From positions 1 through 41,936 of the forward strand of contig CAMBGS010000006.1 of the NCBI GenBank assembly GCA_945866305.1: a stretch of 41,936 nucleotides of DNA, written 5' to 3'. The position numbers and the translations under genes are program-made. The notes under the pieces were generated by a model. It saw only the letters and a program-made list of their open reading frames with translations. It had not been told where the DNA came from and searched no databases. This DNA comes from Bifidobacterium breve (GTDB lineage: Bacteria > Actinomycetota > Actinomycetes > Nanopelagicales > Nanopelagicaceae). Numbering within the stretch: position 1 is the first letter of the stretch; every line of letters starts with the position of its first letter. Below, piece by piece: positions 1-41,936 of the stretch.

Positions 1-378
1 GCTAGCGCTTTGGCGTATGCGTACGACATAGTTCTTAATGGAACCGAACTCGGCGGTGGCTCGATACGTATCCACGATCGTCAGATTCAAAAAGATGTCT
101 TTAACGTAATCGGATTAAGTGATGATGAAGCTGCAAGTAAATTCGGATTTTTACTTGAAGCATTTAATTACGGCCCGCCTCCGCATGGTGGAATTGCGCT
201 AGGCCTGGATCGCGTCTGCGCCCTACTAACTGGCAGTGATTCAATCCGAGAGGTCATAGCATTTCCAAAGACCGCTAGTGGCGGCGATCCACTAACCGGC
301 GCGCCAACTCCAATTACGCCAGCACAGCGAAAAGAGAGTGGAATTGATGGACTACCGAAAGCCGAAAGCAAGGGCTAA
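1..378 (+). CDS. aspS: Aspartyl-tRNA synthetase, C-terminal part (5' end outside window)
   Basis: The reading frame is open from the first base and ends with TAA at 376-378, giving the last 125 residues of a class II aminoacyl-tRNA synthetase that charges tRNA-Asp in the cytoplasm. The class II motif 3 is visible as [16 protein letters not shown]. The preceding [15 protein letters not shown] and the following [17 protein letters not shown] are typical of bacterial AspRS, the tail being the usual bacterial-type C-terminal end. Whether the enzyme is discriminating or also charges tRNA-Asn cannot be judged from this fragment. The true start lies upstream of the window; the TTG at base 10 is an internal Leu codon. 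Confidence 0.95.
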
Positions 379-391
379 GCCCTCTCTCAGG

Positions 392-397
392 TAGGCT
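392..397 (+). promoter_or_regulatory. -10 box TAGGCT upstream of the DUF948 gene
   Basis: TAGGCT fits the TANNNT consensus. It lies about 28 bases before the start codon, leaving room for a short leader carrying the GAAAGG Shine-Dalgarno sequence at 412-417. No clear -35 is visible. Confidence 0.4.
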
Positions 398-425
398 CTA
401 CTTCACAAAGCGAAAGGTACAGATA

Positions 426-797
426 ATGGTTACAGGTCCAGGTGGGGTTGCAACGATTATTGCTGCCTGCTCTCTTCTCGTAATCGCTATTGCCATTTCT
501 TATGCAGTCGTGCGTATCGGCCGATTCATTGATGAGGCGAAGAATTCACTTAAGACCATGACCGATGAGACTGCTCCATTAATCCATGAATCAACACGAA
601 CTGTTGAGTTGATAAATAGTCCACTAGAAAGTTTCGCTCGCATCACCAAGAATGTGGAAGATGTGACGACAAAAGTTGCCGATGCCACTACAGGATTTAT
701 GGATAAGAGCGGACCGGCGGTAAAGGTAGCTGGTGCGATAATTAGCGCGGCGGGTATGAAAAAGTCCAAGGCAAAAAAGAAGAAGAAGGCCGAGTAA
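426..797 (+). CDS. DUF948-family membrane-anchored protein
   Basis: This 123-residue protein has one N-terminal membrane segment (about residues 8-28, rich in Ala, Ile and Val), followed by a helical, Thr/Glu/Lys-rich region likely to form a coiled coil and a very basic tail with KKSKAKKKKK at the end. This layout matches the DUF948 family, small membrane-anchored proteins of unknown role that often lie just upstream of alaS in Actinobacteria (from memory). A Shine-Dalgarno sequence GAAAGG lies 8 bases before the ATG. The gene ends 9 bases before alaS, so the two are probably cotranscribed. No enzymatic motif is visible. Confidence 0.8.
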   Translation: MVTGPGGVATIIAACSLLVIAIAISYAVVRIGRFIDEAKNSLKTMTDETAPLIHESTRTVELINSPLESFARITKNVEDVTTKVADATTGFMDKSGPAVKVAGAIISAAGMKKSKAKKKKKAE

Positions 798-806
798 GCC
801 TACAAA

Positions 807-3482
807 GTGGAATCCGCCGAGATCCGTTCGCGCTGGCTGCGCTTCTTCGAAAGTGATAACCGCGAAGGTTTAAAACACACTGTTGTTCCATCAGCATCGC
901 TAATTGCTGATGATCCAAACCTTCTCCTTGTAAACGCCGGCATGGTGCCGTTTAAGCCTTACTTTCTTGGTGAGATCACCCCGCCCTTTAAGCGCGCAAC
1001 CTCAGTTCAAAAGTGTGTTCGTACTTTAGATATTGATGAGGTTGGAAAAACCACCCGTCACGCTTCTTTCTTTCAGATGTGTGGCAATTTTTCTTTTGGA
1101 GATTATTTCAAGGAAGGCGCTATCGCGCTAGCTTGGGATTTATTGACCCGCCCAATTTCAGATGGGGGATATGGATTTCCAGAAGATAAGTTATGGGTAA
1201 CCGTTTATCTCACCGATGATGAGGCTGCAGATATTTGGCATAAGAAAATCGGTATTCCAAAGGAACGCATTCAGCGCCGCGACATGGCAGATAACTTTTG
1301 GTCAATGGGAGTGCCGGGACCATGTGGACCATGCTCAGAAATTTACTTTGATCGGGGCCCTGCATACGGAATTGATGGCGGACCAATTGCGGATGAGAAT
1401 CGCTACCTTGAAATTTGGAACCTCGTATTTATGCAAAATGAACGCGGTGCCGGTGGCGGTAAAGATGGTTATCCAATTCTTGGTGAACTGCCAGCAAAGA
1501 GCATCGATACTGGCTTAGGTTTGGAGCGCACCGCCGCGTTGCTGCAAGGCGTAGAAAACATCTACGAAATTGATACCACGATGCAGATTCTTAATCGAGC
1601 GATGGATTTAACTGGTGTTAAGTACGGTGCGAATGAGAAATCAGATATCGCTCTTCGTGTAATCGCAGATCACGCGCGAACCTCGGCGATGTTAATTGGT
1701 GATGGGGTTACACCGGGTAACGAGGGACGTGGTTACGTTCTTCGACGCATGATGCGTCGAACAATTAGAAATATGCGACTTCTTGGCACTAATGACCCGA
1801 TTATGTCTGAGCTTACCGTTGCCGCAATAGGTGCGATGGGGCCGCAATATCCAGAATTGATAAGTGATAAAAATCGAATTTTATCAGTCTCTGTATCTGA
1901 GGAAGAATCATTCCTGCAAACACTAAAGAGCGGTACACAAATTTTTGATGTTGCTTCAACGCAATTAAAGAAAGAGAAGAAGAAGGTTCTGCCTGGAGAA
2001 GAAGTCTTCAAGCTCCACGATACTTATGGTTTCCCTTTCGATCTCACCTTGGAAATGGCACGTGAAGAAGGTTTAGAAGTTGATGAAGCAGGCTTCACGC
2101 GTTTAATGAAAGAACAACGTGATCGCGCTAAGGCCGATGCCAAGGCAAAGAAGAGTGGCCATACCGATTTGAGTGAGTACAAGAAGATCGCAGATACCAA
2201 GGGTGCGGGAGAATTTATTGGTTATACCCACGTTCGATCGGAATCAAAGATCAATGGAATTTTGGTAAACGGTATGAGCGTCACAAACGCTAGCGCCGGA
2301 GATGATGTTGAAATTGTTTTGGACCGAACTCCTTTTTATGCTGAAGGCGGTGGTCAGTTAGCTGATGGTGGAAGGATCACGCTAAGTAATGGCGCGATAG
2401 TTGAAATTGATGATGTGCAGATGCCGGTAAAAGGTCTTTCGGTACATCGCGGACGAGTTTTATCTGGTGCAATCGCAGTAGGAGAAGGTTCGTTAGCAGA
2501 GATAGATGGTGAAAGAAGAAACGCAATCTCTCGTGCACACACAGCGACTCATATGGTGCATAAAGCATTTCGTGAACTCCTTGGCGAAACAGCAACACAA
2601 GCAGGATCAGAGAACTCTCCTGGTCGCTTCCGTTTCGATTTTCCAGCAACCGGAGCTGTTCCAGAAAGCGTTCTGAGCGATGTAGAAGCGCGTGTAAATA
2701 CTTTACTGCTTGATGATCTCGAAGTTAGCGCGGAAGTGATGACGCAGGATGCCGCCAAGAAAATTGGCGCAATGGCTCTCTTTGGAGAAAAGTATGGTGA
2801 TCAAGTACGAGTAGTAAGCGTTGGTGATTGGGCTCGCGAGCTCTGCGGTGGAACTCACGTTTCGCGCTCTGGGCAGTTAGGCGTTGTAAAGCTGCTAAGT
2901 GAATCTTCAATCGGAGCTGGCGTGCGACGCGTGGAGGCTCTAGTTGGAGTAGACGCCTATAAATTTCTAGCTCGTGAGCATTTATTGTTGAACTCACTAA
3001 CTGATCTGATCAAAGGTGCGCGAGCCGAAGAATTACCAGAGAAAATCTCAGATCTGTTAACAAAGATGAAGGAGATTGAAAAAGAACTTGCTGCGGTTCG
3101 CTCTGCGGCTGCAATGTCTGATCTCTCATCACTTGCTGCGCAGGCAAAAATGGTCAATGGAACCTCTCTTATTTTGGCGAAGATCGCTGATGGAATTGTT
3201 GTGGATGATCTACGGAAGATCGCCCTGGATTTAAGAAACCGCAGCGCTGATTCGGTGGTCGTGCTGGTCAGTATCACGGATGCAAAACCAATTCTGGTTT
3301 GTGCGGTAAGCGATGCTGCTCGAAGCAAGGGGATTAAAGCTGGTGCACTCGTAAAGATAGGTTCGACTATTTTGGGTGGCGGTGGTGGTGGCAAAGATGA
3401 TTTCGCCCAAGGTGGAGGCACTTCTACTTCTGAGATCGCCAATGCGTTAACTGCAATTGAGAAAGCGCTTTCAGGTAATTAA
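807..3482 (+). CDS. alaS: Alanyl-tRNA synthetase
   Basis: At 891 residues this is full length for bacterial AlaRS, which charges tRNA-Ala and edits Ser/Gly mischarges. The catalytic core is recognised by [20 protein letters not shown] near the N-terminus. The editing domain carries the zinc ligands H578 and H582 (HTATH) and C680 and H684 (CGGTH). A coiled-coil linker and the C-Ala domain follow, with the glycine-rich [15 protein letters not shown] close to the end. The chosen start is GTG at 807, which gives the expected N-terminus [15 protein letters not shown]. The TAA stop shares one base with the ruvX ATG (TAATG), so the two are translationally coupled. Confidence 0.98.
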
Positions 3483-3904
3483 TGGCGCGAATCGGGCGTC
3501 GAATTGCATTCGATTACGGTGATGTTCGCATAGGCGTTGCTATCTGTGATCCAGATGGAATTCTTGCAACACCGATCGCCACCTTGCAAAGTAAGAATCC
3601 AAGTCTAAAGAGTGAGATAGCGAAATTGCTAAGCGAGTACGAACCTGTGAAAGCATATGTTGGCAACCCAAAGTTATTAAGTGGCGTCGATGGCGAAGCG
3701 GTAGCAAAAGTACTGGCTTTCACTGAGTTCTTAACTGCTAACTTTGATCTTCCAATAACTCTTGTAGACGAGCGCTTATCTACCGTCACAGCATCACGTC
3801 AACTCCGCGAGTCGGGTGTCGATTCGAAAGGTGCAAAGACTTTGATTGATGCGGCAGCTGCTGTTGCGATACTTGAGCAGGGTTTGGCCAATGAAGATAA
3901 ATAA
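3482..3904 (+). CDS. ruvX: Putative pre-16S rRNA nuclease / RuvX (YqgF family)
   Basis: This 140-residue protein has the RNase H-like fold signature of YqgF/RuvX: IAFDYGDVRIGVAICD with the first catalytic Asp at the N-terminus, VGNPKLLSGVDG in the middle, and LVDERLSTVTA followed by SKGAKTLIDAAAAVAILEQ at the C-terminus with the remaining acidic residues. The family acts in maturation of the 16S rRNA 5' end and was earlier proposed as a Holliday junction resolvase. The alaS-ruvX-mltG-aroE order is conserved in many Actinobacteria. It overlaps alaS by one base and mltG by 14 bases. Confidence 0.95.
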   Translation: MARIGRRIAFDYGDVRIGVAICDPDGILATPIATLQSKNPSLKSEIAKLLSEYEPVKAYVGNPKLLSGVDGEAVAKVLAFTEFLTANFDLPITLVDERLSTVTASRQLRESGVDSKGAKTLIDAAAAVAILEQGLANEDK

Positions 3905-4925
3905 GCCGGCGCTCCTTCGAGTGATGGCTGCATTTGCAGTTGTAACAATTTTTACTGGCGGAGTTCACGAGGTGCGTAAAGGCGGTGGGGGAGCGCCAGA
4001 CTTTCCCTGCCAAACTAGCGGTAACCAAGAAGTAGCAATTTCAATTGGAAAAGGTGCAACTGGAACTGACATTGCTAGATTGCTTTTTGAAGGTAAAGTT
4101 GTTAAATCTAGCGATGCGTTCTTCCGAGTCGCTGTTGCAGATCAGCGTTCAGAGCGAATCGCTCCTGGAACTCATCGGGTGCAGCTCAATCTCTGCGCAG
4201 CTGATGCGTTAACTCAGTTGTTAGACCCCAAACGCATAGCTGATTTAATCAACATATTTGAAGGAGCCTGGAACAGCGAAATAGTTTCGGCAATGGTGGC
4301 CGCCAGTTTTTCAAAGGCTGAAGTTAATCAGGCAATTAAGTCGGTTGATCTACCTCTCGGTTTCAAAATATTAGAAGGTTTACTATTCCCAGCGCAGTAC
4401 TCATTTGCAGCCGGAACATCTGCACAAAGTGCCATATCTGCGATGATTGAGCGCGGAGTTATTGAAATGAATAAAGCCGGTATTTCGGCGGGTGATGGAA
4501 AATACTCGCCACAACAACTATTGACCATTGCATCAATCACCCAAGCCGAATCAGATACCAAAGATTTTGCGAAGGTCTCTCGAGTTATCCGAAATCGCCT
4601 TGAAAAGGGTATGCCACTGCAGATGGACTCTACGGTTCATTATGTGAAGAAGGTACGTGGAGAAATCTTCCTTAGTACTCGTTCCACTCTTCTTAACTCT
4701 CCGTACAACACTTACCGTAAATACGGATTGCCGCCTGGCCCGATTGGAAATCCTGGCGCAGAGGCGATGTTAGCCGCGGTGAATCCGGTACCAGGGGACT
4801 GGATATTTTTCATTACAGTCGCACCAGGCGACACACGATTTACATCATCGCTTGATCAGTTCAATATATGGAAGGCTGAGTACAAGAAGAATTTACGAGC
4901 TGGAGTCTTTGGGAGTGCCAAGTGA
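3891..4925 (+). CDS. mltG: Endolytic murein transglycosylase MltG (YceG-like)
   Basis: The start was placed at ATG 3891, inside the 3' end of ruvX. It gives MKINKPALLR followed by a membrane segment (about residues 8-24), as expected for this inner-membrane enzyme; the frame is open further upstream but has no better start. The 344-residue protein carries the YceG domain. Glu220 in ASITQAESD lies at the catalytic glutamate position of the family, followed by VIRNRLEKGMPLQMDSTVHY and SPYNTYRKYGLPPGPIGNPG. MltG cuts nascent glycan strands and is thought to release them from the synthase. Its stop overlaps the aroE start (GTGA). Confidence 0.95.
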   Translation: MKINKPALLRVMAAFAVVTIFTGGVHEVRKGGGGAPDFPCQTSGNQEVAISIGKGATGTDIARLLFEGKVVKSSDAFFRVAVADQRSERIAPGTHRVQLNLCAADALTQLLDPKRIADLINIFEGAWNSEIVSAMVAASFSKAEVNQAIKSVDLPLGFKILEGLLFPAQYSFAAGTSAQSAISAMIERGVIEMNKAGISAGDGKYSPQQLLTIASITQAESDTKDFAKVSRVIRNRLEKGMPLQMDSTVHYVKKVRGEIFLSTRSTLLNSPYNTYRKYGLPPGPIGNPGAEAMLAAVNPVPGDWIFFITVAPGDTRFTSSLDQFNIWKAEYKKNLRAGVFGSAK

Positions 4926-5743
4926 GCAAAATATCTTTAAAGGGTGCCGTACTCGGTTACCCAATTGCACACTCTCTCTCACCACTGTTACACAACTCCG
5001 CCTTTAAGTTATTGGGAATTTCTGGTCAGTATTCGGCTATTGAAGTTAAAAGCGGTGAGTTGCAGAAGTTCATTGAAGTGAGTGGAAGCGATTTTGATTT
5101 TCTTTCATTAACTATGCCTTTAAAAGAAGAAGCGCTCAATTTGGAATTGGATATCAAGATAGATTCTTTAGGAAACCGAATTCAATCCTTAAATACGCTA
5201 ATCCGTACGGGTGATTCCTGGAGTGCAACTAGCACGGATGGTTCGGGTTTCATCAAATCACTAACAAATGCAGGATATTCGCATTTCGACAGGGTCTTAA
5301 TTCTGGGAGCTGGTGGAACCGCACGCGCAGTTGCCGGCGCACTTGATGACGTCGCGACAGCGGTTGATGTAATGCGACGTAGCGTTAGACGCAGTTCTGC
5401 GATCGCTGCTTGCTTTGAAAAAATCGAATGCAGCTTTTTAGATTGGGATGATTTGGTTGATCTCAGTGGCTATGACTTGGTGGTAAATACCACGCCATCT
5501 GGAGCCGCTGATTTAGTAGCTGAAAATCTTCCACGCCAGGTAAATGGAGTTCTTTTTGATGTCTTATATAAGCCTTGGCCAACTCTTTTGGCGCGACGTT
5601 GGAGTGATGCTGGCGGAAAGACAATAAGTGGCTTTGAATTGCTACTTTATCAAGGCATTGATCAACTTAATTTAGTGACTCACCTGGATGTAAATTCCAT
5701 AGATCAGGATTTACGTATCGCCTTGAGCAACGCCACTAGTTAA
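4922..5743 (+). CDS. aroE: Shikimate dehydrogenase
   Basis: This 273-residue enzyme reduces 3-dehydroshikimate to shikimate with NADPH. Visible signatures are the shikimate-binding GYPIAHSLSP (S18 and S20), the catalytic Lys68 in LTMPLKEEA, Asp106 in STDGSGF, the dinucleotide-binding GAGGTARAV, the NTTPSG loop, and the C-terminal GFELLLYQGIDQ. The usual NVTxPxK reads SLTMPLK here, a form I associate with actinobacterial homologs. The GTG start overlaps the mltG stop by four bases (GTGA), so translation is probably coupled. It is the first shikimate gene in the cluster that continues with aroC, aroK, aroB and aroQ. Confidence 0.96.
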   Translation: MSKISLKGAVLGYPIAHSLSPLLHNSAFKLLGISGQYSAIEVKSGELQKFIEVSGSDFDFLSLTMPLKEEALNLELDIKIDSLGNRIQSLNTLIRTGDSWSATSTDGSGFIKSLTNAGYSHFDRVLILGAGGTARAVAGALDDVATAVDVMRRSVRRSSAIAACFEKIECSFLDWDDLVDLSGYDLVVNTTPSGAADLVAENLPRQVNGVLFDVLYKPWPTLLARRWSDAGGKTISGFELLLYQGIDQLNLVTHLDVNSIDQDLRIALSNATS

Positions 5744-5777
5744 TCCACAGGGCTAAAAAACCCTATTAATTTCAACT

Positions 5778-5783
5778 TATCAT
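5778..5783 (+). promoter_or_regulatory. -10 box TATCAT, leaderless promoter of the prepilin peptidase gene
   Basis: TATCAT ends exactly six bases before the GTG start at 5790, and no Shine-Dalgarno sequence is correctly spaced. This fits transcription starting at the start codon. It lies in the 46-base gap after aroE, so the prepilin peptidase and possibly aroC have their own promoter. Confidence 0.55.
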
Positions 5784-5789
5784 CTAGGG

Positions 5790-6188
5790 GTGAATTTAAC
5801 CCTGATCATTTTCTCAATCTTTATCTCCTACATTGATTTGAAGAGTCATAGGATCCCCAACAAAATAATTCTTATCGCACTAATCGTCTTTTCAGTCCTC
5901 ACCCTTTTACTAAGGGGATCGTTCTATCCTGAAAACGCGATTTTAACTCTTGTGTTCTCTCCACTCTTATTGAAATTGAGAATCGGAGCGGGGGATATAA
6001 AGTTATTTGCTATGTTAAGCGCATTCTTTCTTCCCTTATCTTTAGCTACGGCAGTTGAATTCAGCGCTGTTTTTTCAATAATCGCTGCTCTTCTTATGGT
6101 ATTCACCGTTATCAAGCAGAGAACTCTGCACTCGAATATCGCTCTTGCTCCTGCGATATGCGGCGCGTTTATTTGGTGCGCGAGATAG
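5790..6188 (+). CDS. Minimal type IV prepilin peptidase (A24 family)
   Basis: This very hydrophobic 132-residue protein has about four membrane segments. Two aspartates sit at the catalytic positions of A24 peptidases: D16 in YIDLKSHRIPN and D69 in GAGDIKLF (the GxGDxK motif). It lacks the N-terminal cysteine-rich and methyltransferase region of full PilD enzymes, so it should only cut leader peptides from prepilin-like proteins, as in Tad/Flp systems. No pilin or pilus assembly gene is in the window. A peptidase of this type between aroE and aroC recurs in other Actinobacteria (from memory). The start is GTG behind a leaderless-type promoter. Confidence 0.85.
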   Translation: MNLTLIIFSIFISYIDLKSHRIPNKIILIALIVFSVLTLLLRGSFYPENAILTLVFSPLLLKLRIGAGDIKLFAMLSAFFLPLSLATAVEFSAVFSIIAALLMVFTVIKQRTLHSNIALAPAICGAFIWCAR

Positions 6189-6201
6189 AGCCAATATCTG
6201 A

Positions 6202-6207
6202 CACAAT
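6202..6207 (+). promoter_or_regulatory. Possible -10 box CACAAT upstream of aroC
   Basis: CACAAT keeps the A at position 2 and T at position 6 of the -10 consensus and lies six bases before the ATG at 6214, the spacing seen at other operon starts here. The first T is missing, so support is weak. Confidence 0.3.
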
Positions 6208-6213
6208 ATGCCA

Positions 6214-7395
6214 ATGCGTTGGCTTACAGCAGGTGAATCCCATGGGCAGGCTTTGTCGGCAATCATTGAAGGAATTCCTGCGAGTATCGCCATATCCTCT
6301 AAGGAAATTGACTTTCACTTAGCACGCCGCCGGCTTGGTTTCGGTCGTGGCGCAAGACAGAACTTTGAAGCAGATAAGATCACAATTCTTGGTGGTATTC
6401 GTTTGGGCTTGACTCAAGGTGGACCAATTTCTATTCAAGTGGGAAATTCAGAGTGGCCTAAATGGGAAAAAGTTATGTCGGCAGATCCTGTCCCAATCGA
6501 AGAGATAAAAGATTTAGCGCGTAATGCACCACTCACACGACCACGTCCTGGTCATGCTGATTTAGTTGGAATGCAGAAGTACGATTTAGATGATGCCCGT
6601 CCAATTCTGGAACGCGCCAGTGCGCGCGAAACTGCAGCACGAGTTGCACTAGGCGCTGTTGCGAGAGCTTTCTTAGAACAGAGCGTGGGCGTCACAATTT
6701 TGAGTCACGTTGTATCAATTGGGAAAGCACGGATTCCAGAAGGTACAGCGCTTCCTCTTGTAACAGATATGGATCGCATCGATGCTGATCCAGTGCGTTG
6801 CGCTGACCCAGCTACTAGTTTGCAGATGGTTGCAGAGATAGAAGCAGCACATTCAGATGGAGACACTCTTGGTGGAGTATGTGAAGTTCTGGCATATAAC
6901 TTGCCACCAGGACTGGGATCGCACGTTCATTGGGATCGTAGATTAGATGCACGATTAGCTGGTGCAATGATGGGCATTCAAGCCATTAAAGGTGTGGAAA
7001 TTGGTGATGGTTTCCGCACAGCAGAGCGTCGCGGATCAGTAGCGCACGATGAGATTGAACGTGGCGCAGATGGATTGATTACTCGAAGAACTGATCGCGC
7101 CGGTGGCACCGAAGGCGGTATGTCTAATGGTGAAATTTTGCGAGTAAGTGTTGCAATGAAACCTATTTCTACCGTTCCTAAAGCACTTGACACTATTGAT
7201 GTAAAAACAGGAGAAGCGGCCAAAGCAATCAATCAAAGATCAGATGTCTGTGCAGTTCCGGCGGCAGGTGTGGTCGCCGAAGCTATGGCAGCTCTTGTTC
7301 TCGCCGAAGCAGTCCTTGAGAAGTTCGGCGGAGATAGCGTCACTGAAACAAGGCGTAACTACGAGTCATATCTCAAAAATCTACGATTTAAGTAG
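6214..7395 (+). CDS. aroC: Chorismate synthase
   Basis: This is the last enzyme of the shikimate pathway, converting EPSP to chorismate with reduced FMN. The N-terminus [13 protein letters not shown] and later stretches [43 protein letters not shown] and [11 protein letters not shown] are family signatures. ATG codons lie at 6208 and 6214 in the same frame. I chose 6214 because it gives the usual [16 protein letters not shown] start and has a possible -10 box six bases upstream; the other choice adds only two residues. The protein has 393 residues, full length. It ends five bases before aroK. Confidence 0.96.
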
Positions 7396-7400
7396 TCGAT

Positions 7401-7907
7401 GTGGCTAAGTCAATAATTCTTATTGGTCCTCCTGGCTCTGGTAAATCAACAATTGGACGGGCGATCTCGCGCAAGTTAAGTATCTCATTCACAGATACCG
7501 ATCAACTTATTGAAGTCCGAGCCGGAATGAGTATCTCGCAAATATTTATAGATAAGGGTGAACCTTGGTTCCGTGATTTAGAGAAGGAAGTTTTGAAAGA
7601 AGAGTTAAGTAAATTAAGTGGTGTTCTCTCACTTGGGGGAGGAGCCCCATTGTCTGAACCTGCACAAGAGATGCTCGGCAAGATTGAGGCATCAATTATT
7701 TATCTCGATGTATCACTTGCAACAGCAGCTCCGCGCGTGGGTTTTAACCGCGATCGTCCTCTCTTGCTAAATAATCCGAGAGGCGCTTGGCAAGAGTTGA
7801 TGGATAAACGGCGACCTATATATGAAGCGCTGGCAACTCATGTTGTCAAAGTTGATGAGCGCGCTCCTAAGGATATTGTTGATGAGATTGTTAGACTTAC
7901 GCAATGA
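7401..7907 (+). CDS. aroK: Shikimate kinase
   Basis: This 168-residue enzyme phosphorylates shikimate with ATP. It shows the P-loop GPPGSGKST (from residue 9), the shikimate-binding Asp in TDTDQLIE, the Arg in GEPWFRDLE, the LSLGGGAP loop, and the lid arginine region GFNRDRPLL. The start is GTG at 7401, five bases after aroC, with no clear ribosome binding site, so it probably relies on coupling to aroC. Its stop overlaps the aroB start (ATGA). Confidence 0.96.
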   Translation: MAKSIILIGPPGSGKSTIGRAISRKLSISFTDTDQLIEVRAGMSISQIFIDKGEPWFRDLEKEVLKEELSKLSGVLSLGGGAPLSEPAQEMLGKIEASIIYLDVSLATAAPRVGFNRDRPLLLNNPRGAWQELMDKRRPIYEALATHVVKVDERAPKDIVDEIVRLTQ

Positions 7908-8959
7908 GTGCGATCAAGGTAAGTGCAGAACATAGCTATGAGATATTGATTGGCGTTGACTGGAAATCAGAGTTAAATAAATTGCTCACAGGACACACTC
8001 GTGCCGCTCTGATAGTTTCGCAAGAGATGCAATCCCGTCTTGGAGAAATGAACACCGGTGATACTGAGATTCTTACCTTTCCTATCCCTGATGGTGAAGC
8101 GGGAAAAACCAGTGCAACGCTGCTGCAAGTATGGAATTGGCTTGGGGCTGCTGGGTTTTCTCGTAACGATGTGGTTATCGCAATAGGTGGCGGAGCGACA
8201 ACAGATTTTGCGGGATTCGCGGCAGCATCTTGGTTACGCGGAATTGATTGGATTGCAATTCCCACCACTGTGGCGGGAATGGTTGATGCTGCAGTTGGTG
8301 GAAAGACAGCGATCAACAGTGAGTACGGCAAAAACTTGATTGGCGCATTTCATAGCCCGGTATCCGTCTTAATTGATTTCACTTGGCTAGAAACACTGTC
8401 TGATAGAGATTATGCCGCTGGATTAGCCGAAGTTGTAAAGGCAGGGTTCATTGCCGATGGCGAGATCTTAAATCAATTGCGTGGCAAATCTTTATCTGCG
8501 ATTCGCGCAGATCACACAACGGTGCATGAGATCTTCACCCGTGCCATAGCGGTAAAGGCCAAGGTGGTCTCGCAAGATTTTAAGGAAAGCTTTGCACGTG
8601 AGGCTTTAAATTACGGTCACACCTTGGGTCACGCGATTGAATTGGAATCAAAGTTTGCGATGCGTCACGGCGAGTGTGTTGCGATTGGAATGGCTTTTAT
8701 GGCGCAACTGCAATTGGCCTTGGGTTTGATTACACCAGGCTTGGCGCAGGACCATTTAGATATATTGGAAGGTCTGGGTCTTCCGACTTCGTATAAGCGG
8801 AGTGCGTGGCCGATATTGCTTGCAAATATGTCGCTAGATAAAAAAGCCCGCGGAAACTCCCTTCGATTCGTTACCATTACCGGTATTGGCAAGACAGAAC
8901 GTTTGGAAAATCCAGATGAGAAAGTCTTATTCGCAGCATATGAAAAGGTGAGCTCATGA
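7904..8959 (+). CDS. aroB: 3-dehydroquinate synthase
   Basis: This 351-residue NAD- and metal-dependent enzyme makes 3-dehydroquinate from DAHP. It is recognised by the NAD-binding GGGATTDFAGFAAASWLRGI, by PTTVAGMVDAAVGGKTAIN (usual form PTTLLAQVDSSVGGKT) and by the metal-ligand region NYGHTLGHAIE. Further metal and substrate residues lie around MRHGECVAIGM. It overlaps aroK and aroQ by four bases each (ATGA), forming a tightly coupled aroK-aroB-aroQ unit. Confidence 0.96.
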   Translation: MSAIKVSAEHSYEILIGVDWKSELNKLLTGHTRAALIVSQEMQSRLGEMNTGDTEILTFPIPDGEAGKTSATLLQVWNWLGAAGFSRNDVVIAIGGGATTDFAGFAAASWLRGIDWIAIPTTVAGMVDAAVGGKTAINSEYGKNLIGAFHSPVSVLIDFTWLETLSDRDYAAGLAEVVKAGFIADGEILNQLRGKSLSAIRADHTTVHEIFTRAIAVKAKVVSQDFKESFAREALNYGHTLGHAIELESKFAMRHGECVAIGMAFMAQLQLALGLITPGLAQDHLDILEGLGLPTSYKRSAWPILLANMSLDKKARGNSLRFVTITGIGKTERLENPDEKVLFAAYEKVSS

Positions 8960-9387
8960 AGGTTTTAGTAATCAATGGACCAAATTTGGCACGCCTAGAT
9001 ATACGCGACTCTGCGATCTACGGTGACATGAGCTACCCACAGCTAGTTGCACATATTGAGGGCGCGGCAAAGACACATGGTTTTATAGCCGATGTTCGCC
9101 AAAGTGATGACGAAGCAACAATTATCTCTTGGTTACACGAGGCAGCTGACGGATCAACTCCTGTGATAATCAATCCAGCTGCATTTACACATTATTCTTA
9201 TGCAATCAGAGATGCAGCCGAGTTAGTTAAATCCCCGTTAATCGAAGTTCATCTTTCAAATCCCTTAGCGCGCGAGGAATTTAGACACACTTCGGTAATT
9301 TCTGGAGTGGCTAACGGGACTATCGGTGGATTCGGACCAAATTCCTATGTCTTGGCGCTAATCGCGCTCAAGGCCTTAACTAGTTAA
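8956..9387 (+). CDS. aroQ: Type II 3-dehydroquinate dehydratase
   Basis: This 143-residue protein is the right size for the dodecameric type II dehydroquinase. Motifs are VINGPNLARLDIRD near the N-terminus, the catalytic Tyr in AIYGDMSY, INPAAFTHYSYAIRDA, EVHLSNPLAREEFRHTS with the catalytic His, and a C-terminal GFGPNSYVLALIALK. Several positions differ mildly from the usual form (NGPNLARLD instead of NGPNLNLLG, SNPLAREEF instead of SNIHAREEF), but the catalytic residues are kept. It ends this part of the shikimate genes; aroA, aroG and tyrA are not in the window. Confidence 0.94.
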   Translation: MKVLVINGPNLARLDIRDSAIYGDMSYPQLVAHIEGAAKTHGFIADVRQSDDEATIISWLHEAADGSTPVIINPAAFTHYSYAIRDAAELVKSPLIEVHLSNPLAREEFRHTSVISGVANGTIGGFGPNSYVLALIALKALTS

Positions 9388-9396
9388 TTCTTCAGG

Positions 9397-9402
9397 TAAA
9401 CT
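9397..9402 (+). promoter_or_regulatory. Possible -10 box TAAACT for efp-nusB
   Basis: TAAACT, the same hexamer as at hisE and the yczE-like gene, lies in the 114-base gap between aroQ and efp. If used, it would leave a leader of roughly 93 bases before the efp start. The gap holds no recognisable gene or clear strong hairpin. Confidence 0.35.
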
Positions 9403-9501
9403 TCTGCAATAGCCTTCGAGAATCGGAGGCCAACCTCGCGTGGTAATTCCTTAGAACGCAGTCGGTTGAATAATTACGCTGGTGCGTGAACTGGAGTTAT
9501 C

Positions 9502-10062
9502 GTGGCAACAACAAATGATCTAAAAAATGGCATGACCCTGGATATCGATGGTCAACTATGGACGGTTGTTGAATTTCAACATGTAAAGCCAGGCAAAGGA
9601 CCAGCATTCGTACGAACAAAATTAAAGCAGGTATTAACTGGCAAAGTTGTCGATAAGACCTTCAATGCCGGAGTGAAGATCGAAATTGCGATCCTTGAGA
9701 AGCGTGAAATGAATTTCTTGTATAAAGAGGGCGAAGATTTTGTGTTCATGGATAACAAAACTTTCGATCAGATGAATATCAGCGCAGCGACAGTTGGTGA
9801 TGCATCGCAATATATGCTGGAAAATACCGAGGCAATCGTTGCAATCCACGAGAATAATCCGCTGTACATTGAACTTGCCGCATCAGTTGTATTAACAGTT
9901 ACTTACACCGAACCTGGACTGCAGGGTGATCGTTCCTCAGGCGGTACCAAGCCAGCCACTGTCGAAACTGGAATTCAAATCCAAGTTCCGTTGTTTATTA
10001 AGCAAGACGAAAAGGTTCTGGTTGATACTCGTGACGGATCATATTTGGGTCGCGCTAACTAG
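9502..10062 (+). CDS. efp: Translation elongation factor P
   Basis: This 186-residue EF-P has the usual three beta-barrel domains and helps ribosomes through polyproline stretches. The KOW-like N-terminal domain shows the loop [12 protein letters not shown], with Lys32 at the tip where other bacteria may carry a modification. The C-terminal OB domain ends with [23 protein letters not shown]. The start is GTG at 9502 with GGAG five bases upstream, so unlike many neighbours this gene uses a Shine-Dalgarno sequence. The stop shares a base with the nusB start (TAGTG). Confidence 0.97.
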
Positions 10063-10484
10063 TGTCAGCAAGAAGTAAGGCTCGCAAACAGAGTCTTGAT
10101 TTACTTTACGAGGGAGATATTCGCGGTCAGGCCCCGGCAGATCTCTTGGCGATACGTGATGTTGCAGATGAAGGACCTGACGCTCGACCGATTCGTGAAT
10201 ACACAAAGGAATTGATTTTAGGTATCGCAGATAATCGTCGTAAAATTGATGAATTAATCAGCACTTACGCCCAGGGATGGGATATGGATCGTTTACCTGC
10301 GGTGGATCGCAATATTTTGCGCCTGGGAATCTACGAAATTTTATGGTGTAAAGATTTAGAAGATGCGATTGCAATAGATGAAGCGCTCAACTTAGCTAAA
10401 GAGCTTTCTACAGATGATTCAGCAACCTATATACACGGGGTACTGGGTAGAATCGCATCAATTAAAGATAGTTTGGCGATTTAG
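10062..10484 (+). CDS. nusB: Transcription antitermination factor NusB
   Basis: This all-helical 140-residue protein matches NusB, which binds boxA RNA with NusE (S10) in rRNA antitermination. Recognisable parts are ARKQSLDLLYEGDIRG at the N-terminus, RLPAVDRNILRLGIYEIL in the middle and DEALNLAKELSTDDSATYIHGVLGRI at the C-terminus. It overlaps efp by one base, and efp-nusB next to bldD and the pyr operon is conserved in Actinobacteria. It faces bldD tail to tail with a two-base gap and no visible hairpin terminator. Confidence 0.96.
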   Translation: MSARSKARKQSLDLLYEGDIRGQAPADLLAIRDVADEGPDARPIREYTKELILGIADNRRKIDELISTYAQGWDMDRLPAVDRNILRLGIYEILWCKDLEDAIAIDEALNLAKELSTDDSATYIHGVLGRIASIKDSLAI

Positions 10485-10486
10485 TT

Positions 10487-10981
10487 CTATCTAAAGGCAA
10501 TGTTTTGGCTATTCAGCCATTCTTCTAGTTGATTCCGACTCATCTCTAAAATCAGCGTCAAAGTATCCAGGTCGGTACTGCGTAAAGTTAATATCTCGCC
10601 ATTCCAGTCTCCTCTTCGTTGGGCGATTGCTATCAAGAAATTACTAACCTTTCTCAGCAGCTCATCTTCGTTTTCTGAGAGCAAGTTCGCAATTCGCCTC
10701 TGATCAAATCTTCGTGATCCACTCTTTTCTTCGCTTTCAGGAATCGGCTCGCTCAGAAGATGGGCAATCGGCATTCCAAATAGGTTGGCTAATTCAAGAG
10801 CGCGAGCGAGAGAAATTGCGCGAGTTCCGCGCTCGTAGGAACCCATAACTACCGCCTTTATCGAACCGTTCGATTTTTTCTCGATATCGTGCAGAGTCCA
10901 CCCGCGAGATTTTCGAAAAGTACGCAGGCGGGTCGCCACGGATTCTGGGGTTGGTTGAATAAACACCGAAAGATTCTTCAT
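10487..10981 (-). CDS. bldD: BldD-family transcription regulator
   Basis: This 164-residue protein has an N-terminal XRE-type helix-turn-helix (about residues 14-77, with IKAVVMGSYERGTRAISLAR resembling the Streptomyces BldD recognition region). Its C-terminal domain holds R123-x-D125-x8-R134-xx-D137, matching the RxD-x8-RxxD cyclic-di-GMP binding signature of Streptomyces BldD. The frame is open up to an ATG at 11065. I chose the ATG at 10981 because it gives BldD-like length, is preceded by TAGCCT with seven-base spacing, and leaves the pyr promoter and leader free. Its place between nusB and pyrR matches Streptomyces. Confidence 0.85.
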   Translation of the reverse strand: MKNLSVFIQPTPESVATRLRTFRKSRGWTLHDIEKKSNGSIKAVVMGSYERGTRAISLARALELANLFGMPIAHLLSEPIPESEEKSGSRRFDQRRIANLLSENEDELLRKVSNFLIAIAQRRGDWNGEILTLRSTDLDTLTLILEMSRNQLEEWLNSQNIAFR

Positions 10982-10988
10982 GCGCGCA

Positions 10989-10994
10989 AGGCTA
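10989..10994 (-). promoter_or_regulatory. -10 box TAGCCT, leaderless-type promoter of bldD
   Basis: On the minus strand TAGCCT ends seven bases before the ATG at 10981. This supports the shorter bldD start and a leaderless or nearly leaderless mRNA. Confidence 0.4.
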
Positions 10995-11049
10995 GGCGGC
11001 CGCAGACCACGCGCATCTTCGCCATCCACAGGATGAGGAAGGGTAGGTG

Positions 11050-11055
11050 TATCAT
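11050..11055 (+). promoter_or_regulatory. -10 box TATCAT of the pyr operon
   Basis: TATCAT is followed by a predicted transcription start near 11062, so the transcript would begin just before the PyrR-binding hairpin. No good -35 is visible. Confidence 0.5.
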
Positions 11056-11064
11056 TTGCCAACA

Positions 11065-11100
11065 TCCTTTAACGACCCGTCCTGCGAGGCGGGGAAGGAG
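11065..11100 (+). promoter_or_regulatory. PyrR-binding RNA hairpin overlapping the pyrR Shine-Dalgarno
   Basis: The upper stem CCCGTC (11076-11081) pairs with GGCGGG (11088-11093) around the hexaloop CTGCGA. This matches the CNGNGA loop described for Bacillus PyrR-binding loops. On the 5' side the purine-rich bulge AACGA (11071-11075) separates it from a lower stem in which TCCTT (11065-11069) pairs with AAGGA (11095-11099), part of the pyrR Shine-Dalgarno AAGGAG. PyrR bound with UMP would stabilise the fold and hide the ribosome binding site, the translational repression model reported for mycobacterial pyr leaders. Confidence 0.8.
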
Positions 11101-11106
11101 ATTTAA

Positions 11107-11640
11107 ATGAGCCTTGTCCTGCCTGCGCCAGATATATCCCGCGCGCTTACTCGTATTTCGCATGAGATCCTCGAAAAAAATTCTGGCTCCAGCACAATCA
11201 CTTTGTTAGGTATTCCAACTCGTGGTGCACATTTAGCCAAACGAATCGCTGAAATAATTTCCAAGATCGAAGCCGTACCTGTCCAAGTGGGCACCTTAGA
11301 TATAACTCTGCATCGCGATGATCTGCGGCTGCGTCCGCCCCGCGCTTTGATGCCAACTACCATTCCATCACTTGGGGTTGAAGATAGAAATGTGATCCTT
11401 GTTGATGATGTTCTCTTCTCCGGTAGAACGATTCGCGCCGCCTTAGATGCGTTGGGCGAAATTGGTCGGCCAAAGACTGTTCAGCTGGCAATCCTGGTTG
11501 ATCGTGGCCATCGGGAGTTGCCCATCCGAGCAGATTACGTCGGTAAGAATATACCGACCTCGATTACACAGAGCGTAACGGTTCATCTAACTGAATTAGA
11601 TAGCGTTGATGAAGTTCTGATTGAAGGTAACCCAGAGTGA
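11107..11640 (+). CDS. pyrR: Pyrimidine operon regulator / uracil phosphoribosyltransferase PyrR
   Basis: This 177-residue PyrR is an RNA-binding regulator that also has uracil phosphoribosyltransferase activity. The PRPP-binding motif is [21 protein letters not shown], preceded by [17 protein letters not shown] and followed by [20 protein letters not shown], all characteristic. It is the first gene of a de novo pyrimidine operon and has a strong Shine-Dalgarno AAGGAG seven bases before its ATG, which can pair into the hairpin just upstream. Its stop overlaps the pyrB GTG start (GTGA). Confidence 0.97.
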
Positions 11641-12584
11641 AGCACCTTTTATCAATAAATGACCTCTCTAAAATTGAGGCGGTTTCGATTCTCGATACCG
11701 CCCAGGAGATGGCTCGAGTAAGCGATGGTCCTATGAAGAAGCTGCCAACTTTGCGCGGTCGGACAATTGTAAATCTCTTTGCTGAAGATTCCACGCGCAC
11801 GCGCATCTCCTTCGAAGCTGCTGCAAAACGATTATCGGCTGATGTCATTAACTTCTCGGCTAAAGGTTCAAGTATTAGCAAAGGTGAATCACTTAAAGAT
11901 ACTGCGCAGACATTGCAGGCTATGGGAGCCGATGCAGTAATTATTCGACATAGCGCATCAGGTGCTGCGCAAAGATTGGCTGATTCCCAGTGGATGTCTG
12001 GAGCGGTTATAAATGCTGGAGATGGTACTCACGAGCATCCCAGCCAAGCGTTACTCGATGCATTTACAATTCGGAAACATTTATCAAAGGGTGCAAGTGA
12101 TTTAGCAGGTTTGCGCATTGCGATTGTCGGTGATGTTTTACATTCTAGAGTTGCGCGCTCCAACGTTCTCCTTTTAGCCAAACTTGGGGCGCAAGTTATT
12201 CTGGTTGCTCCACCTACTCTTTTACCAGTCGGGGTAGAAAGTTGGCCGTGCTCTATTTCTTACGATTTAGATTCCGTTATAGAAGGTGTAGATGCAGTAA
12301 TGATGCTTAGAATTCAATTAGAGAGAATGAACGAACTCTTCTTTCCAAGCGCACGCGAATATTCTAGATATTTTGGTTTAAATAGCGATCGAATTAGAGC
12401 TCTGAAACCTGACGCGATTGTGATGCACCCAGGGCCGATGAATCGTGGCTTAGAAATTACTGCAGATGCCGCAGACGGTGCGAGATCAGTGATTGTGGAA
12501 CAAGTAGCAAATGGCGTCAGTATTCGAATGGCGGTTCTATATTTACTCCTCGCAGGTAACCAAGAGATTGGGGCAACGCTATGA
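11637..12584 (+). CDS. pyrB: Aspartate carbamoyltransferase catalytic subunit
   Basis: This 315-residue enzyme makes N-carbamoyl-aspartate from carbamoyl phosphate and Asp. The carbamoyl phosphate site is [13 protein letters not shown], the 80s loop is [13 protein letters not shown], and further sites are the IIRHSASG segment, [30 protein letters not shown] and the C-terminal [11 protein letters not shown]. No regulatory pyrI gene is present, as usual in Actinobacteria. It overlaps both neighbours by four bases (GTGA with pyrR, ATGA with pyrC). Confidence 0.97.
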
Positions 12585-13891
12585 CACAGGCGAATTACTT
12601 GCTTAAAGGTTTAACGCTTCCTAACGGAAGTAAGAGCGACATTGAAATTCGCGATGGCAAGATCTCTGCTCTTTCTGGGTCGCTATCACGAGCTGAAGAT
12701 GTCACAGAAATTGATTTAACCGGCTCAATCGCGCTACCTGGTCTGGTCGATCTTCATACTCATCTGCGCGAACCCGGTAAGGAAGATGCTGAAACTGTTC
12801 TTTCAGGTTCGATGGCTGCGGCAAAGGGCGGATTTGTTGCCGTTTCAGCAATGGCAAACACATCACCAGTAGCTGACACCGCTGGTGTAGTCGAGCAGGT
12901 GTACGCGCTAGGTCAAAGTGCAGGCTTCGTTGATGTCTTTCCGATAGGCGCTGTTACTCGCGGTTTATTGGGAGAGAATCTTTCTGAAATTGGTGCAATG
13001 GCGGATTCACGTGCGCGTGTACGAATTTTTAGCGATGACGGCAACTGTGTTTTTGATCCGCTGGTGATGCGTCGTGCTTTGGAATATGTAAAGAAGTTTG
13101 ATGGGGTAATCGCTCAACATGCGCAAGAACCAAGGCTAACTATCGGCGCACAAATGAATGAAGGCGAGATATCTTCACGTTTAGGACTTAAAGGATGGCC
13201 AGCGGTTGCGGAAGAAGCGATTATTGCTCGTGATATTTTAATCGCCGACCACGTTAAATCGCGATTGCACATTTGTCATCTAACAACTGCCGGGGGAGTA
13301 GAAATTATCCGTTGGGCGAAAGCACGCGGAATGGATGTAACCGCCGAAGTGACTCCGCATCATTTATTGCTAACCGATGAAAGCGCGTTGAGTTACGATC
13401 CTATTTTTAAAGTTAACCCCCCTCTTCGTACGCAGCGCGATGTCGAAGCGCTGCGTGAAGGACTCGCTGATGGAACGATAGATATCGTGGCCACCGATCA
13501 CGCCCCTCATCCAGCGGAATCGAAAGAGTGTGAATGGCAGGAGGCAGCTTTCGGAATGCTCGGGCTAGAAAGCGCGTTGGCAATCATTAATCAGACTATG
13601 GTGGCGACAGGGCTAATGTCGTGGGAAGCGGTGGCAGATCGAATGAGTTATGCGCCAGCGCGAATCGGTCGATATTCAGATCACGGACAGCAAATTGCAA
13701 TAGGTAACGTTGCCAACTTATCTATGATCAATCCAACGCAAAGCACACGCGTGGATCGTGATCGAGTCGCATCACGCAGTCGCAATACTCCGTTTCATGG
13801 AATGGAGCTACAAGGTGTTGTCACCGCGACCTTCTTCCGCGGCGCACCAACTTATCTCAATGGAAAACTTTCTCCGCAAGGAGGTCAGTGA
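12581..13891 (+). CDS. pyrC: Dihydroorotase, class I
   Basis: This 436-residue zinc amidohydrolase cyclises carbamoyl-aspartate to dihydroorotate. Metal ligands appear in [31 protein letters not shown] and the catalytic Asp region [10 protein letters not shown]. Its length and motifs place it in class I, as found with PyrB in Gram-positive bacteria. The last codons contain AAGGAGGT, the Shine-Dalgarno sequence of carA, and the TGA stop overlaps the carA ATG by one base. Confidence 0.97.
13878..13885 (+). promoter_or_regulatory. Strong ribosome binding site AAGGAGGT of carA
   Basis: This near-perfect Shine-Dalgarno sequence lies inside the pyrC 3' end. It is five bases from the ATG at 13891 but only two from the in-frame GTG at 13888, so it supports the ATG as the carA start. 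Confidence 0.75.
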
Positions 13892-15018
13892 TGGCAAAAG
13901 CCTTTCTTGTATTAGACGATGGCAGAATTTTTGAAGGTAAGTCTTGGGCGGCTACAGGTAAAACATTCGGCGAAGCAGTGTTCCAAACTGGAATGACTGG
14001 TTATCAGGAGACGTTGACGGATCCAAGTTATCATCGCCAAGTTGTCGTAATGACCGCACCACACATTGGTAATACCGGGGTCAATACAGCAGATAATGAA
14101 TCTAAAAAGATTTGGGTAGCAGGATTCGTGGTTCGCAATCCTTCGACGATTACAAGCAATTGGCGTAGTGAGAAAGATTTAGAATTAGAGTTAATTGAGC
14201 AGGGAATTGTTGGAATCCAAGGAATTGACACTCGAGCGCTTACTCGCCACCTGCGCGATCGAGGAGCCATGCGAGTTGGAATATTCTCGGATGTAGAGAT
14301 CTCTCGTGAAGAAATGGTGATTGAAGTTCGCAAAACTGATGCAATGTCGGGTGCTTATCTGAGTGCTGATGTTTCCACGAGTAAGCCTTTTATTGTTTCG
14401 GCTATTGGAGAAAAGAAATTTACTGTTGCGGCAATTGATCTGGGGATCAAAGGAGCTACTCCGAGAGCGCTAGCCGCCAGAGGAGTAGAAGTTCACGTCC
14501 TACCTTTCGATTCAACAGTGGCAGATATAAAGAGTGTAAATCCGGACGGAGTTTTTCTCTCTAACGGTCCGGGGGATCCCGCAACAATGGATGGCGTAGT
14601 GGATTTGGTAAGAGAAATTCTCCTGGAAGAGATTCCGTTATTTGGAATCTGCTTTGGTCATCAAATTCTGGGTCGTGCATTGGGTTTCGATACTTATAAA
14701 TTACAGTTTGGGCACCGTGGAATCAATCAACCTGTCTTAGATAAAAAATCTGGAAAAGTTGAAATCACAGCCCACAATCATGGTTTTGCAATAAAAGCAC
14801 CAACAGACGGTGTCTTCAACACCGTCTTCGGCTCTGGCGAAGTAACGCACGTCGGCTTAAATGATGGAGTCGTGGAAGGTTTACAGTTGTTAGAACGTGG
14901 TGCATTTAGCGTGCAGTATCACCCAGAGGCGGCAGCAGGTCCGCACGATGCCGCCTATTTATTCGATCGCTTCATCGATCTAATGGTTAAGTATCCGCGC
15001 AAGGTAGGTGCAAATTAA
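13891..15018 (+). CDS. carA: Carbamoyl phosphate synthase small subunit
   Basis: This 375-residue glutamine amidotransferase subunit delivers ammonia to CarB. The nucleophile is Cys254 in [11 protein letters not shown], and the catalytic His344 and Glu346 are in QYHPEAA. The N-terminal domain begins [18 protein letters not shown] and has the typical [14 protein letters not shown]. The ATG at 13891 was preferred over the GTG three bases upstream because of its ribosome binding site. The stop shares one base with the carB start (TAATG). There is no separate arginine-specific copy in the window, so this enzyme probably also feeds arginine synthesis. Confidence 0.97.
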
Positions 15019-18000
15019 TGCCACTCGATCTTGCGATTAAAAGTGTCTTAGTTATTGGGTCAGGTCCAATAGTTATCGGTCAGGCGTGTGAATTTGATTA
15101 TTCCGGCACTCAGGCCTGTCGGGTTTTGCGTGCTGAAGGAATCAGAGTAATTCTTGTAAATTCTAATCCTGCAACGATTATGACCGATCCAGAGTTTGCA
15201 GATGCAACATATATTGAACCCATTACACCGGAATTTATTGAAAAGATCATCGCCAAGGAACGACCTGATGCGGTGCTCGCAACTCTTGGTGGACAAACTG
15301 CGTTAAATGCGGCGATCGGATTGCACAAAGCGGGGACGCTAGAGCGCTACGGAACAAAACTGATCGGCGCAGATGTTGACGCAATAGAACGCGGTGAGAA
15401 TCGTGAGTTGTTCCGAGGCATTGTGGAGAAGATTGGTGGCTCATCAGCGAAATCCGTCATTTGTCACACCATGGAAGAGGTGATTGCAGGCGCCGCAATC
15501 CTGAAGTATCCGGTCGTAGTCCGTCCTTCATTTACGATGGGTGGGCTCGGATCTGGAATCGCATTTGACGAAGATAATTTGCGGCAAATTGCTGGAGCAG
15601 GTTTACGCCACAGCCCAACATCTGAAGTTCTCCTCGAGGAATCAATTTTGGGGTGGAAAGAGTACGAACTTGAAGTTATGCGTGATTCATCTGACAACGT
15701 TGTGATTGTGTGCAGCATTGAAAACATTGATCCGATGGGCGTGCATACAGGAGATTCAATCACCGTAGCACCTGCCCTTACTTTAACCGATGTAGAATTT
15801 CAAAAGTTGCGTAATCTTTCGATCGATATCATCCGCGAGGTTGGTGTTGCGACTGGTGGTTGTAATATTCAATTTGCGGTAAATCCAGATGATGGCCGAA
15901 TAATCGTGATCGAGATGAACCCGAGAGTTTCACGCTCCAGCGCGCTAGCTTCTAAGGCGACAGGATTTCCGATCGCAAAAATCGCCACAAAGCTAGCGAT
16001 TGGCTATACCCTGGATGAAATTAAAAATGATATTACTCAAGTAACGCCAGCTTCATTTGAGCCGACACTGGATTACATTGTTGTGAAAGCGCCGCGCTTC
16101 GCCTTTGAAAAATTCCCTGATGCAGATCCGCGACTAACGACCACTATGAAGAGCGTTGGCGAAGCCATGGCGATCGGTCGATCATTTCCGGAAGCGCTGA
16201 TGAAAGCGCTGCGATCTCTCGAACGCAAGGAGGCGATATTCCAATTCCCAGCCGATCTTTCGCAAATCGACAAATCTGCCTTGCTGCAATCTATGCAGAT
16301 CCCAACTGAATATCGTCTTCAGCAAGTGCAGAAAGCAATGTGGGCTGGTGCGCAGATAGATGAAATATTTGCTGCAACAAAGATTGATCGTTGGTTCCTG
16401 CACCAGATTGAACTGATTAATAATCGTGCCAAGGAATTAGCCCAACCAGGAGATCTTTCCGCGACAGTGTTGCGATCTGCGAAAGAGATGGGATTCTCAG
16501 ACTCCCAAATCGCCAACTTGCGTGGTCTAGCCGAAGAGGATGTTCGCAAAGCACGCCATCACGAGAATGTACGTCCAGTTTATAAGACAGTAGATACCTG
16601 TGCTGCCGAGTTTGAAGCGTTTACTCCATATCATTATTCAAGTTATGAAGAAGAGACCGAAGTACGACCTCGTACTAAGCCTGCAGTTATCATTTTAGGA
16701 AGTGGGCCAAACCGAATAGGTCAAGGAATCGAATTTGATTATTCGTGCGTTCATGCCTCATTTACCTTACGTGAAGCGGGATTTGAAACAGTAATGATCA
16801 ATTGCAATCCCGAGACTGTTTCCACCGACTACGACACATCCGATCGTCTCTACTTTGAACCGCTAACTTTGGAAGATGTTCTTGAAGTTGTTTACGCGGA
16901 AACATTGGCAGGACCAGTTCTTGGAGTGATTACGCAATTGGGTGGACAAACACCGCTCGGACTAGCCGCTGGTCTCAAAGCTGCCGGAGTTAATATTCTC
17001 GGCACTTCCCCAGAAGCGATTAATTTGGCGGAAGAGCGCGGGGCATTCGGCAGAGTGCTGATGGAGCAATCGCTCACCGCTCCAGAGTTTGGGATGGCTG
17101 CATCTCAGATGGAAGCCCTTGATATTGCAGCACGCATTGGCTATCCAGTTCTTGTTCGTCCCTCCTTTGTACTTGGCGGACGTGGGATGGAGATTGTTTA
17201 TGACGACGCCGCACTTTCGGGCTTTATTAACCGTGCAACCGATATCACTCCAGATCACCCAGTGCTCGTAGATCGATTCTTGGACAGTGCAATTGAGATT
17301 GATGTCGATGCACTTTATGACGGACACGAGCTCTTTTTAGGTGGAGTTATGGAGCATATTGAAGAGGCCGGAATTCACTCAGGTGATAGCGCGTGCGTTC
17401 TTCCAGCGGCAACCATCACACCAGCTCAGCAAAAATCTATTCGCGAGGCGACGCTCAAAATTGCACAAGGTGTAGGTGTACTAGGTTTGATAAATATCCA
17501 ATTCGCGTTGGCAGAGGATATTCTCTATGTCTTAGAAGCGAATCCACGTGCCTCTCGAACTGTTCCATTTGTAAGTAAAGCGACTGGGGTTCCATTAGCA
17601 AAGGCCGCAGCACGAATATCTATGGGAACAACGATCGCTGAATTAAAGAGCGAAGGGTTGTTGCCTAATAGCGTTGATGGAGTTGCAAAAGGTATTTCAG
17701 TAAAGGAAGCAGTGCTTCCTTGGAATCGATTTAGACGCACCGATGGACGTGGCGTTGACGCTGTTCTCGGACCAGAAATGCGCTCAACTGGCGAAGTAAT
17801 GGGAATCGCTGAAACATTTGGTGAGAGCTATGCAAAATCTCAGATAAGCGCCTTCGGTCCACTGCCGAAGTCTGGAACTGTCTTTGTTTCCCTTGCTGAT
17901 AAAGATAAGGCTTCAGGAATCGCTCCTGCCAAGGCGCTCGTAGCGCTCGGGTTTAATTTGCTGGCAACTGGTGGAACTGCGGATTACCTGGCTGTAAATG

Positions 18001-18284
18001 GCGTTCTTGCACTGAAAGTGCGTAAGAACTCAGAAGGCTCTGGTCCAATGGGTGAGCGAACTATTGTCGAACTCTTAAATAGCGGCGATGTTGATTTGGT
18101 GATCAATACTCCAGTTGGTAGAGGCACTCGTGCAGATGGCTGGGCGATTCGAACTGCTGCAGTACAACGTTCTATCCCTTGCATAACCACTACTGCCGGT
18201 TTTAGCGCTGCAGTAGAAGGTATTAAAGCGCTGCAACGTGGTGAGCTAAGCGTGTTACCTATACAAGAATGGTTGAAGCGATAA
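15018..18284 (+). CDS. carB: Carbamoyl phosphate synthase large subunit
   Basis: At 1088 residues it is full length. The two homologous ATP-grasp halves each start with a recognisable nucleotide-binding segment ([20 protein letters not shown] and, about 560 residues later, [19 protein letters not shown]). Each half has its [13 protein letters not shown] or [13 protein letters not shown] grasp loop and its [18 protein letters not shown] or [18 protein letters not shown] metal site. The C-terminal region (about the last 140 residues) is the MGS-like allosteric domain, with [10 protein letters not shown]. It overlaps carA and pyrK by one base each (TAATG). Confidence 0.98.
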
Positions 18285-19132
18285 TGTCACAGATAAATCG
18301 CTCAGCGGCACAAATGAACGCGACCGTTCTCGCTAATAAGCGGGTGGGTCAATATCATCAAATCGTTTTTGGAATTGGCGACTTAGTTAAATCTTGTCGT
18401 CCGGGAAACTTCGTTGCCATCAAAGTTGGTGGTGATTCATCACGCATGATTTTACGGAGAGCTTTTGCAATCTCCAGAGTTGCAGAAAGTGTAAGTTTTG
18501 GCGGAACAATGGAATTAATTGTGGCGCCACACGGAACTGGTTCTAAGTGGCTATGCGCGCAGCCAGAAGGCGCTGAAATTGATATCGTCGCACCGCTGGG
18601 CACTGCCTTCGGTATACCGACTGCACCAGTAAAGGCACTTCTTGTGGGTGGTGGGTATGGATCGGCACCACTGTTTGGGTTGGCGGAAGTTCTAAAGTCG
18701 CGTGGTTGCAAAGTAGACATGCTTTTAGGCGCTTCAACAGGTGCAAAAATTTATGCGCCAATGGAGGGCAAGCGCTCGGTAAACTCACTGAAGATATATA
18801 CCGAAGACGGAACCATGGGCGAAACTGGTCGAGTCACGGAACCGATCAAAGCGCTTATCGAAAATCGAGAAGTTGATGTTATTTACTCTTGTGGCCCAAT
18901 GGGAATGTTGAGTGCAATATCTGCGCTAACGGTTGGTACTGATGTTGTCCACCAATGTGCAGTTGAAGAAGCAATGGCGTGTGGCATTGGCATCTGCATG
19001 ACCTGCGTTCTGCCTGTAATGGGAGATGATGGCAAAATCGCAATGTTGCGCTCGTGTATTGATGGCCCAGTTATGGATGGCGCGCAAGTTCAGTGGCAGA
19101 TGGTCGGCCAAGTTCCGGATGGCACACCTTGA
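18284..19132 (+). CDS. pyrK: Dihydroorotate dehydrogenase electron transfer subunit PyrK
   Basis: This protein of about 282 residues has an FAD-binding ferredoxin-reductase-like domain (RRAFAISRV at the flavin site), a nucleotide-binding region (LLVGGGYGSAPLFGLAEVL) and a C-terminal [2Fe-2S] site with cysteines at 233, 238, 241 and 258 (CGIGICMTC and RSCIDGPV). PyrK passes electrons from dihydroorotate, oxidised on PyrD, to NAD+. The start ATG at 18284 overlaps the carB stop (TAATG); an in-frame TTG 15 bases upstream is less likely. It is followed by pyrD with TTGA overlap, so the pair should form the class 1B enzyme. Confidence 0.94.
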   Translation: MSQINRSAAQMNATVLANKRVGQYHQIVFGIGDLVKSCRPGNFVAIKVGGDSSRMILRRAFAISRVAESVSFGGTMELIVAPHGTGSKWLCAQPEGAEIDIVAPLGTAFGIPTAPVKALLVGGGYGSAPLFGLAEVLKSRGCKVDMLLGASTGAKIYAPMEGKRSVNSLKIYTEDGTMGETGRVTEPIKALIENREVDVIYSCGPMGMLSAISALTVGTDVVHQCAVEEAMACGIGICMTCVLPVMGDDGKIAMLRSCIDGPVMDGAQVQWQMVGQVPDGTP

Positions 19133-20067
19133 GCACCTTTGACTTCTCTACCACCTTGGGAAATGCCTTCTTTAATTCGCCAATTTTTACCGCTAGCGGA
19201 TGTGCGAGTTCAGGAAAAGAGTTAGCGCAATTTTTTGACTTACGAGACATTGGCGCAGTCGTTACTAAATCGGTTATGAATAAACCGAGATACGGCAGAC
19301 CAACTCCCCGGATGGCCGAGACTCCTTCCGGGATGCTGAATTCAATTGGTTTACAGGGTCCAGGCATTGATGCTTTCCTGGCTAAGGATGTGCCTTGGCT
19401 AATTGAACAAAAATCTCGTGTAATAGTTTCTATCGCAGGCGAAACTGTCGAAGAGTACGCAACACTCGCGCGAAAAGTTAGATCGGTTTCCGGAATTAGC
19501 GCTCTTGAAGTCAATATTTCTTGCCCAAATGTTGAAAATCGTGGATTGGTATTCGCTTGCGATCCCGATACCTCCCGAAGAGTAATTGATGGTGTACGCC
19601 GAACAATCGGCGGAGAAATTCCAATTATTGCCAAACTCTCACCAGATGTTACAAATTTGCCAGAAATAGCTCGAGGAGTTGTCGATGCTGGCGCAGATGC
19701 GTTGGCTCTCATCAACACTGTTCTTGGAATGGTCATTAATTTAGATTCGATGCGCCCACATCTTGGTGGAAAGACAGGTGGTTTATCGGGTCCAGCGATC
19801 AGACCAGTTGCTGTACGTGCAATTTATCAAGTGCATGCGGTGCTACCAAACGTTCCGATTTTAGGAATGGGTGGAGTTGCCTCAGGCAGAGATGCGCTTG
19901 AGTTGATTCTGGCTGGTGCCTCTGGGGTAAGTGTCGGAACGGCTAGTTTCGGTAATCCATCTGCAGTGATTGAAATCCAGCGTGAGTTGCATAGCCTTTT
20001 GATCGCAAAAGGTTTCCCATCACTAAAATCTGCAGTTGGTTACGCTCATCGTGCGGAGGAGAAATGA
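19129..20067 (+). CDS. pyrD: Dihydroorotate dehydrogenase, class 1B catalytic subunit
   Basis: This 312-residue FMN enzyme oxidises dihydroorotate to orotate. The active-site base is Cys132 in NISCPNVENRG; a cysteine here marks class 1, while quinone-dependent class 2 enzymes have serine. The N-terminus NAFFNSPIFTASGCASSGKEL and the C-terminal PILGMGGVASGRDALELILAGA confirm the family. I placed the start at TTG 19129, overlapping the pyrK stop (TTGA), because the frame upstream, from a GTG at 19093, only adds residues that lie inside pyrK. The length then matches other PyrD class 1B proteins. The stop overlaps pyrF (ATGA). Confidence 0.93.
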   Translation: MSTFDFSTTLGNAFFNSPIFTASGCASSGKELAQFFDLRDIGAVVTKSVMNKPRYGRPTPRMAETPSGMLNSIGLQGPGIDAFLAKDVPWLIEQKSRVIVSIAGETVEEYATLARKVRSVSGISALEVNISCPNVENRGLVFACDPDTSRRVIDGVRRTIGGEIPIIAKLSPDVTNLPEIARGVVDAGADALALINTVLGMVINLDSMRPHLGGKTGGLSGPAIRPVAVRAIYQVHAVLPNVPILGMGGVASGRDALELILAGASGVSVGTASFGNPSAVIEIQRELHSLLIAKGFPSLKSAVGYAHRAEEK

Positions 20068-20774
20068 AAGCACCGATTATTCTCGCAGTAGATACCTCTG
20101 ATTTTGAAACTGCCATCTCTTGGATAAAAGCAACTGAAGATTCGGTAAGCGTCTATAAGTTGGGTTTAGAGTTTTACTTAAACTTTGGTGCCGCGGGTGT
20201 TGCTCAAGTTGTAAAACGCACTGGAGCCGAGATTTTTCTAGATCTAAAGCTACATGACATTCCGCATACCGTCGCAGGTGCTGCAAATGCAATTGCTCAT
20301 CTAAATCCTAAGTTCCTAACTGTGCACGCCAGTGGTGGTCGAGCAATGGTGAATGCCGCTGCGAAAGCAGTTCCCAACGTTGCTGTGACCGCTGTGACTA
20401 TTTTGACTTCACTCTCTGAATCAGATTTGTTCGAAATTGGTTACGCAAATCCTGCGCTCGAAAGTGCGGTAGCCATAGCCAAGATGGCAGTTGAATCTGG
20501 TGCTAAAGCCATAGTTTGTTCTCCTTTGGAGACAGCCGCCATTCGCAGCGCGGTCGGAGGTGAGCCAATAATTATTACTCCTGGTGTTAGGCCACTGGCT
20601 GAACAAGGTGGAGATGATCAGATGCGCACGATGACTCCGGGAGATGCCATTGCTGCGGGAGCCAATTTTGTTGTAATTGGACGTCCGATAACTAAATCCT
20701 GGAGTGAAGGGGCTGCGGCAATGAGCGCCAAGGCACAATCCATTGCTGATGAAATTTTGAGCGCACTTGCGTAG
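20064..20774 (+). CDS. pyrF: Orotidine 5'-phosphate decarboxylase
   Basis: This 236-residue enzyme makes UMP. The signature D60-x-K62-x-x-D65 is visible in LDLKLHDIPHTVAGA, with a second substrate site in ITPGVRPLAEQGGDDQMR near the C-terminus and VIGRPITKS at the phosphate end. It is of the short PyrF type rather than the longer mycobacterial kind. It overlaps pyrD by four bases. Its TAG stop forms the first bases of the -10 box that precedes the mIHF-gmk gene, so the pyr operon probably ends functionally here although I see no terminator. Confidence 0.96.
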   Translation: MKAPIILAVDTSDFETAISWIKATEDSVSVYKLGLEFYLNFGAAGVAQVVKRTGAEIFLDLKLHDIPHTVAGAANAIAHLNPKFLTVHASGGRAMVNAAAKAVPNVAVTAVTILTSLSESDLFEIGYANPALESAVAIAKMAVESGAKAIVCSPLETAAIRSAVGGEPIIITPGVRPLAEQGGDDQMRTMTPGDAIAAGANFVVIGRPITKSWSEGAAAMSAKAQSIADEILSALA

Positions 20775-20777
20775 AGT
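20772..20777 (+). promoter_or_regulatory. -10 box TAGAGT, leaderless promoter of mIHF-gmk
   Basis: TAGAGT includes the pyrF stop codon and ends exactly six bases before the ATG at 20784, with no Shine-Dalgarno sequence. This matches the leaderless pattern seen across the window. Confidence 0.55.
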
Positions 20778-20783
20778 TAAATA

Positions 20784-21662
20784 ATGCCGATTCCACCAAA
20801 ACTAACTGCTGAACAACGATCGGCGGCATTGGCTAAATCAACTGCAGCGCGTCAAGTTCGAGCGGCGACAAAATCCCGAGTGAAGAAGGGTGATCTATCA
20901 CTAGCCGCGGTTTTTGAGTTAGCAAAGAGCGATGAAGCAATCGCGAAAATGCGGGTTGTTGAGTTACTTGAATCCTTCTCAGGTGTCGGCAAAGTGCGCG
21001 CAATTGCAACCTTGGATCGTTTGCAAATATCACAAACAAGACGCATACAAGGGTTGGGCGTTGCGCAACGCCAAAATTTGCTTAGAGAGTTTCCAGATCG
21101 GGTATCTGCCAACCTACGGGGGAAGTTGCTAGTTTTATCAGGACCTGGGGGAGTCGGAAAGAGCACGGTTGCAAAAGCACTCCGAGCTACAGATCTATTT
21201 TGGTTAAGTATCTCTGCTACAACGCGCTCGGCTCGACATAATGAAATTGACGGCTCTGATTATTACTTTTATAGCAATGAGGAATTTGATAGCGCAATTA
21301 AATCTGCGTTGTTTCTGGAATGGGCAGAGTTTGCTGGTAATAGGTATGGAACACCTCGCAAACCAGTAGAAGATGCGCTCCGAGAAGGAAAGAATGTTCT
21401 TCTTGAAATTGAGATTGCCGGCGCGAAACAAGTTAAAGAGAGTGCTCCCGAAGCAATATTGGTTTTTCTACAGCCACCGTCTTGGGAAGAATTGGTCTCG
21501 CGCTTAGAAGGTCGAGGTACTGACTCACCCGAAAGACGTGCCGCTCGGCTTGCCTTGGCACAGGAAGAACTTGCGCAAGCAGGATTATTTGATTTTTCAC
21601 TCGTAAATGAGCGAGTAGAAGAGGTCGTTGAACGCCTGATAGGATTAACCAATAATTCCTAG
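20784..21662 (+). CDS. gmk: Fusion of actinobacterial integration host factor (mIHF) and guanylate kinase
   Basis: This 292-residue frame joins two proteins that are separate neighbours in Streptomyces and Mycobacterium. Residues 1-105 resemble mIHF, a nucleoid DNA-binding protein: a basic N-terminal part, then [20 protein letters not shown] and [18 protein letters not shown], the helix-two-turn-helix region. Residues 113-292 are guanylate kinase (GMP to GDP), with P-loop GPGGVGKST (120-128), the GMP site [21 protein letters not shown] split over residues 142-162, and LLEIEIAGA. The frame is continuous with no internal stop or likely second start, so I read it as a true fusion. It is followed by rpoZ. 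Confidence 0.93.
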
Positions 21663-21672
21663 CTTTTCTCAG

Positions 21673-21678
21673 TAAATT
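21673..21678 (+). promoter_or_regulatory. Possible -10 box TAAATT upstream of rpoZ
   Basis: TAAATT lies 22 bases before the rpoZ ATG. A start near 21685 would give a short leader that carries the strong Shine-Dalgarno sequence. Confidence 0.35.
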
Positions 21679-21689
21679 CGTATGCACCC

Positions 21690-21695
21690 AGGAGG
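21690..21695 (+). promoter_or_regulatory. Strong ribosome binding site AGGAGG of rpoZ
   Basis: AGGAGG sits five bases before the ATG at 21701. It is one of the few clear Shine-Dalgarno sequences at an operon-like start in the window. Confidence 0.8.
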
Positions 21696-21700
21696 TCCAA

Positions 21701-21949
21701 ATGGACGGAATCACTAACCCACCAATCGATGAACTTCTCGATAAGAGCGGATCTAAATACAGCTTGGTGCTCTATGCGGCAAAGCGTGCACGTCAGATAA
21801 ATGCTTACTACTCACAACTTGGTGAAGGCTTGCTTGAATATGTTGGCCCGCTAGTTGAAACTCACGTACACGAGAAGCCTTTGTCAATTGCACTTCGTGA
21901 GATCAACGAAGGCCTTTTGACGATCGAAAATCTCGAACCAACAGCGTAA
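21701..21949 (+). CDS. rpoZ: RNA polymerase omega subunit
   Basis: This 82-residue protein matches omega, which helps assemble and stabilise the beta' subunit. The conserved region is [28 protein letters not shown], followed by the helical [15 protein letters not shown]. Its position between gmk and coaBC is conserved in Actinobacteria and beyond. A strong Shine-Dalgarno sequence precedes it. The 24-base gap to coaBC shows no promoter or terminator, so the two are probably cotranscribed. Confidence 0.95.
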
Positions 21950-21973
21950 GCACCTCTTCTCTCCCTAACTCAG

Positions 21974-23170
21974 ATGGCCAAAGTTCGAGAAGTAATTCTC
22001 GGGGTTGGCGGCGGCATTGCCGCATATAAATCCTGCGATCTTCTGCGCCGTCTTCAAGAGCGCGGTTATCAAATTACAGTGGTTCCGACTCCTTCAAGCT
22101 TAAATTTTGTTGGGGCAGCTACTTGGGAAGCGCTCTCGCATCGCCCAGTTACTACCCAAGTTTGGGAGCGAGTTGATGAAGTCAGACATATTTCATTAGC
22201 AAGCAAATCTGATGCTTTGATAATTGCACCAGCCACCGCCGACTTAATTGCCAGGATCACAGCTGGTCGCGCCGATGATTTACTTACCAATTTAGTTCTT
22301 GCCTTGAATGTTCCGATTTTGATCGTGCCGGCGATGCATCCACAGATGTGGCAAGACCCTGCAACGCAGGAGAATGTAAAGACGCTGAGAGCACGTGGAT
22401 TCACAATCTTAGAACCAGCCATAGGCCGTTTAACTGGTGATGATTTTGGTCAGGGCAGGTTCCCGGAGACTCAAACAATTATCACTGAGTTCGAAAAATT
22501 AATTGAGGTCAAGAAAGATTTTCTAGGAAAGCGCGTATTAGTAACTGCGGGTGGTACCCGAGAAGCAATTGATCCAGTGCGTTTTATTGGTAATCGTTCG
22601 AGTGGGCGACAAGGCGCTGCTGTTGCTCGGGCAGCGCGTGACCGTGGTGCTCAAGTGAAGATGATCTTCGCAAACCCACAGCTTTCTGATGAAGAGATTG
22701 AAGAACTCTCTGGGATTGAAATATTGCAAGTTGAGACCGCAACACAGATGCATGCCGCGCTAGAAATCGAATTCCCAGCAACCGATTTATTGGTGATGAG
22801 TGCGGCGGTGGCAGATGCGAGGCCCTCGCAGTATTCCGAAGGAAAAATTAAGAAAGGTCAGTTACTAGATATTCCATTAGTTGAGAATCCTGATCTCCTG
22901 AAATCAATCGCAAATTTGCGCCAGAAGCAGATTGTTATCGCCTTCGCTGCCGAGACTAATGACGACTTAGTAGCTGCCGAGGCAAAAAGAGTGGCCAAGG
23001 GCGCTAATATCCTCTATCTCAACAACGTATCTAATGGTGCAATATTTGGCGCTGTAGATACAGAAGGTTTTATTATTACGAGCAACGGCGCTCAAATTCA
23101 AGTTCCACATACCAGCAAAGACACGCTAGCCGAGTTGTTGCTGGATCAGGCCCTAAGCCAGTTAGGTTAA
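21974..23170 (+). CDS. coaBC: Bifunctional phosphopantothenoylcysteine decarboxylase / phosphopantothenate-cysteine ligase
   Basis: This 398-residue enzyme performs two consecutive steps of CoA synthesis. The N-terminal CoaC flavoprotein has [18 protein letters not shown], catalytic His72 in EVRHISLA and PAMHPQMW (usual PxMNxxMW; Asn is His here). The substrate flap [15 protein letters not shown] lacks the cysteine seen in E. coli and plant versions, a difference I noticed but cannot interpret. The C-terminal CoaB part begins around residue 185 with [20 protein letters not shown] and [16 protein letters not shown], followed by KIKKGQ and FAAETND. Confidence 0.96.
23163..23168 (+). promoter_or_regulatory. 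-10 box TAGGTT, leaderless promoter of metK
   Basis: TAGGTT ends exactly six bases before the ATG at 23175 and overlaps the coaBC 3' end. It is the same hexamer as at priA. Confidence 0.5.
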
Positions 23171-23174
23171 TCCA

Positions 23175-24365
23175 ATGTCAAAACGCTTATTTACCTCTGA
23201 ATCCGTAACAGAAGGCCATCCAGATAAGATCGCAGATCAAATTTCTGATGCCATTTTGGACTCGCTCCTTGCACAAGATTCTGCAAGTCGCGTTGCTGTT
23301 GAAACCTTAATCACAACGGGTCAGGTCCACGTAGCCGGTGAGGTAACAACTAATGGTTACGCCGATGTTATGGGAATAGTTCGTGACACAGTAATTGGAA
23401 TTGGTTATGACTCATCAGTAAAAGGGTTTGATGGCAACAGCTGTGGCGTTTCTATTTCTATTGGGCAGCAGTCCCAAGATATTGCACAGGGCGTTGATGA
23501 TGCATATGAGAATCGCGTGGCATCATCGGTTGACCCGTTGGATCTGCAAGGTGCCGGCGATCAAGGTTTGATGTTTGGATATGCGTGCGATGACACAAAA
23601 GAGTTAATGCCGCTTCCAATTTGGTTAGCGCATGAACTAGCCCAACAACTTTCTGCTGTTCGAAAGTCAGGTGCACTCGCTTATCTGCGACCAGATGGCA
23701 AGACTCAGGTAACTATTGAATACGATGGTGACAGAGCAATCGCTTTAGACACAGTTGTTATTTCCAGCCAGCATGCCGAAGAGGTAGACGTTGCCAAGAA
23801 GCTAACTCCAGAAATTATTGAGTTTGTGATCGAACCGGTTCTGGCGAAGATTGATCTTCCACGTAAAGATATGCGCACCTTAATCAATCCAACCGGGCGC
23901 TTTGTAATTGGTGGCCCTATGGGTGATGCTGGTTTAACTGGTCGTAAAATCATCGTTGATACATATGGCGGAATGGCTCGCCACGGCGGAGGAGCTTTCT
24001 CTGGGAAGGATCCATCTAAGGTGGATCGCTCAGCGGCCTATGCCATGCGTTGGGTTGCCAAGAATGTTGTAGCGGCAGGTCTTGCACGACGTTGTGAAGT
24101 TCAAGTTGCCTACGCAATCGGTAAGGCTCAACCAGTGGGTGTATTCGTGGAAACTTTTGGAACTGAAACGGTTCCAGTTCAGAAGATTCAAGATGCAGTC
24201 ACTAACGTGTTTGATCTTCGCCCAGCAGCAATCATCCGTGATTTGAACTTGCTTCGCCCGATCTACTCGCAGACAGCTGCTTATGGCCACTTCGGTCGCG
24301 AACTCCCCAACTTCACTTGGGAAACAACATCGCGAGTCGATCAACTTCGCGCAGCAGTTAATTAA
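23175..24365 (+). CDS. metK: S-adenosylmethionine synthase
   Basis: This 396-residue enzyme makes SAM from methionine and ATP. Signatures include the ATP-binding [20 protein letters not shown] at the N-terminus, [12 protein letters not shown] in the middle, and the P-loop-like [19 protein letters not shown]. The C-terminal [13 protein letters not shown] is also typical. SAM made here is used by RsmB and other methylases. The gene has its own leaderless-type promoter at the end of coaBC, while priA follows after 15 bases with a similar element. Confidence 0.98.
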
Positions 24366-24369
24366 CTCC

Positions 24370-24375
24370 TAGGTT
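24370..24375 (+). promoter_or_regulatory. -10 box TAGGTT, leaderless-type promoter of priA
   Basis: TAGGTT ends five bases before the GTG at 24381, one base shorter than the usual spacing here. It and the following AA match the metK promoter. Confidence 0.4.
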
Positions 24376-24380
24376 AAGCC

Positions 24381-26258
24381 GTGTCTACTGCGCGGCCGCT
24401 TCGCCTCAAGACCGAAACGGCAAAACGTGTTGAGAAGATTGCGGCAGATTCTGCCCCGATAGCAAAAGTTTGGGTAGACAATAACGTTGCACATTTAGCT
24501 GGAATCTTTGATTATTTGGTACCAGCGCGCTTTGATGCGCAGGTGCGAGTCGGTGTGCGCGTAAGCGTAGATTTTGCGGGACGAGAATGCGAAGCTCTGG
24601 TTGTTGAGCGAAGCGACGAGGGATCCCTGTCAGGTCTGAAGTTTATTTCGAAGGTACTCTCTCCAACAGTTGTCGCTTCATCTGGTCTAATTGACTTGAT
24701 CACCGAGGGATGTGCGCGCTGGTTGGCTCACCCTTATGATTTTCTACGTAGCGCCATTCCGCCAAGGGTTTCTGGTGTAGATAAAAACCATCACGAGTTG
24801 TCGCAAGAGCCGAAAGGTATAGGAACCGCAAAAGGCAGCAAGACTTTCATTCATCTACAGCCACACGAGGATGCAATAGCCAAGCTCGCAGAGTTTGCTC
24901 TACTAAAGGCAGCAACTGGCTCGGTTCTTATCATTACTCCCGAAGAGCGAGAATTACAGCTACTGGCCGATGCACTGGGGGAGAAGGCGTGCGTCTTATC
25001 CGCAACGCTTACGCGTACCGTGAGATATCAAAACTATTTAAGGTCGATTAGCGAGACGAATCTAATAACAATTGGAACCAGGAGCGCGATATTTTCTTAC
25101 CCTCCCGATCTTCAGACAATTGTTATCTTTCGCGAAGGTTCGGAATCTCATTATGAACCTAGGACGCCGGGGTGGAATACAAGAGATCTAGCTTTGATGC
25201 GTGCTGAACGAGATGGCTGCGATCTATTCTTCGTTGGCTATTCACCGTCTTTGGAGATTGGACTATTAATTGATAATGCAAAGGTTAAGTTTCTATCTAA
25301 GAATAATCGTTTACGAGTCATTAACTTTGAATCGTTAAATGGCGAACTACTCCCGAATCGAATTTTTCCTCCAATCCGTAAAGCGCTCAAAACTGGTCCA
25401 GTCCTCTTCTTGATTCCCCGAAAAGGGTATGCCAGCTCACTGATGTGTAAAAAATGTCGAAATATTGCCACTTGCGAATGCGGTGGAAAGCTATCCCGCA
25501 ACAAAGCAAATGCAGCTCTGAATTGCGCACTCTGCGGAAAGTCTCAACCAACATCGAAGTGCCGTTGGTGCGATAGTGATTCATTCTTGATGTTGGGGCG
25601 AGGCGGTGAGCGGCACACTGAGGAGATTGGTCGCGCTTTTCCAAACGTTGCGACTTTCTACTCAACTGCTGATTCCCAAATTATAGATCTACCCAATTCA
25701 CCCGCTCTGGTAATCGCAACTGCTGGAATGGAACCACGGATTGCTGGCGGCTATTCAGCGGTCATTCTTTTAGAAGGTGATTCATTCTTCTCTTACTCAG
25801 ATTTGAGAGCACAAGAACGCGCACGTGAAACATTCTTTGTGTCAGCTGCCGCGGTGAGCGAGGTTGGTGATGTAATTACTGTGGTTAATTCTTCAAACCC
25901 GATTACTTCTGCGCTTACTCAATGGAATCCAAAAGTGTTGGTAAGTCGCGAACTTTCTGAGCGAAGCGAGTTGAATTTCCCGCCATTTTCTAGATCTATT
26001 GTTATGGAGGTAGAGAGTGCGGAGGCAACATCCATCGTCGCTGGTTTTAAAAAATCACTTTTAGATAAGCGGCTGCCTGAGAGCACCAGAGTTTTAGGAC
26101 CCGCTCAAGGAAGTGGGAATATCTCCCGAATATTAATGACTGCTAATTTGTCAGATAGCGATCAGTTTCTCAAATTTATCGGAGACTATATTCGCCATCG
26201 TGCGGTGACTAAGAAGAAGAGCGTTCGGTTGCGAGTAGACCCCTACTCTCTTACATAG
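24381..26258 (+). CDS. priA: Probable primosomal protein PriA, helicase-deficient form
   Basis: This 625-residue protein matches actinobacterial PriA. The N-terminal DNA-binding part shows VWVDNNVAHLAGIFDYLVP and ARFDAQVRVGVRVSVDFAG. The central zinc region has cysteine pairs beginning at C356 (MCKKC, CECGG, CALCGK, CRWCDS), and the C-terminal region shows RERARETF-like and PPFSRSIVMEV segments. The helicase core is degenerate: there is no GxTGSGKT Walker A (the site reads LLKAATGSVLII) and no DEEH box (reads IVIFREGSESHYE). Family annotation already states that actinobacterial versions probably lack helicase activity, so a structural role in replication restart is likely. Confidence 0.88.
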   Translation: MSTARPLRLKTETAKRVEKIAADSAPIAKVWVDNNVAHLAGIFDYLVPARFDAQVRVGVRVSVDFAGRECEALVVERSDEGSLSGLKFISKVLSPTVVASSGLIDLITEGCARWLAHPYDFLRSAIPPRVSGVDKNHHELSQEPKGIGTAKGSKTFIHLQPHEDAIAKLAEFALLKAATGSVLIITPEERELQLLADALGEKACVLSATLTRTVRYQNYLRSISETNLITIGTRSAIFSYPPDLQTIVIFREGSESHYEPRTPGWNTRDLALMRAERDGCDLFFVGYSPSLEIGLLIDNAKVKFLSKNNRLRVINFESLNGELLPNRIFPPIRKALKTGPVLFLIPRKGYASSLMCKKCRNIATCECGGKLSRNKANAALNCALCGKSQPTSKCRWCDSDSFLMLGRGGERHTEEIGRAFPNVATFYSTADSQIIDLPNSPALVIATAGMEPRIAGGYSAVILLEGDSFFSYSDLRAQERARETFFVSAAAVSEVGDVITVVNSSNPITSALTQWNPKVLVSRELSERSELNFPPFSRSIVMEVESAEATSIVAGFKKSLLDKRLPESTRVLGPAQGSGNISRILMTANLSDSDQFLKFIGDYIRHRAVTKKKSVRLRVDPYSLT

Positions 26259-26275
26259 TTATTTCACTCCTGCGC

Positions 26276-26281
26276 TAGACT
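26276..26281 (+). promoter_or_regulatory. -10 box TAGACT, leaderless promoter of def-fmt
   Basis: TAGACT ends exactly six bases before the ATG at 26288, in the 29-base gap after priA. No Shine-Dalgarno sequence is present. Confidence 0.55.
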
Positions 26282-26287
26282 TGATGC

Positions 26288-26848
26288 ATGTCAATTCAAC
26301 CGATCCGTTTCTTCGGCGATCCGGTATTGACCACCCCGGCTCTAGAAGTTGTTGATTTCGATAAGGAGTTGCGCACCTTAGTCGCAGATTTAACGGAGAC
26401 TATGCTGGAAGCACCTGGTGCTGGTTTAGCTGCACCACAAATAGGAGTTGGACTGCGAGTTTTTGTTTGGGATGTCGATGACGCCTTAGGCCATCTTATT
26501 AATCCAACGCTTGATTTGAGTTCTGAGATGCAAGAAGGTGAAGAAGGTTGCCTATCTTTTCCTGCACTTAGTTACGAGACACCGCGCGCTTTCCGAGCGG
26601 TAGCAAAGGGTTTCAATATGTACGGTGAGCCGGTAACTGTTGAGGGAACCGAACTTCTTGCGCGATGTTTACAGCATGAGACAGATCATTTAGATGGAAT
26701 TGTGTTCATCGACCGTCTTTCGAAAGAAGATCGCAAACTAGCCATGAAGGAGATCAGAGAGTCAGAATGGTTTAACGCCGCTGCGGGATCTGGTCAGTTG
26801 CCTACGATCAAAGTTTCTCCGCATGACATTTTTGGCAAAGGTATTTAG
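26288..26848 (+). CDS. def: Peptide deformylase
   Basis: This 186-residue metalloenzyme removes the formyl group from new proteins. All three family motifs are present: GAGLAAPQIG, EEGCLSFP (metal Cys) and LQHETDHLDG (metal His pair and catalytic Glu). A type I actinobacterial deformylase is the natural reading. It shares one base with fmt (TAGTG), pairing deformylation with the formylation enzyme, as in many bacteria. Translation probably starts without a leader, given the -10 box six bases upstream. Confidence 0.97.
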   Translation: MSIQPIRFFGDPVLTTPALEVVDFDKELRTLVADLTETMLEAPGAGLAAPQIGVGLRVFVWDVDDALGHLINPTLDLSSEMQEGEEGCLSFPALSYETPRAFRAVAKGFNMYGEPVTVEGTELLARCLQHETDHLDGIVFIDRLSKEDRKLAMKEIRESEWFNAAAGSGQLPTIKVSPHDIFGKGI

Positions 26849-27753
26849 TGCGTATAGCCGTAGCTGCCACTCCAGAAGTAGCAGTTCCAACTTTGGATGC
26901 GCTTCTGGCATCTGACCATGAATTGGTTTGCGTAGTAACAAGACCTGATGCACCAGCGGGACGAGGTAGAACTCTTCAATCAACCCCAGTTGCCAACTGG
27001 GCAGAGACTCATAATGTGAAGTTGTATAAACCTGATTCCATTCAACTCCTCGCAGATTTGATCGTGGATCTAGATTTAGTCATCACAATCGGCTTTGGAT
27101 TACTACTTCCTCTGGAAGTTCTTAAGAAACCTAAGTACGGATTTATAAACCTGCACTTTTCGCTCTTGCCACGATGGCGCGGTGCCGCACCTGTGCAACG
27201 CGCTATTGAGGCTGGCGATAAAGTCACCGGAGTGACGGTGTTTCAACTAGATGCCGGGATGGATACCGGGCCAATTTATCTTTCAGAACAAATTGCACTT
27301 TCATCCGTTGCAACTTCCGAAGAACTCCTTCAATCGCTGGCAGATCTTGGCGTTAAACCAGTCTTGAAAACGCTGGAACTTATTGAAAGAGGAGAAAAAC
27401 CAGCCACGCAAACCGATGTTGGAGCTACTCGAGCTTATAAATTAAGCAAAGAGGAGGGTCAAATTGACTGGAACTCGGATGCTGATTTGATCATTCGCAA
27501 AATTAACGCCTTCAATCCTGATCCCGGTGCTTGGTCAAATTTCCGAGGACAGGTGCTTAAAATTAATAAGGTCCGAACATCTGATGTAATTTTATCAGCG
27601 GGCGTTCTGAAAGTAATAGAGAGATCCGTCTACATTGGAACAGCAACTTCAGCGCTAGAACTATTGGAAGTAACTCCATCCGGAAAAGCGCAAATGCTGG
27701 CAAGTTCTTGGGCTAATGGGGCTCGTCTTATAGCAACAGATATGTTGCAGTAA
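26848..27753 (+). CDS. fmt: Methionyl-tRNA formyltransferase
   Basis: This 301-residue enzyme formylates initiator Met-tRNA using 10-formyl-THF. Its N-terminal domain carries VVTRPDAPAGRGR, the catalytic region INLHFSLLPRWRGAAPVQRAI (SLLPxxRG, with Asn-His) and the DAGMDTGPI motif. The C-terminal OB-like domain follows the linker. The GTG start at 26848 overlaps the def stop by one base. rsmB follows two bases after the stop. Confidence 0.97.
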   Translation: MRIAVAATPEVAVPTLDALLASDHELVCVVTRPDAPAGRGRTLQSTPVANWAETHNVKLYKPDSIQLLADLIVDLDLVITIGFGLLLPLEVLKKPKYGFINLHFSLLPRWRGAAPVQRAIEAGDKVTGVTVFQLDAGMDTGPIYLSEQIALSSVATSEELLQSLADLGVKPVLKTLELIERGEKPATQTDVGATRAYKLSKEEGQIDWNSDADLIIRKINAFNPDPGAWSNFRGQVLKINKVRTSDVILSAGVLKVIERSVYIGTATSALELLEVTPSGKAQMLASSWANGARLIATDMLQ

Positions 27754-27755
27754 CC

Positions 27756-29123
27756 ATGGTAGAAGCGCGGAGAAACACTTTTAAATCCCCGAAACCAGAT
27801 GCGGTGCGATTGCTGGTCTATGACATTTTACGGGAAGTTAACCGATCTGATGGCTATTCAAATTTATTACTCCCACAGGCTCTGACTGCGTCGAATTTCG
27901 AACAGCGCGACAAGGGATTTGCGACAGAGTTGCTCTACGGCACGCTGCGCATGCAGGGTCGACACGACTACATTGCAGCCCAAGTCTCAGATCGTCCATG
28001 GAGCGAGGTTGATCCAGGAATCGTCGACGTCGTGCGCCTTGGAGCGCATCAGTTATTTGAGATGAGAGTGCCAAGTCACGCCGCAGTTTCAGCGACTGTG
28101 GAATTAGCGCGCAAGGTTTTAGGGGAGTCGAAAGCATCTTTTGTGAATGCGCTACTTCGCAAAATGAGCGCCCAGAGTTTGGATCAATGGCTGGCGTCAG
28201 CTCAGTTAATATCAGATCCTGTTCAACGCCTATCTGTGATTTATTCACACCCAGAATGGATTGTTTCGGCTTACTTCGATTTGCTACGTGACTTCGCTGA
28301 AGTGGAACTACTTCTCTCCGCAAATAATTTGGCCGCGACTCCGACAATCGTGTGGTGGCCGGGTAGATCCAGCGCTGAAGAGCTGACGTTACTAGGTGCA
28401 CAACCTACGAAATATTCTGATTACGGAATGAAATTTGATGGTGCTCCATCCACACTGGAGGCGGTTCGACATCGCAGAGCAGGTGTACAAGATGAAGGCT
28501 CTCAATTGGTTGCCCAAATATTCGCCAAAGTGGTTTCCGAAAATGATAACTGGCTTGATCTCTGCGCTGGCCCTGGTGGGAAAGCCGCGCTGCTATCTTC
28601 ATTAGCGAAAGCGAGTGGTAAGACATTCACTGCGAATGAAATCTCCGCGCCACGCGCAAAGCTTGTCGAACAAGTTATTGGTGGTGCCCGACTTTTAGTG
28701 GGCGATGGACGTGAGATTGCGACGTTGGGGGAGAAGTACGGGGCGATTTTGGCGGATGTTCCTTGCACTGGTCTTGGTGCACTGAGACGTCGCCCCGAAG
28801 TTCGCTGGCGTCGCACTGTGGCAGATCTTCGTGAGTTAACTCAGTTACAACGCGAACTATCTGATGCAGCCATCTCGGTATTAGATGATGGTGGATTCTT
28901 CGGTTATGCCACCTGTTCACCGCACTTAGCTGAGACCAGCATTGCAGTAAGTGACATTTTGCGTAAACATCCTGAACTTGAGCTAGTTGATCTTCAACCT
29001 TATCTTCCACCAGAATTGAAATCGGCCATGCGTGATAAATCGCTCTCCTTGTGGACCCATCGCCACGAAACTGATGCGATGTTTCTAGCAGTCTTTCGTA
29101 AGAAGTTAGCCGATGAGAAATAG
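27756..29123 (+). CDS. rsmB: 16S rRNA (cytosine-967-C5)-methyltransferase RsmB
   Basis: This 455-residue protein has an N-terminal NusB-like RNA-binding domain (RLLVYDILREVN, LNERDKGFATELLYGT-type region, residues about 15-150) and a C-terminal SAM methyltransferase. The SAM site is LDLCAGPGGKAALLSSLA. The catalytic pair is Cys337 in DVPCTGLGALRRRPEVRWR and Cys387 in YATCSPHLAET, as expected for m5C RNA methylases. The start, two bases after fmt, has no Shine-Dalgarno sequence and is probably coupled. Its TAG stop forms the start of the rpe -10 box. Confidence 0.95.
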   Translation: MVEARRNTFKSPKPDAVRLLVYDILREVNRSDGYSNLLLPQALTASNFEQRDKGFATELLYGTLRMQGRHDYIAAQVSDRPWSEVDPGIVDVVRLGAHQLFEMRVPSHAAVSATVELARKVLGESKASFVNALLRKMSAQSLDQWLASAQLISDPVQRLSVIYSHPEWIVSAYFDLLRDFAEVELLLSANNLAATPTIVWWPGRSSAEELTLLGAQPTKYSDYGMKFDGAPSTLEAVRHRRAGVQDEGSQLVAQIFAKVVSENDNWLDLCAGPGGKAALLSSLAKASGKTFTANEISAPRAKLVEQVIGGARLLVGDGREIATLGEKYGAILADVPCTGLGALRRRPEVRWRRTVADLRELTQLQRELSDAAISVLDDGGFFGYATCSPHLAETSIAVSDILRKHPELELVDLQPYLPPELKSAMRDKSLSLWTHRHETDAMFLAVFRKKLADEK

Positions 29124-29126
29124 AAT
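29121..29126 (+). promoter_or_regulatory. -10 box TAGAAT, leaderless promoter of rpe
   Basis: TAGAAT includes the rsmB stop codon and ends exactly six bases before the GTG at 29133. No Shine-Dalgarno sequence is present. Confidence 0.55.
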
Positions 29127-29132
29127 AGTTCT

Positions 29133-29792
29133 GTGTTTAACGACCTGCGAATAACGCCCAGCATTCTCAACGCTGATCACACAAATCTCAACGCTGAGAT
29201 TGCCAAGATTGCGAAGGATTCAGATCTAGTCCATTTGGATATTATGGATAATCTCTTTGTTCCAAACTTAACTTGGGATTTCGCTGCTGCTGAGAAAATT
29301 ATTGCGGATTGTCCGATTCCAGTAGATGCTCATTTAATGATCAATGATGTAGATCGAATTGCTCTTGATTATGCAAGGGCGGGTGCTGGTAGCGTCACAA
29401 TTCATATAGAAGCCTCTAAGAGTCCAATGCAGACCTTTAGGAGTCTACGTAAAATTGGAGCGCGTGCTGGTATGGCGTTAAAACCAGGAACCGAAATTGA
29501 ACTTTATTCAGATCTCTTAAATGAAATCGATATGTTGTTAATTATGACGGTAGAGCCAGGTTTTGGCGGGCAGAAATTTATGACAGATATGATGAATAAG
29601 GTGCGCAGATCGAAAGCGCTAATTGGCGACAGACCTATTTGGATTCAAGTAGACGGTGGAGTTTCTATGGAAACCATCGCAATCGCTCGTGAGGCGGGGG
29701 CTGACACATTTGTCGCTGGATCTGCAGTCTTTAATTCACCAGATCCGGGTGAGATGGTGAAAATGCTCCGACATCGGGCAAGTGATCTCTAG
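29133..29792 (+). CDS. rpe: Ribulose-phosphate 3-epimerase
   Basis: This 219-residue TIM-barrel enzyme interconverts ribulose 5-phosphate and xylulose 5-phosphate in the pentose phosphate pathway. Motifs are ITPSILNADHTNLNAEI, VHLDIMDNLFVPNLTW (the usual MDGxFVPN with Gly replaced by Asn), PVDAHLMI, ALKPGTE, MTVEPGFGGQKF with a catalytic Asp in QVDGGV, and the phosphate-binding VAGSAVF. GTG start behind a leaderless promoter. It supplies pentose phosphates that also feed hisG via PRPP, but it has a separate promoter from hisE. Confidence 0.97.
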   Translation: MFNDLRITPSILNADHTNLNAEIAKIAKDSDLVHLDIMDNLFVPNLTWDFAAAEKIIADCPIPVDAHLMINDVDRIALDYARAGAGSVTIHIEASKSPMQTFRSLRKIGARAGMALKPGTEIELYSDLLNEIDMLLIMTVEPGFGGQKFMTDMMNKVRRSKALIGDRPIWIQVDGGVSMETIAIAREAGADTFVAGSAVFNSPDPGEMVKMLRHRASDL

Positions 29793-29798
29793 TAAACT
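29793..29798 (+). promoter_or_regulatory. -10 box TAAACT, leaderless promoter of hisE-hisG
   Basis: TAAACT ends exactly six bases before the ATG at 29805, directly after the rpe stop. No Shine-Dalgarno sequence is present. Confidence 0.55.
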
Positions 29799-29804
29799 TC
29801 ACAC

Positions 29805-30068
29805 ATGAAATCTTTTGATCAGCTTTGGGATGAAATCTCACAGAAGGTCGCAACCGGGGATCCAACATCAGGTACTGTCGCCGAAGTGAGTGCAGGCGTT
29901 CACGCAATCGGGAAGAAGATTCTGGAAGAGGCTGGCGAAGTTTGGTTGGCTGCAGAGCACGAAAGCAATGATGCTCTTGCTGAGGAAATCAGCCAACTTA
30001 TCTATCACCTGCAAGTGCTTATGTTAGCTCGCGGATTAAATCCCGATGATGTTTATCGCTATCTATAG
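29805..30068 (+). CDS. hisE: Phosphoribosyl-ATP pyrophosphatase
   Basis: This 87-residue enzyme performs the second step of histidine synthesis, hydrolysing phosphoribosyl-ATP to phosphoribosyl-AMP. It belongs to the MazG-like fold; the metal-binding acidic residues are in [17 protein letters not shown] and [18 protein letters not shown]. It is a stand-alone HisE, not fused to HisI, followed 12 bases later by hisG, the arrangement also found in Mycobacterium. It is transcribed from a leaderless-type promoter. Confidence 0.95.
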
Positions 30069-30080
30069 AATCGAGATAAA

Positions 30081-30926
30081 GTGTTAAAGATTGCAGTCCC
30101 CAATAAAGGTTCGCTGGCAGATGCTTCGATAGAGATTCTCAAAGAAGCTGGGTATCGGCAGCGAGTGGATTCTCGCGATCTAGTATTGAGTGATCAAGAC
30201 AATGGTGTTGAGTTCTACTATTTGCGCCCACGCGATATTGCTCTCTATGTAGGAACGGGCGAACTCGAAGCAGGAATAACTGGAAGAGATTTGCTCATCG
30301 ATTCTGGAGCAAATGCCAAAGAAATACTTTCACTAGATTTTGGTGGTTCAACATTTCGTTTTGCAGGACCTGCGGGTAAGAGTTGGAAGTTGGAAGATCT
30401 TAAGGGAAAGAGGATTGCAACCGCTTACCCCGGCTTAGTTGATGATTACTTAAAGAAGATTGGCATTGAGGCAAGCGTTGTAAGGTTGGATGGAGCTGTT
30501 GAAAGTAGCGTTCGTCTCGGTGTTGCCGACATCATTGCTGACGTAGTGAGCACTGGAAATACCCTTCGACAAGCGGGTCTTGCGATTTTTGGTGATGCAA
30601 TATTGCAGAGTGAGGCGATTCTTATTTCAAGAGAATCCCGCAATTTAGCAACTGAATTAGAGATTCTTTTACGCCGCCTGCAGGGTGTTGTCACTGCAAG
30701 ACAGTACGTGCTTCTGGACTACGACATTCCAAAGATAAGCGTGAATCAAGCTTGCGCGATAACACCCGGTTTAGAATCACCGACGATATCTCCATTGCAA
30801 AAAGAGGATTGGGTTGCAGTACGCGCCATGGTTTTACGGAAAGATACCAATCGATTGATGGATGAACTCTGGGCAATAGGTGCGCGTGGAATTTTAGTAA
30901 CTGATATCCACGCTTGTCGTCTATAA
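30081..30926 (+). CDS. hisG: ATP phosphoribosyltransferase, long form
   Basis: This enzyme does the first, committed step of histidine synthesis, joining ATP and PRPP. At 281 residues it is the long form with a C-terminal ACT-like regulatory domain that senses histidine, so HisZ is not needed. Motifs are LKIAVPNKGSLADASIEIL at the N-terminus, VGTGELEAGITGRDLL, and the PRPP-binding DVVSTGNTLRQAGL. It starts with GTG; a TAGAAT at 30066-30071 lies nine bases upstream and could give a very short leader. Its 3' end overlaps the serB 3' end by six bases on the opposite strand. Confidence 0.96.
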   Translation: MLKIAVPNKGSLADASIEILKEAGYRQRVDSRDLVLSDQDNGVEFYYLRPRDIALYVGTGELEAGITGRDLLIDSGANAKEILSLDFGGSTFRFAGPAGKSWKLEDLKGKRIATAYPGLVDDYLKKIGIEASVVRLDGAVESSVRLGVADIIADVVSTGNTLRQAGLAIFGDAILQSEAILISRESRNLATELEILLRRLQGVVTARQYVLLDYDIPKISVNQACAITPGLESPTISPLQKEDWVAVRAMVLRKDTNRLMDELWAIGARGILVTDIHACRL

Positions 30927-32168
30927 AGAGTCGGACTCTTCTACTTCTTCACGCGAGATTCCAAGTAAGTAAAGTACTGAATCTAAGTAAGGCGCTGAGA
31001 CCGAACTATCGGCAGCGGCCTTAACTGCGGGTTTGGCGTTGAAGGCAATTCCCATTCCAGCAAGTGCGATCATATCTAAATCATTAGCCCCATCACCGAT
31101 AGCGATGGTCTGCGCCAACTCGATGGAATGTAGCGCGGCAAAATCACGCAACGCTTCTGCTTTCCCAGCACGATCAATGATCGGACCAACGAGGTTTCCG
31201 GTGAGTTTCCCAGAAACAATCTCAAGGTTATTCGCCCGCATATGAGCGATACCCAACTCCTTCATAATTGGAGATATCACCGGCTCAAAACCTCCAGATA
31301 CCAGCGCGACGTGATGACCAAGTTTATGAAGGGTGCGAATTAAGGTGCGTGCACCCGGAGTTAAAGTAATTTCACTTTGAACTTCAGTTAGAACTGATTC
31401 TGACAATCCCACGAGCAGAGAAACACGCGCGCGTAGACTTTCTGCAAAATCTAATTCACCACGCATCGCCGACTCAGTAATTGCTGCTATTTCAGGACCC
31501 TTGCCAGCTTTTGCGCCCAGTAATTCGATAACTTCTTGCTGTATGAGAGTGGAATCCACATCCATCACAATCAATTTCTTTGCCCATCGCATTAAGCCGC
31601 CGGGGGAGATGGCGATATCAATCGAGTTTTCATTTCCAACGCGAGCCAGCTCGCTACGCAATTTCCCTTGTTCGACTCCGGAAACGGTAAATTCAATTGC
31701 GGTGACGGGGTAAATAGCAGTTCGATGAATTCGTTCAATATTTCCACCATTGTAAGCGATAACGCTGGCAACAGCGTTAATCGCACTTGGCTTCAACTCT
31801 CGCGCTAGAACAACGACGTGCAGTAACGACTTTTTAACGGCGATATCTGTGGCGGCACTATCTTCAAAAACAGAGGCAATATCAACACCAAGTGCGGTTG
31901 CACATTCTTCCAAATCTGCCTCAATCGCTTCGGCATGAGCGGGCGCACATGAGATGAGACAGGTCAGAATCACTCGCCCCCTGATAACCACCTGTTCGAT
32001 ATCTAAAATGCTCACCGCAAATGGTGAGAGGGTTTGAAAAAGGGTTTCGGTGATTCCGGGCTTATCCACTCCTGAAAGCAGGATTAGGCCGGTGAATTGT
32101 TCATTTCTATCCTGGTTTATCATCTCGGGGAGAAGATTAGCGTGAATCACAGGTGAGAAGACGCGCAT
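30921..32168 (-). CDS. serB: Phosphoserine phosphatase with N-terminal ACT domains
   Basis: This 415-residue enzyme removes the phosphate of phosphoserine, the last step of serine synthesis. Residues about 25-190 form two ACT-like domains, as in Mycobacterium SerB2, which bind amino acids and may regulate activity. The HAD phosphatase domain follows, with the nucleophile D203 in VMDVDSTLIQ, the LVSGGFEPV motif and the GDGANDLDMIALAG metal site. ATG codons lie at 32168 and 15 codons in; the first was kept but the second is possible. serB next to an orphan ABC ATPase recurs in mycobacteria (from memory). Confidence 0.95.
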   Translation of the reverse strand: MRVFSPVIHANLLPEMINQDRNEQFTGLILLSGVDKPGITETLFQTLSPFAVSILDIEQVVIRGRVILTCLISCAPAHAEAIEADLEECATALGVDIASVFEDSAATDIAVKKSLLHVVVLARELKPSAINAVASVIAYNGGNIERIHRTAIYPVTAIEFTVSGVEQGKLRSELARVGNENSIDIAISPGGLMRWAKKLIVMDVDSTLIQQEVIELLGAKAGKGPEIAAITESAMRGELDFAESLRARVSLLVGLSESVLTEVQSEITLTPGARTLIRTLHKLGHHVALVSGGFEPVISPIMKELGIAHMRANNLEIVSGKLTGNLVGPIIDRAGKAEALRDFAALHSIELAQTIAIGDGANDLDMIALAGMGIAFNAKPAVKAAADSSVSAPYLDSVLYLLGISREEVEESDSL

Positions 32169-32195
32169 TTAAGCGGATTCGCCAATGATTAGCGC

Positions 32196-32201
32196 TATCT
32201 T
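32196..32201 (+). promoter_or_regulatory. Possible -10 box TATCTT upstream of the ABC ATPase gene
   Basis: TATCTT lies eight bases before the ATG at 32210, so any leader would be only a couple of bases long. No Shine-Dalgarno sequence is present. Confidence 0.35.
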
Positions 32202-32209
32202 TTTCATCT

Positions 32210-33007
32210 ATGGAAGCGCAACGCGATTTAACCGTTCTCACGATGCACGCAGTCACCGTGGTCCGAGGTGAGCGCACCATATTAGGGCCGTTAGATTTTC
32301 AAATTCGCAACGGAGAACGCTGGGTGATTCTTGGACCAAACGGTGCTGGTAAATCGACCTTGTTAAATATTTTAGCCACGCGAATTTTTCCAACATCTGG
32401 GACTGTAAAGATTTTGGATCAAGAGATGGGCAAAGTAGATCTATTTGAACTTCGCACCCGCATCGGCGTTTGCGCGAGTTTATTAGCAGAGGATATTCCT
32501 GACGACGAGTTCGTTCGAGACGTTGTTTTAACTGCGGCATATGCGGTCTTAGGAAGATGGAATGAAGATTACGATCTTTGGGATGAATCTCGCGCTGTCG
32601 CCCTACTGACGACATTCGGAGTACGCGATATGGCTGATCGGCGTTATTACACGCTCAGTGACGGAGAAAAGAAACGCGTACAGATCGCGCGGGCGCTGAT
32701 GGCTGATCCAGAGATTTTGCTATTGGATGAACCAACCGCGGGACTTGATTTAGGTGGAAGAGAAGATTTATTGCGTCGTTTCGCGGAGTATTCAACGGAT
32801 CCGCATGCCCCCGCAAGCATTGTGGTTACTCATCACATTGAAGAAATTCCTTTTGGAACCACACACGCACTAATTATTAAAGACGGTGCCATCGCAGTAT
32901 CTGGACCTATTACCAGCGTAATAACTTCTGAGCACATGAGCGCGGTCTTTGGAATCGAAATAGAAGTTACTTCTGCAAATGGAAGGTTTTTTGCTCGCAG
33001 CTCATGA
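32210..33007 (+). CDS. Orphan ABC transporter ATP-binding protein
   Basis: This 265-residue single ABC domain has Walker A GPNGAGKST, signature LSDGEKKR (usual LSGGQ), Walker B ILLLDEPTAGLD and the H-loop TSIVVTHH-type stretch SIVVTHHIEE. No membrane partner or binding protein lies nearby; the next gene is ung, overlapping by four bases. The EKKR after the signature and lack of a partner resemble the ATPase that sits beside serB2 in Mycobacterium (from memory). The substrate is unknown; it could use a distant permease or act in a non-transport role. Confidence 0.85.
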   Translation: MEAQRDLTVLTMHAVTVVRGERTILGPLDFQIRNGERWVILGPNGAGKSTLLNILATRIFPTSGTVKILDQEMGKVDLFELRTRIGVCASLLAEDIPDDEFVRDVVLTAAYAVLGRWNEDYDLWDESRAVALLTTFGVRDMADRRYYTLSDGEKKRVQIARALMADPEILLLDEPTAGLDLGGREDLLRRFAEYSTDPHAPASIVVTHHIEEIPFGTTHALIIKDGAIAVSGPITSVITSEHMSAVFGIEIEVTSANGRFFARSS

Positions 33008-33648
33008 AATTTCGTGAGCAGTTACACCCATCTTGGCGTGATTTGTTAGCAGATCAACTCAGTCTATTGGATGAAATTGAAGTGAGTATTTCTAAAGAGG
33101 AATATTTACCACGCCAAGATCTGGTTATGAGAGCGCTGTCTTACGACTTCAGTAAATCAAAAGTGTTGATATTAGGACAAGATCCTTATCCCAATCCAAA
33201 ATATCCAGTGGGACTGGCTTTCTCCATTCCCGCCGGAGAGCCGATGCTTCCTGCATCGTTAAGAAATATTTTTAAAGAATTGAATTCAGATCTCGGGATA
33301 TCATCTCCGAAAGATGGTGATTTATCGCCGTGGGTAGGTCAAGGAGTCGTCCTTTTAAACCGTACTCTGACTTGTCGTTCAGGTGATAGTAATTCACATT
33401 TCGAATCTCGCTGGCGGCAAATTACCGAAACCTGTGTGGAGGCTCTGGCAAAAGAAGGTGTAGTCGCAATACTTTGGGGAAACAACGCCCAAGAATGCAG
33501 TAAGTATTTCTCGGAAGAAAAGTTAATTCTTTCACCACACCCAAGTCCACTCTCCGCTCATCGTGGTTTCTTTGGTTCCCGCCCATTTAGCAGAGCCAAT
33601 GCCGCTTTGGCCGAATCAGGCAATTCTCCTATCGACTGGACTCTATAA
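33004..33648 (+). CDS. ung: Uracil-DNA glycosylase, family 1
   Basis: This 214-residue repair enzyme cuts uracil from DNA. It shows the water-activating motif with catalytic Asp60 in LILGQDPYPNPKYPVGLAFS (usual GQDPYH; Pro here, which I associate with actinobacterial Ung), LLNRTLTCRSGDSNSH, LWGNNAQ, and His179 in HPSPLSAHRGFFGSRPFS. It overlaps the ABC ATPase gene by four bases (ATGA), so it is probably translated by coupling. Its stop lies at the edge of a strong terminator hairpin. Confidence 0.95.
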   Translation: MKFREQLHPSWRDLLADQLSLLDEIEVSISKEEYLPRQDLVMRALSYDFSKSKVLILGQDPYPNPKYPVGLAFSIPAGEPMLPASLRNIFKELNSDLGISSPKDGDLSPWVGQGVVLLNRTLTCRSGDSNSHFESRWRQITETCVEALAKEGVVAILWGNNAQECSKYFSEEKLILSPHPSPLSAHRGFFGSRPFSRANAALAESGNSPIDWTL

Positions 33649-33690
33649 ATCAGAACGCCCTGCAGATTTCTCTACAGGGCGTTCTGATTT
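33647..33690. terminator. Bidirectional rho-independent terminator between ung and the purine permease gene
   Basis: A perfect 16-base inverted repeat, AAATCAGAACGCCCTG at 33647-33662 and its complement at 33675-33690, has a short loop region with three further base pairs. A-rich and T-rich ends flank both sides, so it can stop transcription from ung on the plus strand and from the convergent permease gene on the minus strand. It is the only strong terminator I found in the window. Confidence 0.93.
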
Positions 33691-33708
33691 ACTTCTTTAA
33701 TTAACTAG

Positions 33709-35145
33709 TTATCCAACCCAAGCATTTATTGGTGAGGATAAGAAGTAGACCATAAAGAGTCCAGATACCAACAGCATAAGTGGATGCACTTCTTGGCGAC
33801 GTCCCTGGATGTAGCGGATGACAACGTGTGTTACGAAGCCAGCGCCAATGCCAACAGAAATGTTGTAGGTAAATGGCATCAAAATGATCGTCAGAAATGC
33901 TGGAATAGCGATTCCGTAATCATCCCAATCAATTGCTTTTATCTGGGTCATCATGAGGAACCCAACGATTACTAACGCTGGCGTTGCAGCCTCGTAAGGA
34001 ATGATTGCTACTAGGGGTGCCAAGAATGTCGTTAACAAGAAGCAAATTCCTGTGACAACTGATGCTAATCCAGTGCGAGCACCTTCTCCTACACCAGATG
34101 CAGATTCGATATAGCTGGTGTTGGAAGAGATGCTTCCTGCACCACCGGCAACTGCTGCGAGTGAGTCGACAAAGAGAATACGATCGATATTTTCGACATT
34201 TCCATCTTTATCTGCAAGACCCGCCTCGTGACCAATCGCTGTAACTGTTCCTACGGTGTCGAAGAAATCGGAAAGCAGCAAGGTAAAGACGAGAAGAATT
34301 ACGGTGATTAAAGGAACTCGATCTAGAGAGCCAAAGAGATTAAATTGTCCAAAGAGTGAGAAATCAGGGGTTGCGATAATGTTCTCTGGCATTGCCGGAA
34401 CATTCAAATTCCATCCCTTTGGATTTACCGCTCCAGTTGCTCCGTTAAAAAGTGGACCAATCTTTTGCGTAGTTTCAATGGCCACCGCGGCAATAGTCGC
34501 GACGATGATACCGATGAGAATCGCACCCTTTACCTTCTTGACTATTAAACCAATAGTCAGGAATAGGCCGAGAGCAAAAATCACGATTGGCCATCCAACT
34601 AGAGTTCCACTATCACCAAGAGTTACTGGTACTGGACCAGATGGTGTCTTACGTACGAAACCGGCATCAACCAAGCCGATCAAGGCTATGAATAGTCCGA
34701 TACCGACTGAGATAGCAATCTTTAGTTGTGCTGGTACGGCTTTGAATACAGCAGTTCTAAATCCGGTGAGAACGAGGATGGTAATAATTATTCCCTCAAG
34801 AACAATTAGTCCCATGGCATCGGCCCACGTCATTTGTGAAGCGATACCAACGGCCACAAATGTGTTTAGACCTAGACCAGTTGCGATTGCTAGCGGATAT
34901 TTACCAATTACTCCCATGAGAATGGTTAATACGCCTGCCATTAGCGCTGTCATAGCCGCAACTAGTGCAAGGTTCGGCGCATCTCCGCCACCGATGAATT
35001 TTCCATCGGCATCCTTGGTCAGACCGATGATTAGTGGATTGAGCGCCACGATGTAAGCCATAGTGAAGAAGGTGACGATTCCGCCACGGACTTCTCTTGC
35101 TACTGTAGAGCCACGTTGCGATATTTTGAAATAGCTATCGAGCAT
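33709..35145 (-). CDS. NCS2-family purine permease (guanine/hypoxanthine type)
   Basis: This 478-residue membrane protein has about 12-14 hydrophobic segments. It begins DSYFKISQRGSTVAREVRGG, followed by TFFTMAYIVALNPLIIG, and contains SDFFDTVGTVTAIGHEAGL and SSNTSYIESASGVGEGARTG, signatures of the AzgA/PbuG (COG2252) branch of NCS2 proteins that take up guanine and hypoxanthine by proton symport. The exact substrate cannot be seen. The mRNA has GAAGGG six bases before the ATG and a structured leader. Together with apt and tdk nearby, it points to scavenging of nucleobases and nucleosides. Confidence 0.93.
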   Translation of the reverse strand: MLDSYFKISQRGSTVAREVRGGIVTFFTMAYIVALNPLIIGLTKDADGKFIGGGDAPNLALVAAMTALMAGVLTILMGVIGKYPLAIATGLGLNTFVAVGIASQMTWADAMGLIVLEGIIITILVLTGFRTAVFKAVPAQLKIAISVGIGLFIALIGLVDAGFVRKTPSGPVPVTLGDSGTLVGWPIVIFALGLFLTIGLIVKKVKGAILIGIIVATIAAVAIETTQKIGPLFNGATGAVNPKGWNLNVPAMPENIIATPDFSLFGQFNLFGSLDRVPLITVILLVFTLLLSDFFDTVGTVTAIGHEAGLADKDGNVENIDRILFVDSLAAVAGGAGSISSNTSYIESASGVGEGARTGLASVVTGICFLLTTFLAPLVAIIPYEAATPALVIVGFLMMTQIKAIDWDDYGIAIPAFLTIILMPFTYNISVGIGAGFVTHVVIRYIQGRRQEVHPLMLLVSGLFMVYFLSSPINAWVG

Positions 35146-35168
35146 GACATACCCTTCTAATTTTGTTA

Positions 35169-35235
35169 ACGGGGGTGTTTGCGACCCCGTGTGAAATGAC
35201 GGCTCACAGACCGAGGGATGTGATGATCTAAGCCG
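35169..35235 (-). promoter_or_regulatory. Structured leader of the purine permease gene, unidentified
   Basis: On the minus-strand RNA, hairpin I pairs CGGCT (35235-35231) with AGCCG, and CACA with TGTG around a ten-base loop, with an eight-base bulge on the 5' side. Hairpin II pairs ACGGGG with CCCCGT (35190-35169). The Shine-Dalgarno GAAGGG follows at 35157-35152. It does not match the purine riboswitch consensus I know. It could be a regulatory RNA or only stable spacing between two genes. Confidence 0.4.
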
Positions 35236-35244
35236 AATACCCGA

Positions 35245-35925
35245 CTACTTTGAGGTAAGACGCGCTAAAACTCCTAGAGATATTGCAACCGATTGTCCAA
35301 CTAGGAGGGCAAAGAGCGCAGTGCCCAGCCCGATCCGCCCGCCCAAAAACGCGCCGATCACCAGGACGGTAGCCTCAATCCCCATTCGCACTCGACCTAT
35401 ACGAGCACCGGTTCGGTTGTGGATGCCGGTCATAGCGCCATCTCGTGGTCCAGAACCGAGGCCACAAGTAATATATAAAGCTGAACCAACTCCAACGAGA
35501 CCGATTCCAATTAACGCGGAGGCGACTCCACCGAGAAAAGTCTCTTGTAAAGGAAAAATACTTACGCCAAATTGAATTGCAGCTGAAATGATCACAATGT
35601 TGCTTACTGTTCCGAATCCAGGACGTTCACGAAGTGGAATCCAAATTAAAAGTACAGCACAACCAATATAGAAAGTTGCCCAACCTAGAGATAGACCTGT
35701 TTTTAAAGATATGCCTTGGGCGAATACCGTCCAGGGTGCATTGCCTAGATTCGATTGAACAACGAGAGCATCACCCAATCCAAAAATCGTAAGTCCGAAA
35801 AAGAGTATTAAAACTCTAGAGAGAGAAAGATCCCAGCGATGTTGCGCCCGCCATGGGGTAATTGGAACAGTCTTATGGGGACGAAGATGGGCGAGAAAGC
35901 TCTTGAATTTGGAGGGTTCTTGCAT
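35245..35925 (-). CDS. YczE/YyaS/YitT-family membrane protein
   Basis: This 226-residue protein has a basic N-terminus of about 35 residues followed by about five or six membrane segments. LFFGLTIFGLGDALVVQSNLGNAPWTVFAQGIS and GLGSGPRDGAMTGIHNRTG-type stretches match the COG2364 (YczE) family, whose members are membrane proteins of unknown function, some near transport or peptide synthesis genes. The start at 35925 has a TAAACT box six bases upstream and no Shine-Dalgarno sequence. It is transcribed away from DUF554 across a short region with a perfect palindrome, and the purine permease follows downstream. Confidence 0.82.
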   Translation of the reverse strand: MQEPSKFKSFLAHLRPHKTVPITPWRAQHRWDLSLSRVLILFFGLTIFGLGDALVVQSNLGNAPWTVFAQGISLKTGLSLGWATFYIGCAVLLIWIPLRERPGFGTVSNIVIISAAIQFGVSIFPLQETFLGGVASALIGIGLVGVGSALYITCGLGSGPRDGAMTGIHNRTGARIGRVRMGIEATVLVIGAFLGGRIGLGTALFALLVGQSVAISLGVLARLTSK

Positions 35926-35931
35926 TTGCGG

Positions 35932-35937
35932 AGTTTA
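35932..35937 (-). promoter_or_regulatory. -10 box TAAACT, leaderless promoter of the yczE-like gene
   Basis: On the minus strand TAAACT ends exactly six bases before the ATG at 35925. It is the same hexamer as at hisE. Confidence 0.55.
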
Positions 35938-35947
35938 TAGTAAAGAG

Positions 35948-35963
35948 GACGATTTAAATCGTC
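35948..35963. promoter_or_regulatory. Perfect 16-base palindrome GACGATTTAAATCGTC, likely operator
   Basis: The palindrome lies between the two divergent -10 boxes. It directly abuts the DUF554 -10 box (35964-35969) and lies ten bases upstream of the yczE-like -10 box. A dimeric repressor bound here would cover both promoters. The regulator is not identified. Confidence 0.6.
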
Positions 35964-35969
35964 TATTCT
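35964..35969 (+). promoter_or_regulatory. -10 box TATTCT, leaderless-type promoter of the DUF554 gene
   Basis: TATTCT ends seven bases before the ATG at 35977 and has no Shine-Dalgarno sequence. It directly follows the palindrome. Confidence 0.5.
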
Positions 35970-35976
35970 TAACGCT

Positions 35977-36711
35977 ATGTTCGTGGGCTTTGGTACAACG
36001 ATAAATATCACAACCATTATTGGGGGAGCGGCGCTCGGTGTTTTAGTCGGCGCTCGGATGTCAACGCGCACAAGAACTTTAATAACTGAGGTCTTAGGTC
36101 TAATCACGATTCTTGGTGCTGTTAGCGCCTTAGCGCCGATGTGGTCCGAGCGATATGTGACAGCGCTTCCAAAAGGTTGGACACTTCTTGCGATTCTTGC
36201 CTCCTTGCTTATTGGAGGTTTGATTGGATCAGCACTGAATCTGGAAACCAAGTTGGATGGTCTTGGAGAAAACTTACGCAAAAAGTTTCGCGCTCATGAA
36301 GAAAGTACTTTTGTTGAGGGATTCGTCTCTGCTTCGCTTCTTTTCATTATTGGGCCGTTAGCAATTTTGGGATCAATAAGCGATGGCATGTCGACAGGAA
36401 TCGACCAGCTACTTTTAAAGTCAAGCCTCGACTTCTTCGCTGCAATGGCGTTCGCTGCGAGTCTAGGTTGGGGAGTTGCTGCGTCAGCAATCCCAGTTGG
36501 TATCTACCAAGGAGTGTGGACTGTTGTTGGTCTGGGTCTGGGCAACATATTAAGTGGTTACCAAATAGATGCCATGACGATCACCGGTGGTCTCATGTTG
36601 GTCTGCATTGGTCTTAGATTATTAAAGATAAAAGATATCGCAGTTGGAAATCTACTTCCGGCGCTTATTATCGCACCAGTTTTAGTTCAAATACTGCACT
36701 CGTTTATCTAG
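35977..36711 (+). CDS. DUF554-family membrane protein
   Basis: This 244-residue protein has about seven hydrophobic segments and the DUF554 (YdfK/YqgA) features: GTTINITTIIGGAALGVLVG at the N-terminus, FVEGFVSASLLFIIGPLAILGSISDG in the middle (conserved GP...GS..DG), and SSLDFFAAMAFAASLGWGV. The function of the family is unknown; a transport role has been suggested. It is divergent from the yczE-like gene and may share its operator. No terminator is obvious before the convergent alcohol dehydrogenase gene, whose stop is 27 bases downstream. Confidence 0.88.
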   Translation: MFVGFGTTINITTIIGGAALGVLVGARMSTRTRTLITEVLGLITILGAVSALAPMWSERYVTALPKGWTLLAILASLLIGGLIGSALNLETKLDGLGENLRKKFRAHEESTFVEGFVSASLLFIIGPLAILGSISDGMSTGIDQLLLKSSLDFFAAMAFAASLGWGVAASAIPVGIYQGVWTVVGLGLGNILSGYQIDAMTITGGLMLVCIGLRLLKIKDIAVGNLLPALIIAPVLVQILHSFI

Positions 36712-36738
36712 AAATTTAAGTTTTTTCGCTAGAGGGTG

Positions 36739-37779
36739 CTAGAAGGTGCTGGCATCAATCACGAAGCGATACTTAACATCACTAGCGACTGTGCGTTCGT
36801 ATGCCTTGTTGATGTAATCAGATTTGATAACTTCAACATCGCTGACAATATTGTGTTTGCCACAGAAGTCGAGCATCTCTTGCATTTCAGGAATTCCACC
36901 GATCATTGATCCAGATAGCGAGCGACGCGCAGGCAGAAGGGTTCCGACCTCAACAGCGTAAGGCTTACCTGGCAAACCGATAACAACTAGTGTGCCATCA
37001 ACATTTAACATATCCAGATAGGTGTTGATATTGAGTTCAGCGCTTACCGTATTAAGAATTAGATCGAAATGTTTAATGTATTTCTTGTTAAAGCCTTCTG
37101 CTTTAGTTGATACGAAGTGATGCGCGCCCATAGCCTTTGCATCGGCCTCCTTCGCGGGTGAATGGGAGAAGACGGTGACGTCGGCGCCCAGAGCGGCAGC
37201 GAACTTCACACCCATATGGCCAAGGCCGCCGAGGCCCATCACCGCAACTTTCTTACCGGGACCAACGTTCCAATGTTTAATCGGTGAGTAGAGAGTGATA
37301 CCAGCGCAGAGCAATGGCGCTACTCCATCCAAAGGTAAATTATCGGGAATCGAAACTGCGTAATCTTCATTTATAACCATCACGTTTGAATATCCACCCA
37401 TTGCAGGTGTCTTTCCATCACGCTCTAACTGATTGTAAGTTCCGGTCATTCCTTCGATGCAATATTGCTGTAAGCCCTTTAAGCACGACGGACACTTGCG
37501 GCAAGAGTCCACGAAGACGCCAACACCAATGCGATCACCAACCTTAAATTTGGTTACTGCAGGGCCTACTTTCGAAACAATGCCGGCAATTTCGTGGCCT
37601 GGAACCATTGGAAAGATAGCTGGTCCCCATTCTTCGAGAACTTGGTGAATATCAGAGTGGCAAATTCCTGAATATTTAATATCAAGTGCGACATCGTTGG
37701 CGCCGAGATCGCGTCGCTCAAACTCCCAAGGAGTCAGTGCTGCCTTTGCTTGCATTGCTGCATATCCGCGAACCTTCAT
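36739..37779 (-). CDS. Zinc-dependent alcohol dehydrogenase (YahK/cinnamyl type)
   Basis: This 346-residue enzyme belongs to the medium-chain dehydrogenase family. Catalytic zinc ligands are C40 in GICHSDIHQ, H62 and E63 in VPGHEIAGIV and C158 in LLCAGITLYSP. Structural zinc cysteines are C93, C96, C99 and C107 (CRKCPSC, YC). The nucleotide-binding site is VMGLGGLGHMGVKFAA. The overall pattern resembles broad-range NADP-dependent aldehyde reductases such as YahK. It has a clear Shine-Dalgarno AAAGGAG eight bases before the start, and its ATG overlaps the tdk stop (ATGA). Confidence 0.93.
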   Translation of the reverse strand: MKVRGYAAMQAKAALTPWEFERRDLGANDVALDIKYSGICHSDIHQVLEEWGPAIFPMVPGHEIAGIVSKVGPAVTKFKVGDRIGVGVFVDSCRKCPSCLKGLQQYCIEGMTGTYNQLERDGKTPAMGGYSNVMVINEDYAVSIPDNLPLDGVAPLLCAGITLYSPIKHWNVGPGKKVAVMGLGGLGHMGVKFAAALGADVTVFSHSPAKEADAKAMGAHHFVSTKAEGFNKKYIKHFDLILNTVSAELNINTYLDMLNVDGTLVVIGLPGKPYAVEVGTLLPARRSLSGSMIGGIPEMQEMLDFCGKHNIVSDVEVIKSDYINKAYERTVASDVKYRFVIDASTF

Positions 37780-38459
37780 TGTCTATCTCCTTTTGCGTTC
37801 TCGTCGTCTTGGTTAAATGGTAGAGGCATCGGTGAAGTATGTCCTGCGCGCGATGCACGGGCAGTTACTTGGCGCATATGGTGACGTCGACAGAGAACTT
37901 CGTAAGCAATCTCTGATCCAGGTGCTACGTCGCCAACTACTACTTGCTCGCCTTCGGTAACCATAACTCCACCTAGGGTGCGTGCATTATGGGTTGCACG
38001 GGAACCACACCAGCAGAGGGCTTCAACTTGCAGTGTGTTTACACGATCAGCGAGTTCGACTAAACGGGCAGAACCAGGAAAAAGTTTAGTTCGGAAGTCC
38101 GCGAGGATTCCAAAAGCAAATACATCGATACCCAGTCCATCAACTATCTTTGCAAGGCCTTCGATCTGCTCGGGCTGATAAAACTGAGCCTCATCGCAGA
38201 TTATGTAATCAATTCGGTCCCCGAGAGACAATCTTTCGACGACTAAGCGGTGGATATCCAAATCTGGATCTACTTCTATTGCACTGCTCTGCAAACCCAA
38301 ACGTGATGAGATCACTCCACTGCCAGCGCGATCTTTACTAGTAAAAATCAAACCGGATCGTCCGCGACTTTTATGGTTGTGGGCTGTCTGAAGTGCAAGC
38401 GTTGACTTACCGCTATCCATAGTCCCGCAGTAATAGATTAATTCAGCCACGGGCGGCAT
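37776..38459 (-). CDS. tdk: Thymidine kinase
   Basis: This 227-residue type II thymidine kinase phosphorylates thymidine for salvage. It shows the P-loop GTMDSGKST (residues 12-20), the Walker B-like YIICDEAQFY with the catalytic Glu, and zinc-binding cysteines in ALCWCGSRATHNAR and VLCRRHHM. ATG at 38459 was chosen; a GTG three codons in is a possible alternative. It overlaps the alcohol dehydrogenase gene by four bases, an odd functional pairing that suggests only cotranscription. No promoter is obvious before it, so it may be read through from apt. Confidence 0.94.
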   Translation of the reverse strand: MPPVAELIYYCGTMDSGKSTLALQTAHNHKSRGRSGLIFTSKDRAGSGVISSRLGLQSSAIEVDPDLDIHRLVVERLSLGDRIDYIICDEAQFYQPEQIEGLAKIVDGLGIDVFAFGILADFRTKLFPGSARLVELADRVNTLQVEALCWCGSRATHNARTLGGVMVTEGEQVVVGDVAPGSEIAYEVLCRRHHMRQVTARASRAGHTSPMPLPFNQDDENAKGDRQ

Positions 38460-38495
38460 CCTGCCACTTTTTGGGGCTGGGCGCAGCAGCTGTGA

Positions 38496-39026
38496 TCACG
38501 CGTGCGCCAGAGCAATTATTTTTATATTTGGATAAAGCGCAGAGATTTTTTCTCGACCAGATAGGAAATCTATCTCCAACAAAACTAAAACCTTTTCCAC
38601 GACCGCCCCACACCGTTGCGCTAACGCGATTGCAGCTAGGAGTGTGCCGCCAGTTGCCAAAACATCATCAATAATGAGTACTCGTTGACCAGGTTCGAAG
38701 GCATCTACATGCACTTCTATTTCATCATCACCGTATTCAAGTCCATATTTTTCACCGTGAGTATGGTGCGGTAATTTTCCGCTCTTCCTAAATGGGACAA
38801 AACCTCTTTCGGAAGCACCTGCCAAAGCAGCGGCGAGAATAAAGCCGCGAGCTTCGATACCTGCAACCACATCGACTTTTGGAAGAGACTTCGACATTTC
38901 TTTGATGACTGCACCAAAGGCTTCCGAATTAGCAAGAACCGGAGTGATATCTAGAAAAACAATTCCAGGTTTAGGAAAATCTGGAATTTTACGGATCAAG
39001 GCGAGTGCATCTGTAAATTCCATCAT
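38496..39026 (-). CDS. apt: Adenine phosphoribosyltransferase
   Basis: This 176-residue salvage enzyme makes AMP from adenine and PRPP. Signatures are IRKIPDFPKPGIVFLDITPVL at the N-terminus, VAGIEARGFILAAALA, the conserved KLPHHTHGEKYGLEYG region and the PRPP motif VLIIDDVLATGGTLLAA. Two ATGs stand in tandem at the start (39026 and 39023). It begins 24 bases after the tRNA-Leu gene on the same strand with no convincing promoter in between, so it may share the tRNA transcript. Together with tdk and the purine permease it forms a salvage group. Confidence 0.95.
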   Translation of the reverse strand: MMEFTDALALIRKIPDFPKPGIVFLDITPVLANSEAFGAVIKEMSKSLPKVDVVAGIEARGFILAAALAGASERGFVPFRKSGKLPHHTHGEKYGLEYGDDEIEVHVDAFEPGQRVLIIDDVLATGGTLLAAIALAQRCGAVVEKVLVLLEIDFLSGREKISALYPNIKIIALAHA

Positions 39027-39050
39027 CCACCCATTCCATCATCAAATACG

Positions 39051-39134
39051 TGTCCGAGAGGGGACTTGAACCCCTAAGCCCTTGCGGGCACTAACACCTC
39101 AAGCTAGCGCGTCTGCCAATTCCGCCACCCGGAC
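39051..39134 (-). tRNA. tRNA-Leu (anticodon GAG)
   Basis: The 84-base minus-strand sequence folds as a class II tRNA. The acceptor stem GTCCGGG pairs with CTCGGAC (one G-T pair), and the D arm has the GGCAGACGCGC region. The anticodon stem CTAGC/GTTAG closes the loop TTGAGGT with anticodon GAG. A long variable arm (TGCCCGCAAGGGC) and a T arm with GGTTCAAGTCC follow. The discriminator is A, and CCA is not encoded. The long variable arm and GAG anticodon make leucine (CUC/CUU codons) certain. Confidence 0.95.
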
Positions 39135-39210
39135 GAGTGCAGCCGCAACAATATCAACGGTGAGGGCTCCGAGGCAAAGCGGGCGATGCTTCGGCGTTAG
39201 AGCGCGCCAT

Positions 39211-39228
39211 CTGGAGATAAATCTCTAG
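39211..39228. promoter_or_regulatory. Imperfect palindrome CTGGAGATAAATCTCTAG upstream of the M20 peptidase gene
   Basis: The 18-base sequence is palindromic with one G-T mismatch. It covers the place where the -35 of the M20 gene promoter would be. It might be an operator; the rest of the 114-base gap between the tRNA and the M20 gene shows nothing else. Confidence 0.35.
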
Positions 39229-39236
39229 CTTTAGTA

Positions 39237-39242
39237 GAGAAT
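39237..39242 (+). promoter_or_regulatory. Possible -10 box GAGAAT, leaderless-type promoter of the M20 peptidase gene
   Basis: GAGAAT keeps the A and final T of the consensus and ends exactly six bases before the ATG at 39249. The first T is missing. Confidence 0.35.
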
Positions 39243-39248
39243 ACGGAT

Positions 39249-40571
39249 ATGAGCAGAGACGGCGCAATAGATCTAACTTCAGTTGAAGATGATGCGATAA
39301 AGATTTGCCAAGAGTTAATCCGCATCCCAAGTGTCAACTTCGGTGAAGGGAAAGGCGATGAATCAGTGATCGCTGATTACATTGTTAAATCGCTTGCAGA
39401 AGTTGGTATTGAATCAAAAATTTACGAAGCTGCTCCCAATCGTTGCAATGTAATTGCCAGAATTAAGGGGAGCGATTCGTCGCGATCAGGTCTTGTCGTA
39501 CATGGTCATACTGATGTTGTTCCCGCAAATGCAGATGATTGGTCGGTGGATCCGTTCGGTGGAATTATAAAAGATGGAATGATCTGGGGCCGCGGCGCTG
39601 TAGATATGAAGAATATGGATGCGATGATTCTCGCGATTGTGCGCAGTTGGGCTAAACGCGGTTACCAACCTAAACGAGACATAGTTTTAGCTTTCTTCGC
39701 CGATGAGGAAGCTGGAATGACTTATGGATCACGATTCATGAGCGCGAAGCATCCTGAAGTTTTCGCTGGTTGCTCAGAAGCGATCTCTGAAGTTGGGGGT
39801 TTCTCAGTAACTGTTGCCGATGGCAAACGTCTCTACTTTGTGGAAGCGGCACAAAAAGGAATTCACTGGATGCGCCTAACGGCGCAAGGTCGAGCCGGAC
39901 ATGGTTCGATGATGAATCCGGAGAACGCAATAACTGCACTTACTGAAGCTGTGGCAAAGATCGGAAAGCACGAGTGGCCGCAGCGATATACCAAGACGGT
40001 AAAAAATCTCTTTAAAGAGGTTGCCCGGGTCACTGGTCGCGAATATAACGAGGATGATCTGCGTCCTTTACTGAAGGAAGTTGGTTCGACGGCGCGCATG
40101 ATTGGTGCCACTTTGCAGAACACCGCTAATCCAACGATGCTGGATGCGGGCTATAAAGCTAACGTCATTCCCGGTTCGGCGAGCGCGGTTATTGATGGAC
40201 GCTTTCTTCCTGGTTATGAAGATGAGTTGAACTCAACCATCCGAGCAATTATTGGTCCGGACATTGCGATTGAAACTATTTCTCACGACATTGCGCTCGA
40301 GGTTGATTTCGATTCACCGCTAGTTGAAGCCATGAAAGCGGCGTTACTTGGTCAAGATCCTGAAGGGATTCCTGTTCCGTATTTAATGAGCGGTGGAACC
40401 GATAACAAAGCCCTCTCCGAGTTGGGCATAGTTGGATATGGTTTTTCACCGTTGCGATTACCTGCAGACCTCGACTTTATGTCCTTGTTCCACGGCGTAG
40501 ATGAACGAGTACCAATCGAAGGACTGAGGTTTGGCGTTCGAGTTCTTGCAGATTTCTTAGAGAACGCTTAA
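39249..40571 (+). CDS. M20-family metallopeptidase (ArgE/DapE/dipeptidase-like)
   Basis: This 440-residue zinc hydrolase has the M20 core: metal His and Asp in LVVHGHTDVVPAN, the bridging Asp in WGRGAVDMKNMDAMILA, and the catalytic Glu pair in LAFFADEEAGMTYGSRFM. A dimerisation domain is inserted in the middle, with RAGHGSMMNPENA. The C-terminal metal His is within LFHGVDERVP. The exact substrate (acylated amino acid, dipeptide or diaminopimelate precursor) cannot be decided; it has no biosynthetic neighbours that would settle it. It is cytoplasmic, with no signal peptide, and converges with the aldo/keto reductase three bases downstream. Confidence 0.9.
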   Translation: MSRDGAIDLTSVEDDAIKICQELIRIPSVNFGEGKGDESVIADYIVKSLAEVGIESKIYEAAPNRCNVIARIKGSDSSRSGLVVHGHTDVVPANADDWSVDPFGGIIKDGMIWGRGAVDMKNMDAMILAIVRSWAKRGYQPKRDIVLAFFADEEAGMTYGSRFMSAKHPEVFAGCSEAISEVGGFSVTVADGKRLYFVEAAQKGIHWMRLTAQGRAGHGSMMNPENAITALTEAVAKIGKHEWPQRYTKTVKNLFKEVARVTGREYNEDDLRPLLKEVGSTARMIGATLQNTANPTMLDAGYKANVIPGSASAVIDGRFLPGYEDELNSTIRAIIGPDIAIETISHDIALEVDFDSPLVEAMKAALLGQDPEGIPVPYLMSGGTDNKALSELGIVGYGFSPLRLPADLDFMSLFHGVDERVPIEGLRFGVRVLADFLENA

Positions 40572-40574
40572 GGC

Positions 40575-41519
40575 CTATTTCGAAATTTCGTTAAGGGCAG
40601 AGCGGACAACTTCGGGAAGGGCAATCTCTTCGCTAACCAAAATTCCGCGCATCTGTGCACCGGTCCGTGCGCCAACCACTGCTGAAGTTACTCCCGGAAA
40701 ATCTCTTACCCAAGCGAGTGCAACCTCAAGAGGTGAATATCCAAGGCCTTGTGCAGCAACACTCACAGCTTCGACGATGCGTCGTGATTTATCATTTAGA
40801 TAAGGTTCAATAAAAGGTGCGAAGTGCGGTGTTGCAGCCCGTGAATCCGCCGGTATTCCTTGTCTATATTTGCCAGTCAGTGCGCCACGACCTAGCGGTG
40901 ACCAAGCGATGAAACCCCGGTTTAGATTTATTGCGCAATCGAGCGCATCATCTTCAACGCTTCGCGATAGTAACGAAAATTCATTTTGCAGTGAAGTGAT
41001 TGGCGCTTTAGCTGAATTGGCTTCTTGCAAAGAAATTGCGCGTGCACTCTGCCAACCATTGAAATTGGATATACCAACATATCTCGCGCGGCCACTTGTA
41101 TATGCCCAGTCAAGCGCCGAGAGAGAATCTTCTAACGGCACCTTTTCATCCCAAATTTGTACCTGCCATAAATCAACGTGGTCTGTTCCGAGTCTTGCAA
41201 GAGATTGATCGAGGGCAGACATAAGAGATGGCCTTGAAGCATCGGTCTTTAAAGAACCACTTTCGTAAGTAACTCCAGCTTTGGTGGAGATAACAACGTC
41301 TTCTCGACGAAAGAGAGTTCCAATGAGTCCGCCGATAACTCTTTCAGAATCACCATCTCCATAGTGGCTTGCAGTATCTAGGAAGTTTCCACCTGCCTCG
41401 ATATACGCACGCGCTTGATCGGCGGCTTCGTGGGTATCGGTATCGCGACCCCACGTCATAGTGCCAAGCCCTAAGCGGGAGATTTCCAGCCCTGAGTTGC
41501 CAACCATTCGCATTTCCAT
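40575..41519 (-). CDS. Aldo/keto reductase
   Basis: This 314-residue protein is a TIM-barrel aldo/keto reductase. The catalytic Asp48 and Tyr53 lie in NFLDTASHYGDGDSERVIG and Lys80 in VVISTKAGV. The fourth member of the usual tetrad, the histidine of a QVHxWD-like motif, reads Gln121 here (LWQVQIWDEK). The cofactor end shows VGISNFNGW, AWSPLGRGALTGKY and the C-terminal SAVVGARTGAQM. Substrate is unknown. A TAGGGT box lies six bases before the start, in a divergent promoter shared with the histidine phosphatase, a pairing I recall from other Actinobacteria near mshC. Confidence 0.9.
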   Translation of the reverse strand: MEMRMVGNSGLEISRLGLGTMTWGRDTDTHEAADQARAYIEAGGNFLDTASHYGDGDSERVIGGLIGTLFRREDVVISTKAGVTYESGSLKTDASRPSLMSALDQSLARLGTDHVDLWQVQIWDEKVPLEDSLSALDWAYTSGRARYVGISNFNGWQSARAISLQEANSAKAPITSLQNEFSLLSRSVEDDALDCAINLNRGFIAWSPLGRGALTGKYRQGIPADSRAATPHFAPFIEPYLNDKSRRIVEAVSVAAQGLGYSPLEVALAWVRDFPGVTSAVVGARTGAQMRGILVSEEIALPEVVRSALNEISK

Positions 41520-41525
41520 GGCGCG

Positions 41526-41531
41526 ACCCTA
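41526..41531 (-). promoter_or_regulatory. -10 box TAGGGT, leaderless promoter of the aldo/keto reductase gene
   Basis: On the minus strand TAGGGT ends exactly six bases before the ATG at 41519. No Shine-Dalgarno sequence is present. Confidence 0.55.
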
Positions 41532-41556
41532 GCAAGACGCGAGGATAAATTACGGA

Positions 41557-41562
41557 TAACCT
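41557..41562 (+). promoter_or_regulatory. -10 box TAACCT, leaderless promoter of the histidine phosphatase gene
   Basis: TAACCT ends exactly six bases before the ATG at 41569. It lies only 25 bases from the divergent -10 box, so the two promoters must overlap upstream. Confidence 0.55.
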
Positions 41563-41568
41563 TCCAAC

Positions 41569-41936
41569 ATGACACGGATACTTCTAATACGTCATGCGCA
41601 CTCTGTAGCAAATCAACGCGGCATTCTCGCGGGTCGCACAGATGGGGTAGTGCTGACGGAGCAAGGCGTATCGCAATCTGAAGAACTTGCTAAACGTTTG
41701 GCGGGCAGCAAGATTTCTAAAGTGCACTCAAGCCCATTGGAAAGATGTCACTTAACAATCGCACCACTTTTAAAATCGATTCCATCGAAAGATCGTCCAA
41801 AGATTGTGGTAAGTCAGGATCTCTCAGAAGTTGATTACGGAAAATGGACTGGAAAAAAATTATCGAGCCTGTATCGAGAGAAACTTTGGAAAGTTGTTCA
41901 AAATCGACCGAGTGCAATGTATTTTCCAGCTGGCGA
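41569..41936 (+). CDS. Histidine phosphatase (phosphoglycerate mutase-like), 3' end outside window
   Basis: The first 122 residues are visible; the gene runs off the window edge. The phosphohistidine motif is ILLIRHAHSVANQRG (RHG-type with Ala in place of Gly), followed by GRTDGVVLTEQGVSQSEELA and VHSSPLERCHLT, then the DYGKWTG region with the acidic catalytic residue in LSEVDYGKW. The family covers phosphatases and mutases with varied substrates, so the function is open. In Streptomyces a protein of this type lies next to DUF3090 and near mshC for mycothiol synthesis (from memory), which may be expected downstream. Confidence 0.88.
   Translation, partial: MTRILLIRHAHSVANQRGILAGRTDGVVLTEQGVSQSEELAKRLAGSKISKVHSSPLERCHLTIAPLLKSIPSKDRPKIVVSQDLSEVDYGKWTGKKLSSLYREKLWKVVQNRPSAMYFPAG

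Follow-up and report, generated by a model that had tools for sequence, protein, structure and literature searches.

In the stretch of DNA analysed here (hereafter designated the window; 41,936 nucleotides), we found that the nucleoid protein mIHF and guanylate kinase (Gmk) lie in one gene, and the best explanation of the whole, held at a probability of about 0.75, is a genuine bifunctional mIHF-Gmk protein of two flexibly linked halves that came about by the joining of two coupled genes. Seen here are a single frame, complete domains with their key residues, purifying selection, recurrence of the fusion in three or more lineages, and, for the gene of the window, the lack of an obvious internal start.

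The first-pass annotation had described an mIHF domain (residues 1-105) and a complete guanylate kinase (residues 113-292) in one uninterrupted frame of 292 residues, and both the architecture and the domain limits were borne out by profile matches at residues 5-103 and 113-287, with both curated family cut-offs exceeded in one ORF. Thus, the NCBIfam model actino_IHF (NF041260) matched the fusion protein with 115.2 bits against a cut-off of 60, covering model positions 3-101 of 102, and guanyl_kin (TIGR03263, also NCBIfam) matched residues 113-287 with 211.3 bits against a cut-off of 160.45, scores that are far beyond chance, while Pfam placed H2TH_5 at residues 33-103 and Guanylate_kin at residues 113-285. 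The complete IHF domain is separated from the complete guanylate kinase by about nine residues within the frame. NF041260 is typed by NCBI as equivalog_domain, that is, as a domain-level model; the small stand-alone protein that is the customary, not the defining, form of mIHF is not found here, where mIHF shares its frame with Gmk. An assembly error or a missed frameshift was ruled out, the same frame being found in dozens of genomes, including the closed genomes CP015604 and NZ_CP016769.

Table 1 Features of the mIHF-Gmk gene and its immediate neighbours, in coordinates of the window.
Feature	Position	Strand	Remarks
pyrF	20064..20774	+	Next gene upstream, with 9 bases between its end and the fusion; NF001273 / TIGR01740
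mIHF-Gmk fusion gene	20784..21662	+	292 codons plus stop, ATG to TAG, single frame
mIHF domain, residues 5-103	20796..21092	+	NF041260, 115 bits; PF22525, 85 bits
H2TH_5 core, residues 33-103	20880-21092	+	Pfam
Linker, residues 104-112	21093..21119	+	Low model confidence, fast-changing, no in-frame start with Shine-Dalgarno
Guanylate kinase domain, residues 113-287	21120..21644	+	TIGR03263, 211 bits
In-frame TTG, residue 115	21126..21128	+	Sole possible start codon right at the kinase boundary; no recognisable Shine-Dalgarno
Kinase P-loop GPGGVGKST, residues 120-128	21141..21167	+	From the translation; kept in fused and split Gmk
rpoZ (RNA polymerase omega)	21701..21949	+	Downstream neighbour; TIGR00690; own AGGAGG at 21690-21695

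Both halves look functional from their residues and from the predicted structure. In the mIHF half, R12, R23, R26, K30, G69, R86, R87, G90, G92, and Q95 are conserved, and those invariant in stand-alone mIHF (R23, R26, K30, G69, R86, R87, G90, and G92) are identical in 62-64 of 64 fused relatives. In the Gmk half, the residues tested, that is, those of the P-loop and the GMP site and the lid arginines, are as in the stand-alone enzymes (G120, G125, K126, S144, T146, T147, R148, R151, E154, Y160, E179, Y188, G189, T190, R240, R244, and R255). Across the 64 fused relatives, the residues invariant in stand-alone Gmk and mIHF are kept with rare exceptions. Wherever dS could be measured between two genes, dN/dS lay well under 0.1 in each domain, a rough figure given that dS is near saturation, and both halves are, as judged from these ratios, under strong purifying selection. 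An AlphaFold2 model of the fusion consists of two well-folded domains (mean pLDDT, 87.8), of which the mIHF half has the long N-terminal helix and the helix-two-turn-helix fold of DNA-bound sIHF (PDB 6bek; Z 16.2, rmsd 0.8 A over 89 residues, 47% identity). The solved structures closest in fold to the Gmk half are those of M. tuberculosis Gmk (1s4q/1znw), with Z 26.2 for 1s4q. Since the mIHF half has retained its conserved basic residues, tethering of the enzyme to DNA would be plausible.

The source genome, that of a freshwater actinobacterium, is represented by an assembly of 1.26 Mb that is 83% complete, in which a profile search gave no second mIHF, there was no second match to the fusion protein, and no other guanylate kinase was found. 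The shared copy number of mIHF and Gmk that the first-pass annotation had proposed is predicted from the sequence, because there is neither a second mIHF nor a recognisable internal start in the gene of the window. The genes around the fusion are ordered carB, pyrK-like, pyrD, pyrF, fusion, rpoZ, coaBC, metK, and priA-like, and a scan for promoters and terminators at the fusion junction gave sites no more numerous than chance. The pyrK-like and pyrD frames as listed (window 18269-20067) overlap by 40 bases, and the true pyrD start may lie further in; the priA-like gene (window 24381-26258) matches actinobacterial PRK14873 models with scores well under their cut-offs. Genomes of the source genus have one or two HU-type proteins each and no Lsr2, so that the fused mIHF would have few other nucleoid proteins beside it in the genus.

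The first-pass annotation had surmised that longer Gmk proteins exist in related Actinobacteria, and such proteins proved to be the rule in Nanopelagicales and in family f31. In Nanopelagicales, the fusion was found in 90 of 101 sampled genomes (two of them cut by contig ends), covering genera g1, g2, g3, g4, g6, g108, g109, and g111, and two adjacent genes were found in the other 11, covering g5, g106, g107, and g110. The closest named relatives, IMCC26103 and Candidatus Planktophila lacus, have closed genomes, both with the fusion, and in the fused genomes of the order the search gave no second mIHF beyond fragments of that one gene at contig ends. Among 297 genomes sampled across the class, the fusion was also present in all 13 genomes of f31 and in both genomes of genus g78 of family f29. 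Outside this class, about 136 genomes sampled from the rest of the phylum showed no fusion with Gmk when the size of the open frame that contains mIHF was taken as the measure. Mycobacterium- and Streptomyces-type genomes have mIHF and gmk as separate neighbours, as had also been stated. An apparent fusion in Actinomycetaceae (Schaalia and Actinomyces; L015-L019), suggested by joined tblastn segments, was rejected, the genes being split once the frames were read, and both G305 and G243, where the match had been flagged as holding stops, carry intact fusions.

Two side observations concern mIHF more broadly. First, mIHF is absent at the gmk locus of families f43 and f5 and of genera g48 and g89 (f29), g67 (f28), and g128 and g142 (f42), and those of these genomes that were searched by profile have none elsewhere; this protein, essential in M. 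tuberculosis, is, by its pattern of presence, one that has been lost several times. Second, in a genome of another family of the phylum, outside the class of the source organism, an mIHF-like H2TH_5 domain stands at the C-terminus of a long frame (L206; G500:C12:1088000-1091500, minus strand), the N-terminal part of which scores 41.9 bits against PF09983, the C-terminal domain of the Wadjet protein JetD, and a basic stretch of low complexity separates the two; this is another kind of mIHF fusion, possibly one related to defence.

A search for other mIHF-Gmk fusions and their mapping on a tree, as proposed in the first-pass annotation, placed the fusions of f31 and f29-g78 apart from that of Nanopelagicales in origin. 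With both domains concatenated, the trees require 5 switches between fused and split, and the Gmk-only tree requires 4. In an AU test of tree constraints (47 rows), holding together the fusions of Nanopelagicales and f31 (p 5e-14) and of Nanopelagicales and f29-g78 (p 0.003) was rejected, as was, in a separate test, holding together those of f31 and f29-g78 (p 0.02); one common origin of all fusions was rejected accordingly. The joining of mIHF to Gmk is, on these trees, an event that occurred at least three separate times, in Nanopelagicales, f31, and f29-g78. A single origin within Nanopelagicales was not rejected (p 0.16), though the tree prefers more; the split state of g106 and g110 may represent fission, or the other genera may represent extra fusions.

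The split genes of sister lineages bear on how the join was made. An overlap of stop and start such as ATGA is a usual sign of translational coupling. In the split genera g106 and g110 and in g72 and g64 of f29, the mihF stop and the gmk start share an ATGA overlap or TGATG, gmk lying in another frame, and in the split g5 and g107, mihF and gmk abut or stand shortly apart. Since the split genes of sister lineages overlap at ATGA, the fusion appears to have followed translational coupling as a further step. Presumably, the ancestral neighbourhood was mihF-gmk-rpoZ, its first two genes being probably already coupled through the ATGA overlap, and an indel restoring the frame, together with loss of the mihF stop, would have given the fused gene. 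The product would be expressed as one uncleaved chain, with an N-terminal mIHF domain that would still bind DNA, placed by a short flexible linker before a guanylate kinase of presumably normal catalytic activity. With no other mIHF seen in the genome, all of the mIHF would be made 1:1 with Gmk, and part of the kinase would consequently be carried, in all probability, on the nucleoid.

Such a join would lock a metabolic enzyme and a DNA protein that is often very abundant into a constant ratio: in lineages that tie mIHF 1:1 to a house-keeping enzyme, either the cell can do without a high excess of mIHF or it makes far more of the enzyme than it needs. With three independent origins of the fusion, the order mihF-gmk-rpoZ does not look accidental, and the presence of fused and split versions side by side in one family makes the effect testable by swapping the architectures.

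Whether the join matters is the only point on which the bifunctional protein preferred here differs from a compatible account, in which coupled genes ran together during compaction and the join, a neutral by-product, has no function of its own. We place the latter slightly below even odds. Few mutations would be needed, since sister genes overlap at ATGA; the genomes of Nanopelagicales are small (about 1.2-2 Mb); both domains have ordinary residues and the joint is flexible; and some lineages of the same family stay split, or became split again. This account remains as good for Nanopelagicales itself, but is strained by independent fixation of the fusion in f31, whose genomes of 2.8-4.3 Mb are not streamlined. 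Moreover, the fusion is kept in every sampled genome of f31 and in nearly all of Nanopelagicales, and a protein that ranks among the ten most abundant in M. tuberculosis (PMC6155035) is unlikely to be tied to an enzyme without consequence.

As for the bifunctional protein itself, its two activities most likely work separately, with no allosteric coupling between them. Coupling, in which DNA binding would alter kinase activity or the binding of GMP, GDP, or (p)ppGpp by the kinase would alter DNA binding, agrees with the convergent origin of the fusion and with its position in a nucleotide and transcription block (pyrD-pyrF-fusion-rpoZ), but we regard it as improbable. The joint (residues 101-110) was modelled with low confidence (pLDDT about 64; pTM of the whole, 0.62), the linker between the profile ends is variable, being 10 residues in 53 of 83 fused loci with a range of 7-23, and nothing points to a conserved interface. 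A tight mechanical link between the domains is hard to reconcile with such a joint and with a linker of varying length. Similarly long odds attach to the idea that the repeated fusion is adaptive, in that a fixed 1:1 ratio or GDP synthesis on the nucleoid would make compaction respond to guanine nucleotide supply; if true, a nucleotide kinase would set or read out the DNA binding of the nucleoid protein with which it shares a chain.

One frame could also give two products if ribosomes started near the junction as well, yielding free Gmk and releasing the enzyme from mIHF levels, which seems unlikely as a general account. At the junction of the window's gene, no start codon with a Shine-Dalgarno was found, only TTG codons without one lying nearby; an internal start producing Gmk alone, which had been named in advance as evidence against a single product, is therefore not recognisable there by this sign. 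The fusion's own start has no Shine-Dalgarno either, and because Planktophila genes often lack one, weak internal initiation may still occur at the junction despite its absence, for example at the TTG at 21126. Elsewhere the signal varies with the genus. Of 7 fused genes from g3 and the neighbouring g111, 5 have an AGGAG at the junction that is followed 6-9 bases later by an in-frame TTG or ATG, against 0.67 expected under synonymous shuffling (P 3.5e-5, a value that overstates independence since the genes are related), and in g1 and g2 taken together, starts with AGGAG were found at 4 of 34 junctions against 0.72 expected (P 0.004, synonymous shuffling). With g3, g4, g6, and g108 pooled, such starts occur at 10 of 20 junctions, compared with 3% of background windows; those of g4 and g6 were not above the shuffled expectation, although methionine is usual at the junction start position in g4. 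None of nine f31 genes had a junction start with a Shine-Dalgarno. In five g3 loci (L047, L048, L109, L110, and L111), the conserved in-frame start codon with AGGAG is a candidate for the start of a nested gmk. Genus g3, and perhaps g4, seems to have retained an internal start, and some fused frames may still yield free Gmk, so that a fused gene need not imply one product in every lineage.

The divergence of the two halves differs among lineages. Identity to the stand-alone consensus was 0.48 for mIHF and 0.54 for Gmk in the window's lineage, compared with 0.54 for both in stand-alone relatives of the same family, and was 0.34 and 0.71 in f31 and 0.30 and 0.58 in f29-g78, respectively. In the f31 loci L120-L128, the mIHF half is far more diverged from this consensus than Gmk, which suggests relaxed or changed constraint on it around the fusion. 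Because mIHF, and not Gmk, is strongly diverged in f31 and f29-g78, what becomes of the DNA-binding half may not be the same in every lineage. That mIHF is being given up as a nucleoid protein after fusion, persisting as an accessory or leader domain of Gmk, would fit this divergence and the several other lineages without mIHF at the gmk locus or without any, but is the least probable of the alternatives, since mIHF in the window's lineage is only slightly more diverged than Gmk and keeps all core basic residues.

Although both domains are known and any scan of these genomes would reveal the fusion, no published description of an mIHF-Gmk fusion was found in the literature searched. Compared with known systems, the fusion resembles mIHF (Rv1388) and gmk (Rv1389) of M. 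tuberculosis in its proteins, their order, and the adjoining rpoZ, but there the two are separate proteins, and the amount of mIHF need not follow that of Gmk. In that organism, mIHF is essential and is reported to rank in the top ten proteins by abundance, the gene order is mihF-gmk-rpoZ, and mihF deletion is polar on gmk and rpoZ (PMC6155035). The N-terminal half has the fold and sequence of sIHF (SCO1480) of Streptomyces coelicolor (PDB 4itq and 6bek), which in contrast is a stand-alone protein of about 107 residues. The complete C-terminal half, with its P-loop and GMP-site residues, matches stand-alone bacterial guanylate kinase (TIGR03263; PDB 1s4q and 2an9), which normally has about 190-210 residues and lacks a DNA-binding domain. 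The adjacent mihF-gmk pairs of Nanopelagicales, overlapping in g106 and g110 and also present in g5 and g107, belong to the same organism family and occupy the same place as the fusion, but their proteins are parted by a stop and a change of frame. MAGUK proteins (PSD-95 and CASK) are likewise multidomain proteins with a guanylate-kinase-like domain, which in them serves as a protein-binding module, whereas the kinase of the fusion keeps all residues conserved in active enzymes.
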